Positions 1-64,000 of a stretch of DNA of 64,000 bases are shown one piece after another. Source of the DNA: Hydrotalea sp. (GTDB lineage Bacteria > Bacteroidota > Bacteroidia > Chitinophagales > Chitinophagaceae); assembly GCA_022402565.1 (NCBI GenBank), contig JAKRSC010000008.1, positions 62,001-126,000 on the forward strand, in the 5' to 3' direction. Numbering within the stretch: position 1 is the first letter of the stretch; the number at the start of each line of letters is the position of its first letter. Both the position numbers and the translations under genes were made by a program. The notes below the pieces were generated by a model, which worked only from the letters and a program-made list of their open reading frames with translations, had not been told where the DNA came from and searched no databases.

Positions 1-1299
1 GGTGATTATGACGTGAAGATTAGTATAGATCGTGATTATATGATTGCAGGAAGTGGCGTGCTTCAAAATGCACAGCAAATAGGTTTTGGCTATGAAGCAC
101 CCGGTACAAAGGTGGAGCGTTCAAATACTCCTAAATTAACTTGGCATTTTATTGCAAATCAAGTGCACGATTTTATGTGGGCAGCTGACAATAACTACAA
201 GCATATTTCAAAACAAATTAGAAAGGATTTAACCATACATGCTTTCTATAAGGCTGGTACACCAGCTCAGGACAGTGCTTGGAACAATGTATTATGGGCT
301 GCTGAAAAAGTATTGCCATATATGGAAGAGCGCTTTGGAAAATATCCATATCCGCAGTATTCATTTATTCAAGGCGGAGATGGAGGAATGGAATATGCCA
401 TGGCAACATTACTAAAAGGGAGTGGATTGGGAACTGTATTTCATGAGTGGGCACATAGTTGGTATCAAATGTTGTTAGGCACGAATGAAAGTTTATTTGC
501 TTGGATGGATGAAGGATTTACTCAATATGCAACTGATGAAATAAGTGCTCATTATTATCAAAATTTTGCAGATCAGTCGCCTTATATCACTGAAGCTGCC
601 AAAAAAGCAGTAGTTATGCAGCGAGAGACTTATAAACGGTTGCCGTTGCATCAAGCATCTGCATACAGCAGCTATATTACATTAGCAAAGAGTGGAGTTG
701 AAGAGCCATTATCTACTCATGCCGATCATTTCAATAATAACTACGCTTACAGTACAGCTTCTTATTCAAAAGGAGCGGTGTTTATAAATCAGCTTGGATA
801 TATTGTAGGAAATCAAGTACGCGACCAAATTCTATTAGCTTACTACGACACATGGAAGTACAAGCATCCCAATGCCAACGATTTCATTCGTATTGCTGAA
901 AAAGTAAGTGGTATTACACTGCAGTGGTATAAAGAGTATTGGGTGAATAGTGTGAAGACCATTGACTATGCAGTTGGAGATATAAATACAGAAGATGGCA
1001 GAGCTGTGGTTGAAATTAAACGAGTAGGGTATATGCCAATGCCAATTGATGTATTGGTAACCTATAAAGATGGCAAGGAAGTATTGCATCACATTCCATT
1101 AGATATGATGTTTGGTGCAAAAGCAGATGAAGGATTCGTGAAAAATAGAAAGGTTCATCCGCACTGGAAGTGGACACATCCTTTATATGCTTTTCCAATT
1201 GAAGGAAGTGTTCGTGATATTAAATCTGTGGAGATAGATCCAACTCAACGAATGGCTGATATTAACCGCAATAATAATAAGATTGTAATACCGGATTAA
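1..1299 (+). CDS. M1 family metallopeptidase, C-terminal part (5' truncated by window)
   Basis: The reading frame is open from base 1, so the gene starts upstream of the window; the GTG at 13 is internal. The visible protein has the M1 (gluzincin) zinc site HEWAH near residue 146, followed by a downstream Glu in WMDEGFTQYATDE. A GGMEYAM segment stands in for the usual GxMEN exopeptidase motif. A long helical C-terminal region follows. M1 enzymes remove N-terminal residues from peptides; in Bacteroidota many are exported, but the signal peptide would lie outside the window. The change from Asn to Tyr in GxMEN is a real difference from classical aminopeptidases, so the exact specificity is uncertain. 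The gene ends just before a strong terminator. Confidence 0.85.
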   Translation, partial: GDYDVKISIDRDYMIAGSGVLQNAQQIGFGYEAPGTKVERSNTPKLTWHFIANQVHDFMWAADNNYKHISKQIRKDLTIHAFYKAGTPAQDSAWNNVLWAAEKVLPYMEERFGKYPYPQYSFIQGGDGGMEYAMATLLKGSGLGTVFHEWAHSWYQMLLGTNESLFAWMDEGFTQYATDEISAHYYQNFADQSPYITEAAKKAVVMQRETYKRLPLHQASAYSSYITLAKSGVEEPLSTHADHFNNNYAYSTASYSKGAVFINQLGYIVGNQVRDQILLAYYDTWKYKHPNANDFIRIAEKVSGITLQWYKEYWVNSVKTIDYAVGDINTEDGRAVVEIKRVGYMPMPIDVLVTYKDGKEVLHHIPLDMMFGAKADEGFVKNRKVHPHWKWTHPLYAFPIEGSVRDIKSVEIDPTQRMADINRNNNKIVIPD

Positions 1300-1319
1300 G
1301 TAACTCTAGTATAGCTAAG

Positions 1320-1346
1320 AAGCCTCCGTTTTAGGAGGCTTTTTTA
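1320..1346 (+). terminator. Rho-independent terminator after the M1 peptidase gene
   Basis: AGCCTCC (1321-1327) and GGAGGCT (1334-1340) form a perfect 7-bp stem with a 6-nt loop, followed by a run of T. It lies between convergent genes (the M1 peptidase on plus, rsmG on minus). Confidence 0.85.
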
Positions 1347-1364
1347 TGATAAGATGTTAGACAT

Positions 1365-1994
1365 TTATACTTTGGCTACATGTACAATATATTTCTCTTG
1401 GAAATAGGACTCTTTAAATAGTTCCGAGATAGGCATCATACGAGGGCGAACACCACTTTCAAAAATCTCTTGAGCCAAATCGCCGCCTTTCAGGCAAATT
1501 AAACCATTTGCTAACAAGCCATTTTGCCCTTTTCTAATAAGTGGTTTGGCCCAGCTCCATAAATCTTTTAAAGGAGCAACTGCTCGACTAATTGCATAAT
1601 CAAATTTTCGGTCACGTATTGCTTCAGAACGGGTATGTTGGGTGGTTACATTTTTTAACTGAAGGGCATCCACAACTGCATCTACCACTTTCAGCTTTTT
1701 TCCAATGCTATCGGTAAGATGGAATTGAACTTCAGGAAAAAATATTGAAAGAGGAATTCCTGGGAATCCGCCACCAGTACCAATATCAATCACTTTAGTT
1801 CCCGGCTTCCATTCAGCAATAGCTGCTATGGCTAAACTATGGAGCACATGGTGCTCATAAAAGTGATCTATATCTTTCCTTGAAATAACATTAATCTTCT
1901 CATTCCACTCAGTATAAACACCTTTTAGCAAGTCAAATTGTTGTTGCTGTTCTGGGGTAAAATCATCAAAATAAGGTTGTAATAATTCTATCAT
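1365..1994 (-). CDS. rsmG: 16S rRNA (guanine-527-N7)-methyltransferase RsmG
   Basis: A 209-residue protein of normal RsmG (GidB) length. The SAM-binding motif I reads VIDIGTGGGFPGIPL around residues 69-83, followed by an acidic-loop segment and a KKLKV stretch. The AISRAVAPL motif further on is typical of the family. RsmG methylates G527 of 16S rRNA in the decoding region. Its ATG shares one base with the TAA of the upstream glycosyltransferase gene (TAATG junction at 1994), so the two are translationally coupled and cotranscribed. Confidence 0.95.
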   Translation of the reverse strand: MIELLQPYFDDFTPEQQQQFDLLKGVYTEWNEKINVISRKDIDHFYEHHVLHSLAIAAIAEWKPGTKVIDIGTGGGFPGIPLSIFFPEVQFHLTDSIGKKLKVVDAVVDALQLKNVTTQHTRSEAIRDRKFDYAISRAVAPLKDLWSWAKPLIRKGQNGLLANGLICLKGGDLAQEIFESGVRPRMMPISELFKESYFQEKYIVHVAKV

Positions 1995-3121
1995 TAGTTC
2001 CAGGTTTTCTTAGGCTGTTTGAGTAATGCAGGGAACATCAATAGACTATAAAAGAATTGCCAAATATCAAAAAATAAGAACCAAGGCCATAAATCAGATT
2101 CGTTTAATTTCTTCATGGCATGGTACCAAATAATAGCCTGAACAAACATACGCACTCCAAATGCAATAAGTGCCCACCACCATATGTGAAAAATGATAGC
2201 TACAGCCATAGCAGGATAAAACAAAAACTGACTAGAAGAAAATAATCCAAGTAAAAACTTATGGATGGGTTTATAGTATTTTGAAGTAGTATAGTGGCGA
2301 TATTTCTGTTGCATCCATGCCGACCAAGTTTTCTTAGGTTCACTCCAAGTGTGAGCCTCATGATCTATCATAATTGCAGTATTATCTGCATGCGCAACTT
2401 GATTAATGAATAAGTCATCATCGCCACCAGGAATCATATTAATTTTAGAGAAGCCTTTATTTCTGATGAATACGTCGCGCTTATAGCTTAAGTTTCTGCC
2501 TACACCCATATATGGCAACCCTTGTAAGGCAAAGGATAGATACTGAAGAGCAGATAAAAAAGTTTCAAATCGAATCAACTTATTTAATAATCCTTTCTTC
2601 TTATGATAAGCACCATATCCCAACACAATTTCTTTGCCTTCATAATAAGCAGATTGCATTTTTTGTATCCAAAATTCCGTAGCGGGTACACAGTCAGCAT
2701 CTGTTAACAAGATTGTTTCATGCTTTGCACTTTTAATACCCATTGAAAGAGGGAACTTTTTACCTGTTATTAGTTTTGCTTCTTGAGAAAGATCAATGGG
2801 ATTAATTTGCTTGAAAGACTTTTTAAACTCTTCAATTACATACTTTGTTTCATCGGTTGAATTATCATTCACTAGAATAACTTCATGGGTAGCGGGATAA
2901 TCCTGAAACAATACACCAGGAAGATTTTTTACCAGGTTGCCCGCTTCATCGCGCGCGCAAATAATAACTGATACAGGTTGTTGTTGGTGTTCAACAAATT
3001 CAGGCTGTTTATAAAAAGCCAGTTTCCTGAAAAAGTATAGATAATAGAATAATTGTATGCAAGTAATGAGGGCAAAAAATCCAAAAGCCCCCCATCCTAA
3101 CCAGGGTACTAAATCGCTCAT
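1994..3121 (-). CDS. Membrane-anchored family 2 glycosyltransferase
   Basis: A 375-residue protein. It has one N-terminal membrane segment (about residues 10-30), a GT-A domain starting at VSVIICARDEAGN, a VNDNSTDET motif and a DADC metal-binding motif at about 141-144. GGDDDLF follows as the acceptor/catalytic Asp region, then QQKYRHYT in the place of the usual (Q/R)xxRW motif. Hydrophobic segments close the protein, so the catalytic domain should face the cytoplasm. It probably transfers a sugar to a lipid or envelope polymer; the donor and acceptor cannot be read from sequence. It is the first gene of a two-gene unit with rsmG. Confidence 0.8.
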   Translation of the reverse strand: MSDLVPWLGWGAFGFFALITCIQLFYYLYFFRKLAFYKQPEFVEHQQQPVSVIICARDEAGNLVKNLPGVLFQDYPATHEVILVNDNSTDETKYVIEEFKKSFKQINPIDLSQEAKLITGKKFPLSMGIKSAKHETILLTDADCVPATEFWIQKMQSAYYEGKEIVLGYGAYHKKKGLLNKLIRFETFLSALQYLSFALQGLPYMGVGRNLSYKRDVFIRNKGFSKINMIPGGDDDLFINQVAHADNTAIMIDHEAHTWSEPKKTWSAWMQQKYRHYTTSKYYKPIHKFLLGLFSSSQFLFYPAMAVAIIFHIWWWALIAFGVRMFVQAIIWYHAMKKLNESDLWPWFLFFDIWQFFYSLLMFPALLKQPKKTWN

Positions 3122-3164
3122 GCAACAAAAATAAACGTATTCCAGTCTTTACTTCTTTTTTTCA

Positions 3165-3195
3165 TTGAATGTGGAAAAACACTTGACTACCTTTG
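3165..3195 (+). promoter_or_regulatory. Bacteroidota-type promoter of tgt
   Basis: TTG at 3165-3167, a 20-nt spacer and a perfect TAnnTTTG element (TACCTTTG, 3188-3195). The start codon of tgt follows after only 9 nt, so the leader must be a few bases at most. Confidence 0.7.
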
Positions 3196-3204
3196 CACAT
3201 TAAC

Positions 3205-4344
3205 ATGGAAAATTTCACATTTCAATTAGAAGCAACAGATAGCAGAGGAAAGGCTAGAGCTGGAACTATTAATACAGCGCATGGTCAGATTCAAACACCC
3301 ATATTTATGCCAGTAGGAACTGCAGGAGCGGTAAAGGCAGTTACCCAACAGCAATTAAAGCAAGTGGTTGATCCACATATCATTTTGGGAAATACCTATC
3401 ATTTGTATTTGCGTCCTGGAACATCAGTTTTAGAACATGCGGGCGGCTTGCACCGATTTAATGGGTGGGACAGGCCAATTTTAACAGATAGCGGAGGGTA
3501 TCAGGTTTTTTCATTAGCCCAGAATAGAAAAATTAAAGAAGAAGGAGTTGTTTTTCAAAGTCATATCGATGGAAGCAGACATTTATTCAGCCCAGAGTCA
3601 GTGATGGATATCCAACGAAGCATAGGTGCCGATATCATAATGGCTTTTGATGAATGTCCACCTTATCCCAGTGAATATAAATATGCAAAAGATAGCATGG
3701 AACTCACCCATCGATGGCTTGATAGATGTTTTAATCGTTTGGAAGAGACACCACCTAAGTATGGGTATCCTCAGCATTTATTTCCTATAGTGCAAGGCAG
3801 TACTTACAAAGATTTGCGCAAAGCATCCTCTGAATATGTAGCCTCAAAAGGAGCAGTTGGTAATGCGATTGGTGGACTTAGTGTAGGTGAACCTGAGGAT
3901 ATGATGTATGAGTATACTGCCTTATGTACTGAGCATTTACCTTTAGACAAGCCGCGCTATTTAATGGGTGTGGGAACTCCATGGAACATATTAGAGTGTA
4001 TAGATTTAGGTGTTGATATGTTTGATTGTGTAATGCCCACTCGTAATGGAAGAAATGGCATGTTATTTACAACCCAAGGGGTGATTAACATTAGGAATAA
4101 AAAGTGGGAGAAGGATTTTTCTGTTATTGATCCAGGTTTAGAAAATGAAGTAAGTAGTTACTATTCCAAAGCCTACCTAAGGCATTTATTTGTAGCTCAG
4201 GAGATATTGGCGCTTACTTTAGCCAGCATACAAAACCTTTCCTTTTATTTATGGCTTGTAAAAGAGGCAAGAAAACATATTATAGCCGGTGACTTTTCAA
4301 ATTGGAAAAGAGAGATGGTTCCAATTCTGAAGCAGCGTTTATAA
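3205..4344 (+). CDS. tgt: Queuine/preQ1 tRNA-guanine transglycosylase
   Basis: Exchanges guanine at position 34 of tRNAs with GUN anticodons for the queuosine precursor. The start was set at ATG 3205 (379 aa, N-terminus MENFTFQLEA); an in-frame TTG at 3193 lies inside the promoter. DSGGYQVFSLA (Asp95) is the catalytic base region, GGLSVGEP the phosphate loop, and DMFDCVMPTRNGRNG holds the nucleophilic Asp. Unusually, the C-terminal zinc site CxCxxC is missing: the stretch between GVINIRN and YSKAYLRHL holds no cysteine, although the later His is kept. queG, which acts later in the same pathway, lies at 46694-47626. Confidence 0.95.
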   Translation: MENFTFQLEATDSRGKARAGTINTAHGQIQTPIFMPVGTAGAVKAVTQQQLKQVVDPHIILGNTYHLYLRPGTSVLEHAGGLHRFNGWDRPILTDSGGYQVFSLAQNRKIKEEGVVFQSHIDGSRHLFSPESVMDIQRSIGADIIMAFDECPPYPSEYKYAKDSMELTHRWLDRCFNRLEETPPKYGYPQHLFPIVQGSTYKDLRKASSEYVASKGAVGNAIGGLSVGEPEDMMYEYTALCTEHLPLDKPRYLMGVGTPWNILECIDLGVDMFDCVMPTRNGRNGMLFTTQGVINIRNKKWEKDFSVIDPGLENEVSSYYSKAYLRHLFVAQEILALTLASIQNLSFYLWLVKEARKHIIAGDFSNWKREMVPILKQRL

Positions 4345-4475
4345 TTTCTTCTTTTATTTCTTATCAACCTTGTTTGTGGATAACGGGCTAGGGAAAATAT
4401 ATTTATTCACTTTGCACAATATGCAACGGTAGCGAATTGGGGATTTCCTAATTTCATGTTCACTTACTAATCCGT

Positions 4476-4483
4476 TACCTTTG
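4476..4483 (+). promoter_or_regulatory. TAnnTTTG promoter-like element in the tgt-lptG gap
   Basis: TACCTTTG matches the Bacteroidota -7 consensus exactly. It sits only 13 nt upstream of a strong terminator hairpin, so it could start a very short RNA; it may also be chance. No convincing -33 element was found at the right distance. Confidence 0.3.
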
Positions 4484-4496
4484 AAGCCCGCTGAAG

Positions 4497-4526
4497 TACA
4501 TCCATGTTTCATGGATGTATTTTTTT
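4497..4526 (+). terminator. Rho-independent terminator between tgt and lptG
   Basis: A perfect 10-bp stem, TACATCCATG (4497-4506) with CATGGATGTA (4510-4519), a 3-nt loop and seven T. It ends transcription from tgt (stop at 4344), or a small RNA made in the gap, before the separate lptG promoter. Confidence 0.85.
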
Positions 4527-4552
4527 GCAATTTCTATAACCATGGTTGCAGT

Positions 4553-4560
4553 TATCTTTG
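4553..4560 (+). promoter_or_regulatory. -7 promoter element of the LptF/LptG-type gene
   Basis: TATCTTTG is a perfect TAnnTTTG match. The start codon at 4568 is only 7 nt further on, so the transcript should be leaderless or nearly so. The nearest TTTG for -33 (4524-4527) is about 25 nt upstream, somewhat far. Confidence 0.55.
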
Positions 4561-4567
4561 TTGCAGC

Positions 4568-5659
4568 ATGAAAAAGCTCGATTGGTATATACTTCGCAAG
4601 TTTCTGACCACCTTTTTCTTCTCCATATTTCTATTTGCTGTAATAGCAGTGGTAGTAGATGTTAGTGAGAAGGCAGACGATTTTGTAAAGTCGGGCTTGT
4701 CGTTTTATGGTGTTATAACCCAATATTATATAGGGTTTATACCGCATATTATTGCCCTGTTATTTCCCTTATTTGTCTTCATTGCGGTTATATTCTTTAC
4801 TTCTAAAATGGCTGGAAAAACTGAAATTATTCCAATTTTAGCATCTGGAGTGAGTTATCAGCGATGGCTTAGACCTTACTTGTTAGGAGGAATTTTTTTG
4901 GCTTCAGTGCTATGGTTTGCTAATAGATATGTGGTACCTAAAGCTAATGTAATCAGGAGCTCTTTTGAAGTTACATATATAGACAAAAACAATGCTTATA
5001 ATTCTCTTTTGGGGGGAAATAATAGCGTCTATATGCGGGTAGATTCATTTTCTTACGCTGGTATTAATTATTATGATACATCTGCAAGAAGAGGTAGTCC
5101 ATTTTTTATGAGTAGCCACCGCGATAGCCAAATTGTATATAACGTTCGTGCTGAAACCATTTTATGGGACACAGCTCGTAAGCAGTGGAAGTTAGAAAAT
5201 GTGGTTGAGCGAAAAATGGACATGATGAAGGAAGAAGTAGCTTATTTTCATGAAAAATGGGTGAAGTATAACTTCAAACCAACAGACATAAGTCGGGATA
5301 AATACACCAAAGAACGTTTAACCACTCCCGAGCTAGACCGGTTTATTGAATTAGAGGAGCTCCGTGGATCAGAAGGTTTGAATAGTTTAAAAGTTGAGCG
5401 ATACAGGCGCGACGCTACTAGTGTTACAGTACTTCTGTTAACCCTCATTGGAGCCATTGTAGCTGGGCGGAAGGTAAGGGGCGGTAGCGGAGTTCATTTA
5501 GCTGTTGGATTTATTACTGCTGCAATGTTTATATTGACTGATCGATTTTCAACCATATTTTCAGTAAAAGGGAACCTTCATCCTATGATTGCGGCATGGA
5601 TTCCCAATATGATTTTTCTTTTGGTAGTGGTGTATATATATAGAAAAGCACCAAAATAG
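4568..5659 (+). CDS. LptF/LptG family permease (YjgP/YjgQ)
   Basis: A 363-residue inner-membrane protein starting MKKLDWYILRKFL. It has three N-terminal membrane segments, a large periplasmic domain (about residues 110-270) and three C-terminal segments containing GRKVRGGSGVHLAVGF. This is the LptF/LptG layout: the two permeases, with LptB, extract lipopolysaccharide from the inner membrane. I place it in the family but cannot say whether it is LptF or LptG. An upstream in-frame ATG at 4481 was rejected because it would start inside the terminator/promoter region and add a non-conserved cysteine-rich tail. It is transcribed alone from its own promoter. Confidence 0.88.
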   Translation: MKKLDWYILRKFLTTFFFSIFLFAVIAVVVDVSEKADDFVKSGLSFYGVITQYYIGFIPHIIALLFPLFVFIAVIFFTSKMAGKTEIIPILASGVSYQRWLRPYLLGGIFLASVLWFANRYVVPKANVIRSSFEVTYIDKNNAYNSLLGGNNSVYMRVDSFSYAGINYYDTSARRGSPFFMSSHRDSQIVYNVRAETILWDTARKQWKLENVVERKMDMMKEEVAYFHEKWVKYNFKPTDISRDKYTKERLTTPELDRFIELEELRGSEGLNSLKVERYRRDATSVTVLLLTLIGAIVAGRKVRGGSGVHLAVGFITAAMFILTDRFSTIFSVKGNLHPMIAAWIPNMIFLLVVVYIYRKAPK

Positions 5660-5699
5660 CTAGAAGCTATAGATTTTATCAGAACATTGACATAAATCA

Positions 5700-5731
5700 T
5701 TTGTTGTACCAATAGGCTTGTTTTAACTTTA
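5700..5731 (+). promoter_or_regulatory. Promoter of the citrate synthase gene
   Basis: TTTG at 5700-5703, a 20-nt spacer and TAACTTTA at 5724-5731 (one mismatch to TAnnTTTG). This leaves a leader of roughly 50 nt, which contains a weak hairpin (CCTT/AAGG) and six T at about 5736-5755. Confidence 0.55.
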
Positions 5732-5790
5732 GCCGCCTTTAAGAAGGTTTTTTAAAACATATTATCAACACCCTATAAATTGTATAGCAC

Positions 5791-7116
5791 ATGGGCATTA
5801 TTAAGGACAGGTTTGTAGCAAAAGCAAGTGCTGCAAACGCCGAAATCAAGGAATTGCTGAAAGAACATGGCAATAAGAAAATTGGTGAGGTTACACTTGC
5901 TCAAGTATACCAAGGTATGCGTGGCATTACCGGATTGGTGACTGAAACTAGTTTATTAGATTCCCACGAAGGAATCCGTTTCAGAGGATATTCTATTCCT
6001 GAGTTACAAGAAAAGCTTCCTAAATCGGCCCACGGAACTGAGCCCCTACCAGAAGGTTTGTTCTATTTAATGCTCGTTGGTGAATTGCCCACCAAAGAAG
6101 ATGTTGATCACGTTTCAGCGGTTTTGCAAAGAAGAAGCCATGTGCCTAACCATGTATTTGCAGCTATTGATGCATTGCCATTACATACCCATCCAATGAC
6201 CATGTTTGTTACTGGAGTTATGGCCTTGCAAACTGAAAGTTATTTCTCTAAGGCCTATAGTGAGGGCATAGCTAAGAAAGATTATTGGGAGCCAACCTTT
6301 GATGACGCTTTAATATTGATTGCTCGTTTGCCGAGAATTGCTGCCTATATCTATAGAAGAAAGTATAAAAATAATGAGCATATTCAACCTAATGGGATGT
6401 TAGATTGGGCTGGTAACCTTGCACATATGTTAGGTTACGACGATCATGGTTTCAGAGAGTTGATGCGCTTATATATGACTATTCATGCCGATCATGAAGG
6501 TGGAAACGTTTCGGCACATACAACACACCTGGTGGGTTCTGCGTTGAGTGACCCTTATTTGGCTTACGCAGCTGGTATGAACGGACTTGCTGGTCCTTTG
6601 CATGGATTGGCAAATCAGGAAGTGATTAAGTGGATTTTTGAAATGCAGAAGGAGTTAGGTACAGATGAGCCAAGCAAAGATCAAATTGCTGAATACGTTC
6701 GCAAGACTCTAAGCGCTGGTAAAGTAGTGCCTGGTTACGGTCATGCGGTTTTACGCAAAACAGATCCGCGTTTCACAGCTCAAATGGAGTTTGGTAAAAC
6801 CCACATGCCTGACGATAAATTAGTGAATACTGTTTGGAACATTTATGAAACTGTACCACCTATTTTGCAGTCACTAGGTAAGATTAAGAATCCTTGGCCG
6901 AACGTAGATGCGCATAGTGGTGCTTTATTGGTTCATTATGGAATGGTAGAGTATGAATTCTATACTGTATTATTTGCAGTAAGTCGTTCTTTGGGTGTAT
7001 TAGCGAGCTTGATTTGGGATAGAGCATTAGGCTTCCCGCTAGAGCGTCCTAAGAGTGTAACTACAGAATCTGTGAAGCAGTGGTTGGAGGGGAAAGCAGA
7101 AATTTGGGGAGATTAA
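5791..7116 (+). CDS. gltA: Citrate synthase
   Basis: Condenses acetyl-CoA and oxaloacetate to citrate at the entry of the TCA cycle. The 441-residue protein resembles the mitochondrial type I enzyme more than the hexameric E. coli type. The three catalytic regions are readable: HADHEGGNVSAHTTHLVGSA (substrate His), PGYGHAVLRKTDPR (second catalytic His) and NVDAHSGALL (catalytic Asp). The MRGITGLVTETSLLD and GIRFRGYSIPELQ segments are also typical of the mitochondrial-like class. It is monocistronic, with its own promoter and a terminator right after. Confidence 0.97.
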   Translation: MGIIKDRFVAKASAANAEIKELLKEHGNKKIGEVTLAQVYQGMRGITGLVTETSLLDSHEGIRFRGYSIPELQEKLPKSAHGTEPLPEGLFYLMLVGELPTKEDVDHVSAVLQRRSHVPNHVFAAIDALPLHTHPMTMFVTGVMALQTESYFSKAYSEGIAKKDYWEPTFDDALILIARLPRIAAYIYRRKYKNNEHIQPNGMLDWAGNLAHMLGYDDHGFRELMRLYMTIHADHEGGNVSAHTTHLVGSALSDPYLAYAAGMNGLAGPLHGLANQEVIKWIFEMQKELGTDEPSKDQIAEYVRKTLSAGKVVPGYGHAVLRKTDPRFTAQMEFGKTHMPDDKLVNTVWNIYETVPPILQSLGKIKNPWPNVDAHSGALLVHYGMVEYEFYTVLFAVSRSLGVLASLIWDRALGFPLERPKSVTTESVKQWLEGKAEIWGD

Positions 7117-7139
7117 GCATGAAAAATCACAATAAATCT

Positions 7140-7166
7140 AAGCGCTCTTCATGGGCGCTTTTTTTA
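7140..7166 (+). terminator. Terminator after citrate synthase
   Basis: AGCGC (7141-7145) pairs with GCGCT (7155-7159), extended by an A-T pair, with a 9-nt loop and seven T. Confidence 0.75.
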
Positions 7167-7221
7167 TGAAAAAATTGGAGAAGATATCTTCACCAACTAC
7201 ATTTGCAATCCTTCGAAGTAT

Positions 7222-7381
7222 AACTAGCTTGCCTAAGTTTCGGGAGTAGAGCGTCCCAGTTGAATCGGGAAGGTCAGCGGTAAGGGAGGAAATAATAGGG
7301 GAATTAGCTTCCCGAAGTTTCGGGAGTAGAGCGTCCCAGTTGAATCGGGAAGGTCAGCGGTAAGGGAGGAAATAAAAGGGG
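7222..7381. repeat. Two tandem copies of an 80-bp tRNA-derived repeat
   Basis: 7222-7301 and 7302-7381 match at 76 of 80 positions. Each unit contains the first 12 bases of the adjacent tRNA (GGGGAATTAGCT), then a palindrome of the TCCCGAA/TTCGGGA type (degenerate in the first copy), then GTAGAGCG, a second TCCC...CGGGA inverted repeat and AGGTCAGCGG, and ends with a purine-rich stretch instead of a T-arm. The unit reads as a tRNA whose D-loop and T-arm have been replaced. The third 'copy' is the intact tRNA itself. Confidence 0.8.
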
Positions 7382-7450
7382 AATTAGCTCAGTTGGTAGA
7401 GTATTTGCATGGCATGCAAAGGGTCACCGGTTCGAATCCGGTATTCTCCA
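7378..7450 (+). tRNA. tRNA-Ala (anticodon GGC)
   Basis: A complete 73-nt cloverleaf without encoded CCA. The acceptor strands GGGGAAT and ATTCTCC pair fully with the G3-U70 wobble, the identity mark of alanine tRNA. D-stem GCTC/GAGT; anticodon stem TTTGC/GCAAA with loop ATGGCAT, giving anticodon GGC; T-arm ACCGG-TTCGAAT-CCGGT. It is followed at once by its own terminator and a GIY-YIG gene. Confidence 0.95.
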
Positions 7451-7454
7451 CAAA

Positions 7455-7483
7455 CCCAATCATTCAAACGGTTGGGCTTTTTT
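7455..7483 (+). terminator. tRNA terminator running into the GIY-YIG start codon
   Basis: CCCAA (7455-7459) and TTGGG (7472-7476) pair around a 12-nt loop, followed by C and six T. The ATG of the next gene begins right after the T run, so that gene is expressed only by readthrough or from an unseen start. Confidence 0.6.
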
Positions 7484-7732
7484 ATGTCATTTACAGTTTA
7501 TATCATTTACTCAGCAGCAGTTGATAGACTTTATGTAGGTCAAACATCAAATCTTCAAGACCGTTTATATCGTCATAATCATTCGGGAAGTAAATCAACG
7601 AAAAAAGCAAATGATTGGAGGGTGGTTTATACAGAAGTTTTTGAAACAAGAACAGAAGCTATAGCTAGAGAAAATGCAATAAAGAGAAAGAAGAGTAGAG
7701 AATATATGCAAAAGCTAATTGGTGAAAGATAG
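7484..7732 (+). CDS. Small GIY-YIG nuclease family protein
   Basis: An 82-residue protein that is a bare GIY-YIG (UvrC N-terminal/URI type) domain: TVYIIYS then LYVGQT for the two halves of the signature, DRLYRH with the conserved Arg, and ARENAIKRKKSREY near the end. The start at 7484 was chosen because the longer frame from 7409 would translate the tRNA gene. The stop codon TAG overlaps the first bases of a tRNA-like remnant. Members of this family are often found directly downstream of tRNA genes in Bacteroidota, as far as I recall. The substrate and biological role are unknown; a homing-like role is only a hypothesis. Confidence 0.8.
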   Translation: MSFTVYIIYSAAVDRLYVGQTSNLQDRLYRHNHSGSKSTKKANDWRVVYTEVFETRTEAIARENAIKRKKSREYMQKLIGER

Positions 7733-7785
7733 AGCGTCCCGACCCGAGGTCGGGAAGGTCAGCGGTTCGAATCCGTTATTCTCCA
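7730..7785 (+). pseudogene. tRNA remnant (3' part) with palindromic anticodon arm
   Basis: From TAGAGCG the sequence follows tRNA order: an anticodon arm region made of an 8-bp palindrome (TCCCGACC-CGA-GGTCGGGA, 7737-7755), a variable loop, T-arm AGCGG-TTCGAAT-CCGTT and acceptor ATTCTCC plus A. The 5' acceptor strand and D-arm are missing, since the GIY-YIG gene occupies that place. If folded as a tRNA, the anticodon loop would be 9 nt, so it is unlikely to be functional. Confidence 0.7.
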
Positions 7786-7790
7786 CAAAC
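7757..7790 (+). repeat. Second copy of a 34-bp direct repeat of the tRNA 3' end
   Basis: 7757-7790 repeats 7422-7455 (tRNA T-arm, acceptor end and the following CAAAC) with two mismatches in 34. The two copies flank the GIY-YIG gene at a 335-bp interval, which looks like the footprint of insertion or duplication at a tRNA 3' end. Confidence 0.75.
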
Positions 7791-7894
7791 TCTTTGAAGT
7801 CATGTTTTTTTATAGAGCGATACATGGAACTTATGAAATCAAAAATGCCCGTAATCTACGAGCAAAATTAAGGGGATGCAAATGCTTTAACTAA

Positions 7895-9181
7895 TTATTG
7901 AGATGATACAGAAACTTCAGAAGACTGTTTTGTACTAGTAATTTCATGTTCTTTTATTGGGTTAATTTCTTTATGCATATTAAATGCCTTATACATTCTG
8001 CTTTGATCAAACATTTTTTCATTCTTTGAAATAAATATAGCGGCAACGCCATTTCCAATAAAGTTTGTTATGGCCCTTGCTTCAGACATGAATCTATCAA
8101 CGCCCAAAAGCAATGCAAGTCCTTCTAAAGGAATTACTTTAACGGCTCCTAATGTTGAAGCAAGAATAACAAATCCGCTACCAGTAACTCCTGCTGCACC
8201 TTTAGATGTAACCATTAATACACCCACAATAAGAAGCATTTGATTAATAGTTAAGTCAACACTAAAAATTTGTGCTAAGAATAAAGCAGCCATAGAAAGA
8301 TAAATTGAAGTGCCATCTAGATTAAATGAATACCCTGTTGGAACGACAAGTCCTACCACCGATTTATGGCAACCCATGTGTTCCAATTTTTCCATCAAAG
8401 AGGGTAATGCAGCTTCAGATGATGAGGTTCCTAATACAATAAGTAATTCGTTTCTAATATAGTTAAGGAATGAAAAAATTGAAATTTTGTAATACCACAA
8501 CACGCCACCAAGTATAACTAAAATAAACAATGCCATAGTAATATAAACTGAAAGCATCAATTTGGCTAACGGAATTAATGTTGCAACGCCATATTTTCCA
8601 ATCGTGTAAGCCATACCTCCAAGTGCTCCAATTGGTGCAAAAATCATAACAATGTGAAGTCCTTTGAAGATATACTTTGAAGCAATGTAAATAGGCTTTA
8701 AATACTTTTGTTTATTATTAAGTTGACTTAATATAATACCCAAAATGATAGAAAGAATGAGTACTTGAATAGTTGTATTTTCTCTGAAAAAATCTAACCA
8801 GGAAATACTTACATTACCATTGTACTGTTTTATGTTATTGCTATCTATAGAAGATGTATCAATTCCTTTTCCAGGTTGAATTACATGTGCAACCAATAAG
8901 CCAATTAGTAATGCAAGTGTAGTTAATACTTCAAAGTAGATAAATGCTTTTCCGCCTACTCGACCCACTCGCTTTAAACTATCCATGCCACAAATACCAG
9001 TAACAATAGTAACAAAAATAATAGGGTTAATGAAGAGTTTAATAATTGAAATAAAGTAACTGCCTAGAGGCTGTAGTTGTACTCCCGTTTCTGGGAAGTA
9101 GTGTCCAATTAGAACTCCAGCCGTAATAGCGATTAATACCCAGAAGGTTAGGTTTTTAAATATCTTTATTAAGAGTTTCAT
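7895..9181 (-). CDS. Dicarboxylate/amino acid:cation symporter (DAACS, DctA/GltP type)
   Basis: A 428-residue inner-membrane carrier with about eight membrane helices and two re-entrant loops. The signatures are GTSSSEAALPSLMEKL (first hairpin), a GYSFNLDGTSIYLSMAALF segment, SKGAAGVTGSGFV (second hairpin) and DRFMSEARAITNFIGN (substrate and cation site; the Arg usually marks dicarboxylate or acidic substrate binding). It imports C4-dicarboxylates or acidic amino acids with protons or sodium. It is the last gene of the SusC-SusD-SGNH unit, 2 nt after the SGNH gene, which suggests it takes up a product released by the upstream genes. Confidence 0.88.
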   Translation of the reverse strand: MKLLIKIFKNLTFWVLIAITAGVLIGHYFPETGVQLQPLGSYFISIIKLFINPIIFVTIVTGICGMDSLKRVGRVGGKAFIYFEVLTTLALLIGLLVAHVIQPGKGIDTSSIDSNNIKQYNGNVSISWLDFFRENTTIQVLILSIILGIILSQLNNKQKYLKPIYIASKYIFKGLHIVMIFAPIGALGGMAYTIGKYGVATLIPLAKLMLSVYITMALFILVILGGVLWYYKISIFSFLNYIRNELLIVLGTSSSEAALPSLMEKLEHMGCHKSVVGLVVPTGYSFNLDGTSIYLSMAALFLAQIFSVDLTINQMLLIVGVLMVTSKGAAGVTGSGFVILASTLGAVKVIPLEGLALLLGVDRFMSEARAITNFIGNGVAAIFISKNEKMFDQSRMYKAFNMHKEINPIKEHEITSTKQSSEVSVSSQ

Positions 9182-9183
9182 AC

Positions 9184-9963
9184 TTACTTGGATTTTTGTG
9201 TAGAATCATGTTCAGTTAACACCCGAACACATAACTCTATTTCTTCTTTTGTTAGTTGCATGATTCTAAAGGATTCTCCGTCTTTGTCTATATAGTTATA
9301 AACAGTTGCAAATCTTTTAGGTAATTTTCCTGTGATATGTTTTACAAAAGCAAGTGCATTTAAAAAACTACCAACATGCGATGGATGTGAGCCATCGGTG
9401 TGAAATAATTCAACAGAAGAATTTAATTCCATTATTCTTTGCCAATATTTTCCAATGGGAACAAGTGTAGCATCATTACTTTCAGCTAAACTCTTATACA
9501 TTTTATCTATACTAGGCTGTGTTGAAGGATCTGTTTTTCTTGCCCAAGTATTATATAAAAAAATTTTCGACCCTTTTTTTCTGATTATATTTGAAAACAT
9601 ATTTCCATAATAAAGCATAGTATCTGGCTTCTCAATTGCTTGTAAACTATAATCTTGAAGAACTACGATATTGTAATTACGCTCATTGAGTTTTTCAATA
9701 GTTTTTAGTCCTCGTAGTCCATTCCAATGATCACTTAGGCTGGCTCCTCCAGCTGTAGATTTTCTACAAATTATTTTTATATCCATGCTGTCGGAGATCA
9801 GACCAATCATTTGCGCTAAGTTGTTATAGTATGTATAACTGTTTCCAATAAAAAGAACTGATATTGTATCTTTTTTTATTTGCCCATAGCTATTCGATAG
9901 CAATCCGAATAATACCCCCAAAACCAAAATTGCAGTTTTGGGGGCTAGTCTGAATAATCTCAT
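9184..9963 (-). CDS. Secreted SGNH/GDSL-like hydrolase
   Basis: 259 residues with an N-terminal signal peptide (hydrophobic stretch ending near SNSYG). The block FIGNSYTYYNN carries the putative catalytic Ser of the GNS variant of block I, and HTDGSHPSHVGS supplies Asp and His in the D-x-x-H arrangement of block V. SGNH enzymes remove acyl groups from esters on sugars, lipids or small molecules. It is periplasmic or surface-exposed. It lies 23 nt downstream of susD and 2 nt upstream of the symporter gene, so it is part of the same operon and may cleave the imported compound. Confidence 0.75.
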   Translation of the reverse strand: MRLFRLAPKTAILVLGVLFGLLSNSYGQIKKDTISVLFIGNSYTYYNNLAQMIGLISDSMDIKIICRKSTAGGASLSDHWNGLRGLKTIEKLNERNYNIVVLQDYSLQAIEKPDTMLYYGNMFSNIIRKKGSKIFLYNTWARKTDPSTQPSIDKMYKSLAESNDATLVPIGKYWQRIMELNSSVELFHTDGSHPSHVGSFLNALAFVKHITGKLPKRFATVYNYIDKDGESFRIMQLTKEEIELCVRVLTEHDSTQKSK

Positions 9964-9986
9964 ATTATTGGTCTTACTTTACTTTG

Positions 9987-11399
9987 TTACCTATTCACTG
10001 GAGTTGGTTCAAATAAACCTGGTATTGGATTTGGAACCGCAGTATTTCTATCTATTTCGGATTGTGGATACAAGAATCTTTGAGGATGCTGTGCACCAAA
10101 ATTAAATGGTATGGGAACTCTAATGTCAGTTTCTTTAAATACTCTTCTAAAGTCATTGAATCCTTCAATTTGTCCAATAAAGGTTACATAGCGCTCTTCT
10201 ATAATTTCACGAAGTAATGCTCTGATTTCTGTTAAAGGATTTGTTCCACCATTCTCCATTCCACCAGCTGCAAAATCTGCAGCTACATACGGAGAGTATA
10301 AGAAGTTACCTGCTGTTAGAAAAGTTGTATTAATATATGCGCCCGTATTCATATAGGCACGATAATTATTTAATCGTGTTAAACCAGCATTGAAACCATT
10401 TAATCTTGCATCACATTCTGCAAGAATCAAAAGGTTTTCAGCAAAAGTTGCAAGCGGAAATGAAGAAATTTGACCAAAAAATCCAGTGGCAGAAAAATTT
10501 AAATTGGTAGCACTGTTATAAAAGAAATTCCATCTCGCTCTTTCATTTGTTTTAGTATTGCCTCTGTACCTGTTACCTGTTGGATTAATCAAATTGACTC
10601 CGTAAGTGCCTGTTGCATCCATCCAGTTTGGCCTATCAAGAGATAGGAATTGAAAATAGAGATTAAATGCTCCTCTAGCAGAAGCATTGTGAGGTGCCAT
10701 GAAATTATTGGCCTGAGTACTAATACCACTTTGTGCAGCAGTTAAAGCTCTTGCATAATCTCTTACATGAAGAAAATATCGGGCTTTTAAGGTATTTGCT
10801 GTTTGTATCCATCTTGTCATGTTTCCAGCAAAATGTATATCCTGTTCTGCAAATGCCACAAATGCAGTTGAAGACAAGTTAGCAATTGCACTATCTAAAA
10901 GTGTTTGCAATGAGCTATAAATTTGGGTTTGAGGATCAAATTTTGGGTTAGGGATGTTGTCTCTAAATGCTTCGCTATAGGGAATATCACCCCATAATGC
11001 AGTTGCAGTACCTATTAAATTAGCTTCAACTACTTGAGCAACTCCTAGCAATCTTCTATTATTAACTGAAGTTGCTTTTGATTTCAATATCTGAAGATTT
11101 TTATAAGCACCAGAATATACATTCTGCCATGCGTCATCATAATTTCTTGCTATAACAGCATATTGTTGAAAACTTTGGTATTGCTGCGTGAAGCCTCTAA
11201 AGTATCCATTCCACATACTTGCTATTCTAGCCATTTCACCCTCTTGGAAGGCAATATTTCCAATCAGAATGCTTGTAAGCATTGTATTCGGATCTGCATC
11301 AACTGGATTATTAGGACTTGTATTAATTCCTTCTACCAATTTACTGCAACTACTTAAAGTGAAAGCGTAAATGGTAAATATGATTAAGTATTTTTTCAT
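9987..11399 (-). CDS. SusD/RagB-like nutrient-binding outer-membrane lipoprotein
   Basis: 470 residues. It starts with a lipoprotein signal peptide with lipobox-type LSSC near residue 18. TSPNNPVDADP and later SusD-like segments (helical TPR-type regions, EERYVTFIGQIEGFNDFRR near the end) match the SusD-like group associated with SusC proteins. It forms the lid of the SusCD transporter on the cell surface. It is 23 nt downstream of the SusC gene. The bound substrate cannot be predicted; the group is not restricted to glycans. Confidence 0.88.
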   Translation of the reverse strand: MKKYLIIFTIYAFTLSSCSKLVEGINTSPNNPVDADPNTMLTSILIGNIAFQEGEMARIASMWNGYFRGFTQQYQSFQQYAVIARNYDDAWQNVYSGAYKNLQILKSKATSVNNRRLLGVAQVVEANLIGTATALWGDIPYSEAFRDNIPNPKFDPQTQIYSSLQTLLDSAIANLSSTAFVAFAEQDIHFAGNMTRWIQTANTLKARYFLHVRDYARALTAAQSGISTQANNFMAPHNASARGAFNLYFQFLSLDRPNWMDATGTYGVNLINPTGNRYRGNTKTNERARWNFFYNSATNLNFSATGFFGQISSFPLATFAENLLILAECDARLNGFNAGLTRLNNYRAYMNTGAYINTTFLTAGNFLYSPYVAADFAAGGMENGGTNPLTEIRALLREIIEERYVTFIGQIEGFNDFRRVFKETDIRVPIPFNFGAQHPQRFLYPQSEIDRNTAVPNPIPGLFEPTPVNR

Positions 11400-11422
11400 T
11401 GTAATAAGTTTATCGTTTGGAA

Positions 11423-14400
11423 TTAGAAGTTTAGTTTAACCGTGAAAAGGTATGAGCGAGTAGGAGGGTTAACGAAATAAACTACACCTCTACCCGAAGT
11501 AGTACCTGAGTTATTAGCGTCTGGATCAAACCCATTCACATTGCTAATAACAAATAGGTTTCTTCCGCTTAATTCTAAACCAATAGAATTCAAGCCAATT
11601 TTATCTTTTAGATATTTACTATTGATGGTATAACCTAAATTAATTTCTCTAAATCTTGTCCAAGTAGCATCCTGCATAAAAAGTTCTCCTACATTTCCAA
11701 ACCAGCCTCCTGGGCCAGTGTACCAACTTTGGTCAAGTGCAACAGGACCAGCTCCAAAGTCATGTATATTTCCTCTAAACGCAGTTCCTGCTGGAATTAT
11801 AGTGCCATTGAATCTTCTAAGTGGCACATCAGAAACTCTTTCAAATCCAGTAGCTGCAGAAGTTCCATAATCTAATAATACCCCTTCTGTTCCATCAATT
11901 ACTTTGCCACCTTGTGAGTGTTCCATAACTGTATTTAAATAGAATTTCTTGTATCTTAAATTGAAGCCAAATCCTGCTCTCCAATCTGGGTTAGGATCAC
12001 CAATTGGAGCAGCAGTTGGATCTACAAGAGGGAAGCCATTTGCATTCAATTGTAATTTGCCACCGGCATCTCTTAGAAATTTGTTAGAGAATAATACACC
12101 AAGAGGATATCCTTCTACCGCTCTAGATGATACACCAGCAGTTCCACCAAGGTTAATGGTTCCGGCACCACCTAAATTGGTAACAAGGTTTCTGTTTCTT
12201 GTCCAGTTAAGATTTACATCTAATGACCAGTCTTTATTTTTTAAAACATTATAGCCTAAGTCAATTTCTATACCCTTGTTTTCAATAGTGCCGGCATTTG
12301 CGTAAATAGTATTAAAACCTGTAGAAGGAGCTTGGTTAACGGATATTAATGCATCTTGAGTTTCATTTTGATAAACTGTAATTCCAACACTTAATTTGTC
12401 TTTAAAGAATCTTAGGTCAGCTCCAACTTCAAACTCTTTTTTTCTTTCAGGTTGTAAAAGTGGATTACCTCTATCGTTATCTTGAACAAAACTTCCTGTT
12501 CCAAATTGAGATGGGTCTAATGAGCCACCAAATCCATCTCCCCAAGATCTTGGTAAGAATAATGTTTGGGTTCTATAAGCTAATGGCTGAACACCCACTA
12601 TTCCATAAGAGGTACGAAGTTTACCAAATGACAACCATGATAATGACTTAAATGCTTCTAACTGTGTGAACTGCCAAGCAAGATCAGCTGATGGATAGAA
12701 GAAGGTATTTGATGCCAACATTCCAAAAGTAGATGCTGCTTCAACTCTACCTGTTGCATTAAAAAATAGTTGATCATTCCAAGACATACCAATACTTGTA
12801 TAACCAGCATTGGTTACTTGATTTAAGTAGCTATCTGTTGTTCTGATATTAGATGGTGTTGCGTTATTTAAATCTTGCGGACCGCCAGGAATGATAAAGT
12901 TCTGCGATTCACCACCTAGAGTAGTTGATTTTAATTTGTTGTAGTTAAAACCAAATAATAAATTACCAGAAAATTTATCATTAAAATCATGAGTTGCTCT
13001 ACCAATTACATCAAGGTTAAATTGAGTCTCTGAGTATTCTTGTCTGCTATATTGACCTAATACAGCATTAGCAGAGAAATAAGGGAAGTAGTTTTTCTGT
13101 TGATCAGTAAAATAATCTAATCCAGCTCTAGTTGTTAGTGTGAACCAGCTAACTGGCTTTATATTGATTTCGGCTGAATTTATAAATCGACTAACTGCAG
13201 AGGTATTTTGTAATTGATGAATGACCCAAAGTGGATTATTAAAGCCAGGGTTAGTATTAGACCCTGTGGAATTTCGGTAAGAACGATGTCTGTTATCTAC
13301 AAACGCTCCATTTGGTGAACTGAAGGCTCTTCCAATGTAATCACCATTGTCAAAATCAGGAGGAGTTCTTAAAAGTCCAATTAAAAGGCCAGCATTGTTC
13401 ACACCTGCTTGCAATCTATTTTGGTTAGTTTGAATGAAAGTTGCTTTATTTGAAATGCTGAGCCAATTATTTAGATTTCTTCCAACATTCAAGCGAACAC
13501 TAGTTCTTCTATAATCACTTCCACTTCTTGCAACGCCTTTTTGAGCAAGGTCGCTTAAACTAAAAAAATAGTTTCCTTTGCTGTCGGCATGGCTCATGCT
13601 GAGTGAATTATCAAGATAATGTCCCCAACCAAATACATCTCTAAAGTTTTTATCGTTAAAGGTTTGTCTAGAGTTTTTTTGAGTAATTGGGAATATTGTA
13701 TTTCCAGTATTACCTAAAAAATTTGCTCCATTAGTATTAAATACATCTGCGGCTCCGGATCTATTTGCAATTCTATCGCCCCATGTACGAATTGCATTAT
13801 TTTGCCATACTCCATTATTTCCTTGTCCGTAAGTATCTTGAAGTGAATAAAACTGACTCACTTCATCAAATGATACAGTTGATCTAAAGTTAATAGTAGG
13901 TTTTGCGCCTGCTGTTCCTTTTTTTGTTGTAATAATTATTACTCCATTTGCAGCACGTGTACCCCATAATGCGGCTGCAGATGCACCTTTAAGAATTTGC
14001 ACATTCGCAATATCATCTGGACTAATATCATCAAGTCGACTTTGTTGAACAATTTGACCACCAGATGATTCTCCTCTGGCACTACCGTTAATTGGAACGC
14101 CATCAACAACAATAAGCGGATCTGTGCTTCTTGTAATAGTACTTTGACCCCGAATTACAATTTGAGAGCCAGCACCTGGGTCACCAGAAGTTCTTGATAC
14201 ACGAAGACCAGAGGACTTCCCTGCCATTGATTGAATCAAACCTGCTTCGCCAGAGTTCCCAAGTGCTTCGGAACTAATTCGAGTTGTTGCATAGCCCAAT
14301 TTATCTTTTTTGCTTTCAAAGCCTAAAGCGTTCACAACAACATTATCTAGCGTAGAAGCTGATGGTTTTAAGCTCACATTTAAGGTGCCAGTTGAGGAAA

Positions 14401-14668
14401 CAGAAGTTTCAAAGTTTTCATAACCAATAAAACTGATTATTACAATTGATTTAGGAGCAACATTCTGAAGAGTAAATTCCCCTTTTTCGTCTGTAATTGT
14501 TGAAACTTTTGAAGATTTAACTGTAACTGAAGCTCCAACAATTGCGGTGCCAGTTTCATCGAGCACTTTACCTTTTAATGTAATTGAACCTTGGCTTAAG
14601 CCATCCAACATAGATCCTGAAAGAATCAAGACCAAAAGGAAAGTCAGTAGATTTCTTGTTTGTTTCAT
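11423..14668 (-). CDS. SusC/RagA-family TonB-linked outer-membrane protein
   Basis: 1081 residues. A signal peptide is followed by a carboxypeptidase D-like beta-sandwich (LKGKVLDETGTAIVGASVTV, about residues 31-110), a plug domain (DPLIVVDGVPINGSARG, NVQILKGASAAALWGTRAANG) and a long beta barrel ending in aromatic Phe (TVKLNF). It moves bulky ligands across the outer membrane with TonB energy, together with the SusD-like lid. No sigma/anti-sigma pair lies next to it. It is the first gene of a four-gene unit with SusD, the SGNH hydrolase and the symporter. Confidence 0.93.
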   Translation of the reverse strand: MKQTRNLLTFLLVLILSGSMLDGLSQGSITLKGKVLDETGTAIVGASVTVKSSKVSTITDEKGEFTLQNVAPKSIVIISFIGYENFETSVSSTGTLNVSLKPSASTLDNVVVNALGFESKKDKLGYATTRISSEALGNSGEAGLIQSMAGKSSGLRVSRTSGDPGAGSQIVIRGQSTITRSTDPLIVVDGVPINGSARGESSGGQIVQQSRLDDISPDDIANVQILKGASAAALWGTRAANGVIIITTKKGTAGAKPTINFRSTVSFDEVSQFYSLQDTYGQGNNGVWQNNAIRTWGDRIANRSGAADVFNTNGANFLGNTGNTIFPITQKNSRQTFNDKNFRDVFGWGHYLDNSLSMSHADSKGNYFFSLSDLAQKGVARSGSDYRRTSVRLNVGRNLNNWLSISNKATFIQTNQNRLQAGVNNAGLLIGLLRTPPDFDNGDYIGRAFSSPNGAFVDNRHRSYRNSTGSNTNPGFNNPLWVIHQLQNTSAVSRFINSAEINIKPVSWFTLTTRAGLDYFTDQQKNYFPYFSANAVLGQYSRQEYSETQFNLDVIGRATHDFNDKFSGNLLFGFNYNKLKSTTLGGESQNFIIPGGPQDLNNATPSNIRTTDSYLNQVTNAGYTSIGMSWNDQLFFNATGRVEAASTFGMLASNTFFYPSADLAWQFTQLEAFKSLSWLSFGKLRTSYGIVGVQPLAYRTQTLFLPRSWGDGFGGSLDPSQFGTGSFVQDNDRGNPLLQPERKKEFEVGADLRFFKDKLSVGITVYQNETQDALISVNQAPSTGFNTIYANAGTIENKGIEIDLGYNVLKNKDWSLDVNLNWTRNRNLVTNLGGAGTINLGGTAGVSSRAVEGYPLGVLFSNKFLRDAGGKLQLNANGFPLVDPTAAPIGDPNPDWRAGFGFNLRYKKFYLNTVMEHSQGGKVIDGTEGVLLDYGTSAATGFERVSDVPLRRFNGTIIPAGTAFRGNIHDFGAGPVALDQSWYTGPGGWFGNVGELFMQDATWTRFREINLGYTINSKYLKDKIGLNSIGLELSGRNLFVISNVNGFDPDANNSGTTSGRGVVYFVNPPTRSYLFTVKLNF

Positions 14669-14851
14669 GTGTACTCATTTTTAGTTTTGGTATTTACACA
14701 TGGAATACAAAGAGGGTATCTTTTTTGACTCTATGTATTTCACATGGCAACTCATGAAAGAGTTTTGCATTTCGTTGGTTCAAATTGATTTCATTCTGGC
14801 AGTTCTACCAAGTTTTATGGTTTCGTAATCGAATTCAAAAAAAAATCCTAC

Positions 14852-14881
14852 TTTCCGAAATGATTTTTTCAATTTCGGAAA
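14852..14881. promoter_or_regulatory. Paired TTTC(C/G)GAAA inverted-repeat operator candidate
   Basis: TTTCCGAAAT (14852-14861) and ATTTCGGAAA (14872-14881) form a perfect 10-bp inverted repeat. Each arm is itself nearly palindromic, and the arms start 20 bp apart, about two helical turns. It lies in the divergent 249-bp region between the SusC gene and the 414-aa gene. No T run follows on either side that would favour a terminator. Confidence 0.45.
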
Positions 14882-14917
14882 TTTAAAATAGCTTGAAAAT
14901 CAGTAATATAACTTTAG

Positions 14918-16162
14918 ATGCTTAAAAAGGGTAAAGAAGAAATTATCTACTTGCTTAATAAATCTATTGAAAAATTTGAGCAAGAAACTGGTAAAAAAAT
15001 AGTTCAAAACACAAATAGAAAGAACTATGAAGCTCTTGCCGTAGCTCTAAGTGACATTAGCAATAATCTTCCAAATACTAATGATACACTTGGGCATACC
15101 CAATATGAACCTGTTTCTGAAAAAGATAATAGCGAATATCCATTTAGAAAGTACGACATAACAGGTGGTCAAATTAGAGATGCCTTAATGGGTTTGGTTG
15201 CAAATCCTAGACCCTTTTTGGTAGATACATGTTATATTTATGTTTATGGTATTGGAAGAAAGGCTTTTGAAAAAAGTCCGGTTGACAACAACTTAATAGC
15301 AGATCAAGATTCGAATACCCCTAGTAATAGCTATTCGCTAATTAAGGAAAATCAACAACTTAAACTTGAACTCAATCAGATAAAAAGTCAACGCAAGGGT
15401 CATGTTGAAAAGAAATACAAAATTTATTCTCGGGTTCTAACAGTACTGACTGTATTTTTTGCTGGATTGTTTTTATATACTTTCTCCATGAAATCAGAAG
15501 AAGAAAATGATTGGGCAGTAATAAAAAGCGATTACAATATTTTACCTTATAAGGTTTCAAAGTCTGAAATTGACAGTTTAGAAGGATTATGGCTATGCTA
15601 TATAGGCTCTCCACAAGCTAGAATTTCCGATCCCAATAGATATCATAAAGTGGTTACAAATTTTATTGATATAAAGTATAAAAACGGATATTTTACATAC
15701 ACAAGATATGGTGCTAGCTTCAATCACAAAGGCTATGTGCAGTTTGAGGCACCAGGGTTGGTCTCAATTCATTCTTGGATTTTGAACAATGGAAGTGAAG
15801 TGGAGTCTCCTAGACATAGTCTTCTTAAACTTCAAACTGAAAAACCTTTTTTAAGTGCTATTTCTGCCTCTTGGAATTTTGATGTAGGACCAAATAACCG
15901 GATTATTGGAATTAGAGAAGTTTATCAAAAAGTAGGAAAGGGGGGGAGTATTCAAGAAGTGATTAATTCTCTCGAAAATGCAAGCTGTCAATGCAAAATT
16001 ATCAGATGGACCCGTCCTGATAAAACTATTCAATCTTTTTATCTTAGAAATATTTCGCTTGATACTATGCAAAATGCTACACTCAAAAAAATGATCGACG
16101 AAGAGAGTATACTTTTAAAAGATCCAGAAGATCAAGTATTAATTGATCGTCTGAAGAATTAG
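14918..16162 (+). CDS. Uncharacterised single-pass membrane protein
   Basis: 414 residues, not recognised. Visible parts are a charged N-terminal region (1-130) with TGGQIRDALMGLVANPRPFL, a polar possible coiled coil (about 140-165), one strong membrane segment (about 172-190) and a C-terminal domain of about 220 residues rich in aromatic residues and beta-type sequence, with a Cys-x-Cys (SCQCK). With no signal peptide, the N-terminal part is probably cytoplasmic and the C-terminal part periplasmic, a layout seen in membrane sensors and anti-sigma-like proteins, but no known sensor or anti-sigma domain is seen. It is divergent from the SusC operon. Confidence 0.7.
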   Translation: MLKKGKEEIIYLLNKSIEKFEQETGKKIVQNTNRKNYEALAVALSDISNNLPNTNDTLGHTQYEPVSEKDNSEYPFRKYDITGGQIRDALMGLVANPRPFLVDTCYIYVYGIGRKAFEKSPVDNNLIADQDSNTPSNSYSLIKENQQLKLELNQIKSQRKGHVEKKYKIYSRVLTVLTVFFAGLFLYTFSMKSEEENDWAVIKSDYNILPYKVSKSEIDSLEGLWLCYIGSPQARISDPNRYHKVVTNFIDIKYKNGYFTYTRYGASFNHKGYVQFEAPGLVSIHSWILNNGSEVESPRHSLLKLQTEKPFLSAISASWNFDVGPNNRIIGIREVYQKVGKGGSIQEVINSLENASCQCKIIRWTRPDKTIQSFYLRNISLDTMQNATLKKMIDEESILLKDPEDQVLIDRLKN

Positions 16163-16173
16163 TCAATTCAAGA

Positions 16174-16791
16174 TTACCTTTTTAAAAGTTTGAATCCAAT
16201 TTCTCTTCCTAGTCCCTGAAACATAGCTAAGTTGATCCAAAACCAAGCAAATTGTTCCATCAATTCAAATTTGTCGTTGCCCCCAATTGAATAACACTCT
16301 GCAAATCCAGCATCTTTTGCAAGCTGAATAGCAGCTTCTTTTCCCCGCTCACTATCACCAGCAACAAATAAATCAATAGCTTCTGAATTGTAGATTGGGT
16401 TCTGCATATTGTTAAAGCCTGTTGTATTGAAGCATTTTACAATATCTCTGCTTTGGGTATTTGATAGAATTGCATCAGTTGTATTAGTGAAGTTTTCAGG
16501 GCCTCTGCCCATTACAATATTCATTGCATCTATAATGATTTTTCCTGTTGTATCACCAAGACTTTTTGCAACTTCAACAGCAGCGGATGCAGGAGTTGAT
16601 ACAAAAATAATTTCGGCTTCTTGAACAGCCTCTTGTATTGAGGTAATTAAAATTTGATCTTCCTCTAGTACTTTTTTCCCTTTGAAGTTATTAGCATCTC
16701 TTACACCTGCAATTACTGTATGTCCTTTTTTAGACCACTTGCTTCCAAGGGTTCCTCCTATATTACCTGTGCCTATTATTGCTATTTTCAT
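16174..16791 (-). CDS. NAD(P)-binding oxidoreductase, F420-dependent NADP reductase-like (COG2085 type)
   Basis: 205 residues with a Rossmann start, IAIIGTGNIGGTLGSKWSKK, then AGVRD at the end of beta 2, suitable for the NADP phosphate. FVSTPASAA and IDAMNIVMGRGP follow as in the NpdG-like group, and KCFNTTGFNNM is a typical central segment. Bacteroidota are not known for coenzyme F420, so the protein probably acts with NADP on another substrate; the reaction is unknown. It is the last gene of the minus-strand unit starting at the DJ-1/PfpI gene. Confidence 0.75.
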   Translation of the reverse strand: MKIAIIGTGNIGGTLGSKWSKKGHTVIAGVRDANNFKGKKVLEEDQILITSIQEAVQEAEIIFVSTPASAAVEVAKSLGDTTGKIIIDAMNIVMGRGPENFTNTTDAILSNTQSRDIVKCFNTTGFNNMQNPIYNSEAIDLFVAGDSERGKEAAIQLAKDAGFAECYSIGGNDKFELMEQFAWFWINLAMFQGLGREIGFKLLKR

Positions 16792-16827
16792 GATTTTAGG
16801 TTTTTGTAGTTGATTCTTTGAAACTGT

Positions 16828-17763
16828 TTAATCAAGGTAGCCATCTTTTTCCTTAATCTCAGAAGGTAAATTGTGCTCTCCCAACATCTCTTTGAGGTCT
16901 CTTTCTATGGTATTGCAAATTGACGTTAATGGGATATCTGTAATTTTATTTTCAAACGGGTCTTCATTCACTTCTCCAACCTTTCCCATAACAGAAAATA
17001 TGAAAGATATTAGTATAGAAACTGGTATTATTAAATAGCTAGATTCAAGTTGAATGAATTCTTTTAGAAGGGCAAACGGAAGTAGTACAATGAAAGTGTA
17101 TAAAAATATTCGTGTAAAGAAATCATATTGACGAAGTAATGGTGTGTTTTTAATTCTTTCACATGTGCCTTGATGATTTGCTAGGGCTAAGAGTTGCCCT
17201 TCCATTTGAAAGCTATCGAATCCTCCTAGTATTCCATTGGACATGGCCTCATAAATTTTTTGTCCAATATGAAGCTGAATTTGATTTGGAATGTTGTGAG
17301 CATGCAGAATTTTTTCAAAAACCTCAATCGGTAGTAGATGTTTAATATCATTCCAGTTGTTTTGTCTTCTAAGATCAATTCTCATAGCGTGTACATAAGC
17401 TACAGTTGCATAAACTAATTCTATTTTGAATATTTCGCTTCTTTTTAGATTATAATTCTCTTGATGTTTATGGCTATCTGTAAAAGTAATAATGAGTCTA
17501 CCCAAAACACGGCTGGCATTTGTGATGCCACTCCAAGCTGCTCTTGCTTCCCACCATCTACCATAAGAACTATTATTTCTAAATGCAATGAAAATCGCTA
17601 ATGCACTGCCCATAATTCCAACTATGGAAAAGGGAAGACCTGTTTTTATTAATTGAAGTTTGAAAGCTATATATACAAGTAATGAAGCTACAATAGAAAT
17701 ATTTAGCTCAAGTTGAATGTATTGAGCAACTTTCAATGGATTGAAATTTCGTTTTAGTATCAT
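16828..17763 (-). CDS. Bestrophin-like (RFP-TM, UPF0187) membrane channel protein
   Basis: 311 residues with paired N-terminal membrane helices and the signature NNSSYGRWWEARAAW followed by SRVLGRLI, characteristic of bacterial bestrophin homologues. A second pair of helices lies near residues 220-260, followed by a GEVNEDPFENKITDIPL motif. Family members form pentameric ion channels; anion or cation preference cannot be told. The gene begins 3 nt before the end of the outer-membrane-like gene, so they are cotranscribed. Confidence 0.85.
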   Translation of the reverse strand: MILKRNFNPLKVAQYIQLELNISIVASLLVYIAFKLQLIKTGLPFSIVGIMGSALAIFIAFRNNSSYGRWWEARAAWSGITNASRVLGRLIITFTDSHKHQENYNLKRSEIFKIELVYATVAYVHAMRIDLRRQNNWNDIKHLLPIEVFEKILHAHNIPNQIQLHIGQKIYEAMSNGILGGFDSFQMEGQLLALANHQGTCERIKNTPLLRQYDFFTRIFLYTFIVLLPFALLKEFIQLESSYLIIPVSILISFIFSVMGKVGEVNEDPFENKITDIPLTSICNTIERDLKEMLGEHNLPSEIKEKDGYLD

Positions 17764-17766
17764 AAA

Positions 17767-18480
17767 TTAAAATTCATGACGAATAAAAATGCCTATGTTT
17801 TCACTAGTTATCATATTGCTCCTTCCAAGTTGGGAGAAATCGCCCCCTAACCCAAATTCAAGAGTATTCATTTGAATCCCTAATCTTACCCGTTGTACAA
17901 AATTCTTTAGTTTATTTAAATCAGTTGGATGAGCCTGTAAACTTTCAAACTGAGTAAATAAGTCAACTGATTTAGAGATTTTTGGACAATATCTTAACAA
18001 AATAAAATGATCAATATCTGGCTTAGCTGAAGTTTGACAAACCAGCCAAGTAAATATGGTAAAATCTTTTTTTACGTATGCATATTGAATACCCAATTTT
18101 GCATAGACTCCATTGTTTAATACTTGCGCTACCGCTACTGGTGATATTCCTTTTAGAGAAGGGTGGTTATAAGATATCGCTTCTGTAAAACCAAATTGTG
18201 GTAAGTAGTTATTGCCGTTTATTCTGTAGTCAACACTAGCTCGATTTCGATTAAAGAATAGCCAATTGCTGTTTTTGCTTTCTTTGTATTTAATGAATTT
18301 GAAAAACATTATATCAAGTGTTCCTCTTTTATGTCCAGCAAAAACTTCAACTGGAATTTGGCTAAATGATTTTATTGATATAAGATGAATGATGAATGCA
18401 AGAAAGGCATATAATTTAATTCCACTAATTTTTAAAGTCGATTTAAAATCCAAATGTCTTGAAATCATAGTTGTCAGCAT
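17767..18480 (-). CDS. Hypothetical exported outer-membrane-like protein
   Basis: 237 residues from the ATG at 18480; AAAGG stands about 10 nt upstream. An in-frame GTG at 18492 is possible. An N-terminal hydrophobic segment ends near SIKSFSQ, as in a signal peptide. The rest alternates polar and aromatic residues (beta strands), ends in IGIFIRHEF with terminal Phe, and contains RVRLGIQMNTLEFGLGGDF. This pattern suggests a small beta barrel. Homology was not recognised. It lies between the DJ-1/PfpI and bestrophin genes in one operon. Confidence 0.55.
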   Translation of the reverse strand: MLTTMISRHLDFKSTLKISGIKLYAFLAFIIHLISIKSFSQIPVEVFAGHKRGTLDIMFFKFIKYKESKNSNWLFFNRNRASVDYRINGNNYLPQFGFTEAISYNHPSLKGISPVAVAQVLNNGVYAKLGIQYAYVKKDFTIFTWLVCQTSAKPDIDHFILLRYCPKISKSVDLFTQFESLQAHPTDLNKLKNFVQRVRLGIQMNTLEFGLGGDFSQLGRSNMITSENIGIFIRHEF

Positions 18481-18501
18481 TGCACCATTCACCTTTCACT
18501 C

Positions 18502-19347
18502 TTATTTAGATAAGAGTTGAACAACCAATTCTGCTGCTGCTGCCCCAGAGTTTTGTTGTTGTCCTGTAATTAGATTTCCATCCTGAATAGCATATGAAGA
18601 AAATGGAGCAGCTACTTTAAATGTTGTGCCTGCTATTTTTTTAGCTTCAGTTTCAATTCTATAAGGCTGAATTTTTTGTCCAACTGCTTGGTCAGCATAG
18701 TCCTCTTCTGCATCAGCGAATCCAGTCCAAGTCTTCCCTTTAACTAATAATTCCCCATTTGATTTTTTTGCTTCTAGCAGTAGAGTGGTAGAGTGACAAA
18801 CGGCAGCACTTGGTTTGCCAGATTCATAAAAAGCAACAAATAGTTTTTCTAAATCCTTATTTCCTCTAAAAGTATACATTGGACCCTGTCCTCCTACTAG
18901 AAAAATTGCTACATAATCCTTTGTGTTTACTTCTGTTATTTTTTTTGTTTGTTCTAGCATCTTATTAAAGCCTGGTTTTTGCATATAGCCTAATGAGATA
19001 ATATCACCTGCCGAATATCCACTGGCGTCGGTTGGATTTGAATAACTATCCATTTCTAATTTTCCACCTTCAGTAGAGACTAGGTCGATATCATAGCCGG
19101 CTTCTTGAAAAATACGCATTGGGTGTGTTAATTCAGCAGACCAAAATCCAATTGGCCAACCTGTTTGTTTAGATACGGAAGGTGAGCTGGCTACCATCAA
19201 AATTTTTCCTTTTGCAGGTACACCATGAGGATGTACATAACTGAGTTTTTCTTGTACTTGCATGTTTTTTTGTGTTTTTTGTTGAGCATTTAGGGTACTG
19301 TTCGTATAAGTTATAAAGGCTAATAAGCTGAGTATGAATTTTTTCAT
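18502..19347 (-). CDS. Exported DJ-1/PfpI (type 1 glutamine amidotransferase-like) protein
   Basis: 281 residues. A signal peptide (FILSLLAFITYTNSTLNAQ) precedes a DJ-1/PfpI domain: KILMVASSPSV, a SAELTHPMRIFQEAGYDIDL segment, FLVGGQGPMYTF (Glu-equivalent region) and SAAVCHSTTLLL with the nucleophile-elbow Cys. The HPMRIF and AVCH motifs place it near the Hsp31/YajL group, whose members act as chaperones, glyoxalases or deglycases. Export to the periplasm is unusual for the better-known members. It is the first gene of a four-gene unit and divergent from the HxlR regulator. Confidence 0.85.
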   Translation of the reverse strand: MKKFILSLLAFITYTNSTLNAQQKTQKNMQVQEKLSYVHPHGVPAKGKILMVASSPSVSKQTGWPIGFWSAELTHPMRIFQEAGYDIDLVSTEGGKLEMDSYSNPTDASGYSAGDIISLGYMQKPGFNKMLEQTKKITEVNTKDYVAIFLVGGQGPMYTFRGNKDLEKLFVAFYESGKPSAAVCHSTTLLLEAKKSNGELLVKGKTWTGFADAEEDYADQAVGQKIQPYRIETEAKKIAGTTFKVAAPFSSYAIQDGNLITGQQQNSGAAAAELVVQLLSK

Positions 19348-19366
19348 CCTTGATTTTTTTAGAAGT

Positions 19367-19397
19367 CAAAGATGGACTTATATACTACCTTTAACAA
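19367..19397 (-). promoter_or_regulatory. Promoter of the DJ-1/PfpI operon
   Basis: On the minus strand, TTG (19397-19395), a 20-nt spacer and CATCTTTG (19374-19367, one mismatch to TAnnTTTG), about 20 nt before the start codon. The left arm of the 41-bp inverted repeat abuts the -33 element. Confidence 0.5.
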
Positions 19398-19398
19398 T

Positions 19399-19439
19399 AT
19401 ACTTTCTTAAATAAGTGATACACACTTTTTAGAAAGTAT
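19399..19439. promoter_or_regulatory. 41-bp inverted repeat, likely HxlR operator
   Basis: ATACTTTCT (19399-19407) and AGAAAGTAT (19431-19439) form a perfect 9-bp inverted repeat, with a shorter inner pair AAGTG/CACTT. It lies between the divergent DJ-1/PfpI and hxlR-type genes, next to the minus-strand -33 element, where a bound regulator could control both directions. Confidence 0.6.
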
Positions 19440-19462
19440 GCTGATAATCAAATACATAAGTC

Positions 19463-19840
19463 ATGCCCGAATTCTTGTATAAAAACAAGTTGTACTATAA
19501 CCCTGTAGAATTTGCTATGGATAGAATTGGCGGTACATGGAAAATGCCTATCCTTTGGCGTTTAAAGGATAAGGTCATGCGGTATGGTGAATTGAAAAAA
19601 GATATTCCACACATTACTCATAAAATGCTAACTAGTCAGCTGAGAGAATTAGAGGAAGAAGGGTTTATTCTTCGTGAAGTTTTCCCAGTAATACCTCCTA
19701 AGGTGGAGTATTCAATTACTGAAAGAGGGACAAGAGCAATTACAATCATAGTTGCAATCAGAAACTATGGTTTAGAGTTGATGAATGAATTTGGAGTTAT
19801 GCATCCATCTGATAAAACAACTAAGACGAAAAAAAAATAG
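19463..19840 (+). CDS. HxlR-family winged-helix transcriptional regulator
   Basis: 125 residues. The family signature is present: PVEFAMDRIGGTWKMPILWRL, then RYGELKKDIPHITHKMLTSQ (recognition helix region), LRELEEEGFILREV (wing) and YSITERG. HxlR proteins bind inverted repeats as dimers and usually control a divergent gene. Here the Cys that commonly precedes the Pro-Val-Glu motif is Asn, and the whole protein has no cysteine, so it cannot be a thiol-based redox switch of the YodB/HypR kind. A 41-bp inverted repeat sits in front of it. Confidence 0.92.
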   Translation: MPEFLYKNKLYYNPVEFAMDRIGGTWKMPILWRLKDKVMRYGELKKDIPHITHKMLTSQLRELEEEGFILREVFPVIPPKVEYSITERGTRAITIIVAIRNYGLELMNEFGVMHPSDKTTKTKKK

Positions 19841-19847
19841 TTACTTT

Positions 19848-20966
19848 TTAATATTTCTTCAGTAGTTCAGCATATTTATCGGGCATGTGGTGTAACCAGA
19901 TGTTTTTTATGGATGCTTCTTTTTGATGTTTTTGAATATAGTCATTATCGGCATATAGTACAATAGTTTGTCCTGTTCTTACAAAGTAGTTGCTCTTATA
20001 GTATGCCGGCGATTCAAACTCGGGAAGTTGCTTTGCTACTGCCTTCGATACCATTTTACCTAGATATTGCTCATATTTTCTTTGAGCTTTTTTTGCTGGC
20101 TTGCTTAGTTGGTTATATACATGTTTGAGTGCGATATTTTTGGGAAACTTTTGTTGCTTAATAAGATCTTTTGCAAAAGGAAAAGGATTTACTTCTGTAA
20201 AATCATCTGTTGTTTGAATAGAAAATGGCACGTCCGGCACCCAATCGGCTGTATTTACTACGTTAAAAGCCCATCCGCCTTGAGTCATCTTTTCATATTC
20301 ATATGCAAAAAATAAATTTCCAGGTTTTGGTCCTGCGCTGCAATATGTTTTGAACTGAATATCTGTAGGTAGTTCCTTATTCAATTGAAGTTGTCGTAAA
20401 TAGGCTGTTAGCATAAATGCAATACCTCCACCTTGACTATGGCCAGTAATTAAAAAATCTTTCATCCCTTTCTTGTAAGAAGAGTCAATTGTGGGTAGGA
20501 TTGATTCAGATACATGTGCCATTGCTATGAGCCAGCCTGCTTGTACTGCTGCATTTGGGTGGGTAGCTAGTTGATAGGTGAAGGATTTTTCTTTTGATAA
20601 TTGAAGTTTGCCTTTAGCAGGAATCATTGCCGCGTAGAAATTTGCTAAAAAACTTGCTTGTGTTAAAATGCTACCTCTAATAGCTATTACTCCAATTGGT
20701 TCTTGTTCGTTCGCCCAAAAATCCCATCTGTTATCAAACCCTACCACATTGGATCTATAAATGAGCTTATAATTTATTGGCATAGGGAGCGCAGTATCTG
20801 TTTTCCATTTTTCGAAATCAATGTGTACTTTTTGGTTGATTTTTAGCAACTCTTCATATTCATGTTTAATAAATCCAGGTTGAAGTTTCTGAGCTGATAT
20901 ATCTTTTGTGAAAGAGACGTAGAGCACTATAAAAATATAAAAACTCAATATTTTAGGACTGATCAT
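19848..20966 (-). CDS. Secreted lipase (class 3-like alpha/beta hydrolase)
   Basis: 372 residues with an N-terminal signal peptide ending near DISAQ. GVIAIRGS is the lipase-3 oxyanion strand and LITGHSQGGGIAFML the nucleophile elbow (GHSQG). VNTADWVPDVPF supplies a likely catalytic Asp, and a later His in IALKHVYNQL may complete the triad. It should hydrolyse ester bonds of lipids or similar substrates outside the cytoplasm. The gene converges with hxlR (8-nt gap) and is divergent from the TauE/SafE gene. Confidence 0.82.
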   Translation of the reverse strand: MISPKILSFYIFIVLYVSFTKDISAQKLQPGFIKHEYEELLKINQKVHIDFEKWKTDTALPMPINYKLIYRSNVVGFDNRWDFWANEQEPIGVIAIRGSILTQASFLANFYAAMIPAKGKLQLSKEKSFTYQLATHPNAAVQAGWLIAMAHVSESILPTIDSSYKKGMKDFLITGHSQGGGIAFMLTAYLRQLQLNKELPTDIQFKTYCSAGPKPGNLFFAYEYEKMTQGGWAFNVVNTADWVPDVPFSIQTTDDFTEVNPFPFAKDLIKQQKFPKNIALKHVYNQLSKPAKKAQRKYEQYLGKMVSKAVAKQLPEFESPAYYKSNYFVRTGQTIVLYADNDYIQKHQKEASIKNIWLHHMPDKYAELLKKY

Positions 20967-21076
20967 AAGTAAGTAATTGTGCTGAAAAGATATTTCATTT
21001 TGATTGAATAGTCGGTTTATGTGGAATGCATTTAATTATAATAGTATCTTGAGGTAGAATGTATAATGATTAGTTG

Positions 21077-21092
21077 TGTGACTTTTGTAACA
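21077..21092. promoter_or_regulatory. Crp/Fnr-type site upstream of the TauE/SafE gene
   Basis: TGTGA-CTTTTG-TAACA; the reverse complement is TGTTA-CAAAAG-TCACA. One mismatch to TGTGA-N6-TCACA. Its centre is 36.5 bp upstream of the end of the -7 element CACCTTTG (21114-21121), close to a class II activator position. Confidence 0.6.
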
Positions 21093-21141
21093 GTAAATCA
21101 ATTTTGAACCAATCACCTTTGCATCCTACAAAAATAGACAC

Positions 21142-21942
21142 ATGGAAATCATAGGTTATTTATTGGCTGCATTAGTTGGAATATCGCTTGGATTAATTGG
21201 GAGTGGTGGATCTATACTCACTGTTCCAATTCTTGTATACATTATGGGGGTTAATCCAGTATTAGCAACTGCCTATTCTTTATTTATTGTAGGAACTACG
21301 GCTTTGGTGGGTGGAGTACAAAGTGCCATTCAAAAAAAGGTAGACTTTAAAACGGTTCTCATTTTTGGCGCACCATCTATCGCTGCTGTGTATGCAACAC
21401 GCTTGTGGTTAGTCCCTTTAATCCCAGATGTTTTGTTTGAACTGAATGGCTTTGAAATGACAAAGCCTATTGCACTGATGGTATTATTTTCTATTGTAAT
21501 GATCTTAGCTTCAATCAGTATGATTCGTCCTTCTTCTAAAAAAGAAGAATCGGAAGAAGCAGTTCAACTTACTTATAATTATCCAATGATTTTGGCTGAA
21601 GGAGCATTGGTTGGGGTTTTAACTGGGCTGGTAGGTGCAGGAGGTGGGTTTTTAATTATTCCAGCTTTGGTTCTATTAGCTAGAATGCCTATGAAGCTAG
21701 CTGTTGGAACTTCCCTTTTTATAATTGCAGCAAAGTCACTTATTGGATTTTTAGGTGATATGCAAACTACTAGTGAAATTGATTGGACATTATTAACCAT
21801 GTTTACACTCTTCGCTGTAATTGGAATTTTTATTGGCATCATCCTATCTAAAAAAATACCTGGATCAAAACTCAAAACTTCTTTCGGTTGGTTTGTATTA
21901 ATTATGGGTATTTACATCATTGTTAAAGAACTCTTTTTGTGA
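21142..21942 (+). CDS. TauE/SafE-family sulfite/organosulfonate exporter-like protein
   Basis: 266 residues, about eight membrane segments in two homologous halves, each with a GxxxGxxGxGGG-type loop: LVGISLGLIGSGGSILTVP and GVLTGLVGAGGGFLIIP. TauE/SafE proteins move sulfite or sulfur-containing anions across the inner membrane. Its place at the start of a sulfur-oxidation island suggests it exports sulfite made by the persulfide dioxygenase-like enzyme next door. It is a separate transcription unit with a Crp/Fnr-type site. Confidence 0.88.
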   Translation: MEIIGYLLAALVGISLGLIGSGGSILTVPILVYIMGVNPVLATAYSLFIVGTTALVGGVQSAIQKKVDFKTVLIFGAPSIAAVYATRLWLVPLIPDVLFELNGFEMTKPIALMVLFSIVMILASISMIRPSSKKEESEEAVQLTYNYPMILAEGALVGVLTGLVGAGGGFLIIPALVLLARMPMKLAVGTSLFIIAAKSLIGFLGDMQTTSEIDWTLLTMFTLFAVIGIFIGIILSKKIPGSKLKTSFGWFVLIMGIYIIVKELFL

Positions 21943-21961
21943 GTTTTCTTTAACATATCAA

Positions 21962-21977
21962 TGCGACAAAAGTCACA
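21962..21977. promoter_or_regulatory. Crp/Fnr-type site upstream of the MBL-rhodanese gene
   Basis: TGCGA-CAAAAG-TCACA, one mismatch to TGTGA-N6-TCACA and sharing the CAAAAG core with the site at 21077. Its centre is 36.5 bp upstream of the end of CAACTTTG (21999-22006), the -7 element of the next gene. Confidence 0.65.
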
Positions 21978-22033
21978 TTATTTCAGTATTTCGATTATCA
22001 ACTTTGCATAACTAAAAAGAAAAATTCAAGCTT

Positions 22034-23437
22034 ATGTTTTTTCAACACATTTACGACAAAACTTTGGCACAAGCCAGTTACTTTATCGGTTGTCAGAAAG
22101 CGGGTGTTGCCGCAGTTATTGATCCTAAAAGAGACGTTGATACCTATTTGCAAGTAGCGAAAGCTAATAACATGAAAATTACGCATGTATTTGAAACACA
22201 TATTCATGCCGATTTTCTTTCTGGTGCAAGAGAATTGGCTGCTTTAACTGGAGCAGAAATGTATCTCTCCGCAGAAGGAGGTGAGGGTTGGGAATATGAG
22301 TTTCCTCATACTGGTTTGAAAGATGGAGATAAAGTGCAGGTGGGTAATTTAACATTTGAAGTGTTACATACACCTGGACATACACCAGAAAGTATTAGTT
22401 TCCTGTTGACAGATAATCCTGCTTCAAAAGAGCCAGTGATGTTCTTTACTGGTGATTTTGTATTTGTAGGTGATATTGGAAGACCAGATTTATTGGAAAA
22501 AGCAGCTGGTGTTGTTGGTACAATGGATGCAGGTGCTAAGCAAATGTATAAGTCTATTCAGCGTTTTGCTTCACTACCTGATCATTTACAAGTATGGCCA
22601 GGTCATGGTGCAGGATCTGCATGTGGAAAAGCGTTGGGAGCAGTGCCAAGTACTACTGTTGGATATGAAAAAATTAGGAACTGGGCATTACAATATGGTT
22701 CTGATCAGGCTGGATTTACCAAATTCTTATTAGAAGATCAGCCAGAGCCGCCTCGTTATTTTGCTATGATGAAAAAGTTGAATAAAGTGGATAGACCTTT
22801 GTTGACTGAAGTGCCTAAACCTAAGAAGTTATCTGTGGTTGATATTAAGGACGCTATTGCTAATGGTATTCCTGTTATAGATGTTCGTTTGAAGCAAGAT
22901 TTTGCAGCTGGCTTTATTCCTGGAACCATTAATATTCAAGGCAATAATTCTTTTGCAACATGGGCTGGTTGGTTCTTAACTTATGATGAACCTTATATCT
23001 TAATAGCACCAGAAGCACAACATGATGATTTAATGAGGAAGTTGATGCGTATTGGTTTGGATCAAGTTATGGGTTATTTACCAAGTGTTGATGAGTGGGT
23101 TGCTGAAGGTGGTAGTTTGCAAACTGCAAAAGTGGTTAATAGAGAGGAAGCAAAGAAAGTTATGGCAGAAGAAGGAACTCAGATTATAGATCTAAGAGGA
23201 GCTTCAGAGTACAAAGCTGGACATATTGCAGGTGCTGATAACATTTTTGTAGGGAACATTATTAAGCAACTTGATCAAGTAAAAAAAGAAGGCAATGTTA
23301 TTATACATTGTCAGGGTGGCGATAGAGCTTCCATTGCACATTCTCTGCTCTATAAACATGGGTTAAATCATGTAATCAATTATAGTGGTGGAATCAATGA
23401 TTGGACTGCTAATTCTGAGCCGCTTATATATGCATAA
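22034..23437 (+). CDS. MBL-fold/rhodanese protein, persulfide dioxygenase-like
   Basis: 467 residues in three domains. Residues 1-230 are a metallo-beta-lactamase fold with THIHADF, LHTPGHTPESISF and FTGDFVFVGDIGRPDL, matching the ETHE1/CstB type that oxidises glutathione or CoA persulfide to sulfite. A first rhodanese-like domain (about 255-355) lacks a catalytic Cys (YILIAPEA). The second (about 370-465) keeps it in IIHCQGGDRA. The architecture is that of CstB-like persulfide dioxygenase-sulfurtransferases, so it probably handles low-molecular-weight persulfides in the cytoplasm. It has its own promoter and a UUCG-loop terminator. Confidence 0.9.
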   Translation: MFFQHIYDKTLAQASYFIGCQKAGVAAVIDPKRDVDTYLQVAKANNMKITHVFETHIHADFLSGARELAALTGAEMYLSAEGGEGWEYEFPHTGLKDGDKVQVGNLTFEVLHTPGHTPESISFLLTDNPASKEPVMFFTGDFVFVGDIGRPDLLEKAAGVVGTMDAGAKQMYKSIQRFASLPDHLQVWPGHGAGSACGKALGAVPSTTVGYEKIRNWALQYGSDQAGFTKFLLEDQPEPPRYFAMMKKLNKVDRPLLTEVPKPKKLSVVDIKDAIANGIPVIDVRLKQDFAAGFIPGTINIQGNNSFATWAGWFLTYDEPYILIAPEAQHDDLMRKLMRIGLDQVMGYLPSVDEWVAEGGSLQTAKVVNREEAKKVMAEEGTQIIDLRGASEYKAGHIAGADNIFVGNIIKQLDQVKKEGNVIIHCQGGDRASIAHSLLYKHGLNHVINYSGGINDWTANSEPLIYA

Positions 23438-23442
23438 AATAG

Positions 23443-23467
23443 GCCCCTTTCGAGGGGCTTTATTTTC
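23443..23467 (+). terminator. Terminator with TTCG tetraloop
   Basis: GCCCCT (23443-23448), loop TTCG, AGGGGC (23453-23458), then TTTATTTT. It separates the MBL-rhodanese gene from the long downstream unit. Confidence 0.85.
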
Positions 23468-23469
23468 AA

Positions 23470-23485
23470 AGTAATAAAAGTCACA
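23470..23485. promoter_or_regulatory. Crp/Fnr-type site upstream of the long sulfur unit
   Basis: AGTAA-TAAAAG-TCACA. The right half is perfect and the core matches the two sites at 21077 and 21962; the left half is weak. Its centre is 35.5 bp upstream of the end of TTACTTTA (23506-23513), the degenerate -7 element before the HMA gene. Confidence 0.5.
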
Positions 23486-23521
23486 TTTCAGCACTTTCTG
23501 AATAGTTACTTTACAAACAAA

Positions 23522-23794
23522 ATGAATACTATGACAAGTTTCGAAATACAGGTAGAGAACATAAAATGTGGGGGTTGTGAAAAATCTATTCAAAAAGCAC
23601 TCATTGCAAAGCAGGGTATTGTAGATGTTACAATTCAAAGAAATGAACAAAAGATTGTTGTATCTGGAGTTGGAATTGATCGGACTGAGATTATAGAAAT
23701 ATTAGATCAATTAGGATATCCGGAAGTTGGTAATAATAAACTTTCCAGCAAGGCAAAATCTCTTGTAAGCTGCATGATTGGTAATATCAGTTAA
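23522..23794 (+). CDS. Heavy-metal-associated (HMA) domain protein
   Basis: 90 residues with a ferredoxin-like HMA fold: VENIKCGGCEKSIQKAL carries the CxxC metal site, followed by GIVDVTIQRNEQKIVVSG and LDQLGYPE. Such proteins carry copper or another soft metal to a target. An extra Cys sits near the C-terminus. It is the first gene of the long sulfur-related unit, 8 nt upstream of the region preceding dps. Whether its cargo is a metal or, in this setting, a sulfur species is not known. Confidence 0.85.
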   Translation: MNTMTSFEIQVENIKCGGCEKSIQKALIAKQGIVDVTIQRNEQKIVVSGVGIDRTEIIEILDQLGYPEVGNNKLSSKAKSLVSCMIGNIS

Positions 23795-23804
23795 TCATTA
23801 TACT

Positions 23805-24269
23805 ATGAATACAATTGGATTAGATCACGAGAAAAGTAAAGTATTGGCTGAACACTTAAATGATTTACTAGCCAACTATATGGTATTTTATCAAAATGTG
23901 CGCGGATTTCACTGGAATATAAAAGGCGAAAAATTCTTCGAATTACATTTGAAGTTTGAAGAATTGTATAATAACGTATTATTGAAAGTGGATGAATTAG
24001 CAGAACGAATTCTAACACTTGAAAGTACTCCGCTACATAGTTTTGAAGATTATGTACAGATATCTTCAATAAAAAGTACAAAGGACATATCTGAAGGAAA
24101 AGAAGCACTTAAACATATTCTAAGTGCTTTTCAAGTTATTATAGTTAAGCAAAGAAATATATTGTCTGTTGCGAGTGAAGCTGGCGATGAAGGAACCAAT
24201 GCGTTAATGAGTGATTATATTAGAGAACAAGAAAAGCTGGTATGGATGTATCGGTCTTACTTAGGATAA
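23805..24269 (+). CDS. dps: Dps family ferritin-like protein
   Basis: 154 residues. The ferroxidase-site motifs of Dps are present: FHWNIKGEKFFELHLKFEE with the His and acidic ligands, and KVDELAERI. The protein is a four-helix bundle that assembles into a 12-mer, stores iron and removes peroxide. The start at 23805 was chosen by the conserved N-terminus; a longer in-frame start at 23778 would overlap the HMA gene. Its place inside a sulfur-oxidation unit suggests protection against oxidative stress or iron-sulfide chemistry. Confidence 0.92.
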   Translation: MNTIGLDHEKSKVLAEHLNDLLANYMVFYQNVRGFHWNIKGEKFFELHLKFEELYNNVLLKVDELAERILTLESTPLHSFEDYVQISSIKSTKDISEGKEALKHILSAFQVIIVKQRNILSVASEAGDEGTNALMSDYIREQEKLVWMYRSYLG

Positions 24270-24315
24270 ATAATTGTTAGACTGTAAATATTTCAAATAA
24301 TCGAAATTTCAAATC

Positions 24316-25158
24316 ATGAAAGAGGTTAAAATTTTAATTCCAACAGACTTCTCAGTACAGGCTGAATATGCCTATCTGATGGTCAAAAAGATGCAGGAAA
24401 AAATGAATGCACAAATTCATTTTTTACATGTATTATCTGTTCCTGAAACAGTAAGTATGGGTGCTGATGGTAGTATTCAAACTTGTGGTGAAATTGATGT
24501 TCGATATGTAGAGCAGCAAAAGAGTATTGCTGAAAGAAAACTTGCTAATTTGAATACCCTGTATGGAAGTGATATTCAAACACATTTGGTGCTTGGTAAA
24601 GTAACAGATGCTATTGTTCAGTTTGCTTCTGCTAATGAATATGATTTAGTTGTGATGGGAACCAAAGGTGCATGGGGACTCAAAGAGAAAATTTCTGGCA
24701 CAGAAACTCAAATGGTAGCAAGGCGATCAACTGTTCCTGTATTGCGTTTAATGTGTGATCGTTCGGATTTGGATATTCAGCATGTTTTATTAGTGCATCA
24801 ATTTGATCAGCCTAGTCATGAAAACCTTACCTTACTTCATATGCTAGTTTTAGATTTTGGTGTGCAAATACACTTTTTACAAATTGTATCAGGTAGTGTA
24901 AATGATAAGAGGGAAGCTGTTGAAAATAATATGAAAGTATTTGCACAATTAAATAAGATTTCATCTTATCAATCACATATTGTATCTGATAGTGATGTAG
25001 AAAATGGAGTTGTACATTTCAACCAAATGCAGGATATGGATATGATTTGTATTGGTACACATGGAAAGGGTGGATTTTTCCATCACAGTGCTACTGAAAA
25101 ATTAATCAACCATTTATTTAAACCTATTATTTCATTTCACCTTCAATCAGCAAAATAA
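24316..25158 (+). CDS. Tandem-domain universal stress protein
   Basis: 280 residues, two Usp domains. The first ends with VVMGTKGAWGLKEKISGTETQMV, close to the ATP-binding G-2x-G-9x-G(S/T) pattern. The second ends with CIGTHGKGGFFHHSATEKLI. The N-terminus EVKILIPTDFSVQAEYAY is typical. It is cytoplasmic. It follows dps by 46 nt and precedes the YeeE/YedE gene by 3 nt, so it belongs to the same unit. Confidence 0.9.
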   Translation: MKEVKILIPTDFSVQAEYAYLMVKKMQEKMNAQIHFLHVLSVPETVSMGADGSIQTCGEIDVRYVEQQKSIAERKLANLNTLYGSDIQTHLVLGKVTDAIVQFASANEYDLVVMGTKGAWGLKEKISGTETQMVARRSTVPVLRLMCDRSDLDIQHVLLVHQFDQPSHENLTLLHMLVLDFGVQIHFLQIVSGSVNDKREAVENNMKVFAQLNKISSYQSHIVSDSDVENGVVHFNQMQDMDMICIGTHGKGGFFHHSATEKLINHLFKPIISFHLQSAK

Positions 25159-25161
25159 ATT

Positions 25162-25719
25162 ATGAGAGAGTTTATAACACAACCATGGTCGTGGTGGTTT
25201 TCAGGTGCTATGATTGCATCTATTATGTTTTTCTTATTATACTTTGGTAAATCATTTGGTTTTTCTTCAAATCTTAGAACAATATGTGCTGCAGCTGGGC
25301 TTGGGAAGAAGACTAAATTTTTTGATTTTGATTGGAAAGCTCAGAGATGGAATTTGATGTTTCTTATAGGGGCAATCATTGGCGGGTGGATAGCGGGACA
25401 GTTTTTATCAAATGGGGAACCCGTGGCAATTTCCGCAGCAACAATTGAAGACTTAGCGAAGCTTGGCATTTCTGCTCCAGAAGCTTTACAACCTCAAGAG
25501 CTCTTTAGTATTGAAGCTGTTTTTTCTTTGAAAGGGTTTCTTTTATTATCCTTTGGTGGATTGATGGTTGGTTTTGGTTCAAGGTATGCAGGCGGTTGCA
25601 CATCTGGTCATGCAATAAGTGGGTTATCTGATTTGCAATGGCCTTCTTTAGTAGCAGTGATAGGCTTCTTTTTGGGAGGCCTTCTTATGACTCATTTTAT
25701 CCTACCTCTAATTTTTTAA
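25162..25719 (+). CDS. YeeE/YedE (sulfur transport) family membrane protein, first half
   Basis: 185 residues with four to five membrane segments. GFGSRYAGGCTSGHAISGLS contains the conserved Cys of the YeeE/YedE half-repeat. Proteins of this family import thiosulfate or related sulfur compounds (YeeE/TsuA). Here the protein is half-length, and the next gene encodes a second half, so the two probably form one transporter. It starts 3 nt after the Usp gene. Confidence 0.85.
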   Translation: MREFITQPWSWWFSGAMIASIMFFLLYFGKSFGFSSNLRTICAAAGLGKKTKFFDFDWKAQRWNLMFLIGAIIGGWIAGQFLSNGEPVAISAATIEDLAKLGISAPEALQPQELFSIEAVFSLKGFLLLSFGGLMVGFGSRYAGGCTSGHAISGLSDLQWPSLVAVIGFFLGGLLMTHFILPLIF

Positions 25720-25753
25720 TCAAGACAAGATCGCTTATAAAAAATAAAAAATC

Positions 25754-26167
25754 ATGAAGTATATCAAATTCATCATATTAGGTATTGTATTCGGCATAGT
25801 TATGTCCAAGTCGGAAGCTATTTCTTGGTACCGTATACAAGAGATGTTTAGATTTCAAGCATTTCATATGTATGGTATTATCGGAACTGCTGTAACATTA
25901 GGTGTAATTGGAGTATTTCTAATTAAAAAATTTCAGGTGCGTGATTTCCATGATAACCCAATTCAATTTTTTCCTAAAGAAAAATCTATTTTCAGGTATT
26001 TAGTTGGTGGTACCATATTTGGGCTAGGCTGGGCATTAAGTGGTGCATGTCCCGGACCCATGGTTGTAAACATTGGGTACGGATATTTTGCATTAATAGT
26101 TGTTTTCTTCTTCGCCATAGTTGGGACTTATTTGTATGGTGTTGTAAAAAATAAACTCCCACATTAA
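25754..26167 (+). CDS. YeeE/YedE family membrane protein, second half
   Basis: 137 residues with four membrane segments. GGTIFGLGWALSGACPGPMVV carries the conserved Cys of this half-repeat (ACPGP). It is separated from the first half by 34 nt. Known full-length YeeE proteins hold both cysteine motifs in one chain, which relay thiosulfate through the membrane; a split pair is common in other bacteria. It precedes the cytochrome gene. Confidence 0.85.
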   Translation: MKYIKFIILGIVFGIVMSKSEAISWYRIQEMFRFQAFHMYGIIGTAVTLGVIGVFLIKKFQVRDFHDNPIQFFPKEKSIFRYLVGGTIFGLGWALSGACPGPMVVNIGYGYFALIVVFFFAIVGTYLYGVVKNKLPH

Positions 26168-26193
26168 TCATTCTTTCAGACGAAATTATTTTT

Positions 26194-27267
26194 ATGGAAC
26201 AAAATTCACCTAGTACAAATTCACTTTTACAAATTGTTCGACAATTGGTAAGAACGATTTGGGTACTCGTTGCATTATTGATTATTGTTCCTATTCTGGT
26301 ATATTATGCACCAGATTTAGTAGGTATAAAATCATCTTCCAATATTAATGATCCGAATGAAACACTCACTGAAGGAATTGCATCTGAAGATACAACATGG
26401 AAAGCTCCTCCATTATCAGAAATTGATGATAATGTTGAGTTAGAAAAAGTTTCTTATGGCAAGGAATTGATTATGCATACCGCATATTATTTAGGCCCAA
26501 ACGGTGTGGTTCAACAAAGTTCCAATGGACTTAATTGTCAAAACTGTCATTTAGAAGCGGGAACAAAAATATTTGGAAATAATTATGCTTCTGTTGCTTC
26601 TATGTATCCCAAATTTCGTGCAAGAAGTGGTTCAATTGAAACGCTTCACAAAAGAATCAATGATTGTTTTGAAAGGAGTTTGAATGGATCAGCTTTAGAT
26701 ACAAATACTAAAGAGATGAAGGCCATTGTTGCATATATTGATTTTTTGGGATCTCATGTGCCAAAGGGCAAACAAGTTGCAGGTTCAGGGTTTAAAGATA
26801 TTGCCTTCTTAAATAGAGCAGCAGATCCTGCTCTAGGAAAAATTGTTTATCAAAATAAATGTCAGAGTTGTCATCAAGAAAATGGGGAGGGGGTTGTAGC
26901 AGCACATAAGAGAGAATTTTCTTATCCTGCCTTATGGGGAAATCAAAGTTATAATGATGGTGCTGGTTTGTACAGAATGAGCAACTTCGCAAAATTTGTA
27001 AAATATAATATGCCTCAAGGTTCAGACTATGAGCATCCTCAGCTAACTGATGAAGAAGCATGGGATGTTGCAGCCTTTGTGAATTCACAAACAAGACCTC
27101 ATTATAATATATCTAAAGATTGGCCAGATATTTCTAAAAAGCCAGTAGATCATCCTTTTGGTCCTTATGTTGATCCATTTACAGAGACACAACATAAGTA
27201 TGGTCCATTTAAGCCCATTGTAGAATGGTACAAGAAAAATCAACCAATTACAGCCTCAAAAAAATAA
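26194..27267 (+). CDS. Dihaem c-type cytochrome, thiosulfate dehydrogenase (TsdA)-like
   Basis: 357 residues with an N-terminal membrane anchor (about 20-40) and two haem c sites, CQNCH at 115-119 and CQSCH at 223-227. NNYASVASMYPKFRARSGS and INDCFERSLNG between the haems are typical of TsdA, which oxidises two thiosulfate to tetrathionate, or the reverse. Cys158 in INDCFERS is the likely equivalent of the Cys ligand of the catalytic haem. It should act in the periplasm on the membrane. It is followed after 5 nt by the SoxB-like gene. Confidence 0.88.
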   Translation: MEQNSPSTNSLLQIVRQLVRTIWVLVALLIIVPILVYYAPDLVGIKSSSNINDPNETLTEGIASEDTTWKAPPLSEIDDNVELEKVSYGKELIMHTAYYLGPNGVVQQSSNGLNCQNCHLEAGTKIFGNNYASVASMYPKFRARSGSIETLHKRINDCFERSLNGSALDTNTKEMKAIVAYIDFLGSHVPKGKQVAGSGFKDIAFLNRAADPALGKIVYQNKCQSCHQENGEGVVAAHKREFSYPALWGNQSYNDGAGLYRMSNFAKFVKYNMPQGSDYEHPQLTDEEAWDVAAFVNSQTRPHYNISKDWPDISKKPVDHPFGPYVDPFTETQHKYGPFKPIVEWYKKNQPITASKK

Positions 27268-27272
27268 ACGAT

Positions 27273-28961
27273 ATGTCTGCCAACAGAAGAAAGTTTCTCC
27301 AGCAAATGACTACTTTGGGTGGAATTGGAATGATTTCTAGTTTGCCATCTATAGTGACTGAAGGAAAGGAAATTTCCGAGTCAAATCAACTTGAGATAGA
27401 TGACCAGATAACTGAAGTAACTATTCTCCAAACCACAGATGTTCATTGTCAGATTCATGCGCATGATGAATTCTTTTGGGAAAATAATAAGGCAGTATTT
27501 AGAAAGGCGGGAGGCTATGCACATTTAGCAACTTACTTAGGACAAAGAAGAAAGAAAGCTAAACATAGTTTTTTAATAGACACGGGTGATATGTTTCAGG
27601 GAAGTGCTTTATCAGTAAAAACAACTGGTAAAGCTATGCTACCTATTTTAAATGCATTGAATTATGATTTGTATTTACCAGGTAATTGGGAAGTGATATA
27701 CTATAAACAAGCTATGCAAACCCTTTTGGGATCTTTGACCGCTCCTAAGGTTTGTGCTAATATGTATCATGATGTAGGTGGTGGTGTGAAAGGCGAGTTG
27801 GTTTTCCCTCCATATTACATTTGGGTTGTTAATGGTATAAAGATTGGTTTCTTAGGATATACAGATCATTTAGTTCCAATTCGTCAATCTCCTAATTATA
27901 GCAAGGGTATTGTTTATTCACCACCTGAGGAGAATTTAGCGCATTATGTAAGCGTACTTCGAGAGCAAGAGCAATGTGCAGCTGTTATTGTTGTAGCTCA
28001 CTTAGGTCTTTCTCAACAAATTCATTTATCTAATTTGCCTGCCTGTGAAGGAGTGGATTATATTTTAGGTGGAGATACGCATGAGCGAGTTCGAGTGCCA
28101 ATTCAAGGCAAGTATGCAAAGGTTGTTGAACCAGGTGCTTTTGGTTCTTTTGTTGGAGAACTGACTTTACAATTTAGAAACGGTAAATTAGTAAAAGATA
28201 CTTATTTGCTTGCTGAAGTTGATGTATCCAAATATGCGGCAGATAAATCAATGACATCAATGATTCAGCAGTTGGAGAATCCTTATGTGCAATCATTACA
28301 AGAAGTAATTGGTTACAGTACCATTCCTCTTTATAGATATTTTGTTATTGAGAATCCAATTGATACACTCATTTTGGAGGCTTTGAAATGGCAAATTCAA
28401 GATGTAGATATTGTTTTAAGTAATGGATTCCGTTTTTGTCCACCGAGAACTACTCCAGATAAGACAGGAAATATTCCTATAACTGCTGGTTTTATTTTTG
28501 ATATGCTTCCTGTAGATAGTACAGTTAGGACTGCTCATGTAACAGGAGCACAACTAAATGACTGGTTAGAAAAAGAATTACATAATGTATTTGCAGAAAA
28601 TGCAGTTGAACGTTTCGGGGGATGGGTTATTAAGTTTACCGGAATGAAAGTAACGTTCAATGCATTTGCGCCTAAAGGTAAAAGGGTAGTATCTGTACAT
28701 GTTGGTGGAGAGGAATTACGAACCGATAAAACTTATAAAATTTGTGCATGTGAAAGAGAAGGTGACCCTGATGATATGCTCTGTAGAATTAAGCAAGTGA
28801 AACAAGCTAAAAATACGCAGTACACGCTTCATAGTGTTATGAAAAATTACTTAGCTGTTAACTCTCCAGTGACACCTTCACCTAAAAAATCAGCAATAGT
28901 ATTAGATGCACCGCAGGATTTATTAACTCAAGTATATGGTGTCCCATATGAATTCAAGTAG
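27273..28961 (+). CDS. SoxB-like metallohydrolase (5'-nucleotidase family), Tat-exported
   Basis: 562 residues from ATG 27273; a longer in-frame start at 27225 overlaps the cytochrome gene. The N-terminus NRRKFLQQ is a Tat motif. The metallophosphoesterase domain shows LQTTDVHCQ (Asp56, His58), DTGDMFQG, PGNWE at 136-140, VVAHLGL and LGGDTHER. The 5'-nucleotidase C-terminal domain follows (SNGFRF, VTGAQLNDWLEKEL). In 5'-nucleotidases the metal motif is GNHE; in SoxB it is GHWE. Here GNWE is intermediate. SoxB hydrolyses sulfate from SoxY-bound sulfur, but no soxYZ, soxXA or soxCD lies nearby, so the substrate is open. Confidence 0.82.
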   Translation: MSANRRKFLQQMTTLGGIGMISSLPSIVTEGKEISESNQLEIDDQITEVTILQTTDVHCQIHAHDEFFWENNKAVFRKAGGYAHLATYLGQRRKKAKHSFLIDTGDMFQGSALSVKTTGKAMLPILNALNYDLYLPGNWEVIYYKQAMQTLLGSLTAPKVCANMYHDVGGGVKGELVFPPYYIWVVNGIKIGFLGYTDHLVPIRQSPNYSKGIVYSPPEENLAHYVSVLREQEQCAAVIVVAHLGLSQQIHLSNLPACEGVDYILGGDTHERVRVPIQGKYAKVVEPGAFGSFVGELTLQFRNGKLVKDTYLLAEVDVSKYAADKSMTSMIQQLENPYVQSLQEVIGYSTIPLYRYFVIENPIDTLILEALKWQIQDVDIVLSNGFRFCPPRTTPDKTGNIPITAGFIFDMLPVDSTVRTAHVTGAQLNDWLEKELHNVFAENAVERFGGWVIKFTGMKVTFNAFAPKGKRVVSVHVGGEELRTDKTYKICACEREGDPDDMLCRIKQVKQAKNTQYTLHSVMKNYLAVNSPVTPSPKKSAIVLDAPQDLLTQVYGVPYEFK

Positions 28962-28962
28962 C

Positions 28963-29382
28963 ATGAAAAGTATACTTTCAATTATTGGTATATTTCATAT
29001 ATCAGTTTTAGTAATTCATGCTCAAACAACGCAGCCCCCAACAAAAATTGTTTTTCAGATGAGTTCACCTAATACATTGGTGCATAAGTCTTTGATGAAA
29101 CAATTGAATAATATTTTATCTGTTGCTCCACAAACAAAAATTAAAGTAGTATGTCATGGCCCTGGTATATATGTTTTAGTTCCTGATCATTCAATTGCAA
29201 CTCAAGCAATAGAACGTTTGCGGCTTAAAGGGGTTGAATTTATAGCATGTGAATTTTCAATCGAAGAAAGAAAAATTTCGTCAGATAAAATGTTGCAAGG
29301 TATTAGCTATACTAAAGCTGGAATACTTGAGGTTGCGAGATTGCAGGATGAACAATGGCGTTACATTAAATCTGGTTTTTAA
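28963..29382 (+). CDS. Exported DsrE-like protein
   Basis: 139 residues from ATG 28963, one base after the TAG of the SoxB-like gene; a signal peptide ends near VIHAQ. The mature part has the DsrE-type Rossmann-like order: KIVFQMSSPN, KQLNNILSVAPQTKIKVVCHGPG with the Cys after the second strand, and GVEFIACEFSIEERK with a second Cys. DsrE/TusD-type proteins carry persulfidic sulfur on Cys in the cytoplasm; an exported member would work with the periplasmic TsdA- and SoxB-like proteins. Sulfur carriage is inferred from context. Confidence 0.75.
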   Translation: MKSILSIIGIFHISVLVIHAQTTQPPTKIVFQMSSPNTLVHKSLMKQLNNILSVAPQTKIKVVCHGPGIYVLVPDHSIATQAIERLRLKGVEFIACEFSIEERKISSDKMLQGISYTKAGILEVARLQDEQWRYIKSGF

Positions 29383-30804
29383 ATGAAGTACAAAATTTTA
29401 TTCTCTTTAATAGGGTTAAACATTTTTGTTTTTAATATTGCATTTACGCAACACCAAGAGATAGGTGAGAAGGCAACTATGTATAAAGGGAAGCAGGTTG
29501 TACAGTCAGATACTAGTTCTTTGTTGCATGCTTTTAAAGCAGGTACAACTCATGGGCACTTTCGTTATTTTTTTATGGCAACGAATAACCAGCCTGGATT
29601 AACAGATTTTTATGCTAATGCAGCTGGCGGTGGTTTGAAATATGAAACAGGGAAGTATAAAGGATTTCAATTTACAGTAAGCGGTTTTTATATTTTTAAT
29701 ATGGGTTCTACTGATCTTTCTAGATTAGATAGTACAACAGGACAGGGTAATAGGTATGAAATTGGGTTGTTTGATATTGAGCAGCCCAATAATACGCGAG
29801 ATATGGATAGGCTTGAAGAATTGAATATTAAGTATCATTTTAAAAAAGCACATTTCATTTTTGGTAAGCAATTAATTAATACACCCTTTATAAATCTACA
29901 AGACGGAAGGATGCGCCCTACTGGTGTAGATGGATTATGGGTTGATTGGCAAGTAGCCGCATCTACTCGTATTGAAGGCGGGGTCATTTATGGTATTTCA
30001 CCAAGAGGAACAGTTAGATGGTTTGGTGTTGGAGAGTCAATTGGAGTATTGCCTGCTGGCGTAAATCCAGATGGATCAAGATCTTCTTATCCAGGTAATG
30101 TACATAGCAAGCATATATATAATGTAGGTATTCGCTCCAAGTTAAACAATCAGGTAGATGTTGAATTGTGGAATTTGCATGTTACGAATGTCATGCATAC
30201 ATCCATGTTACAAGTAAATTATCGTTTCATAGATACTCGTTGGTATGCTTCTGGACAATCAATATTGCAGAAAACAGTTGGTGATGGCGGGAATGCAGAT
30301 CCTTCAAAAGCATATAGAGAAAAAGGTGCAACTACTTTTACTTTTGGAGGAAGGTTGGGGTATAAAACACCGGAGTTAGATTTGACATTCAACTTTAATA
30401 GAATCACAGCGAATAGTAGGTATTTAATGCCTAGAGAGTGGGGGCGAGATCCTTTTTTTACTTTCATGCCTCGTGAGAGAAACGAAGGACATGGAGATGT
30501 TACTGCATATATGGTAAAAGCAGATTTTAAGCCTAAAGAAACACCGTGGAGATTTATTTTTTCAGCAGGATTATTTGATATGCCTGATGTTTTAAATACT
30601 AGGCTAAATAAGTATGGTATGCCATCGTATAGTCAAATAAATCTTGATATCCGCTACCAGTTTTCAGGTTGGTGGAAAGGCTTAGATGCACAGTTTTTAT
30701 TAGTAGCCAAGCAAAATAGGGGCAATACACACAACAATAAGAGGTTCGAGTTTAATCGCGTAAATATGCAGTTATTCAACCTAGTTTTTAATTATCACTT
30801 TTGA
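29383..30804 (+). CDS. OprD-like outer-membrane porin
   Basis: 473 residues: a signal peptide ending near IAFTQ, then a beta-barrel pattern ending in aromatic NLVFNYHF. Segments such as FIFGKQLINTPFINLQDGRM and RPTGVDGLWVDW match the OprD porin family. It directly follows the DsrE-like gene (no gap) and closes the sulfur unit, so it may admit thiosulfate, tetrathionate or organosulfur compounds. It ends 2 nt from the convergent acylase gene. Confidence 0.75.
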   Translation: MKYKILFSLIGLNIFVFNIAFTQHQEIGEKATMYKGKQVVQSDTSSLLHAFKAGTTHGHFRYFFMATNNQPGLTDFYANAAGGGLKYETGKYKGFQFTVSGFYIFNMGSTDLSRLDSTTGQGNRYEIGLFDIEQPNNTRDMDRLEELNIKYHFKKAHFIFGKQLINTPFINLQDGRMRPTGVDGLWVDWQVAASTRIEGGVIYGISPRGTVRWFGVGESIGVLPAGVNPDGSRSSYPGNVHSKHIYNVGIRSKLNNQVDVELWNLHVTNVMHTSMLQVNYRFIDTRWYASGQSILQKTVGDGGNADPSKAYREKGATTFTFGGRLGYKTPELDLTFNFNRITANSRYLMPREWGRDPFFTFMPRERNEGHGDVTAYMVKADFKPKETPWRFIFSAGLFDMPDVLNTRLNKYGMPSYSQINLDIRYQFSGWWKGLDAQFLLVAKQNRGNTHNNKRFEFNRVNMQLFNLVFNYHF

Positions 30805-30806
30805 TG

Positions 30807-32855
30807 CTATTGTGGGTGGTACACTTTTACAGCTTCTTTATAAATGGTTGCTTTATCTAAGGTCATACTTTTGGTTTTCTTTTCTAGATACAAAGGGACC
30901 TGATCAGCGAAATGTTGACTGCTAGGCTTTGCAGAGGCTCCATACATATTTACAGTTTCTAGAATTGGAAGACCTGCTTTTGGAAATCTGGCAAATACAA
31001 TATATCCATCTCCACCAGTTGATTTGAACATACCATTTTTATAAGGACCTGTCCATTGTGGAGCAAGTAAGTCTTGAAATCCATCCAGCGGCCAATCGCG
31101 ATCGCCACGAACCAATTTTTGTAAATCACCTAAAGTAATATTTGTTCTATTGAAGTGTTTCATCATATAGTCCAAAACATATTGGTAAGTAGCTTTACAT
31201 TCCGACATGGTTAATTTTCTTGCATCTTGTCCGTCCATTAAATTGCTAACAAAACGATAGGTTAAAAAGAAAATAGCAGCCCCTTCACTATTTGCATCCC
31301 CTCTTTTATTCCATGCTTTGAATGTTTTAATTAAAGTCGCAAACTGTGGTTCAGATTCTGGTTGCATTAAAAACATAGAATCGATGCCATACCAATATTG
31401 AAGTTTTTCTGGAAGCTGAATATCAAATTTGATTGATTTCAGTTGATCCATAGAAATGCTTCCTTCTTTGGGCATGAGTTCAAGAAAACGTTCGCTTCTA
31501 TTATTGATATTTATTTCCCATCCATCTTGCTTTGGATAATTTCTTGGTGAAAGATTATATCCTTTTGCTGTAGCTTGAAAAGAAGAATGATTGGTGTTGT
31601 ATAAAAATCCAGGAACAGGATTGGTGTATTGCGGTAGCTCTTGAAGTTTTCTAAAGTTTGTCCAAAGAGTAGCACTTGTATTACCCGGAAGTGTTCTTCT
31701 CCAATTATATTTTGAAGCACTATCTCTTACAGGAATCAATCCATTGTTGACATAAAAGATCGTATCATATTTGTCGGCATACATGATATTAAACATTGAA
31801 AGCTCTTGTTTTTTTAGAACTTCATAAAACTCAGTAAAGTTTTTTGCTTTTCCCATGTGGTACCATTGTTCCAAAGCTCCAATTTTCATGTTGGCACCAA
31901 GTCGAATTGAAAAAAAGCCTTGTTTGTTTTTCATGGTAGCACCATACTCACTCCAGTAAACATTTCTTCCAACACGAATTGGGATTCCTTTAATACGAAG
32001 CTTTACTTTTTTCTTTTCTAGTTTCAACCATTTGCCATCCAATTCATATTGATTCTTTTTGGTTGGATGCATTTTTAATTGAAATTGATCTACTCTGTCT
32101 ACTAAATTTACGGTATGAGCCCAGCCTAAGTGTTCGTTTACTCCATGTAAAACTGTTGGTCCTCCTGCTAGTAATCCACCTAATATGTTTAAGCCTTCAT
32201 CAGAATGAAGATGTGCTTCATAAAAAGCCTGTGGGCCAGTATTGGGTTGATGTGCATTGATAACTAGGAATGCTTCTCCAGTGTTTGTTTTTTTAGGATG
32301 TACAGCTATTGCATTACTGCCTTTGTCTTCAATCTCTTGAAGAGTAGGCATTCTGTTAGCAAAGATGGAACGTAGCACTTTGTCGGCGCCATTAAAAACT
32401 GTTAGTGCAAGTACAGAAGAAGCTACATAATCTTTAGCTGTCATTGGGAATAACTTTTTATGTAACACCTCATTTGGGTGCTTCTTAGCATAATCATTCA
32501 AAGCTTGAACATAAGCTTCAGCAATTGCGATGAATTGTGGTGATAAAGTGTGCCATTTTTCTTCTGTTATTTCCCGACATCTGAATAGTGCGAAAGCATA
32601 ATCGCCTGCAGCGCCTTCTTTTCCTAAAACCCTTCCCATTAAGCCCTTTGCCGGCAGAGCAACCATTTGCAAGCTGGAAAAGTCGTCTTCTGCATGAGCC
32701 CAAGCTAATCCATATGAAGCAGCAGCATCAGTTGGGGCGAAAATGTGCGGTACGCCCCATTTATCTCTAACAATGTCAATAGTTGTTGGATTAATTTGTG
32801 AAAAAGTAGAATTTATTAGCAAGAATGCTATTAAGCAGGAAAAAAATGATTTCAT
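30807..32855 (-). CDS. Exported penicillin acylase family (Ntn) hydrolase
   Basis: 682 residues with a signal peptide (FLLINSTFSQ). RDKWGVPHIFAPTDAAASYG is the usual N-terminal motif. KGSNAIAVHPKKT contains the Ser that becomes the N-terminal nucleophile of the beta subunit after autocatalytic cleavage. NILGGLLAGGPTVLHGVNEHLGWAHTV is split here only by residue limit: key features are the GGP turn and a GWAHT motif with the catalytic-region His. Family members hydrolyse amide bonds of penicillins, acyl-homoserine lactones or other N-acyl compounds. The substrate is unknown. It is monocistronic. Confidence 0.88.
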   Translation of the reverse strand: MKSFFSCLIAFLLINSTFSQINPTTIDIVRDKWGVPHIFAPTDAAASYGLAWAHAEDDFSSLQMVALPAKGLMGRVLGKEGAAGDYAFALFRCREITEEKWHTLSPQFIAIAEAYVQALNDYAKKHPNEVLHKKLFPMTAKDYVASSVLALTVFNGADKVLRSIFANRMPTLQEIEDKGSNAIAVHPKKTNTGEAFLVINAHQPNTGPQAFYEAHLHSDEGLNILGGLLAGGPTVLHGVNEHLGWAHTVNLVDRVDQFQLKMHPTKKNQYELDGKWLKLEKKKVKLRIKGIPIRVGRNVYWSEYGATMKNKQGFFSIRLGANMKIGALEQWYHMGKAKNFTEFYEVLKKQELSMFNIMYADKYDTIFYVNNGLIPVRDSASKYNWRRTLPGNTSATLWTNFRKLQELPQYTNPVPGFLYNTNHSSFQATAKGYNLSPRNYPKQDGWEININNRSERFLELMPKEGSISMDQLKSIKFDIQLPEKLQYWYGIDSMFLMQPESEPQFATLIKTFKAWNKRGDANSEGAAIFFLTYRFVSNLMDGQDARKLTMSECKATYQYVLDYMMKHFNRTNITLGDLQKLVRGDRDWPLDGFQDLLAPQWTGPYKNGMFKSTGGDGYIVFARFPKAGLPILETVNMYGASAKPSSQHFADQVPLYLEKKTKSMTLDKATIYKEAVKVYHPQ

Positions 32856-32919
32856 ATCTTTAATTTCGACGTTAAATTAACAATTAAGTCAACTTAGTTG
32901 TTACAATAAAAATTTAATT

Positions 32920-33096
32920 ATGGGCATCTGGAAACAAATTGCTGAATATTTATATATCAAGAAAAGGGATCCAAACGAGCCTGTTACACAATGGATGAAG
33001 TACATGCATGGTATGAACAGGATTTCTATTTTATTATTTTTAACTGCCTTAACTATTTTCTTGATTAAGCAGGTAGTACTTCCTCTGTTTCGTTGA
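32920..33096 (+). CDS. 58-aa conserved-looking small membrane protein
   Basis: An ORF of 59 codons (ATG 32920, TGA 33094-33096). It encodes a charged N-terminal half with WKQIAEYLYIKKRDPNEP and one C-terminal membrane segment (ILLFLTALTIFLIK), ending VVLPLFR. This style fits a small Bacteroidota protein group that I recall as DUF6728, not verified. Its last 32 bases overlap the end of lpxB on the other strand, so the two genes converge and overlap tail to tail. There is no long-ORF support, but the composition and membrane segment argue for a real gene. Confidence 0.65.
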   Translation: MGIWKQIAEYLYIKKRDPNEPVTQWMKYMHGMNRISILLFLTALTIFLIKQVVLPLFR

Positions 33097-34195
33097 TTTG
33101 TTGCATAAAGTGAACTATGCTTTTGGCAGCTTCATACGAAGCATCTTGGTTGCTATGTAATAAAGCCTGTAAGTCTTGATAATTTTTTTCTACTGCTTCT
33201 TTTCGTTCTTCATTAAAAAGGAGATCCTGTAACTCTGTTACCAAATTGTTTGTAGTAAGTTCCTGTTGTATTAATTCTCGTACAATGGGTTTATCCATGA
33301 TTAAATTAGCAAGTGAGATAAACTTAATACGAATTAATCGTTTAGCTATTTGATAGCTTAGGTTACTTCCTTTATAACAAACCACTTCTGGTACTCCAAA
33401 AAGAGCAGTTTCTAAAGTTGCTGTACCGCTTGTTACCAATGCCGCACTCGCATTATTTAGTAGCTCATAAGTATTTCTTGTAGTTTGAATGTTTTTGTAA
33501 CTGTTCAGAAATGGTGTATAGAAAGAATCTTCTTGTCCTGGTGCAAGTGCTACTACAAATTGAAACTGAGGGAATGCTCTGCTAGTTTGCAGCATGATAG
33601 GTAGTTTCAGCTTGATTTCTTGTTTTCTGCTACCTGGTAAGAGTGCAATAATTTTTTTGCTTTTATCGGCAGGGTGATTCGCTTTATAAGTTTCAATTAA
33701 ATGTGCAAGGGGGTGACCAACATACGTTACACTCCAGTTCCATCGGGTTTTAAAAAACTCTTTTTCAAACGGAAGAATGGTGAGCATGAGATCAATATTT
33801 TGCTTCATTGCTCGAACACGGTTCTCTTTCCATGCCCACACTTGTGGAGCGATATAATAAATGACTTTATAACCTTTTTTCTTAGCCCATGCAGCAATGC
33901 GCAAGTTGAAGCCTGGGTAGTCAATTAATATAATGGCATCTGGTTGAAAAGCCTCTATATCTGATTTGCAAAATGAAATATTTTGAAGAATAGTTGGCAG
34001 ATTTTTAATGACTTCTGCAAAACCCATAAATGCCAGATCTCGGTAATGCTTTACCAGTTCAGCCCCTTCAGCCTGCATTAAATCGCCTCCCCAGCAACGA
34101 ATACTGGATGTTGCTGATAATTGACGTAGGTACTTAACAAGGTTACTTCCATGTAAATCGCCACTGGCTTCTCCTGCAATGATGTAGTATTTCAT
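33065..34195 (-). CDS. lpxB: Lipid-A-disaccharide synthase
   Basis: 376 residues. The N-terminus YYIIAGEASGDLHGSNLV is the LpxB signature; DYPGFNLRIAAWAKKKG, YYIAPQVWAWKENR, VGHPLAH and ALLPGSRKQEI follow in the family order. It joins UDP-diacylglucosamine to lipid X to form the lipid A disaccharide at the inner membrane. It is the last gene of the surE-97aa-lpxB unit. Its 3' end overlaps the convergent small gene at 33065-33096. Confidence 0.96.
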   Translation of the reverse strand: MKYYIIAGEASGDLHGSNLVKYLRQLSATSSIRCWGGDLMQAEGAELVKHYRDLAFMGFAEVIKNLPTILQNISFCKSDIEAFQPDAIILIDYPGFNLRIAAWAKKKGYKVIYYIAPQVWAWKENRVRAMKQNIDLMLTILPFEKEFFKTRWNWSVTYVGHPLAHLIETYKANHPADKSKKIIALLPGSRKQEIKLKLPIMLQTSRAFPQFQFVVALAPGQEDSFYTPFLNSYKNIQTTRNTYELLNNASAALVTSGTATLETALFGVPEVVCYKGSNLSYQIAKRLIRIKFISLANLIMDKPIVRELIQQELTTNNLVTELQDLLFNEERKEAVEKNYQDLQALLHSNQDASYEAAKSIVHFMQQINETEEVLPA

Positions 34196-34235
34196 TCAAC
34201 AGCAAGTTAGTTTTTTTATGCAAGTCAAATACTAA

Positions 34236-34529
34236 TTAATAGAGCCATTTAATAAGCAATACAACAATTGCATACAAACAAGTTGAAATAAATACACCCC
34301 TTGCTGTTTTGTCTTTTTTTGAATTGGTGTAGAGTGTAAATACCAAAGCATTTGCTAATAAAGCTAGGCTAAGCATAGCTGTTAAAAGCGATTTCTGCCT
34401 AAGCATAACATCTATGTATTCTTGGAATGAAAAAAGGCGAAATTGAATGAAATAGTAAGCAATCCAGCCTAGAATGGGTGATAGTAATCCAAGTATAAGT
34501 CCAAATATGAGGTTGTCTTTTTTAAACAT
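34236..34529 (-). CDS. Hypothetical small membrane protein
   Basis: 97 residues with three membrane segments (about 7-27, 46-66, 76-95) and the sequence NLIFGLILGLLSPILGWIAY at the start. No known domain was recognised. It lies 10 nt after surE and 40 nt before lpxB in the same direction, which suggests an envelope role, but nothing in the sequence shows its function. Confidence 0.7.
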   Translation of the reverse strand: MFKKDNLIFGLILGLLSPILGWIAYYFIQFRLFSFQEYIDVMLRQKSLLTAMLSLALLANALVFTLYTNSKKDKTARGVFISTCLYAIVVLLIKWLY

Positions 34530-34539
34530 GGATTGTATT

Positions 34540-35319
34540 TTACCAGCGTATATTTTTTTCCAGTTGCTTTTTAAGAAGATGGTTGGTTAAATCGAACTGA
34601 ACAGGTACAACGCTTACGTAATTATGTTTTAGTGCCCACACATCTGTATCTTTTGATTTGTCGAAGTTGACAAAGGCGCCTGTTAGCCAGAAATACGATT
34701 TACCATGGGGATCTTTTCTATCAATAAAATCCTCCTCATACTTTGCATACGCTTGTCTACATACTTTAATTCCTCTTATTAAGCTTGCATCTACAGCTGG
34801 GATGTTTACATTTAGACAAAGATGTTTGTCCTTTATTTTTCCAGCAAGCACTTCTGTTACAATTTGCTTGATGTATTTTTTCGAAGGTTCAAAATTTGCT
34901 TCAATGCTATAATCCATCAAGCTAAAACCAATACTTGGGATACTTTCAATACTTGCTTCTAAAGCAGCACTCATGGTTCCAGAGTAAATAACATTAATTG
35001 AGTGATTTGCACCATGGTTAATGCCACTCAGGCAGATATCAGGTTTTTGATGTAAGACCTTATCAACAGCAAGCTTAACACAATCTACTGGAGTTCCGCT
35101 ACAGGTATAGGCTTCAATATCTCCAAATTCTTTAGATTTTGTTAGTCGAAGTGGTTGTCCAATTGTAATGGCATGCCCCATACCACTTTGGGGTTTATCG
35201 GGTGCAACAACTACTATTTTCCCAAGTTCTTTTACAGCTTCAACCAAAGCGCGAATTCCGGGTGCTGAAATTCCATCGTCATTGGTAATCAATATAGTAG
35301 GCGTTTTTTTCTTTGGCAT
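34540..35319 (-). CDS. surE: 5'/3'-nucleotidase SurE
   Basis: 259 residues from ATG 35319 (MPKKKTPTILITNDDG); an upstream in-frame ATG at 35343 with AGGAG just before it is also possible. The acidic metal site is in TNDDG, and GINHGANHSINVIYSGTMSA carries the Asn and Ser ligands. SurE removes phosphate from nucleoside 5'- and 3'-monophosphates in the cytoplasm. It heads a short unit with a membrane protein gene and lpxB. It is divergent from the S24-type regulator. Confidence 0.95.
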   Translation of the reverse strand: MPKKKTPTILITNDDGISAPGIRALVEAVKELGKIVVVAPDKPQSGMGHAITIGQPLRLTKSKEFGDIEAYTCSGTPVDCVKLAVDKVLHQKPDICLSGINHGANHSINVIYSGTMSAALEASIESIPSIGFSLMDYSIEANFEPSKKYIKQIVTEVLAGKIKDKHLCLNVNIPAVDASLIRGIKVCRQAYAKYEEDFIDRKDPHGKSYFWLTGAFVNFDKSKDTDVWALKHNYVSVVPVQFDLTNHLLKKQLEKNIRW

Positions 35320-35397
35320 AATAGTAAAAAGGAGACGGTTCATAGCTCCTGCGCAAGGTTACACAAAAAAGAATTTGAAAAAAAGGTAAAAAAAATT

Positions 35398-35426
35398 TTT
35401 GGAAAGCTAAAATATTTAGTATTTTG
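35398..35426 (+). promoter_or_regulatory. Promoter of the S24-type regulator gene
   Basis: TTTG (35398-35401), a 17-nt spacer and GTATTTTG (35419-35426, one mismatch to TAnnTTTG), 18 nt before the start codon at 35445. Confidence 0.45.
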
Positions 35427-35444
35427 CAGCTAAATGCATTAGCT

Positions 35445-36203
35445 ATGAGTTTTGCAGGAAAAAATCTGCGCTACTTGCGCAAGCAGAAGGGATATACACA
35501 AGAAGCGTTTGCTCAAAGACTTGGTATTAAGCGAAGTTTAGTGGGAGCTTATGAAGAAGAGCGCGCTGAACCGCGTTTAGAGGTTGCAGAAGCAATTTGT
35601 GAATTATTTGGTTTGAGTTTGGATGAGTTTCTATTAAATGACTTGTCCGAGTCTATTCAAGAGCAGTCTTATCTTCAGAAGCGCAGACGATTAAAAATGG
35701 AGTCAGAGTCAACTGGCCTCATTCATTTTGTGCCTTTAAAGGCGGCTGCGGGATATATGAACGGCTACGCAGATCCCGACTTTATTGATGAATTGAATAC
35801 GTTTACGTTACCTATGTTAGCTCCAGGTGATTATCGAGCTTTCGAAATTATTGGCGATAGTATGTTGCCTACACCTAGTGGAAGCGTAATTGTTGGGGAG
35901 AAAGTGCAAGGTTTAGATGAAGTTAAAAATAGCAATGCATATATATTATTATCAAAGTCAGATGGTATTGTGTACAAGCGTATCATTAAGAATGAGCATC
36001 AAAGGAATAAGCTCACTTTAGTAAGTGATAACCCTCAGTATGAACCATATACTGTTTCTGCTGAAGATGTTCTAGAAATGTGGAAGGCTGTATATGTTCT
36101 TCAAAAAACTCAGCCAGTTCCTCATTGGGATGTACAGCAACTTGCAGGATTGGTTTCTGATTTGCAACAGCAGGTCTCACATTTGCAACAAAAAATTCAT
36201 TAA
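35445..36203 (+). CDS. XRE-S24 (LexA/CI-type) transcriptional regulator
   Basis: 252 residues from ATG 35445. N-terminal helix-turn-helix: LRYLRKQKGYTQEAFAQRLG and KRSLVGAYEEERAEPRLEVA (about 4-60). A linker leads to an S24 peptidase-like domain: the AAAGYMNG stretch holds an Ala-Gly that could be the autocleavage site, IIGDSMLP carries the catalytic Ser, and IVYKRII the catalytic Lys. A Gln-rich coiled coil ends the protein. It may self-cleave after DNA damage, or act as a plain repressor. No phage genes are nearby, so a host regulator is likely. Confidence 0.88.
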   Translation: MSFAGKNLRYLRKQKGYTQEAFAQRLGIKRSLVGAYEEERAEPRLEVAEAICELFGLSLDEFLLNDLSESIQEQSYLQKRRRLKMESESTGLIHFVPLKAAAGYMNGYADPDFIDELNTFTLPMLAPGDYRAFEIIGDSMLPTPSGSVIVGEKVQGLDEVKNSNAYILLSKSDGIVYKRIIKNEHQRNKLTLVSDNPQYEPYTVSAEDVLEMWKAVYVLQKTQPVPHWDVQQLAGLVSDLQQQVSHLQQKIH

Positions 36204-36205
36204 AT

Positions 36206-36254
36206 CACTTACGGATGGGTAAGTGAGTATATACCCGGCCAGGCCGGGTTTTTT
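36206..36254 (+). terminator. Two tandem hairpins and terminator after the S24 regulator
   Basis: CACTTAC (36206-36212) with GTAAGTG (36219-36225) forms a first hairpin. ACCCGG (36233-36238) with CCGGGT (36244-36249), loop CCAGG, forms a second, GC-rich one followed by six T. Confidence 0.8.
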
Positions 36255-36316
36255 GATGCAATCACTTCAAGTTTTATGTGAACTTTATTGAATCTCATTA
36301 AGTTTCTTTTGAGTAT

Positions 36317-36324
36317 TAACTTTG
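36317..36324 (+). promoter_or_regulatory. -7 element of the YkgJ-like gene
   Basis: TAACTTTG is a perfect TAnnTTTG match; the start codon follows after only 4 nt (36329), so the transcript should be leaderless. Confidence 0.55.
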
Positions 36325-36328
36325 CGCT

Positions 36329-36838
36329 ATGTCAAACAGTATTTCATTAGAACAATGGGAGCCGAAAGCAAAGGAACTTAGCAAGACTTATGGAAGAATG
36401 TTGAAACAGCTTGAGCCTCGAAAGACGCTGCAAAAGCTTCCCGAACTTCATGAAGAAGCGTTTGAAAAAATAGATTGCCTTACTTGTGGTAGGTGTTGCA
36501 AAGGCTATTCACCCCGATTCAAAACTCCCGATATTAAGCGAATTAGCAAGAGTTTACGTTTGAAGGAGGGACAATTTATTGAGCAATATCTTTTAATTGA
36601 TGCAGAAGGTGATTATGTACTTCAACAAACTCCTTGTCCTTTTTTAGAGGCCGACAATAGATGCTCTATCTATGAAGATAGACCTTCAGACTGTAGAAGG
36701 TTTCCTTATACCGATGAAGATGTACTCCTTAAACGACCGCAAATAACCCTCAAAAATGTTGAATTTTGTCCCGCTGTCTATTTTGTATTAGAGCGATTAA
36801 GGACAGATATATTACAAACACCTAAGAAACCTAAATAA
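36329..36838 (+). CDS. YkgJ-type cysteine-cluster protein
   Basis: 169 residues. CLTCGRCCKGYSPRF holds a CxxCxxCC cluster; CPFLEADNRCSIYEDRPSDC and CRRFPY give further Cys, in the order of the UPF0153/YkgJ family, which is thought to bind zinc or iron. The function is not known. It is cytoplasmic. It is the direct neighbour of rpoC, at the place where rpoB usually stands. Confidence 0.85.
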   Translation: MSNSISLEQWEPKAKELSKTYGRMLKQLEPRKTLQKLPELHEEAFEKIDCLTCGRCCKGYSPRFKTPDIKRISKSLRLKEGQFIEQYLLIDAEGDYVLQQTPCPFLEADNRCSIYEDRPSDCRRFPYTDEDVLLKRPQITLKNVEFCPAVYFVLERLRTDILQTPKKPK

Positions 36839-36865
36839 CAATTTTTCCATTTAGTCGTTCCTACT

Positions 36866-36873
36866 TACCTTTG
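36866..36873 (+). promoter_or_regulatory. TAnnTTTG element upstream of rpoC
   Basis: TACCTTTG is a perfect -7 match, giving a leader of about 150 nt. The leader holds a hairpin, ATTGGTT-CC-AACCAAT (36940-36955), enclosed by CTGG/CCAG (36934-36937, 36961-36964). The rest of the 192-bp gap shows no gene and no rpoB remnant. Confidence 0.5.
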
Positions 36874-37030
36874 CCGACTCAATCGTTTAGGCGCCTTGTA
36901 CTTTATTTTTGTAACTTATTGATTTTCAATTAACTGGTTATTGGTTCCAACCAATCAAATCCAGATGAAAATTTATTGTTGTTACGTGAAGTGGGGGGTG
37001 ACTCGCGAATAAAAAATTGCAAACTTAGAT

Positions 37031-40000
37031 ATGGCTATCAAAAAAGACAACCGCAACCGAGCTGCTTTTTCGAAAATCACCATTAGTCTGGCGTCTCCTG
37101 ACACCATCTTAGAAAGAAGTTTTGGTGAAGTACTTAAGCCCGAAACCATTAACTACAGAACGTATAAGCCAGAAAGAGATGGCTTGTTTTGTGAGCGTAT
37201 TTTCGGGCCTGTAAAGGACTATGAGTGTGCTTGTGGAAAGTATAAAAGAATTCGTTACAAGGGTATTGTGTGTGATCGTTGTGGTGTGGAAGTAACTGAA
37301 AAGAAAGTAAGAAGAGAAAGAATGGGCCACATTAAGTTGGTGGTACCAGTTGTACATATTTGGTACTTCAAGAGCTTACCCAATAAAATTGGATACTTGT
37401 TAGGTATGAGCTCTAAAAAACTTGAAACCATCGTTTATTATGAGCGCTACGTTGTTATTCAAGGTGGTGTAAAAGAGGGATTGGCTTCAGGCGACTTGTT
37501 AACTGAAGAAGAGTACTTAGACATATTAGATACTCTTCCAAAAGAAAACCAGTATTTGCCAGATGAAGATCCAAATAAGTTCATTGCTAAGATGGGTGCA
37601 GAAGCTGTACATGATTTGCTTGCTCGTCTTAACTTGGATGAACTTAGCTTCTCATTGAGAAACGCAGCGGCTAATGAAACGTCTCAACAACGAAAAGCAG
37701 ATGCTTTAAAACGTTTGAGTGTGGTTGAAGCGTTTAGAGATGCTTCAACTCGTATAACCAATCGTCCTGAATGGATGGTTATGCAATATATTCCTGTAAT
37801 TCCACCAGAACTTCGTCCTTTGGTTCCGTTGGATGGCGGTCGTTTTGCATCTTCTGATTTGAATGACCTATACCGTCGTGTTATCATTCGTAACAACCGT
37901 TTAAAGCGCTTATTGGAAATTAAAGCTCCAGAAGTGATCTTGAGAAACGAAAAGCGTATGTTGCAAGAAGCAATTGATAGCTTATTCGATAACAGTAGAA
38001 AGAGCAATGCGGTGAAGGCTGAAGGTGGTAGAGCATTGAAGTCGTTGAGTGATGTATTAAAAGGTAAGCAAGGCCGTTTCCGTCAAAACCTATTAGGTAA
38101 GCGTGTTGATTATTCTGGTCGTTCTGTAATTGTAGTAGGTCCAGAACTTAAAATGCACGAGTGCGGATTGCCAAAAGATATGGCTGCTGAATTATTCAAG
38201 CCGTTTATCATTCGCAAATTAATTGAGCGTGGTATTGTGAAAACTGTGAAGTCGGCTAAGAAATTGGTTGATCGTAAAGAAGCAGTTGTTTGGGATATCC
38301 TAGAAAATATTTTGAAGGGCCATCCAGTTATGTTGAACCGCGCCCCAACACTACACCGTTTATCAATTCAAGCGTTTCAGCCTAAGTTGGTAGAAGGTAA
38401 GGCAATTCAACTTCACCCATTGGTTACTGCGGCTTTCAACGCCGATTTCGATGGTGACCAAATGGCTGTACACGTTCCTTTGAGCCATGCGGCTATATTA
38501 GAAGCGCAGTTATTGATGTTGAGTTCTCATAACATTTTGAACCCTCAAAATGGTACGCCAATTACTCTTCCTTCTCAAGACATGGTTCTTGGTCTTTACT
38601 ACATTACTAAGCCTAAGAAATCAACTCCTGAAGAGCCTGTAAAAGGTGAAGGAAAAGCCTTCTACAGCTTGGAAGAAGTAATGATAGCGTACAATGAAGC
38701 CCGTGTTGATTTACACGCGCAAATTAAAGTACGTACCATGGTTCGCGAGAATGGAGCCTTGGTTAAGAAATTAATTGATACAACTGTAGGTAGAGTATTA
38801 TTCAATCAGTTTGTTCCTGCAGAGGTAGGTTATATCAACGCATTGTTGACGAAGAAAAACTTACGTGAAATCATCGGCGACATTATTCAGTTCTCAGATA
38901 TTCCTAAAACAGCTAAATTCTTGGATGATATTAAAACACTTGGATTCCGTATGGCATTCAGAGGTGGTTTGTCATTCAGCGTAAACGACTTGATTGTTCC
39001 TGAAGTAAGGAATGATATGTTAGAAAACGCGAAGAATGAAGTTGAAGAAGTTTGGGAAAACTACAACATGGGATTGATTACCAATAACGAACGTTACAAC
39101 CAGGTAATTGATATTTGGGGTAGAGCGGATATGAAGATTACGGAAACTTTGATTCGCGAAATGGCTACCGATAAGCAAGGTTTCAACTCTGTATTCATGA
39201 TGTTGGATTCTGGAGCTAGAGGTAGTAAAACTCAGGTGAAGCAGTTGGTGGGTATTCGTGGATTGATGGCTAAACCTAGAAAGAGTGGTAGTACAGGAAG
39301 TGAGGTAATTGAAAACCCGATCTTGTCAAACTTTAAAGGTGGTTTGAACGTATTGGATTATTTCATTTCTACCCACGGTGCTCGTAAAGGTCTTGCAGAT
39401 ACTGCCTTGAAAACAGCTGATGCGGGTTATCTAACACGTAGGTTGGTTGACGTTGCTCAAGATGTCGTAATTACTGAAGAAGATTGTGGTACATTAAGAG
39501 GTATTGCTACTTCTGCTCTAAAAGATAATGAAGATGTAATTGAGGCATTGGCCGATCGTATTGAAGGTCGTACTTCATTGCACGATGTTTTACATCCACT
39601 TACTAATGAAATCATCATTGAAGCAGGAACAGAAATTTCTTCTGCTGTTGCTAAGCAAATTGAAGATTCAGGTATCGAAACTGTTGAAATTCGTTCTGTA
39701 TTAACTTGCGAAAGCAAGAGAGGTGTTTGTGTGAAGTGTTATGGTAAGAACCTTGCAACAGGTTACATTGCACAGCGTGGTGATGCTGTAGGTATCATTG
39801 CCGCACAGTCAATTGGTGAACCAGGTACACAGTTAACCTTACGTACTTTCCACGTGGGTGGTGTTGCTGGTAGTGCATCTGTTGAGTCTACATTGCCTGC
39901 TAAATTCGATGGTACCATTCAATTTGATGGTTTAAGAACTGTTACTTCAACTAATAATGAAGGAAATAAAGTTCAAATTGTAATTGGTCGTACAGGTGAA

Positions 40001-41314
40001 GTTCGTATCATGGATGTTAAGAATGATCGCTTGTTAATCACTAATAACATCCCTTATGGTTCTACATTGAATGTGAAGGACGGACAAGAAGTGAAGAAAG
40101 GAGATGTGATTTGTACTTGGGATCCATTTAACAACGTAATTGTTGCTGAGCAGCTTGGTAAAATCAAGTTTGATAATGTAATTGATGGTATCACATATCG
40201 TGATGAAGCAGATGAACAAACAGGACACCGTGAGAAAGTAGTTATTGAAACAAAAGATAAAACCAAACTTCCTTCTATTATTATTGAAGGAAAAGACTTG
40301 AAAACTTACAACTTGCCTGTTGGTAGCCATATTGTGGTAGAAGAAGGTGATGATGTAGTTGCAGGTCAAGTGTTGGTGAAGATTCCACGTGTGTTAGGTA
40401 AATTAAGAGATATCACTGGAGGTCTTCCTCGTGTAACTGAATTATTCGAAGCACGTAATCCTGGTAACCCAGCGGTTGTGTGTGAGATTGATGGTGTAGT
40501 TGCTTTTGGTAGCATCAAGCGTGGTAACAGAGAAATTATTGTTACTGCAAAAGATGAAACTGTGAAGAAGTACTTGGTTCCATTGTCTCGTCAGATTCTA
40601 GTACAAGATGGTGACTTCGTAAAAGCGGGTGCTCCATTAAGTGACGGACAAATTGCTCCTGCTGATATTCTTTCTATCAAAGGCCCATTTGCTGTACAAG
40701 AATACGTTGTAAATGAAATTCAGGAAGTATATCGTTTACAAGGTGTGCGTATCAACGATAAGCATATTGAAGTAATCGTACGCCAAATGATGAAGAAGGT
40801 AGAGATTGTGGATGCTGGTGATACTAAATTCTTAGAGGAGGACTTAGAAGATCGCTTTGACTTTATAGATGAGAATGACCGCATTTTTGATAAAAAGGTA
40901 GTAACCAATGCTGGTGACAGCACTAAACTACGCGCAGGTCAAATCATCACTGTTCGTGAATTACGTGAAGAGAATTCAATCTTACGTCGTTCCGACAGAG
41001 CATTGGTTGAAGTTCGTGACGCTCGTCCTGCAACTGGTCGCCCAGTATTACTTGGTATTACTAAGGCTTCTTTGGGTGTACAGAGCTGGATTTCAGCCGC
41101 TTCATTCCAGGAAACAACCAAAGTATTGAGCCAAGCCGCAATTAATGGTAAGGCCGATGCTATGATGGGCTTGAAGGAAAATGTGATTACTGGTCACTTG
41201 ATTCCTGCAGGTACTGGATTAAAAGAGTTCGAGAACATGATTGTGGGAAGTAAAGAAGAGTATGAAGTACTTGCTACTACCCGTGAAGCCATGAGTTTCG
41301 ACGACGACGAATAA
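37031..41314 (+). CDS. rpoC: DNA-directed RNA polymerase subunit beta'
   Basis: 1427 residues, a full-length Bacteroidota-type beta' subunit. The N-terminal zinc site is ECACGKYKR...CDRCGV near 65-85, and the catalytic loop [18 protein letters not shown] is at about 472-489. The bridge-helix and trigger-loop regions ([30 protein letters not shown]) are intact, and a second zinc site is formed by [13 protein letters not shown]. No frameshift is seen. rpoB and the usual ribosomal-protein genes are not adjacent: a cysteine-cluster gene lies upstream and ompH downstream. It has its own promoter and a strong terminator. Confidence 0.99.
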
Positions 41315-41340
41315 TTCATTTTCTTTGAATAAATTTTATA

Positions 41341-41371
41341 AGCAGAAAGTCAAACACTTTCTGCTTTTTTT
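41341..41371 (+). terminator. Terminator after rpoC
   Basis: AGCAGAAAGT (41341-41350), loop CAAAC, ACTTTCTGCT (41356-41365), then six further T. A perfect 10-bp stem. Confidence 0.9.
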
Positions 41372-41454
41372 ATGATTACCTCCCTATATTGCGCACCTAT
41401 TATTTAACAATCTGGTTCTAATAGCGACCAGTATATTTACAAAAACAAGATTGC

Positions 41455-42039
41455 ATGAAAAACGCAACAATTATTTGGAACATCCTACTTTCAATTTTGG
41501 TAGCGGTGTTATTATTTTTTCAATTTGGCAAGAAGGATGGTTCACAAAGTGTGGGCGCAAAAACTGTTGGAGAGGCAGGTCCTTTTCGCATTGCCTATTT
41601 TGAGATGGATTCAATTGAAAATAAATTTGAATATTTTAAAGGTGTACGTGAAGAGTTAGAAAAGTTGGAGCGTTCTAAAGTTGCTGAGTTGAATGGTTTA
41701 AAAAATGCTTATATCAGCAAAATGAAAGGCTACCAAGAGAAAGGTCAAACTATGACGGAGCAAGAGGTAGCAAAAGCACAGCAAGAACTGGCTCAACTAG
41801 AAAGAACATATCAGGGTAAAGAGCAAATGGTTAACCAAGAACTACAGGATGAACGTTTTAAGAAATTACAAGACGTTCGTAAGAAAATTGAAGATTATTT
41901 AAAAGAGTACAATAAGGACAAGTCATATTCTTATATCATGTCAAGTGCTAGTGAAATCATGTTCTATAAAGATTCGGCATATGATATCACAGAAGAAATT
42001 TTACAGGGATTAAATAGCTTGTACAAGAAAAAACAATAA
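41455..42039 (+). CDS. OmpH/Skp-family periplasmic chaperone
   Basis: 194 residues. An N-terminal membrane segment (about 7-24, an uncleaved anchor or signal) is followed by FRIAYFEMDSIENKFEYFKG and a long charged coiled coil (about 55-150) with GYQEKGQTMTEQEVAKAQQE. This is the Skp/OmpH layout: a trimer that holds unfolded outer-membrane proteins in the periplasm. It is monocistronic between two terminators. Confidence 0.85.
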   Translation: MKNATIIWNILLSILVAVLLFFQFGKKDGSQSVGAKTVGEAGPFRIAYFEMDSIENKFEYFKGVREELEKLERSKVAELNGLKNAYISKMKGYQEKGQTMTEQEVAKAQQELAQLERTYQGKEQMVNQELQDERFKKLQDVRKKIEDYLKEYNKDKSYSYIMSSASEIMFYKDSAYDITEEILQGLNSLYKKKQ

Positions 42040-42064
42040 ACGCATTTTATTTCTTAATTTCATT

Positions 42065-42091
42065 TCCCGCCTGTAAACGGCGGGATTTTTT
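42065..42091 (+). terminator. Terminator touching the start codon of the permease gene
   Basis: TCCCGCC (42065-42071), loop TGTAAAC, GGCGGGA (42079-42085), then six T ending at 42091. The ATG of the amino acid permease starts at 42092. Confidence 0.85.
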
Positions 42092-43525
42092 ATGGAAAAA
42101 CAATTTAAACCTACGCTCGGTCTTTTTGATGCAACCATGATTGTGGCTGGCAGCATGATTGGATCTGGAATTTTTATTGTTAGTGCCGACATTACCAGAA
42201 ATGTAGGCAGTGCTGGATGGCTCATTGCAGTTTGGTTAATTACGGGCTTTATGACATTGACTGCTGCAGTTAGTTATGGCGAACTAAGTTCTATGTATCC
42301 CAAAGCCGGTGGGCAATATGTGTATTTGCGACAGTCATATAATCCGCTGGTCGCGTTCTTATATGGATGGAGCTTTTTTGCTGTCATTCAAACAGGAACT
42401 ATTGCTGCTGTTGGTGTAGCCTTTAGCAAATTTGCAGGCTATTTTTTTCCTGTATTAGATATGAAGCCAGAGAACGCTTTGTTCTCAATAGGTAGTTTGT
42501 CTATTTATCCAGCGCAACTGTTGGCTATTGGAACGATTGTATTACTAACTTATATCAACACCAGAGGAGTTAAAGAAGGAAAACTCATTCAAACAACATT
42601 CACTGTTACGAAGTTGCTCTCTTTATTTGGATTGATTTTATTTGGATTTCTTCTAGCTGCTAAAGGTGAGGTTTGGCAAGCTAATTGGACAGATGCATGG
42701 ACAATGAAAAAATTGTCGGTTGACGCTGAAGCTGGATTTATAGCGCCTCTATTGGGTGCTGCTGCTTTTGGTGCAGTGGCTGCAGCAATGGTAGGCTCTA
42801 TCTTTAGTAGTGATGCATGGAATAATGTTACGTTCATTGCTGGTGAGATAAAGCAGCCACAAAAAAATATTGGCCTTAGTTTATTCTTTGGAACATTACT
42901 TGTTACACTTATTTATGTAGCAGCAAACCTCATGTATCTTGCAGTACTACCGCTTGATCAAATTGCTAATGCTCCCAGCGATCGTGTAGCTGTAGCTGCT
43001 TCTCAGGTAATTTTTGGAGATGTTGGAACATATGTCATTGCTGTTATGATTATGATTTCAACATTTGGGTGTAATAACGGATTAATTCTGGCAGGTGCAA
43101 GGGTGTATTATACTATGGCAAAGGATGGCTTGTTTTTCAAAAAGGCAGGTACACTTAACCAATTTGCTGTTCCTGAATGGGCTTTATGGGCTCAATGTGT
43201 GGTTGCTTCTTTGTTATGTTTGAGTGGCAGATATGGAGATCTTCTTGATATGGTTTCTTTTGTGGTAGTCATTTTTTATGTGCTTACCATTCTTGGTATC
43301 TTTTTGCTAAGAAAGAAGTATCCAAATGCTGAACGTCCTTACAAAGCATTTGGATATCCAATTTTGCCTGCTATATACATGATCATGGGTTTAAGCTTTT
43401 GTGTTTTGTTAATTATCTATAAGTCAGAATATACTTGGCCAGGCCTACTCATTACTCTATTAGGCATTCCTTTGTATTATCTTGCACTGAAAAATAAATC
43501 TCAAAAGGATGATGGAGTGGTCTAA
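42092..43525 (+). CDS. APC-superfamily amino acid permease
   Basis: 477 residues with about 12 membrane helices. GLFDATMIVAGSMIGSGIFI is the APC signature of helix 1 (the GSGIF substrate loop). ITGFMTLTAAVSYGELSSMY follows as helix 2-3, and later FSSDAWNNVTFIAGEIKQPQ. It imports or exchanges amino acids; the LAT-like style suggests broad neutral amino acids, but this is not certain. The gene starts straight after the terminator of ompH, so expression may depend on readthrough. Its 3' end overlaps the heptose kinase gene by 17 nt. Confidence 0.88.
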   Translation: MEKQFKPTLGLFDATMIVAGSMIGSGIFIVSADITRNVGSAGWLIAVWLITGFMTLTAAVSYGELSSMYPKAGGQYVYLRQSYNPLVAFLYGWSFFAVIQTGTIAAVGVAFSKFAGYFFPVLDMKPENALFSIGSLSIYPAQLLAIGTIVLLTYINTRGVKEGKLIQTTFTVTKLLSLFGLILFGFLLAAKGEVWQANWTDAWTMKKLSVDAEAGFIAPLLGAAAFGAVAAAMVGSIFSSDAWNNVTFIAGEIKQPQKNIGLSLFFGTLLVTLIYVAANLMYLAVLPLDQIANAPSDRVAVAASQVIFGDVGTYVIAVMIMISTFGCNNGLILAGARVYYTMAKDGLFFKKAGTLNQFAVPEWALWAQCVVASLLCLSGRYGDLLDMVSFVVVIFYVLTILGIFLLRKKYPNAERPYKAFGYPILPAIYMIMGLSFCVLLIIYKSEYTWPGLLITLLGIPLYYLALKNKSQKDDGVV

Positions 43526-44510
43526 ACTGTTTTCAAATTTTCAGTCTTGTGAAGTACTCGTTTTGGGTGATGTAATGTTAGACACCTACTGGTGGGGGCA
43601 TGTAGAGCGTATTTCTCCAGAAGCACCTGTGCCAGTAGTTGCAGTTGATAAAAAGGAAATTCGTGCAGGAGGCGCAGCTAATGTTGCTTTAAATGTTCGA
43701 GCATTGGGTGCTGTTGTGCATATGGTTAGTATTGTTGGTGAAGATGAAGCAGGAGAGGAGTTAACTAACTTAATGCAACAACAAGGAATTCAAACACAGG
43801 GAATTATAAAGAGTTCAACAAGGAGAACTACTAACAAGACTAGGATTATCAGTCGAAATCAACATATGATGCGATTAGATGAAGAAGATACATTTGATAT
43901 AAATGAGGTTGATTCTCAGCTATTACTTGGACATGTTGACCATCTTTTGTCGTCAGGAAAAATTAAAGTGCTCATATTTGAAGATTACAATAAAGGGTTA
44001 CTATCAGAGCTACTTATTCAGCATGTTTTAGAGTTGTGCAAAAAGTATCAAGTTATTACTACAGTCGATCCTAAACGAAAAAATTTCTTATCATACAAAG
44101 GGGTTGATGTTTTTAAGCCAAACCTTAAAGAAGTAAAAGATGCATTGGGTATTTGGGTAGATCAAGTTCATTTAACTGTATTAGAAGAAGTGCATCAGCA
44201 GCTAAAACAACACTTGCATCATAGCGTATCTCTCATTACTCTTTCCGAGAAAGGTGTTTTTTGTAAAAATAATCAGGATGCGTTTATCATTCCATCTTAT
44301 GTAAGAAATATTGCTGATGTAAGTGGTGCAGGAGATACAGTCATTGCCGTAGCGTCTTTGGTATACGCACTTACAAAAGATATCAAATGGATGGCTGAAA
44401 TTGCAAATGTAGCTGCAGGACAAGTATGTGAGGAAGTTGGAACAGTTGCTGTGGATGCGGATCGTTTATTAGATGAATTGCAAAATTTATATCCTAACGG
44501 ATTGGCCTAA
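43509..44510 (+). CDS. D-glycero-beta-D-manno-heptose-7-phosphate kinase-like (PfkB family)
   Basis: 333 residues, homologous to the N-terminal (RfaE1) half of HldE; the cytidylyltransferase half is absent. VLVLGDVMLDTYWWGHVERI and SPEAPVPVVAV are the HldE-type start, RAGGAANVALNVRALGA binds the sugar, and ADVSGAGDTVIAVASLVYAL holds the catalytic Asp in the GAGD motif. It would phosphorylate heptose-7-phosphate for lipopolysaccharide inner core. It overlaps the permease gene by 17 nt and the next gene by one base (TAATG), so translation is coupled. ATG at 43509 or 43512 can serve as start. Confidence 0.88.
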   Translation: MMEWSKLFSNFQSCEVLVLGDVMLDTYWWGHVERISPEAPVPVVAVDKKEIRAGGAANVALNVRALGAVVHMVSIVGEDEAGEELTNLMQQQGIQTQGIIKSSTRRTTNKTRIISRNQHMMRLDEEDTFDINEVDSQLLLGHVDHLLSSGKIKVLIFEDYNKGLLSELLIQHVLELCKKYQVITTVDPKRKNFLSYKGVDVFKPNLKEVKDALGIWVDQVHLTVLEEVHQQLKQHLHHSVSLITLSEKGVFCKNNQDAFIIPSYVRNIADVSGAGDTVIAVASLVYALTKDIKWMAEIANVAAGQVCEEVGTVAVDADRLLDELQNLYPNGLA

Positions 44511-45364
44511 TGCAAGTTTCTAACCAATCGAAATTTATGTTACATGATGGAACTTTAGTTCCTATTGGAAATGCCATTATATCTGGAGATGCAGGTGGAT
44601 TCAGGTATGGATATGGTTTTTTTGAAACAATTCGTGTAGTTCAAGGAAAAATACTTTTATGGAAGTATCACGTTCGCCGTATAGAAGAAAGTTTACAATT
44701 GCTTCAACTTACATTTCCTGCTCATGTAACATATGAATCTATATTAAAAGAGATTGAGGTTGTCATTCAAAAAAACTACCATTCAACTGCTAGGGTTCGA
44801 TTAACCTTTTATAAAGGAAGTGGAGGTATATATGATGATGTTTCAAATATTGTACATAGGTTAGTGCAATCCTGGGAGTTGCCAAAAGCGAATTTAGAAT
44901 TTAATAGCAATGGTTTAGATATTGGATTGTATAAGGATTCTTGCAAGCCCACTGGAACATGGAGTCATTTAAAGACTAATAATTATTTGCTCTATGCTCT
45001 AGCAGCAAAATGGGCTAAGCAGCATAAGTGGAACGATGCAATTGTTTTAAATCAGTTTGGAGCCATTGCAGATGCTACAATAGCAAATATCTGGATTGTC
45101 AAAAATGATGTCATCTATACACCAAAAGTTGAAGATGGAGGAGTATCAGGAACCATGCGTGCTTTTTTATTAGATCAATTAAAGGCTACTAACATTGAGG
45201 TGCAGGAGAAATCGCTTTATATAGAGGATATTATAAGCGCCGACGAAGTTTTTCTAACCAATGCTATCTATGGGGTTAGATGGGTGAAACAATTTGAAAA
45301 AACCACTTATAACTTAAAGTGGTCTATGCGCATTCACACATTAACAAAACCACAGAATCTTTAA
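44510..45364 (+). CDS. Class IV aminotransferase (BCAT/PabC/D-Ala aminotransferase-like)
   Basis: 284 residues, PLP fold type IV. FRYGYGFFETIRVVQGKI is the substrate-side motif, SHLKTNNYL contains the PLP Lys, and IADATIANIWIV is the usual following strand. TPKVEDGGVSGTMRAFLLDQ binds the phosphate. This group includes branched-chain aminotransferase, D-amino acid aminotransferase and aminodeoxychorismate lyase (pabC); the sequence does not decide. It starts at a TAATG junction with the kinase gene. Confidence 0.85.
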   Translation: MQVSNQSKFMLHDGTLVPIGNAIISGDAGGFRYGYGFFETIRVVQGKILLWKYHVRRIEESLQLLQLTFPAHVTYESILKEIEVVIQKNYHSTARVRLTFYKGSGGIYDDVSNIVHRLVQSWELPKANLEFNSNGLDIGLYKDSCKPTGTWSHLKTNNYLLYALAAKWAKQHKWNDAIVLNQFGAIADATIANIWIVKNDVIYTPKVEDGGVSGTMRAFLLDQLKATNIEVQEKSLYIEDIISADEVFLTNAIYGVRWVKQFEKTTYNLKWSMRIHTLTKPQNL

Positions 45365-45396
45365 AACATTTTTACATATTAGCTGTTGAATTTGCT

Positions 45397-46704
45397 ATGA
45401 AAAAGTCAATTCATATTATGTGGTTTCGTCGTGATTTGAGATTGCACGATAATGCAGCTTTGTTTCATGCTTTAAAAAGTAATTTACCAGTATTACCAAT
45501 CTTTATTTTCGATTCAGAAATTCTAGACAAGTTAGAAGATAAAGCCGATGCAAGGGTTTCATTTATTCACCGTACTATTCTAAATATTCAAAAACAGTTA
45601 CGAGAAATTGGCAGTGATATAGAAGTTAGATATGGCAAGCCTTTGGAAGTTTTTCAGCAACTTCTATCGCAATATAATATAAAGGCTGTTTATACGAATC
45701 GTGATTATGAGTTGTACGCTAGAAGGCGCGATGAACAAGTAGAGCATTTAATGCGAGCTAATGGAGCAAGCTTCCATGAGTTTAAAGATCATGTAGTATT
45801 TGATAAGTCGGAGGTGGTGAAAGATGATGGTTTGCCTTATACCGTGTTTACTCCTTACAGTAAGAAGTGGAGGGCTAAATTGGAAGTTAGTCCAATTGAA
45901 TGCTTTGATACAAAAGCCTTTTTTTCAAACTTTTTTAAATGCGCATATTTGGATTTACCCAGCTTAGCAAGTATGGGTTTTACTCAAAGTGATATCTCCA
46001 TTCCTTCCTCTATTTTGCCTGAGGATATTGTAAGGCATTATTCTGAACAAAGAGATTTTCCTGCTATTCAAGGAACAACAAGATTAGGAATTCATTATCG
46101 CTTTGGTACAGTTAGTATTAGGGAGATGGCTAAACGATCAATAGGCTTAAATCAAACTTACTTAAACGAGCTTATATGGCGCGATTTCTATCATATGATT
46201 CTCTGGCATTTTCCGCATGTTTGTGAAGGCAAGGCTTTTAGAAAGGAATATGATACAATAGAGTGGAGACGAGATGAGGGCGACTTCGAGAAATGGTGTA
46301 ATGGAAAAACTGGATATCCAATTGTAGATGCTGGTATGCGGGAATTAAATGCGACAGGGTATATGCACAATCGTGTTCGTATGATTGTTGCTTCATTCTT
46401 AGCAAAGCATTTGTTACTAGACTGGCGATTAGGAGAAGCTTATTTTGCAGCAAAACTTTTAGATTTTGATTTTGCTGCTAACAATGGTGGCTGGCAATGG
46501 GCCGCAGGAAGTGGATGTGATGCAGCACCTTATTTTAGGGTGTTTAATCCAACACTTCAAACTGAAAAATTTGATAAGAAATTAGAGTATATCCGCAAGT
46601 GGGTGCCAGAGTTAGATTCATTTGATTATCCTAAGCCAATGGTAGTTCATGAAGTTGCAAGAAAACGGGCTTTAGATGTTTATGGAAGGGCACTCAAGAA
46701 GTAG
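45397..46704 (+). CDS. Deoxyribodipyrimidine photolyase (cryptochrome/photolyase family)
   Basis: 435 residues from ATG 45397; the frame is open further upstream into the aminotransferase gene. N-terminal domain: HIMWFRRDLRLHDNAALFHA, the antenna-domain start. C-terminal FAD domain: NELIWRDFYHMILWHFP, TGYPIVDAGMRELNATGYMH, NRVRMIVASFL, and NNGGWQWAAGSGCDAAPYF. All FAD-site motifs are present, so it should repair cyclobutane pyrimidine dimers in light. Its last 11 bases overlap queG on the other strand. Confidence 0.92.
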   Translation: MKKSIHIMWFRRDLRLHDNAALFHALKSNLPVLPIFIFDSEILDKLEDKADARVSFIHRTILNIQKQLREIGSDIEVRYGKPLEVFQQLLSQYNIKAVYTNRDYELYARRRDEQVEHLMRANGASFHEFKDHVVFDKSEVVKDDGLPYTVFTPYSKKWRAKLEVSPIECFDTKAFFSNFFKCAYLDLPSLASMGFTQSDISIPSSILPEDIVRHYSEQRDFPAIQGTTRLGIHYRFGTVSIREMAKRSIGLNQTYLNELIWRDFYHMILWHFPHVCEGKAFRKEYDTIEWRRDEGDFEKWCNGKTGYPIVDAGMRELNATGYMHNRVRMIVASFLAKHLLLDWRLGEAYFAAKLLDFDFAANNGGWQWAAGSGCDAAPYFRVFNPTLQTEKFDKKLEYIRKWVPELDSFDYPKPMVVHEVARKRALDVYGRALKK

Positions 46705-47626
46705 AACGAATCCATTGTAGGTTTCGTTGAATACCATGCAATTTTGAACGTTTGATAGCTGATTTACCAAAGATCTTTTGGAAGCTATCTTCTGTTAAAG
46801 CTTCCCAGTCTTTAATTGAGAAGCTCATAATCTCTTGCAGTGGTGTAAATGCAGTTTCTTTATGCGGCTGACTGAATCTATTCCATGGACAAACATCTTG
46901 ACAAATATCACATCCAAATAACCAATCATTCCAATTTGGCTTCTCGTTTTTTGGAAGGACTAACTCTTTTAATTCGATTGTGAAGTAACTAATACATTTA
47001 CTGCCATTCACTACTTTATTAGGTAAGATAGCTTCTGTTGGACAAGCATCTATACATTTTGTGCAGGTGCCGCAAAAGTCCTTCGGTAAAGGACTATCAG
47101 GTACTAATTCCAAGTCAGTAATTAATGTTGCAATAAAAAAGAAAGATCCTGCTTTAGGATGAATAAGATTTCCATTTTTGCCAACCCATCCTAGTCCCGA
47201 TTTTTGCGCCCAAGTTCTTTCTAATACTGGTGCTGAGTCAACAAATCCACGACCTTGTATATCGCCAACGATTTCTTTGATTTGTATTAGCAGTTGTTTT
47301 AGTTGTTTTCGAATAACAATATGATAGTCTTCACCATAAGCATAACTAGCCACTTTAGGCTGGTTGGCATCTTGCTTATTTGTAGGGTAATAATTTTTTA
47401 AAAGCGTAATTACTGATTTTGCACCAGGCACCAATCTACTTGGATCGATTCTTAATTCAAAATGGTTTTCCATATAATGCATGCTTCCATGCATTCCTTT
47501 ATTTAGCCATGCTTCTAATCTTCTAGCATCTTCAGTAAGTGGCTCAGCTTTAGCAAATCCACAAAATGAAAACCCCATTTCTAGAGCTAAATTTTTGATG
47601 CGATGAGCAAGAACATCGGGTTGCAT
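46694..47626 (-). CDS. queG: Epoxyqueuosine reductase QueG
   Basis: 310 residues. Two [4Fe-4S] motifs are present: CGTCTKCIDACPTEAI near 190-205, and CDICQDVCPWNRF around 240-252. SYAYGEDYHIVIRK and RGFVDSAPVLERTWAQKSGL belong to the cobalamin-binding QueG domain. It reduces epoxyqueuosine to queuosine in tRNA, after Tgt. At 310 aa it lacks the C-terminal HEAT-like tail of longer homologues. It ends 4 nt from the next minus-strand gene upstream. Confidence 0.95.
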   Translation of the reverse strand: MQPDVLAHRIKNLALEMGFSFCGFAKAEPLTEDARRLEAWLNKGMHGSMHYMENHFELRIDPSRLVPGAKSVITLLKNYYPTNKQDANQPKVASYAYGEDYHIVIRKQLKQLLIQIKEIVGDIQGRGFVDSAPVLERTWAQKSGLGWVGKNGNLIHPKAGSFFFIATLITDLELVPDSPLPKDFCGTCTKCIDACPTEAILPNKVVNGSKCISYFTIELKELVLPKNEKPNWNDWLFGCDICQDVCPWNRFSQPHKETAFTPLQEIMSFSIKDWEALTEDSFQKIFGKSAIKRSKLHGIQRNLQWIRSTS

Positions 47627-47630
47627 GATA

Positions 47631-48674
47631 TTACTTTAAATCAATGGCTTGTTCTACCAATTGTTGAATTTGCAACATAATTGGTCTTTTGTCTTCACCA
47701 GAAGTTTCCTTAGTCAAGAAAACAGCAGAATAATTTCTTTTCTTATCGACCCATGCCCAAGAACCATTCATACTTAGTCCAACTAAAATAGCGCCATCTC
47801 CATTCATTTCAGGTACAATCCATGAACCTAACCCAAAGCTCAAACCATCAGCTGTTTTTGGAACAGCTCTCATAGTACTATTCTCTACTTGTACTGACCA
47901 GCAAGCTTCTACTGTTGATTCGCTTAATACCTTTTTGCCATTTACCATTCCCTTATTCAACAACATTTGTAGAAACTGAGTTATATCAACGGCTGTTGAT
48001 TTGCCACCTGCAGATGGGTTAGGGGCACCACCATCTTCGTTATAAAAAATAGTTGAACGCATCATTAAGGGACGAGTAATTTTTTCTTGCATCAGTTGTT
48101 CAAACTTCTTTTTAGTTGCAATTTCTGCAGCACGAGCAGCGAGGTTCAATCCAACTGATCCGAATAAAAATGATTCACCAGCATTAAAATCAATATCTCG
48201 TCTAATAATATCATTTGCTTCCTCTTCAAGATTAGTATACTTCTTTCGCTTAAACATTCCAGCTATACCCGACTTGTCTTGCATTAATCCAGTTTGATGT
48301 GTAATACAATGTTTAAATGTTATATAATTTCTAGAGTACTTTGCCATTTCTGGAATGAATTGTACCAATTTATCATCTAGGTCAATTTTACCTTCATCGG
48401 CAAGTTGAAGAATGAGTGCGCTGCTCAACCACTGACTAATAAACCCAATGGGCACTTGTAGTTTTGGGTCGAAATCGCCCATTTTTTTTGTATAAACAGC
48501 CTTTCCATCCTTTACAACATAAAGAACAAATTGGCTACTAAAGCTCTTCTTAGACCCCTCTAATTTTGCATCTAAATAGCTGAAATCATATTGTGCATTA
48601 GTAAACTGTAATAAAAGCAGAAAGCTGCAAATTGTTATGACTTTTCTGCGTAAAAATCTTGCTGGAACTGACAT
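47631..48674 (-). CDS. Exported beta-lactamase-fold protein lacking catalytic residues
   Basis: 347 residues from ATG 48674; longer in-frame starts (48713, 48749) exist. A signal peptide ends near FTNAQ. The body aligns by eye to class C-type serine hydrolases (LADEGKIDLDDKL, HCITHQTGL, GSVGLNLAARAAE). At the catalytic SxxK position (residues 78-81) the sequence is FISQ: Ser is Phe and Lys is Gln. The Tyr of the second motif is Phe171 (FLFGSVG). All three catalytic residues are therefore changed. It is probably a binding protein rather than an enzyme; a ligand is unknown. It precedes queG by 4 nt. Confidence 0.7.
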   Translation of the reverse strand: MSVPARFLRRKVITICSFLLLLQFTNAQYDFSYLDAKLEGSKKSFSSQFVLYVVKDGKAVYTKKMGDFDPKLQVPIGFISQWLSSALILQLADEGKIDLDDKLVQFIPEMAKYSRNYITFKHCITHQTGLMQDKSGIAGMFKRKKYTNLEEEANDIIRRDIDFNAGESFLFGSVGLNLAARAAEIATKKKFEQLMQEKITRPLMMRSTIFYNEDGGAPNPSAGGKSTAVDITQFLQMLLNKGMVNGKKVLSESTVEACWSVQVENSTMRAVPKTADGLSFGLGSWIVPEMNGDGAILVGLSMNGSWAWVDKKRNYSAVFLTKETSGEDKRPIMLQIQQLVEQAIDLK

Positions 48675-48762
48675 TTTAGCCGAATTAGAGTTGTGGAAAA
48701 TAGTTTGATGCATAAGAACTAGCAAGTTAATTAGCTTACTTGAAAACAAAAAACAAAGATGT

Positions 48763-51357
48763 ATGAACTTAAATAACTATACCATTAAAGCCCAAGAAAC
48801 TGTACAAGCTGCACAACAGCTTGCTTACAATTCTGGTCATGCTCAAATAGATACCGCGCATATTCTGTTGGCCTTATTAAAGGATGAAGATAATGCCATA
48901 GAATATTTGTTAAAAAAGAATAACACATCTTCTCAGTTTATTCAAAAACGAATAGAGGATAGATTCAAGCAACTACCTAAAATGCATGCTGGTGAACCAG
49001 CTCAAAGTTTGAGTAAAGAAGCTGGTAATGCTTTGCTCAAGGCAAATGCAGCGCTAACCCTTTTCAAAGATGAATTTGTTACTCCAGAACATCTATTACT
49101 TGGATTAATTCAAAATGCAGATTCAGTATCAACAATTTTGAAAGATGCGGGAATGACAGAAAATGGGTTAATAGCTGCAATCAAAGAATTGCGAAAAGGC
49201 GAAAGAGTTACCTCGCAAACCTCAACTCAGTCATTTCAATCACTACAAAAGTATGCTAAGAATTTAAATGAATTAGCAGCTCAAGGCAAGCTAGATCCAG
49301 TTATTGGAAGAGATGAAGAAATAAGAAGAACCTTACATATTTTATCTCGAAGATCTAAAAATAATCCAATTCTTGTTGGTGAGCCAGGCGTTGGTAAAAC
49401 AGCTATTGTAGAAGGGTTAGCTATGCGTATTATTAATGGCGATGTCCCTGAAAATTTAAAGAAGAAAGTGATTTATGGGTTAGATATGGGTCAATTAGTG
49501 GCTGGTGCAAAGTATAAAGGTGAATTTGAAGAAAGACTAAATGCAGTTATTAAAGAAGTGACTGATTCTGATGGAGATATTATTTTATTCATTGATGAAA
49601 TTCATACACTCATTGGTGCTGGAGGTGGAGAAGGAGCAATGGACGCAGCGAATATTTTAAAGCCTGCATTAGCAAGAGGAGAGTTAAGAGCAATAGGTGC
49701 AACTACTTTAAATGAGTATCAAAAATATTTTGAAAAGGATAAAGCACTTGAAAGAAGATTTCAGAAAGTAATGGTGGATGAACCTAGTGTGGAAGATGCC
49801 ATTTCAATTTTACGAGGTTTGAAAGATCGATATGAAAGTCATCATCAGGTGCGCATTAAAGATGAAGCAATCATAGCAGCAGTTGAATTATCACACAGAT
49901 ATGTAACTGATCGTTTTCTTCCAGATAAAGCTATTGATTTAATAGACGAGAGCGCAGCTAAGTTAAGGCTGGAAATGAATTCCATGCCAGAAGAACTTGA
50001 TACGTTGGAGCGCCAAATTCGTCAACTTGAAATTGAACGGGAAGCCATCAAGCGAGAAGATGATCAAGAAAAACTAAAAGAGTTAAATACAGAGATTGCT
50101 AATTTAATGGTTAGTCGTGATACATTTAAGTCGAAGTGGAAAGCCGAAAAAGAATTGGTTGATCAAGTTCAAGAAGCTAAGTCAAAAATTGAAACTTACA
50201 AACTAGAAGCAGAACGTGCAGAGCGTGATGGCGACTTTGGTAAGGTTGCAGAAATCAGATATGGAAGAATTAAAGATGAGGAAAAGAAAATAGCTGATTT
50301 GAGTCATCAGTTATCTAAAGCGTCAGAAAAACGATTATTAAAAGAAGAAGTTGATGCAGAAGATATTGCTGAAAATATTGCAAAGGCAACAGGAATTCCA
50401 GTTAGTAAAATGATACAAAGTGAAAAGCTTAAGTTGCTTCATTTAGAAGATGAATTACATGGTAGGGTAGTTGGTCAAGAAGAAGCTATTACAGCTGTTG
50501 CAGATGCTATTAGAAGAAGCAGAGCTGGATTAAATGATCCAAGAAAACCAATTGGTTCATTTGTATTTCTTGGAACAACAGGTGTTGGTAAAACTGAATT
50601 GGCAAAAGCGCTGGCTGAGTATCTCTTCGATGATGAATCTATGATGACGCGAATTGACATGAGTGAGTATCAAGAAAAGCATACTGTAAGCCGATTGGTT
50701 GGAGCCCCTCCAGGTTATGTAGGGTATGATGAGGGTGGACAACTAACTGAGGCTATTCGAAGAAAGCCTTATAGTGTAGTTCTTTTAGATGAAATTGAAA
50801 AAGCTCATCCTGATGTTTGGAATGTATTGTTACAAGTGTTAGATGATGGTCGCTTAACAGATAACAAGGGTAGGGTAGTTAACTTTAAGAATACCATTAT
50901 AATTATGACTACTAACTTAGGTAGTCATATTATACAAGAAGCTTTTGAAACTGTGAATGAATCTAATAGAACAGTTATAACACAGAAGGTAAAAGCAGAA
51001 GTGATGCAGTTATTAAAACAAACAATACGGCCTGAATTTTTAAATCGAATTGATGAGATTATTCTGTTCCAGCCGTTATTAAAAGATGAGATTAAGAAAA
51101 TAATAAAAATTCAATTCGAACAATTGAGACAGATGGTTGCAAAAAATGGAATTATTCTCCACTTTAGCGACTATACTTTTGATTTTATTGCAGATCATGG
51201 TTTTGATCCACAGTATGGTGCTCGACCGCTAAAAAGGCTCATACAGAAAGAAATAGTAAATGGCTTGAGTAAAAAAATTCTAAGTGGAGAAATTGATCGA
51301 CAAGCACCAGTTTTGGTTGATGTTTTCGATGGAATAGTAGTATTTCGGAATCAGTAA
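48763..51357 (+). CDS. clpB: ATP-dependent disaggregase ClpB
   Basis: 864 residues. N-terminal Clp repeat (1-145), first AAA+ domain with Walker A GEPGVGKT near 206, coiled-coil middle domain (about 410-530, [19 protein letters not shown]), and a second AAA+ domain with GTTGVGKT near 606 and [14 protein letters not shown]. It rescues aggregated proteins with DnaK. It is divergent from the beta-lactamase-fold gene. No CIRCE or other known heat-shock site was recognised in the 88-bp gap. Confidence 0.97.
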
Positions 51358-51384
51358 GATTCATCTAAATTAACTTAATTCATC

Positions 51385-51421
51385 TAAGCCTGCATACTTA
51401 TATTTGCAGGCTTAAACTTTT
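51385..51421 (+). terminator. Terminator after clpB
   Basis: TAAGCCTGCA (51385-51394) and TGCAGGCTTA (51405-51414), a perfect 10-bp stem with a 10-nt loop; the following T run is short (CTTTTT at 51417-51422). Confidence 0.7.
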
Positions 51422-51424
51422 TAT

Positions 51425-52246
51425 ATGTCAATACTCATGCAGCAATTACAAGAGTCAGCTAATTTCATTCGTTCAAAATCTGGAGAGTCAGCAGAAATTG
51501 GAATTATCTTAGGTAGTGGATTAGGAAATTTAGCAAATCAAATATCTACTGAATTTAGTATTGAGTATAAAGATATTCCACATTTTCCTGTAAGTACTGT
51601 TGAAGGTCATACAGGTAAACTTATTCTTGGCAAATTGGGAACAAAAAAAGTTTGGGTTATGAGTGGTCGTTTCCATTTTTATGAAGGTTACACACCTCAA
51701 CAAGTGGCATATCCTGTTCGAGTTATGAAAATGTTGGGTGTACAAACACTCTTATTATCAAATGCTGCTGGTGGGGTTCATCCAAGCTTCAAGGTGGGCG
51801 ATTTAATGATTATACGTGATCATATTAGTCTGTTTACAATAAATCCCTTATTAGGAAAAAATGAAGATCAACTAGGCACTCGTTTTCCTGATATGAGTGA
51901 GCCTTATAGTAAAGAGCTTATACAAAAAGCAAAAGAAATAGCTGCTAATCATGAAATTTTAGTACATGAGGGTGTTTATCTAGGGGTAACTGGGCCAACA
52001 TTTGAAACAAGGGCTGAATATCAATTGATTAAAAACGTGGGAGGAGATGCTGTTGGGATGAGTACTGTACAAGAAAATATAGTTGCAGTACATTGTGGGA
52101 TGAAAGTGTTTGCTATTAGTGTAATTACAGATCTTGGAATTCGCGAAGAAGAAAATATTATAACGCACCAAGAGGTATTAGAGGCTGCCAATGCAGCTGA
52201 GCCTAAATTGACAACCTTATTCAAAGATTTAGTAGAGCAGATTTAA
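51425..52246 (+). CDS. Purine nucleoside phosphorylase
   Basis: 273 residues, PNP of the trimeric type I family. GIILGSGLGNLA binds phosphate, HFPVSTVEGHTGKL and GRFHFYEGY follow, NAAGGVHPSFKVGDLM and GPTFETRAEYQ bind purine and ribose, and GGDAVGMSTVQEN closes the site. It splits purine nucleosides to base and ribose-1-phosphate for salvage. It is a single gene between two terminators. ATG 51425 or 51437 could be the start. Confidence 0.95.
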   Translation: MSILMQQLQESANFIRSKSGESAEIGIILGSGLGNLANQISTEFSIEYKDIPHFPVSTVEGHTGKLILGKLGTKKVWVMSGRFHFYEGYTPQQVAYPVRVMKMLGVQTLLLSNAAGGVHPSFKVGDLMIIRDHISLFTINPLLGKNEDQLGTRFPDMSEPYSKELIQKAKEIAANHEILVHEGVYLGVTGPTFETRAEYQLIKNVGGDAVGMSTVQENIVAVHCGMKVFAISVITDLGIREEENIITHQEVLEAANAAEPKLTTLFKDLVEQI

Positions 52247-52267
52247 TAATAACTGAGTTTTTTTATG

Positions 52268-52293
52268 AAGTCCGTTATTTAACGGACTTTTTT
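52268..52293 (+). terminator. Terminator after purine nucleoside phosphorylase
   Basis: AAGTCCGTT (52268-52276), loop ATTT, AACGGACTT (52281-52289), then TTTT. Perfect 9-bp stem. Confidence 0.85.
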
Positions 52294-52630
52294 ATTACCC
52301 CCTATTTCAAGGGATTGCAAGAATTTGATTAAGGATGGAAGTTTGTACTGTTAAACACCCGTTTTAACATCCAAGAAAAATCCTAAAAAACCAAAGTTCT
52401 TTGAATGATTTATAGACCCCTATAATAAGGGATTGGACAAGCACTAAAGATTTCTAAGCTTTGTACCATCATTTGATAAAGCCCCTTTATCATCTGATAT
52501 CCTTAGGAAAACCCTCGATATCTATGAAAAAATCTGTGTTTGAATCCAGTATCAACGAGGGGGGAGTTTCGTCTCCTCTCTCTTTCTTCATTCTGTACAA
52601 AGAGGAAATCTTACATTTACCCACAAAAAA
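52294..52630. other. 337-bp noncoding leader with repeated CCCCTA...AAGGGATTG elements
   Basis: No convincing gene is seen. Two similar elements, CCCCTATTTCAAGGGATTG (52299-52317) and CCCCTATAATAAGGGATTG (52417-52435), differ only in the middle and stand 118 bp apart; each has an inverted CCC/GGG pair. A looser CCCCTTTATCA occurs at about 52482. They may be binding sites for the response regulator that follows, or structured RNA in its leader. Confidence 0.4.
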
Positions 52631-53278
52631 ATGATCCAAGTCGGCATAATAGAAGATGATCCTAAACTGCGTCATAATTTTGAGCAGTTTTTTAAGCTCG
52701 ATAAGGAGGTGAATCTACTTTTTTCTTATTCAAGCATGGAGCAATTTTTATCGAGTAAAGACCAGCTTTCCTACTCACCTTTTTTGGTGTTTTTAGATCT
52801 AGGCTTACCTGGAATAAATGGACTTGAAGGAATTGCAATAGTTAACAAGTCATTTCCAGAAGCGCATTTGGTTATTCTAAGTGGTAATACAGATGAAGAT
52901 ATGATTTGGCAAGCTATGGTGAAGGGAGCCAATGGATACTTGATTAAGCCTGTTTCTCTGAACGATTTGAAGAAACAGCTTGATGTAGTAAAGCAAGGGG
53001 GCGCACTTATTTCCCCTGAAGCTGCACAAATTTTAGTAAGTAGGGTTAATCAGTTTCATGCGCCTAAGAAATCATTTTCAAGTGATAAATTAACACCTCG
53101 CGAAAATGAAGTCATGGAGCAACTTGTCAATGGATTTACCTACAAAGAAATTGCATCTGTATTAGGGATATCTTCAACAACGGTCAATGATCATTTAAAG
53201 AATATATATGTTAAACTCGGAGTGAATTCCAAAGCGGAACTCATTTCAAAAATTTTATCAGAAAGAGCTGGATCATGA
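52631..53278 (+). CDS. NarL/FixJ-type response regulator
   Basis: 215 residues. Receiver domain (1-120) with IIEDDP acidic pocket, phosphoacceptor Asp56 in FLDLGLPG, Ser/Thr in ILSGN and the conserved Lys in LIKPVS. C-terminal LuxR-type helix-turn-helix: LTPRENEVMEQLVNGFTYKE and IASVLGISSTTVNDHLKNIY. It binds DNA when phosphorylated. Its stop overlaps the kinase start by 4 nt (ATGA), so the pair is translationally coupled. Confidence 0.94.
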   Translation: MIQVGIIEDDPKLRHNFEQFFKLDKEVNLLFSYSSMEQFLSSKDQLSYSPFLVFLDLGLPGINGLEGIAIVNKSFPEAHLVILSGNTDEDMIWQAMVKGANGYLIKPVSLNDLKKQLDVVKQGGALISPEAAQILVSRVNQFHAPKKSFSSDKLTPRENEVMEQLVNGFTYKEIASVLGISSTTVNDHLKNIYVKLGVNSKAELISKILSERAGS

Positions 53279-55188
53279 ATACTACTGTTCCACATATTGC
53301 AGGCGCTGCATCAGGATATACAGAGAAACTGCTGTATTTGCTGATGCAATTGCCATATCCAATATTGATGGAAAATAAGGGATTGCATGTTGAGTTAGCA
53401 AATCAAGCATTTTCTAATCTTTTCCAAATTCCTGCATCTTCTGGTTCGCTATTGGGAACTTATGCTATTCAGTTTACACCAGATATTATTCAATTTTTAG
53501 AAAATCCTTCCACGTTTCAAGAAGTAACGAGATCACAAATGCAGCAAGCCAAATCTGCAAAAGGTGACATCCTTCTTAAAGATGGCAGAACTTTTCTTAG
53601 AACCTACATCCCATATATAGGAGGAGATGATACAGTTCGTTCACATATATGGATTTATGAAGAAATTACTCATGTAACTGATAGTTCCAATAAGGCCAAT
53701 TCATATGCTGTATTGTTAGAACAGTTGCTTGATGTACTGCCACTAGATATTAGAATTACTGATGATTCCCATAAATATATTTATCTCAACAAAATAGCAG
53801 AGCCAAATGATTCGTTACGTAGTTGGCTAATAGGAAAGACTGATTTTGAAAAGGTAGGTTTGGAAAAGAAGGGTATGGAGGGTGCATTATCTAGGATGAA
53901 ACAACTCAACGAAGTCGTTGTCTCAAAGCATCCAATATCTGAACAGAAAAGCTCGTCTAATGGAACCTTTCAATTTCAGTTGTCGCCTTTAATGCATCCG
54001 AACCATTCAAAGGTTCATGTAGCAAGTGTAGGTTGGAATATTAGTCAGCAAAAATTAAATGAAGAGCTGTTGGGACAAACTATGGAATTATACCAGCAAT
54101 TAATGAATGACCTCGATGAATTGGTTTTTACAATTGATCGTACTGGTGTCATAAGGTATGTAAATCCAGCTTTTGAAAATGCGTTTTCAACTTCTTACAC
54201 CGAACTTGTTGGTCAGCCTTTAAAGAATTACATAGCAGGTAATTCTTACGAGTGGATAATTCAGTCGTCTCAAGAATTGTTAGATGAATCTGATATAAAC
54301 GATCATCAAAAAAAGACTGGTACTTTATCAATTACTTTATCAAAAGGTGTAGAATCAATATTTGATATAAAAGTTCAAAAATTTACACAAGTTGGTTACA
54401 TAGAACCATTAACTGTAATCTTCTTAGCCGATGTAACGAGTCATGTTCAAACACAAAAAGAGCTAGAGCAAGTTCTAAAAAAAGAGCGTCAGTTAAGCGA
54501 TATGAAAACCGTTTTTGTAAATATGGTTTCTCATGAATTGCGGACACCGCTATCAGTTATACAATCGAGTGCTGAAATTTTAGAAATGCTTTCAGCAGAA
54601 TCTGAATTGTCGTCGGAAGAAGTAAAAAATTATGCACAAAGCATTGTTGAAGAAGTGACTCAACTCAAAAGTTTAATGGATGAACTTTTGTTGATTAGTC
54701 GAATTGAATCGGATAAAATGAAGTTTGAGCCAGCGGAAATTGATGTAATACAGTTTATTCATCAATTGGTACAAGCCCATTTTTTACCATGGAAAGATGG
54801 CAGACGTCTATTTGTTGAGGCAAGAGGCTCAGAAAGACTTGTAAAAGCTGATACTTTTATGCTTCGTCATATATTGATGAACATACTTGAAAATGCATTT
54901 AAGTATTCTCCTCAAGCGGAAGCGCCGCATTTGAGAATATTCTTTGCATCTGATCATTGGTCTTTGGTATGTCGCGATTTTGGAATAGGTATTCCAGAAG
55001 CAGATTTGCCACAGCTGGGTAGTTCATTTGAACGTGCTGGTAATGTTGGTGATATAGAAGGAACAGGGCTTGGACTAGTTGTTGTACGTTATTTCATAGA
55101 AAAGCATGCTGGAAGCTTACAGTTTGAAAGTGCTGAAAGCATAGGTACTGTTGTCACCCTTACTTTTCCTTACGAACCATGTTCTTGA
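53275..55188 (+). CDS. PAS-containing sensor histidine kinase
   Basis: 637 residues with no membrane segment, so it is likely cytoplasmic. PAS-like regions lie at about 15-120, 145-255 and 265-395 (DELVFTIDRTGVIRYVNPAF is the clearest). A coiled segment leads to HisKA with phospho-His420 in MVSHELRTPLS, then the ATPase with an N box in ILENAFKYSP, G1 DFGIGIPEADL and G2 GTGLGLVVV. It probably phosphorylates one or both flanking regulators in response to an intracellular signal. It overlaps the preceding gene by 4 nt and the next by 10 nt. Confidence 0.92.
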   Translation: MNTTVPHIAGAASGYTEKLLYLLMQLPYPILMENKGLHVELANQAFSNLFQIPASSGSLLGTYAIQFTPDIIQFLENPSTFQEVTRSQMQQAKSAKGDILLKDGRTFLRTYIPYIGGDDTVRSHIWIYEEITHVTDSSNKANSYAVLLEQLLDVLPLDIRITDDSHKYIYLNKIAEPNDSLRSWLIGKTDFEKVGLEKKGMEGALSRMKQLNEVVVSKHPISEQKSSSNGTFQFQLSPLMHPNHSKVHVASVGWNISQQKLNEELLGQTMELYQQLMNDLDELVFTIDRTGVIRYVNPAFENAFSTSYTELVGQPLKNYIAGNSYEWIIQSSQELLDESDINDHQKKTGTLSITLSKGVESIFDIKVQKFTQVGYIEPLTVIFLADVTSHVQTQKELEQVLKKERQLSDMKTVFVNMVSHELRTPLSVIQSSAEILEMLSAESELSSEEVKNYAQSIVEEVTQLKSLMDELLLISRIESDKMKFEPAEIDVIQFIHQLVQAHFLPWKDGRRLFVEARGSERLVKADTFMLRHILMNILENAFKYSPQAEAPHLRIFFASDHWSLVCRDFGIGIPEADLPQLGSSFERAGNVGDIEGTGLGLVVVRYFIEKHAGSLQFESAESIGTVVTLTFPYEPCS

Positions 55189-55541
55189 TTCTTGTCATAG
55201 AAGATGAAGCCATGTTAAGAGCCAATTTGGCCAAGATGCTTCAAATAAAAGGATGTAAAGTAATAGAAGCTTCCGATGGTAAAGATGCAGTTCAACAACT
55301 TGAACAAATACAGCCCAGTTTAATTATTTGTGATAGAATGATGCCTCTAATGGATGGAATGGAGGTGCTGGAATGGGTTCGACAAAGAGAACGATTTAAA
55401 GAAGTTCCTTTTGTTTTCTTAACGGCAAGGGCTGAGCAGCCAGATCGAGAAATGGCTATGCAAGCTGGTGCTCAGGCTTACATTACTAAACCCTTCATTT
55501 TTTCTAATCTTTGGGCTACTATTCAAGAGCTTTTAGCTTAG
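55179..55541 (+). CDS. Single-domain response regulator
   Basis: 120 residues, a receiver domain only. IEDEAM acidic pocket, phosphoacceptor Asp52 in IICDRMMPLMDG, Thr in FLTARA and Lys in YITKPF. With no output domain it may act as a phosphate sink, a relay or an interaction switch. The first 10 bases lie within the kinase gene, so the three proteins are made together. Confidence 0.93.
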   Translation: MFLILVIEDEAMLRANLAKMLQIKGCKVIEASDGKDAVQQLEQIQPSLIICDRMMPLMDGMEVLEWVRQRERFKEVPFVFLTARAEQPDREMAMQAGAQAYITKPFIFSNLWATIQELLA

Positions 55542-55599
55542 TATATAAAAATCCGTTGAATAAGCAGCTATCTATGTATTTTGCGCCCAGTATTTAGGC

Positions 55600-57645
55600 A
55601 TGAAATCATTTGTTTTTACATTTTTTGCAACTTTATTCTGCACGTTGGTTGTTGGACAGAATAGACCTGTTATGCGAGCTGGGGGAGGAGGAAACCAAGA
55701 CCCTCAAATACAGTATGATAGGAACGGTAGACCTATTAGAAAAACTCCGGGAAATGACTCTCTACAAAAGAGAGATCGCTTCAAAGATTCAATTACAATT
55801 TTTTACAACTATTTTGACAGTTCGCGTTTGCATTCATTGGATACTTCAATCAATGATTTTAATAGTAAGTTTCCCATTCCATATACTAACCAACACCTTG
55901 GTAATCTTGGTGGTGCAACTAGAAGCCTTATTTTCAAACCTATCATGAAGGCTGGATTCGACGCTGGCTTTCACCAATTTGATGTTTATAAATATACAAT
56001 TGAAGGTGCTAAATTTTTTCAGACCACCCGTCCTTATACAGAACTAGGATACATGCTGGGAAGTAAGGCTGAGCAGCAAATTGAACTCATACATACCCAA
56101 AATAGGGGGCAAAATTTTAATATTGCTATAGAGTATCGATTTATTAATTCGCCTGGAAATTTACGTTTGCAAAATGCCAGTCAAAATAATATGCGTATAA
56201 CTGCGCAGTACAGATCAAACAATAAGCGTTATGGTTTTTATTTTATTTATGCAACAAATAAAAGTGCAGCATCGGAAAATGGCGGTTTGCAAGATATTAA
56301 TGCTATTAGAGATGTAGCACTCAATAACCCTTTTGATTTACTTACTAGAATAGGATCGCCAACAGTAGTTCGGAGAAATCCATTTAATACTAAAGTTTCA
56401 ATTGGAAATATTCATCAAGATCAATCTTTGTTAATTCGCCAACAATATGATTTTGGGCAAAAGAAGGCAATCATGATGGAAGATTCCTCAATGGCTACCA
56501 TTTTTTATCCGAGATTTAGATTAGAGCATACACTTAGATATACCCAGTCGCAATTTCAATTTTTTGATGAAGCATTTATTGATACATTATATAGTAAGTA
56601 CTTGGGGTATCAACACTCAGGAGTAGTTAGTCAAATCCAATTTCAAGATGCTTGGCGAGATCTAAAAAATGAATTGGCAATTATAACCTATCCAAACAAA
56701 AACAACCAAAGTCAGTTCCTTCGATTGGGTGCAGGCTGGCAACAAGTGATAGGTCGATTTGATACGGGGTATACCCAAATAAGGACTACTCAATTTGATA
56801 ACCTGTATGCACTTGGTGAATATAGAAATAGAACCAAAAATCAAAAATGGGATTTTGAGTTGGCTGCTAATTTATTCATTACTGGTTTCCATGCAGGTGA
56901 TTATCAAGTATCAGGTTCTATCTTCAGGAAGTTAAGTCAACGCGCAGGTAGTCTGCGATTAGGAGCTGCTAATATTAACAGAACGCCTTCTTTTATTTTT
57001 AATCAGGTTTCTGCATTTCCTGTACGAAGAACTGGTACATTCAACCAAGAAAATACTTTGCATTTATATGCAGAATATGGCAATGAGGCAGCTAGCTGGT
57101 ATATCAAAGGAAATTATTATGCCGTTTCAAACTTTATGTATTTTGATAGCTTCTTTAGCCCAAAACAAGAAGCAACCTTATTTAATTTATTGCATATTAG
57201 TGCTGAAAAGAAATTTAGATTAAATAAAAGATGGAATTGGTATTCAGAAGTTCATCTTCAGCAAGCTACAGGTGGCGCACCGGTGAATGTACCATTGATT
57301 TTAACTCGTAATAGAATAGCGTATGAAGGAAATTTTTATACGAATTTGTTTCTATCAACGGGATTAGAAATTCGTTATCATACTCCTTTTAAAGCGGATC
57401 AGTATTCGCCAATGTTAGGACAGTTCTTTTTACAGAATATGTATACACTCAACAATAGGCCTGATATTGCTTTATTTTTTCATGCTAGAATTAAACGATT
57501 AAAAGCGTTTGTTCGATTAGAAAATCTAAACAGTTTAAACCTTTCGGAAGGATTTGTTTTTAATAATTACAATTTTGGAGCCGAGAATTATGCATATCCG
57601 GGTATGTGGTTTCGCCTAGGTTTGTGGTGGAATTTTGTGAATTAG
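55600..57645 (+). CDS. Putative outer-membrane porin (Bacteroidota 'putative porin' family)
   Basis: 681 residues. A signal peptide ends near TLVVGQ, followed by a Gly/Asn-rich linker and a low-complexity charged stretch (RKTPGNDSLQKRDRFKDS). The rest is beta-rich with many aromatic and Asn residues, ending in WFRLGLWWNFVN. The layout fits a large Bacteroidota outer-membrane protein family annotated as putative porins; the substrate is unknown. GTATTTTG (55576-55583) is a possible -7 element, 16 nt before the start. Confidence 0.7.
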   Translation: MKSFVFTFFATLFCTLVVGQNRPVMRAGGGGNQDPQIQYDRNGRPIRKTPGNDSLQKRDRFKDSITIFYNYFDSSRLHSLDTSINDFNSKFPIPYTNQHLGNLGGATRSLIFKPIMKAGFDAGFHQFDVYKYTIEGAKFFQTTRPYTELGYMLGSKAEQQIELIHTQNRGQNFNIAIEYRFINSPGNLRLQNASQNNMRITAQYRSNNKRYGFYFIYATNKSAASENGGLQDINAIRDVALNNPFDLLTRIGSPTVVRRNPFNTKVSIGNIHQDQSLLIRQQYDFGQKKAIMMEDSSMATIFYPRFRLEHTLRYTQSQFQFFDEAFIDTLYSKYLGYQHSGVVSQIQFQDAWRDLKNELAIITYPNKNNQSQFLRLGAGWQQVIGRFDTGYTQIRTTQFDNLYALGEYRNRTKNQKWDFELAANLFITGFHAGDYQVSGSIFRKLSQRAGSLRLGAANINRTPSFIFNQVSAFPVRRTGTFNQENTLHLYAEYGNEAASWYIKGNYYAVSNFMYFDSFFSPKQEATLFNLLHISAEKKFRLNKRWNWYSEVHLQQATGGAPVNVPLILTRNRIAYEGNFYTNLFLSTGLEIRYHTPFKADQYSPMLGQFFLQNMYTLNNRPDIALFFHARIKRLKAFVRLENLNSLNLSEGFVFNNYNFGAENYAYPGMWFRLGLWWNFVN

Positions 57646-57819
57646 TCTACTACTTAGTTTTATTTGGATTAGTGATCAATATTCCGGCTAATCATGCAAA
57701 GAGGAGTCCTTCTGTGGAAGTATTTACTTTTTTTTCATAGACAAATTGCAGTTAAATCTAATAAAGGCTTTATTATGCATAAGAAACAATCGATTTTTCA
57801 TTTATAAAAGTTTTCCGAA

Positions 57820-60456
57820 ATGAATAGTTCATCTGCAGAATTATTATATAATGTATTACAAGAGTTGGGATATACTGAGTTGGCAACATCTCTTCGTCAA
57901 AAAAAATTATTAACTGATCAAGTTTCTGAGGAAGATATTATACAGGCTCTGAGCATTCAATTTCAAATTTGGAATTTAGAAGAGCAAAATAATGCAGTTC
58001 AATATAGGAGAAAGCTTGAACATAAAGATGGAGCAGCTTCTATTAGAGGTTCATGGGCAGAAACATTTGAGCGTTGGAAACAGCAGGGACTTACTCAGCA
58101 GCAAATGATTGAAGCTTTAAGTCGAGTAGAAGTTCAGCCAGTATTAACAGCCCATCCAACAGAAGCAAAGCGCCAATCGATTATTGATCTTCATAGATCA
58201 TTTTATTTATTATTAGCAAGGAAGTCGCATCAACATTTAACTAATAGAGAGCAAGATCAAATTGATGAGTCATTACAAGCGCTTGTAGAAAGATGGTGGA
58301 GGACAGGGGAAGTTTACCTTGAGAAGCCAACAGTGGCAGCGGAAAGAGCACATGTTATTCATTATCTATCACAGGTATTTCCTGAAGTATTAAAAAGACA
58401 TGACCAGCAATTTAGATTGAGTTGGAAGCTTGCTGGATTTGATATTTCATTGTTAAATGATGCAAGAAATTATCCTAAAATAAAGTGGGGTACATGGGTT
58501 GGAGGTGATAGAGATGGTCATCCATTTGTTACCGCAGAAGTTACTAAAGCTACTCTTCAAGTTTTAAGAGAGACAGGACTTGGCTTAATTCAAAAATCAT
58601 TGCATGAATTAGCAGTGGCTTTAAGTTTCTCTATTCAAAGAAATCCTATTCCAACCTTATTACTAAAGTCTATTCAAAAAGCAACAGAAAACTTAGGTGA
58701 AAATGCTGCTAATGCAATTAGCAGGAACCCCTATGAACCTTGGCGGCAATGGGTTAACTTAATGCTGTTGAAATTGCCAATAAATAGCAGTTTAAATCAA
58801 GATGGGTTTTATAGAAATCCAGATGAGTTGATATTGGATTTGGAAATTTTGGAGCAATCTTTACTTGAGCTTGGAACAAAAAATATTATTGAAGAATTCA
58901 TTTTTCCAGTAAAGCGACAGTTGTATTGTTTTGGGTTTCACCTTGCTCAACTTGATATTCGTCAGAATAGACCTTTCCATGATATGGCACTAGAACAAAT
59001 CATGTCTACTGTTTATCCCAACAAGCCATTATATAGTAGCTTAGATTGGAATCAACGTATTGAATTATTATCTGCTGAGTTGAATTCAACCAGACCATTT
59101 GCTGTTAGTGGTACTTCCTTTGGTGAAGAAGCAGATAAAGTTTTAGCTTCTTACGGTGTCGTTGCCGATTATGTGAAGCAACATGGGAAAGAGGGTGTAG
59201 GCTCTTTTATTGTTAGCATGACCAGAAGTTTAGCCGATTTATTGGCTGTTTGGATTTTTATGAGAGAAACTGGTTTGTTACAATATAAATTTCAGGTTGT
59301 GCCATTATTTGAAACAATTGAAGATTTGCAAGGTGCACCCACAATTCTATCTTCATTTTTAGATCATCCTTTTTGGAAAAATCACTCGAATAGTTTTCAA
59401 GAAGTTATGTTGGGATATAGCGATAGCAATAAGGATGGTGGTATTATTGCCAGCAGATGGAATATTTATGAAGCAGAGAAAAATTTAATTCGGGTTGGAA
59501 TGGAAAGAGGAGTAGAGTTACGATTCTTTCATGGTACGGGTGGAACAATTAGTAGGGGTGGAGGTAAATATCATCGCTTTTTAGAGAGTATGCCTGTTGG
59601 ATCCGTTCAAGGTAAAATTAGAATGACTGTACAAGGAGAAACCATAGCACAACAGTTCGCAAATCTTTTAAATGCTTCGTATAATGTAGAAATGTTAACA
59701 TCTGGAACAGCAGCACAAACTGCTCTTACATTATACCCTCCCAAGGACTTGTCAATAGCTGAAGAAGCTATGCATCATTTAGCTCAATTTGCGTTTATTC
59801 ATTATAGATCTCTGGTTACTCATCCATCATTTATAACATTTTATGGGCAAGCAACACCTATTGATGTGTTGGAGCAAAGTAAGATAGGATCTCGTCCAGC
59901 AAGAAGGACTGGTAAAAGAAGTATACAAGACCTAAGAGCAATTCCTTGGGTGTTTAGTTGGCACCAAAGTAGATTTAATATTACAGGATGGTTTGGGATT
60001 GGTACTGCATTACAACAACTAAAGGTAACTTATACAGAGGAATATAATCGATTACAGTCGCTTGCCAACTCCTGGTCATTTTTGCGATACACACTTATAC
60101 AGCTTGAAACTAACTTAATAAATGCAAACCGTTCCATGATGGAAGCTTATGCTGATTTAGTTCAGGATAAAGAAGACAAAAATGCAATTCTTACAATTAT
60201 TTTAAATGAATATGAATTGTCGCTCATTGAAGTAGATATTTTACTTGGCGGAAGCAGATTAGAACGAAGGAAGACATTGTTTGCGAATAATGATGCACGT
60301 AAAGAGTATCTTGAAATGCTGCATCAACTTCAAATAAATAGTTTGCAGAAATGGAGAAGTCTTACAGATCCAAGTTCATCTGAAAGTCAGCATCTCTTAG
60401 AAAAGCTTTTAATGATTACAAATGCTTTAGCAAGTGGACTAAAACAAACTGGCTAA
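57820..60456 (+). CDS. ppc: Phosphoenolpyruvate carboxylase
   Basis: 878 residues. VLTAHPTEAKRQSII holds the catalytic His, GYSDSNKDGGIIASRW the Lys region, and FHGTGGTISRGGGK the Gly-rich PEP loop. A catalytic Arg is in TWVGGDRDGHPFVT. The C-terminal part is typical, with terminal sequence ending near ASGLKQTG. It fixes bicarbonate onto PEP to give oxaloacetate, feeding the TCA cycle alongside citrate synthase (gltA, 5791-7116). Confidence 0.95.
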   Translation: MNSSSAELLYNVLQELGYTELATSLRQKKLLTDQVSEEDIIQALSIQFQIWNLEEQNNAVQYRRKLEHKDGAASIRGSWAETFERWKQQGLTQQQMIEALSRVEVQPVLTAHPTEAKRQSIIDLHRSFYLLLARKSHQHLTNREQDQIDESLQALVERWWRTGEVYLEKPTVAAERAHVIHYLSQVFPEVLKRHDQQFRLSWKLAGFDISLLNDARNYPKIKWGTWVGGDRDGHPFVTAEVTKATLQVLRETGLGLIQKSLHELAVALSFSIQRNPIPTLLLKSIQKATENLGENAANAISRNPYEPWRQWVNLMLLKLPINSSLNQDGFYRNPDELILDLEILEQSLLELGTKNIIEEFIFPVKRQLYCFGFHLAQLDIRQNRPFHDMALEQIMSTVYPNKPLYSSLDWNQRIELLSAELNSTRPFAVSGTSFGEEADKVLASYGVVADYVKQHGKEGVGSFIVSMTRSLADLLAVWIFMRETGLLQYKFQVVPLFETIEDLQGAPTILSSFLDHPFWKNHSNSFQEVMLGYSDSNKDGGIIASRWNIYEAEKNLIRVGMERGVELRFFHGTGGTISRGGGKYHRFLESMPVGSVQGKIRMTVQGETIAQQFANLLNASYNVEMLTSGTAAQTALTLYPPKDLSIAEEAMHHLAQFAFIHYRSLVTHPSFITFYGQATPIDVLEQSKIGSRPARRTGKRSIQDLRAIPWVFSWHQSRFNITGWFGIGTALQQLKVTYTEEYNRLQSLANSWSFLRYTLIQLETNLINANRSMMEAYADLVQDKEDKNAILTIILNEYELSLIEVDILLGGSRLERRKTLFANNDARKEYLEMLHQLQINSLQKWRSLTDPSSSESQHLLEKLLMITNALASGLKQTG

Positions 60457-60494
60457 TCTCTAGATAAATTATATTTTCCAATCATTCTCTGCTG

Positions 60495-60502
60495 TAGTTT
60501 TG
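60495..60502 (+). promoter_or_regulatory. -7 element of bioA
   Basis: TAGTTTTG is a perfect TAnnTTTG match with the start codon 4 nt further on (60507). The upstream TTTT (60474-60477), 17 nt away, is only a partial -33 match. Confidence 0.5.
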
Positions 60503-60506
60503 TTGC

Positions 60507-61784
60507 ATGGCATCACTAATTGATAGAGATAAACAGTTTATTTGGCATCCTTTTACCCCACAAAAGCAAATGCCAGATCCCATTGCAATTGTAAAGGGTT
60601 CAGGTAGTTTGCTCTTTGATGAGATGGGTAACTCCTATATAGATGCTATCAGTAGTTGGTGGGTTAATCTACATGGTCATGCTCATCCATATATTGCTGA
60701 AAAAATATATCAGCAAGCACTTACTTTAGAGCAAGTTATTTTTGCAGGCTTTACTCATAGCCCTGCAGTGAATTTGGCGGAACGATTACTTCCTTTGTTG
60801 CCAGGTAGCATGTCAAGGATATTTTATTCTGATAATGGCTCAACTTCAACAGAGGTGGCACTAAAAATGGCTTTACAGTATTGGTGGAATTTAAATCCTG
60901 AAAAGGCAAGAACGAAAATTCTTTGTTTTGAAAATTCTTACCATGGCGATACATTTGGCGCAATGAGTGTGAGTGATAGAAGTGTTTTTACCACACCATT
61001 TGTTCCATTACTTTTTGATGTCATTACAATTCCTCTTCCAAACAATGGTAATTTGGATTCTATTAAGTCTATTATTCATCAATATGGAAATGATATTGCT
61101 GCATTTATTTATGAGCCAATGATTCAAGGTGCTGGTGGTATGAATATGTACGATTCATATTTGATGAATGAGCTGTTAAATTCTGTAAAACTTTATGAAG
61201 TAATTTGTGTAGCGGATGAAGTTATGACTGGTTTTGGTAGAACTGGAACTTTATTTGCAAGTGAACATTACCATAAAAAGCCCGATATTATTTGTCTTAG
61301 TAAGGGATTAACTGGAGGTACAATGGCTCTGGGAGTTACAGCATGCAATAATAGAATTTATAATGCTTTTGTGGATGACGATAAACGTAAGACCTTCTTT
61401 CATGGGCATTCATTTACTGCAAATCCTCTTGCTTGTACCGCAGCCTTGGCTAGTCTTGATTTGTTGCAGCAGCAGTCTGCTATAGAGCGTATAGAATGGC
61501 TATGTAATGAGGTAGCCATTTTTGCTAAAGAGCTTATTAACCTAAATCTACAAATTCAGAATGTTAGAGTAGTTGGAACTGTTTTGGCTTTTGAAATGCA
61601 AGATGTTACTAAAACCTATTTACATCAAATTGCACAACCATTTACTAAAGCATGCTTAGACAGAGGTGTATATATTAGACCATTAGGTAACACAGTATAT
61701 ATCATGCCTCCATATTCCGTTACAGAGAGTGAATTTGAAAAAATCAAATCTGTAATTTTGGAAGTGATTAAGTTATTTGTTTGA
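60507..61784 (+). CDS. bioA: Adenosylmethionine-8-amino-7-oxononanoate aminotransferase
   Basis: 425 residues, a fold-type I PLP aminotransferase. FIWHPFTPQKQMPDPIAIVK and DAISSWWVNLHGHAHPYIAE are BioA-type, with the Trp pair characteristic of this enzyme. YSDNGSTSTEVALKMALQYW, CFENSYHGDTFGAMSVSDRS and LSKGLTGGTMALGV (PLP Lys) follow. It makes 7,8-diaminopelargonate for biotin. Other bio genes are not in the window. It overlaps the convergent SRPBCC gene by 12 nt. Confidence 0.95.
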   Translation: MASLIDRDKQFIWHPFTPQKQMPDPIAIVKGSGSLLFDEMGNSYIDAISSWWVNLHGHAHPYIAEKIYQQALTLEQVIFAGFTHSPAVNLAERLLPLLPGSMSRIFYSDNGSTSTEVALKMALQYWWNLNPEKARTKILCFENSYHGDTFGAMSVSDRSVFTTPFVPLLFDVITIPLPNNGNLDSIKSIIHQYGNDIAAFIYEPMIQGAGGMNMYDSYLMNELLNSVKLYEVICVADEVMTGFGRTGTLFASEHYHKKPDIICLSKGLTGGTMALGVTACNNRIYNAFVDDDKRKTFFHGHSFTANPLACTAALASLDLLQQQSAIERIEWLCNEVAIFAKELINLNLQIQNVRVVGTVLAFEMQDVTKTYLHQIAQPFTKACLDRGVYIRPLGNTVYIMPPYSVTESEFEKIKSVILEVIKLFV

Positions 61785-62273
61785 TTGCTCGATATACGAC
61801 TTGAGGTTTGCTAGATTCTTTTCTAGCATAGCTCCTAAAATTTTGTCGTGCATCATTGAACCAAACCTTTCCCAAGGTAGCCACCCGATTTCTTCTTCAA
61901 ACTGCCATTGAATTGTAGTTGTATTGGGACTACTTTTATGTTGTATGATGCGCATGGTACTAAGCATTTCACTACCATCTTTCCCAATCCATTTTGCTAT
62001 TACCTCTCCATTTTTATTGCTTAGCAGTTCAACAGTATGATTACCTATTTGTGCAATATTATTTTTTTTATCGTTGAAAACAGCTTTATCCATGCCTTCA
62101 AGCCACCCATTCCAAGCAGTTAAAGTTCCAACATGTGCTTGAGCTGTTTCAGCACTTGCTTGCATATCAATAGCCCTTGATACCAAGACATTAGAAGGGA
62201 AAAGTAGTCCCATAGCTGTTAACAAAAGAAACAAAAAAACAACGCTGAATAGAATTAGTTTTAAGAATCTCAT
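61773..62273 (-). CDS. SRPBCC-family membrane-anchored protein
   Basis: 166 residues. An N-terminal hydrophobic anchor (about 4-26) is followed by a START/polyketide cyclase-like fold: VSRAIDMQASAETAQAHVG, a central LTAWNGWLEGMD turn and EEEIGWLPWERFGSMMHDKI with a C-terminal helix. Such domains bind hydrophobic ligands. The start at 62273 was chosen because it forms a TAATG junction with the permease gene; 62282 is also possible. The function is unknown. Confidence 0.75.
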   Translation of the reverse strand: MRFLKLILFSVVFLFLLLTAMGLLFPSNVLVSRAIDMQASAETAQAHVGTLTAWNGWLEGMDKAVFNDKKNNIAQIGNHTVELLSNKNGEVIAKWIGKDGSEMLSTMRIIQHKSSPNTTTIQWQFEEEIGWLPWERFGSMMHDKILGAMLEKNLANLKSYIEQSNK

Positions 62274-63382
62274 TATTCCCATTTAAATGTTTTAATGGCT
62301 ATTGCATAAACTACAACAGTCCATATTGCAAGAATGCCTAATTCAAAACCCACATCAGTTATACTAGCTCCTTCAAAAGCAATACTTCTCATGGCATTGT
62401 TGAAATGTGTGAGTGGTAATACATTACAAAATGGTTGTAGCCATTTTGGAAAAGCATCGATTGAGAAAAATGTTCCTGCTAATAAAAATTGAGGGAGTGT
62501 AATCATATTAGCAAACGGTGGAATGGTGCTTTCAGTTTTAGCAAGACTGCTTACAATAAATCCGAAACCCATAAATAGCAGAAGAGAAAAACTACTTAAT
62601 AGTAAGATGTCTAAAAAAGTTCTTAAGCCATGAACTAAAGTGAAATTAAAAGCAAAATGTCCAATACCAACAATGATCACAGCGGTCATAAGCTGAAAGA
62701 GCATCCTTCCTAATCCTTCTCCCACAACAATATAGCCTCTTCGAATTGGAGTAGCATAGAATCGCTTTAGCACTAGTTGTTGTCGAAGATTGAAAAATAA
62801 AAATGCAACACCAAAAACACCTGCACTTAGCAATGAAAAGCCTAATTGTCCAGGTAAAATAAAATCAATTGTGCGGTAAATTCTACCTGGAATTTTTTCT
62901 ACTTGTTGGTTGATTCTTGCAATGGTAGCATTATTTGGAAACTGTTTTTGATTAACACCTGCAATTACAGCTTCTAATAATGATCTAAGTATCGCTAAAT
63001 TCTGTGGTTGAACTGCTTCTGAACTAATTATGTTAATTTGATAGGTACTATTGTTAGAAGAATTTTCTTGAATATGAATGAGCGCAGTAATTCTACCTTT
63101 TTCTAAATCTTCTCTTATCAAGTTTGTATCTTTTTGTACAATCTTTAAAGAGCTAATTTTTTGAAGGCTTTGGAACAAAACATTTGAAGTGTCGCTTGTA
63201 GGTGTAAAAGCGATTTGTACAGAAGTACCTCTATTATTCCCTAAAAATCCAAAAACTAGAATAAAAACCAATGGAAAGCCAATTGAAAATAAAACTGCAG
63301 AAGGAGAACGAAAGATTGCTTTCAAGCTGGCTTTCGTAACTGCCAACATCGCTTTTATTTGACTGTAGGGCTTGTTTTGCAT
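62273..63382 (-). CDS. ABC-2-type transporter permease
   Basis: 369 residues. One N-terminal helix, a periplasmic domain of about 130 residues (NRGTSVQIAFTPTSDTSNVL) and five C-terminal helices with FRSPSAVLFSIGFPLVFILV and FILPGQLGFSLLSAGVFGVA. The layout matches ABC-2 exporters of the YhhJ/DrrB kind. No ATPase gene lies nearby in the window. It shares a stop/start junction with the SRPBCC gene; the 46-bp gap to sppA has no gene. Confidence 0.85.
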   Translation of the reverse strand: MQNKPYSQIKAMLAVTKASLKAIFRSPSAVLFSIGFPLVFILVFGFLGNNRGTSVQIAFTPTSDTSNVLFQSLQKISSLKIVQKDTNLIREDLEKGRITALIHIQENSSNNSTYQINIISSEAVQPQNLAILRSLLEAVIAGVNQKQFPNNATIARINQQVEKIPGRIYRTIDFILPGQLGFSLLSAGVFGVAFLFFNLRQQLVLKRFYATPIRRGYIVVGEGLGRMLFQLMTAVIIVGIGHFAFNFTLVHGLRTFLDILLLSSFSLLLFMGFGFIVSSLAKTESTIPPFANMITLPQFLLAGTFFSIDAFPKWLQPFCNVLPLTHFNNAMRSIAFEGASITDVGFELGILAIWTVVVYAIAIKTFKWE

Positions 63383-63428
63383 TGTTCTTAAGAAAGGACA
63401 AAGCTATTTGAATAATGCCATTTGACAA

Positions 63429-64000
63429 TTATTTGATATTTACCTCGAATGGAATACGAGTTTGAGGACCATTCCCCATGAATTTAATTTGTTGTACATA
63501 TTGAAAGAATGGGTATAATTCAGGACCTAATGCGCTGGCAGCTGCATTTTGGCTGATGTTCTTTTTGTATTGTCCAGTTATTTGTGAAACAATATCAACT
63601 GGTTCAGGGTATTCACGTAGTTTATAGCTGCTTAATTTAGCTAGTTTGGCAGCAGAAGAAATAGCATCTTGTAATCCTCCTAATTTGTCGGTTAAACCAA
63701 TTTTTAAGGCTCTCTTTCCAGTCCATACTCTTCCTTGAGCAATAGAATCAACGTGAGATGCTTCAAGTTTTCTGCCGTCTGCAACTCTTTTTGTGAATAC
63801 TGCATAAACTGTATCAATTCCATTTTGGAAAATTCTCTTTTCTCCTTCATTCAATGGTCTATCAATGGATCCGAAATTTGCATAGGGGCCTGTAGCTACA
63901 CCGTCAAACGTAATACCAAGCTTGTTATTAAAGAATCCCTTCATGTTGGGAATCATTCCAAAAACGCCAATAGAGCCAGTTAATGTATTATTATTTGCAA
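63429..64000 (-). CDS. sppA: Signal peptide peptidase SppA, C-terminal part (truncated by window)
   Basis: The frame runs out at the end of the window, so the 5' part is missing. NNTLTGSIGVFGMIPNM and VDSIAQGRVWTGKRALKIGL, GLTDKLGGLQDAI are the catalytic-Lys/oxyanion and C-terminal motifs of the 67-kDa-type SppA. It cleaves leftover signal peptides in the membrane. The catalytic Ser and the signal anchor must lie further upstream on the minus strand. Confidence 0.9.
   Translation of the reverse strand, partial: ANNNTLTGSIGVFGMIPNMKGFFNNKLGITFDGVATGPYANFGSIDRPLNEGEKRIFQNGIDTVYAVFTKRVADGRKLEASHVDSIAQGRVWTGKRALKIGLTDKLGGLQDAISSAAKLAKLSSYKLREYPEPVDIVSQITGQYKKNISQNAAASALGPELYPFFQYVQQIKFMGNGPQTRIPFEVNIK

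Follow-up and report, generated by a model that had tools for sequence, protein, structure and literature searches.

An intact tRNA-Ala(GGC) gene of a Hydrotalea sp. lies, together with a small GIY-YIG nuclease gene, between partial copies of itself in which palindromes take the place of parts of the tRNA. The array was found in a stretch of 64,000 nt (assembly GCA_022402565.1, contig JAKRSC010000008.1, positions 62,001-126,000, forward strand; here called the window), and its layout is beyond chance, as it recurs in most loci that we read. We find the arrangement to be real, specific and widespread, and no kind of element known to us combines all of its parts. As the sequences show, the arrays share a bare GIY-YIG gene on the tRNA strand and partial tRNA copies outside the core, most of them palindromic; lineage, isoacceptor and palindrome type go together, and the arrays are patchy among related species. 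We think it rather likely that the window array is one of a family of tRNA-specific selfish elements, with the steps of breakage, entry and amplification that are proposed in the Discussion.

Results

Anatomy of the tRNA-Ala array

All features of the array are on the + strand. The tRNA-Ala(GGC) gene identified by ARAGORN is intact and contiguous (7378-7451). It is followed by a terminator-like hairpin and T run (7455-7483), recognized by consensus match only, whose stem spans 7455-7476 and whose CTTTTTT abuts the ATG at 7484. The GIY-YIG gene (7484-7732) encodes 82 amino acids, matches Pfam PF01541 with an E-value of 4.8e-18, carries the residues that are invariant in the family and starts 32 bp from the ARAGORN tRNA end. 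The unit measures about 0.34 kb and contains no second ORF of at least 60 amino acids besides the GIY-YIG gene. The original prediction, made from this DNA alone, had described an intact tRNA-Ala(GGC), its terminator and an 82-residue GIY-YIG gene directly behind the T run, and ARAGORN, Pfam and the hairpin match agree with it on each of these. It should be noted that the GIY-YIG frame is open back through the anticodon region of the tRNA, giving a 107-amino acid ORF that includes tRNA sequence (7409-7732).

Upstream of the tRNA, an 80-bp tandem repeat (7222-7301 and 7302-7381, 95% identical) has as its units two 5′ partial copies of the tRNA. The first copy (7222-7281) is degenerate and aligns to tRNA nt 5-54; in it, the imperfect palindrome TCCCAGTTGAATCGGGA, whose stem has a mismatch and a G-T pair, replaces the anticodon arm (7254-7270). 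The second copy (7298-7361) is the better of the two and aligns to nt 1-54, with the perfect palindrome TCCCGAAGTTTCGGGA where the D loop would be (7310-7325) and TCCCAGTTGAATCGGGA again in place of the anticodon arm (7334-7350).

Downstream of the gene, a 3′ partial copy is made up of a TAGAGCG piece starting at 7730 and a copy of the tRNA 3′ end (7757-7790; tRNA nt 45-75 plus 3 bp), and the perfect palindrome TCCCGACCCGAGGTCGGGA replaces its anticodon arm (7737-7755). By eye, the TAG of the TAGAGCG piece is also the stop codon of the GIY-YIG gene. The original prediction had near-identical direct repeats around the gene at 7422-7455 and 7757-7790, and these 34-bp repeats are indeed 94% identical. 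Its picture of a gene flanked by a tRNA-end repeat was thus right about the downstream repeat and incomplete as a description of the structure, having missed the upstream copies and the palindromes. The motif TCCCGA(N2-12)TCGGGA has two occurrences in the 64-kb window, both inside the tRNA-Ala array, and none in 100 shuffles. Another TCCCG..CGGGA palindrome is found at 42065-42085, with no tRNA gene nearby.

The GIY-YIG protein

The window protein belongs to the GIY-YIG family by its PF01541 match and its conserved residues. Among 30 divergent members (alignment A2), seven columns are invariant, namely: Y6, S10, Y17, G19, H31, E63 and K67, and R27 is nearly so. The protein is a bare domain of 82 residues with no DNA-binding extension. 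In a PDB sequence comparison, the closest proteins of known structure are UPF0213 proteins and SLX1 (1zg2, 1ywl and 7cq2), and the SLX1 chains are longer (183-324 residues). A single-sequence structure model of the protein was poor (mean pLDDT 62.5). With the window protein as query, no relative was found in phages or plasmids at an E-value of 1e-5. Two single proteins, used as queries whose reach is limited to close relatives, found none among viral contigs.

The ratio dN/dS was computable in 5 of 11 pairs, where it is 0.03-0.16 (dS exceeds 1.5 in two of these); in the remaining 6 pairs, synonymous sites are saturated. By these values, purifying selection keeps the nuclease gene functional, and the copies in g108, described below, are old.

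Arrays across Bacteroidota

Profile A1 (E 1e-3) matched 105/147 genomes and 79/100 genera of the window's family, and profile A2 (E 1e-6) matched 160/247 genomes and 87/122 genera of the phylum. From 119 genomes of 14 families, 180 loci were read. Because these are high-scoring loci among the matches listed and the members from which profile A2 derives were themselves tRNA-linked, fractions among the 180 loci are not unbiased. A clade of 8 relatives without a tRNA was kept in the set (L027, L045, L053, L105, L106, L107, L114 and L116). Left out were overlapping or other own-genus loci (L001-L022, L024-L026, L029 and L030), duplicates (L169, L170 and L179), the named loci (L121-L125) and comparison loci (L126-L168 and L259 onward). 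The profile searches and the 180-locus survey support the statement of the original prediction that similar genes are frequent in Bacteroidota.

All 187 ARAGORN tRNAs in the 180 loci are on the strand of the GIY-YIG gene (187/187). A tRNA lies within 250 bp in 148/180 loci, namely: upstream in 118, downstream in 27 and inside the array in 3; the nearest tRNA is farther away in 4/180, and 28/180 have no ARAGORN tRNA. Direct repeats flank the gene in 149/180 loci and in 13/294 cross-locus controls. Two to five full copies are present in 40 of the 180 loci, and the tandem units are arranged head-to-tail. As for the named loci, L125 has the full layout, L121 and L122 have a tRNA-like 3′ copy, at L123 a pair of tRNA-Val genes lies some 0.4-0.6 kb upstream and tRNA-Val-like pieces are visible by eye, and none of the layout was found at L124.

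Two loci of the survey stand out. At L251 (G380, contig C1, 118800-123500), five identical-scoring GIY-YIG units with a spacing of 450 bp lie beside tRNA-Leu(CAG). At L047 (G110), five tRNA-Lys copies, one Leu-like gene and one further tRNA-like gene occur in 3.2 kb around one GIY-YIG gene; this cluster was possibly amplified by the same process as the arrays.

Partial copies and their palindromes

A second, partial tRNA copy is present at 136/144 loci with an intact tRNA, compared with 3/144 for control stretches at least 600 bp away. New palindromes, defined as having a stem of at least 6, lying in the partial copy and being absent from the intact tRNA, occur in 121/136 partial copies, where shuffled copies lead one to expect 23.1. 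In 65/121, the palindrome starts with TCCC or TCCG. The palindrome TCCGCC..GGCGGA at initiator tRNA-Met is common to families f1, f23 and f26. At tRNA-Pro(CGG), TGGCGCC..GGCGCCA occurs in f14, f16 and the named locus L125, and L118 (f1) differs. TCCCG palindromes cluster near the gene: 95 lie in the 88 kb closest to it and 22 in the other 180 kb of these loci, while two control palindromes gave near/far counts of 0/1 and 5/3.

The partial copies are mirror-asymmetric in a sample of copies scoring at least 44. Upstream copies (n=54) have an identity to the intact tRNA of 0.96 at nt 1-25 and 0.41 at the last 31 nt, a pattern seen in 52/54, and downstream copies (n=104) have 0.45 and 0.91, respectively (96/104). 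The outer parts of the copies are thus retained, and the inner parts are lost or decayed. Local alignment favours partial matches, yet it cannot account for their direction. The asymmetry is as expected of a tRNA gene that was broken near a palindrome and whose halves now enclose the nuclease and a complete tRNA; such a split is what we infer and nothing firmer, since tandem duplications with decay on the inner side also fit. The 5′ part is missing from many arrays, and upstream copies occur in a minority of loci. Most partial copies are without one side of the acceptor stem and therefore should not fold as tRNA.

Nuclease lineage, tRNA and palindrome type

A tree was built from 178 of the 180 proteins, two without a full-length domain having been dropped; it rests on about 80 alignment columns, and many of its forks are unresolved. 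An isoacceptor label with 27 states was available for 156 of the 178 proteins (22 were unlabelled). The isoacceptor requires 61 changes on the tree; in 200 shuffles the labels required 121.9 on average and never fewer than 115. The fit is imperfect, the least possible number being 26. The genome label requires 145 changes (145.4 when shuffled). Copies thus tend to group by tRNA across genomes and not with their genome mates. The family label requires 49 changes (74.3 when shuffled), a signal such as vertical descent would give. In an earlier tree of the window's family alone (81 loci), the isoacceptor required 29 changes as opposed to 61.9.

Palindrome type also follows the tree, with 47 changes compared with 67.5 when shuffled (minimum 63). 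When types were shuffled within isoacceptors, the mean was 57.6 and the minimum 52, and 0/300 shuffles reached 47. The side on which the intact tRNA lies requires 9 changes (18.9 when shuffled, minimum 16). Where in the tRNA the palindrome sits (its position class) agrees only weakly with the tree (28 changes vs. 33.9), and not beyond the isoacceptor effect, since 43/300 within-isoacceptor shuffles reach the observed value. Position class is thus unsupported as a lineage trait independent of isoacceptor, whereas palindrome type does hold up.

Some lineages cover several tRNAs. One of 10 rows (support 88) includes Arg, Ala, Ser, Cys and Leu copies, and several of its members carry, as judged by eye, D-loop palindromes of CCTGCC or CCCGCC type (L097, L188, L202, L242, L245 and L251). 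Another, of 9 rows (support 97), includes Asp, Leu, Lys and Val copies and has ATGCTGAC-type palindromes in L028, L039, L040 and L092, which were placed automatically in the T arm (L039 and L040), the variable region (L028) or the anticodon arm (L092). Such lineages would fit recognition of local sequence, but the test of position class above gave no more than isoacceptor does.

Other arrays in the same genome and genus

Protein and profile searches found five GIY-YIG genes in the window's genome, including that of the window. Two of them form tandem units behind tRNA-Asp(GTC), and the palindromes of their partial copies fall, as judged by eye, in the T arm. A further one, on contig C14, is flanked by partial copies that resemble tRNA-Asn by eye, and its protein groups with tRNA-Asn-linked ones. 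The remaining gene, at 107 kb on C17, has no tRNA in the 6.5 kb read, and its protein falls in a separate clade. At that locus (L027; G000, C17, 104000-110500), the gene of the tRNA-free clade lies amid many copies of a repeat of GGTGCCTGAGGCTCTCGAAGGC type, which is dispersed and different.

Arrays without a nuclease are also present. On contig C18, behind tRNA-Arg(CCG), its 3′ end is repeated in four tandem copies of 116 bp with two T-loop palindromes (L289, 616-1180), and on contig C21, at least two tandem 3′-end copies with two T-loop palindromes lie behind tRNA-Arg(CCT) (L290). The GIY-YIG gene is absent from both. The motif ATGCTGAC(N2-14)GTCAGCA occurs 8 times in the genome, and all 8 are within the Asp, Arg(CCG) and Arg(CCT) arrays (reversed control, 0). 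Of these three arrays, only that at tRNA-Asp has GIY-YIG genes. By their sequences, the Asp and Arg arrays look as if they belong to one palindrome type that occurs with and without a nuclease. TCCCG palindromes are found away from tRNAs too: there are 52 in the window's genome (11 for the reversed control), and no tRNA gene is present at 5 of eight other sites examined.

Both other genomes examined from the genus have a tRNA-Ala array. In G001, it comprises three upstream partial copies, the intact tRNA and two nuclease units; in G002, the upstream copies number two and, of its two units, the second is broken. Over 5.5 kb around the window array, nothing aligns with the two congeners beyond the array itself. 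By eye, its neighbours are an lpxB-like gene in the congeners and gltA- and dctA-like genes in the window.

Presence, absence and scars in relatives

In genus g85, one of five species has a four-unit array at tRNA-Asp, and the upstream flank is conserved; in the four other species, no GIY-YIG match lies within 1.5 kb of tRNA-Asp. In g5, tRNA-Val is bare in G006 and has an array in G105, and the flanks of the two do not align. For g108, a tRNA-Ala query was run against 121 genomes and matched in 107, and the best 30 loci were read: the nuclease array is present at 8 of these best 30 and absent at 22.

Comparison of L259 with the empty locus L264 shows about 0.8 kb extra in L259. Both ends of the L259 array match the single tRNA of the empty locus: upstream, the flank and tRNA nt 1-25 join the first partial copy; downstream, tRNA nt 19 onward and the flank join the last. 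Scars were seen at two empty loci, namely: a palindrome-bearing 5′ copy at L263 and, by eye, a shorter remnant at L260, both without a nuclease. L282 gave a weak match in the scar search, which found nothing at the remaining 19 empty g108 loci.

In g108, the intact tRNA alleles are identical in carriers and non-carriers in each of three allele groups; the arrays therefore do not hold a recoded, cut-resistant spare tRNA, and a recoded rescue tRNA was rejected. That the intact tRNA is unrecoded argues against simple homing. Synonymous sites of the g108 nucleases are near saturation (pS 0.65-0.86 in 5 pairs) and hence give no sign of recent transfer; losses may account for some of the empty sites. 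Counts of empty sites do not separate gain from loss. A fixed housekeeping gene was rejected, since presence varies within genera. The original prediction would have yielded to a fixed gene had every relative shown the same arrangement at the same tRNA; the arrangement differs between relatives, and the proposal of a minimal tRNA-associated element stands. A simple reading in which the nuclease cuts the tRNA gene leaves the identical tRNA in carriers and non-carriers, the upstream copies and the lineage-specific palindromes unexplained.

Discussion

We propose that a break made by the nuclease would be followed by homologous recombination that inserts the element into a tRNA gene, the two tRNA parts serving as homology arms for entry. 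The GIY-YIG protein might make this break in the empty tRNA gene, in a homing-like manner, or at the palindromes, which can extrude as hairpins or cruciforms. The host would keep tRNA function through the complete copy inside the element, and because of that copy would pay no tRNA cost. The same breaks may drive the formation of head-to-tail tandem units, as with phage SegB at tRNA-Tyr, and the nuclease-free palindrome arrays may be non-autonomous relatives on which the nuclease acts in trans. Cleavage and movement by the element are steps that we infer. Several observations weigh against the proposal: the unrecoded tRNA shared by carriers and non-carriers, the near-saturated synonymous sites in g108, the partial agreement of the protein tree with family, the searches of phages, plasmids and viral contigs that found no relative within their reach, the weak signal of position class, TCCCG palindromes remote from tRNAs, the 28 loci with no ARAGORN tRNA and the many arrays with no 5′ part. 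A broader claim would be that of a phylum-wide selfish class in which a specific tRNA gene is broken at a palindrome and a complete spare is supplied within the insert, as in a natural counterpart of 'home-and-rescue' gene drives, and in which a bare SLX1-like nuclease recognizes the palindromes and mobilizes nuclease-free arrays in trans; this is quite possible, and we hold it tentatively.

Two mobile readings compete with the proposed element. The gene could be a strict free-standing homing endonuclease gene of the SegB kind, which cuts element-free tRNA genes and lets the carrier template the repair, so that the palindromes are scars or protected sites. The GIY-YIG domain, nuclease lineages that follow the isoacceptor, empty sites in relatives (as in g85 and at 22 of the best 30 g108 loci) and a tandem amplification known for SegB all speak for it. 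The carrier's tRNA, however, is uninterrupted and unrecoded, only the extra copies being altered, so that it does not look like an immune target, and the protein consists of the bare domain, with no extension for DNA binding. The homing target may reach into the flank. On balance we consider strict homing unlikely. The second reading is a REP/RAYT-like system in which a GIY-YIG protein replaces the HuH transposase, recognizes and mobilizes the palindromes and has tRNA genes as its preferred landing site. It would account for palindrome types that co-vary with nuclease lineage even within isoacceptors, for nuclease-free arrays that carry the palindrome of the nuclease-bearing tRNA-Asp array of the same genome, and for the concentration of TCCCG palindromes near the gene, and the SLX1 kinship favours it. 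Against it, the palindromes are few and many lie in tRNA parts, where hundreds of dispersed copies would be looked for, and no GIY-YIG nuclease is known to join DNA ends. This reading, too, seems doubtful to us.

The remaining explanations need no mobile element. In a host system acting at the RNA level, the GIY-YIG protein would be made by read-through from the tRNA promoter and would process or regulate the tRNA, with the partial copies as decoys. The fixed strand, an ATG that in the window comes right after the terminator of the tRNA, and purifying selection are in keeping with such a role; patchy presence within genera, scars, head-to-tail tandem units and partial copies that mostly have no more than one side of the acceptor stem speak against it and make it very improbable. 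Draft genomes can misassemble repeats, and some loci are at contig ends. Nevertheless, arrays lie deep inside the one- or two-contig genomes G001, G057, G086, G332 and G380, 119 genomes carry the loci, and the statistics are far from those of shuffles and controls, which refutes chance or an assembly artefact and leaves it a practically negligible probability.

If the selfish-element reading is true, many small GIY-YIG genes of Bacteroidota form a large selfish family in which each member is dedicated to an essential tRNA gene. There would then be a natural example of an element whose breakage of an essential gene is paid for with a spare. This reading would also account for the tRNA repeats that are found truncated in these genomes, and the targets of bare UPF0213/SLX1-type domains would become directly testable.

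Comparison with known systems

Within the open-licence literature, which was the scope of our search and leaves most subscription papers and preprints outside, we found no report of chromosomal tRNA-dedicated palindrome arrays, and each of the known systems below shares some of the parts. Group I introns with GIY-YIG endonucleases occur in tRNA genes, and so associate the same nuclease domain with tRNA; the window tRNA is contiguous over 7378-7451 with no interruption, and the gene is only 32 bp away from it. Integrative elements at tRNA ends leave the tRNA intact and mark their far side with a duplicate of its 3′ end, as is seen here. The window array differs from them in its 5′ copies and palindromes, its use of different tRNA positions, its unit of only about 0.34 kb and its lack of an integrase; since the 3′-end duplicate is present but the unit has no integrase-sized ORF, an element of the integrase type was rejected. 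UPF0213 and SLX1 proteins belong by sequence to the same domain family as the window protein, and we know of no tRNA arrays linked to them.

REP/RAYT (TnpA-REP) systems have a HuH transposase rather than a GIY-YIG protein and are not known to contain tRNA parts. They resemble the arrays in having short palindromes that co-vary with a nuclease gene and in forming arrays with and without the nuclease. The association with palindromes is found here as well (121/136 copies; 95 near vs. 22 far), and an HuH (Y1) transposase is not, the gene of the window unit being a GIY-YIG gene. The available text of two REP/RAYT papers (PMC3733652 and PMC6006769) does not mention GIY-YIG.

According to the available text of Chihara et al. 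(PMC13096335), phage SegB is a free-standing GIY-YIG endonuclease that cuts within tRNA genes, is needed for tandem amplification of tRNA-Tyr together with its own gene, and adjoins tRNAs of a wide range of isotypes in phages. SegB of T4 and T6 thus resembles the window array in placing a GIY-YIG gene beside tRNA genes and in forming tandem units of tRNA and nuclease, and it is the best precedent for the tandem units described here. It differs in being phage-borne, and palindromic tRNA parts and lineages dedicated to a single tRNA are not mentioned in that text (PMC13096335); the window protein, moreover, is a bare 82-residue domain that is closest to UPF0213/SLX1. Presence/absence polymorphism of the kind known from homing is found at tRNA-Asp in g85 (1/5 species) and at tRNA-Ala in g108 (8 of the best 30 loci). 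Taken together, the array works most like a homing or a REP-type element, and because it fails one of the features that define each, we file it under neither.
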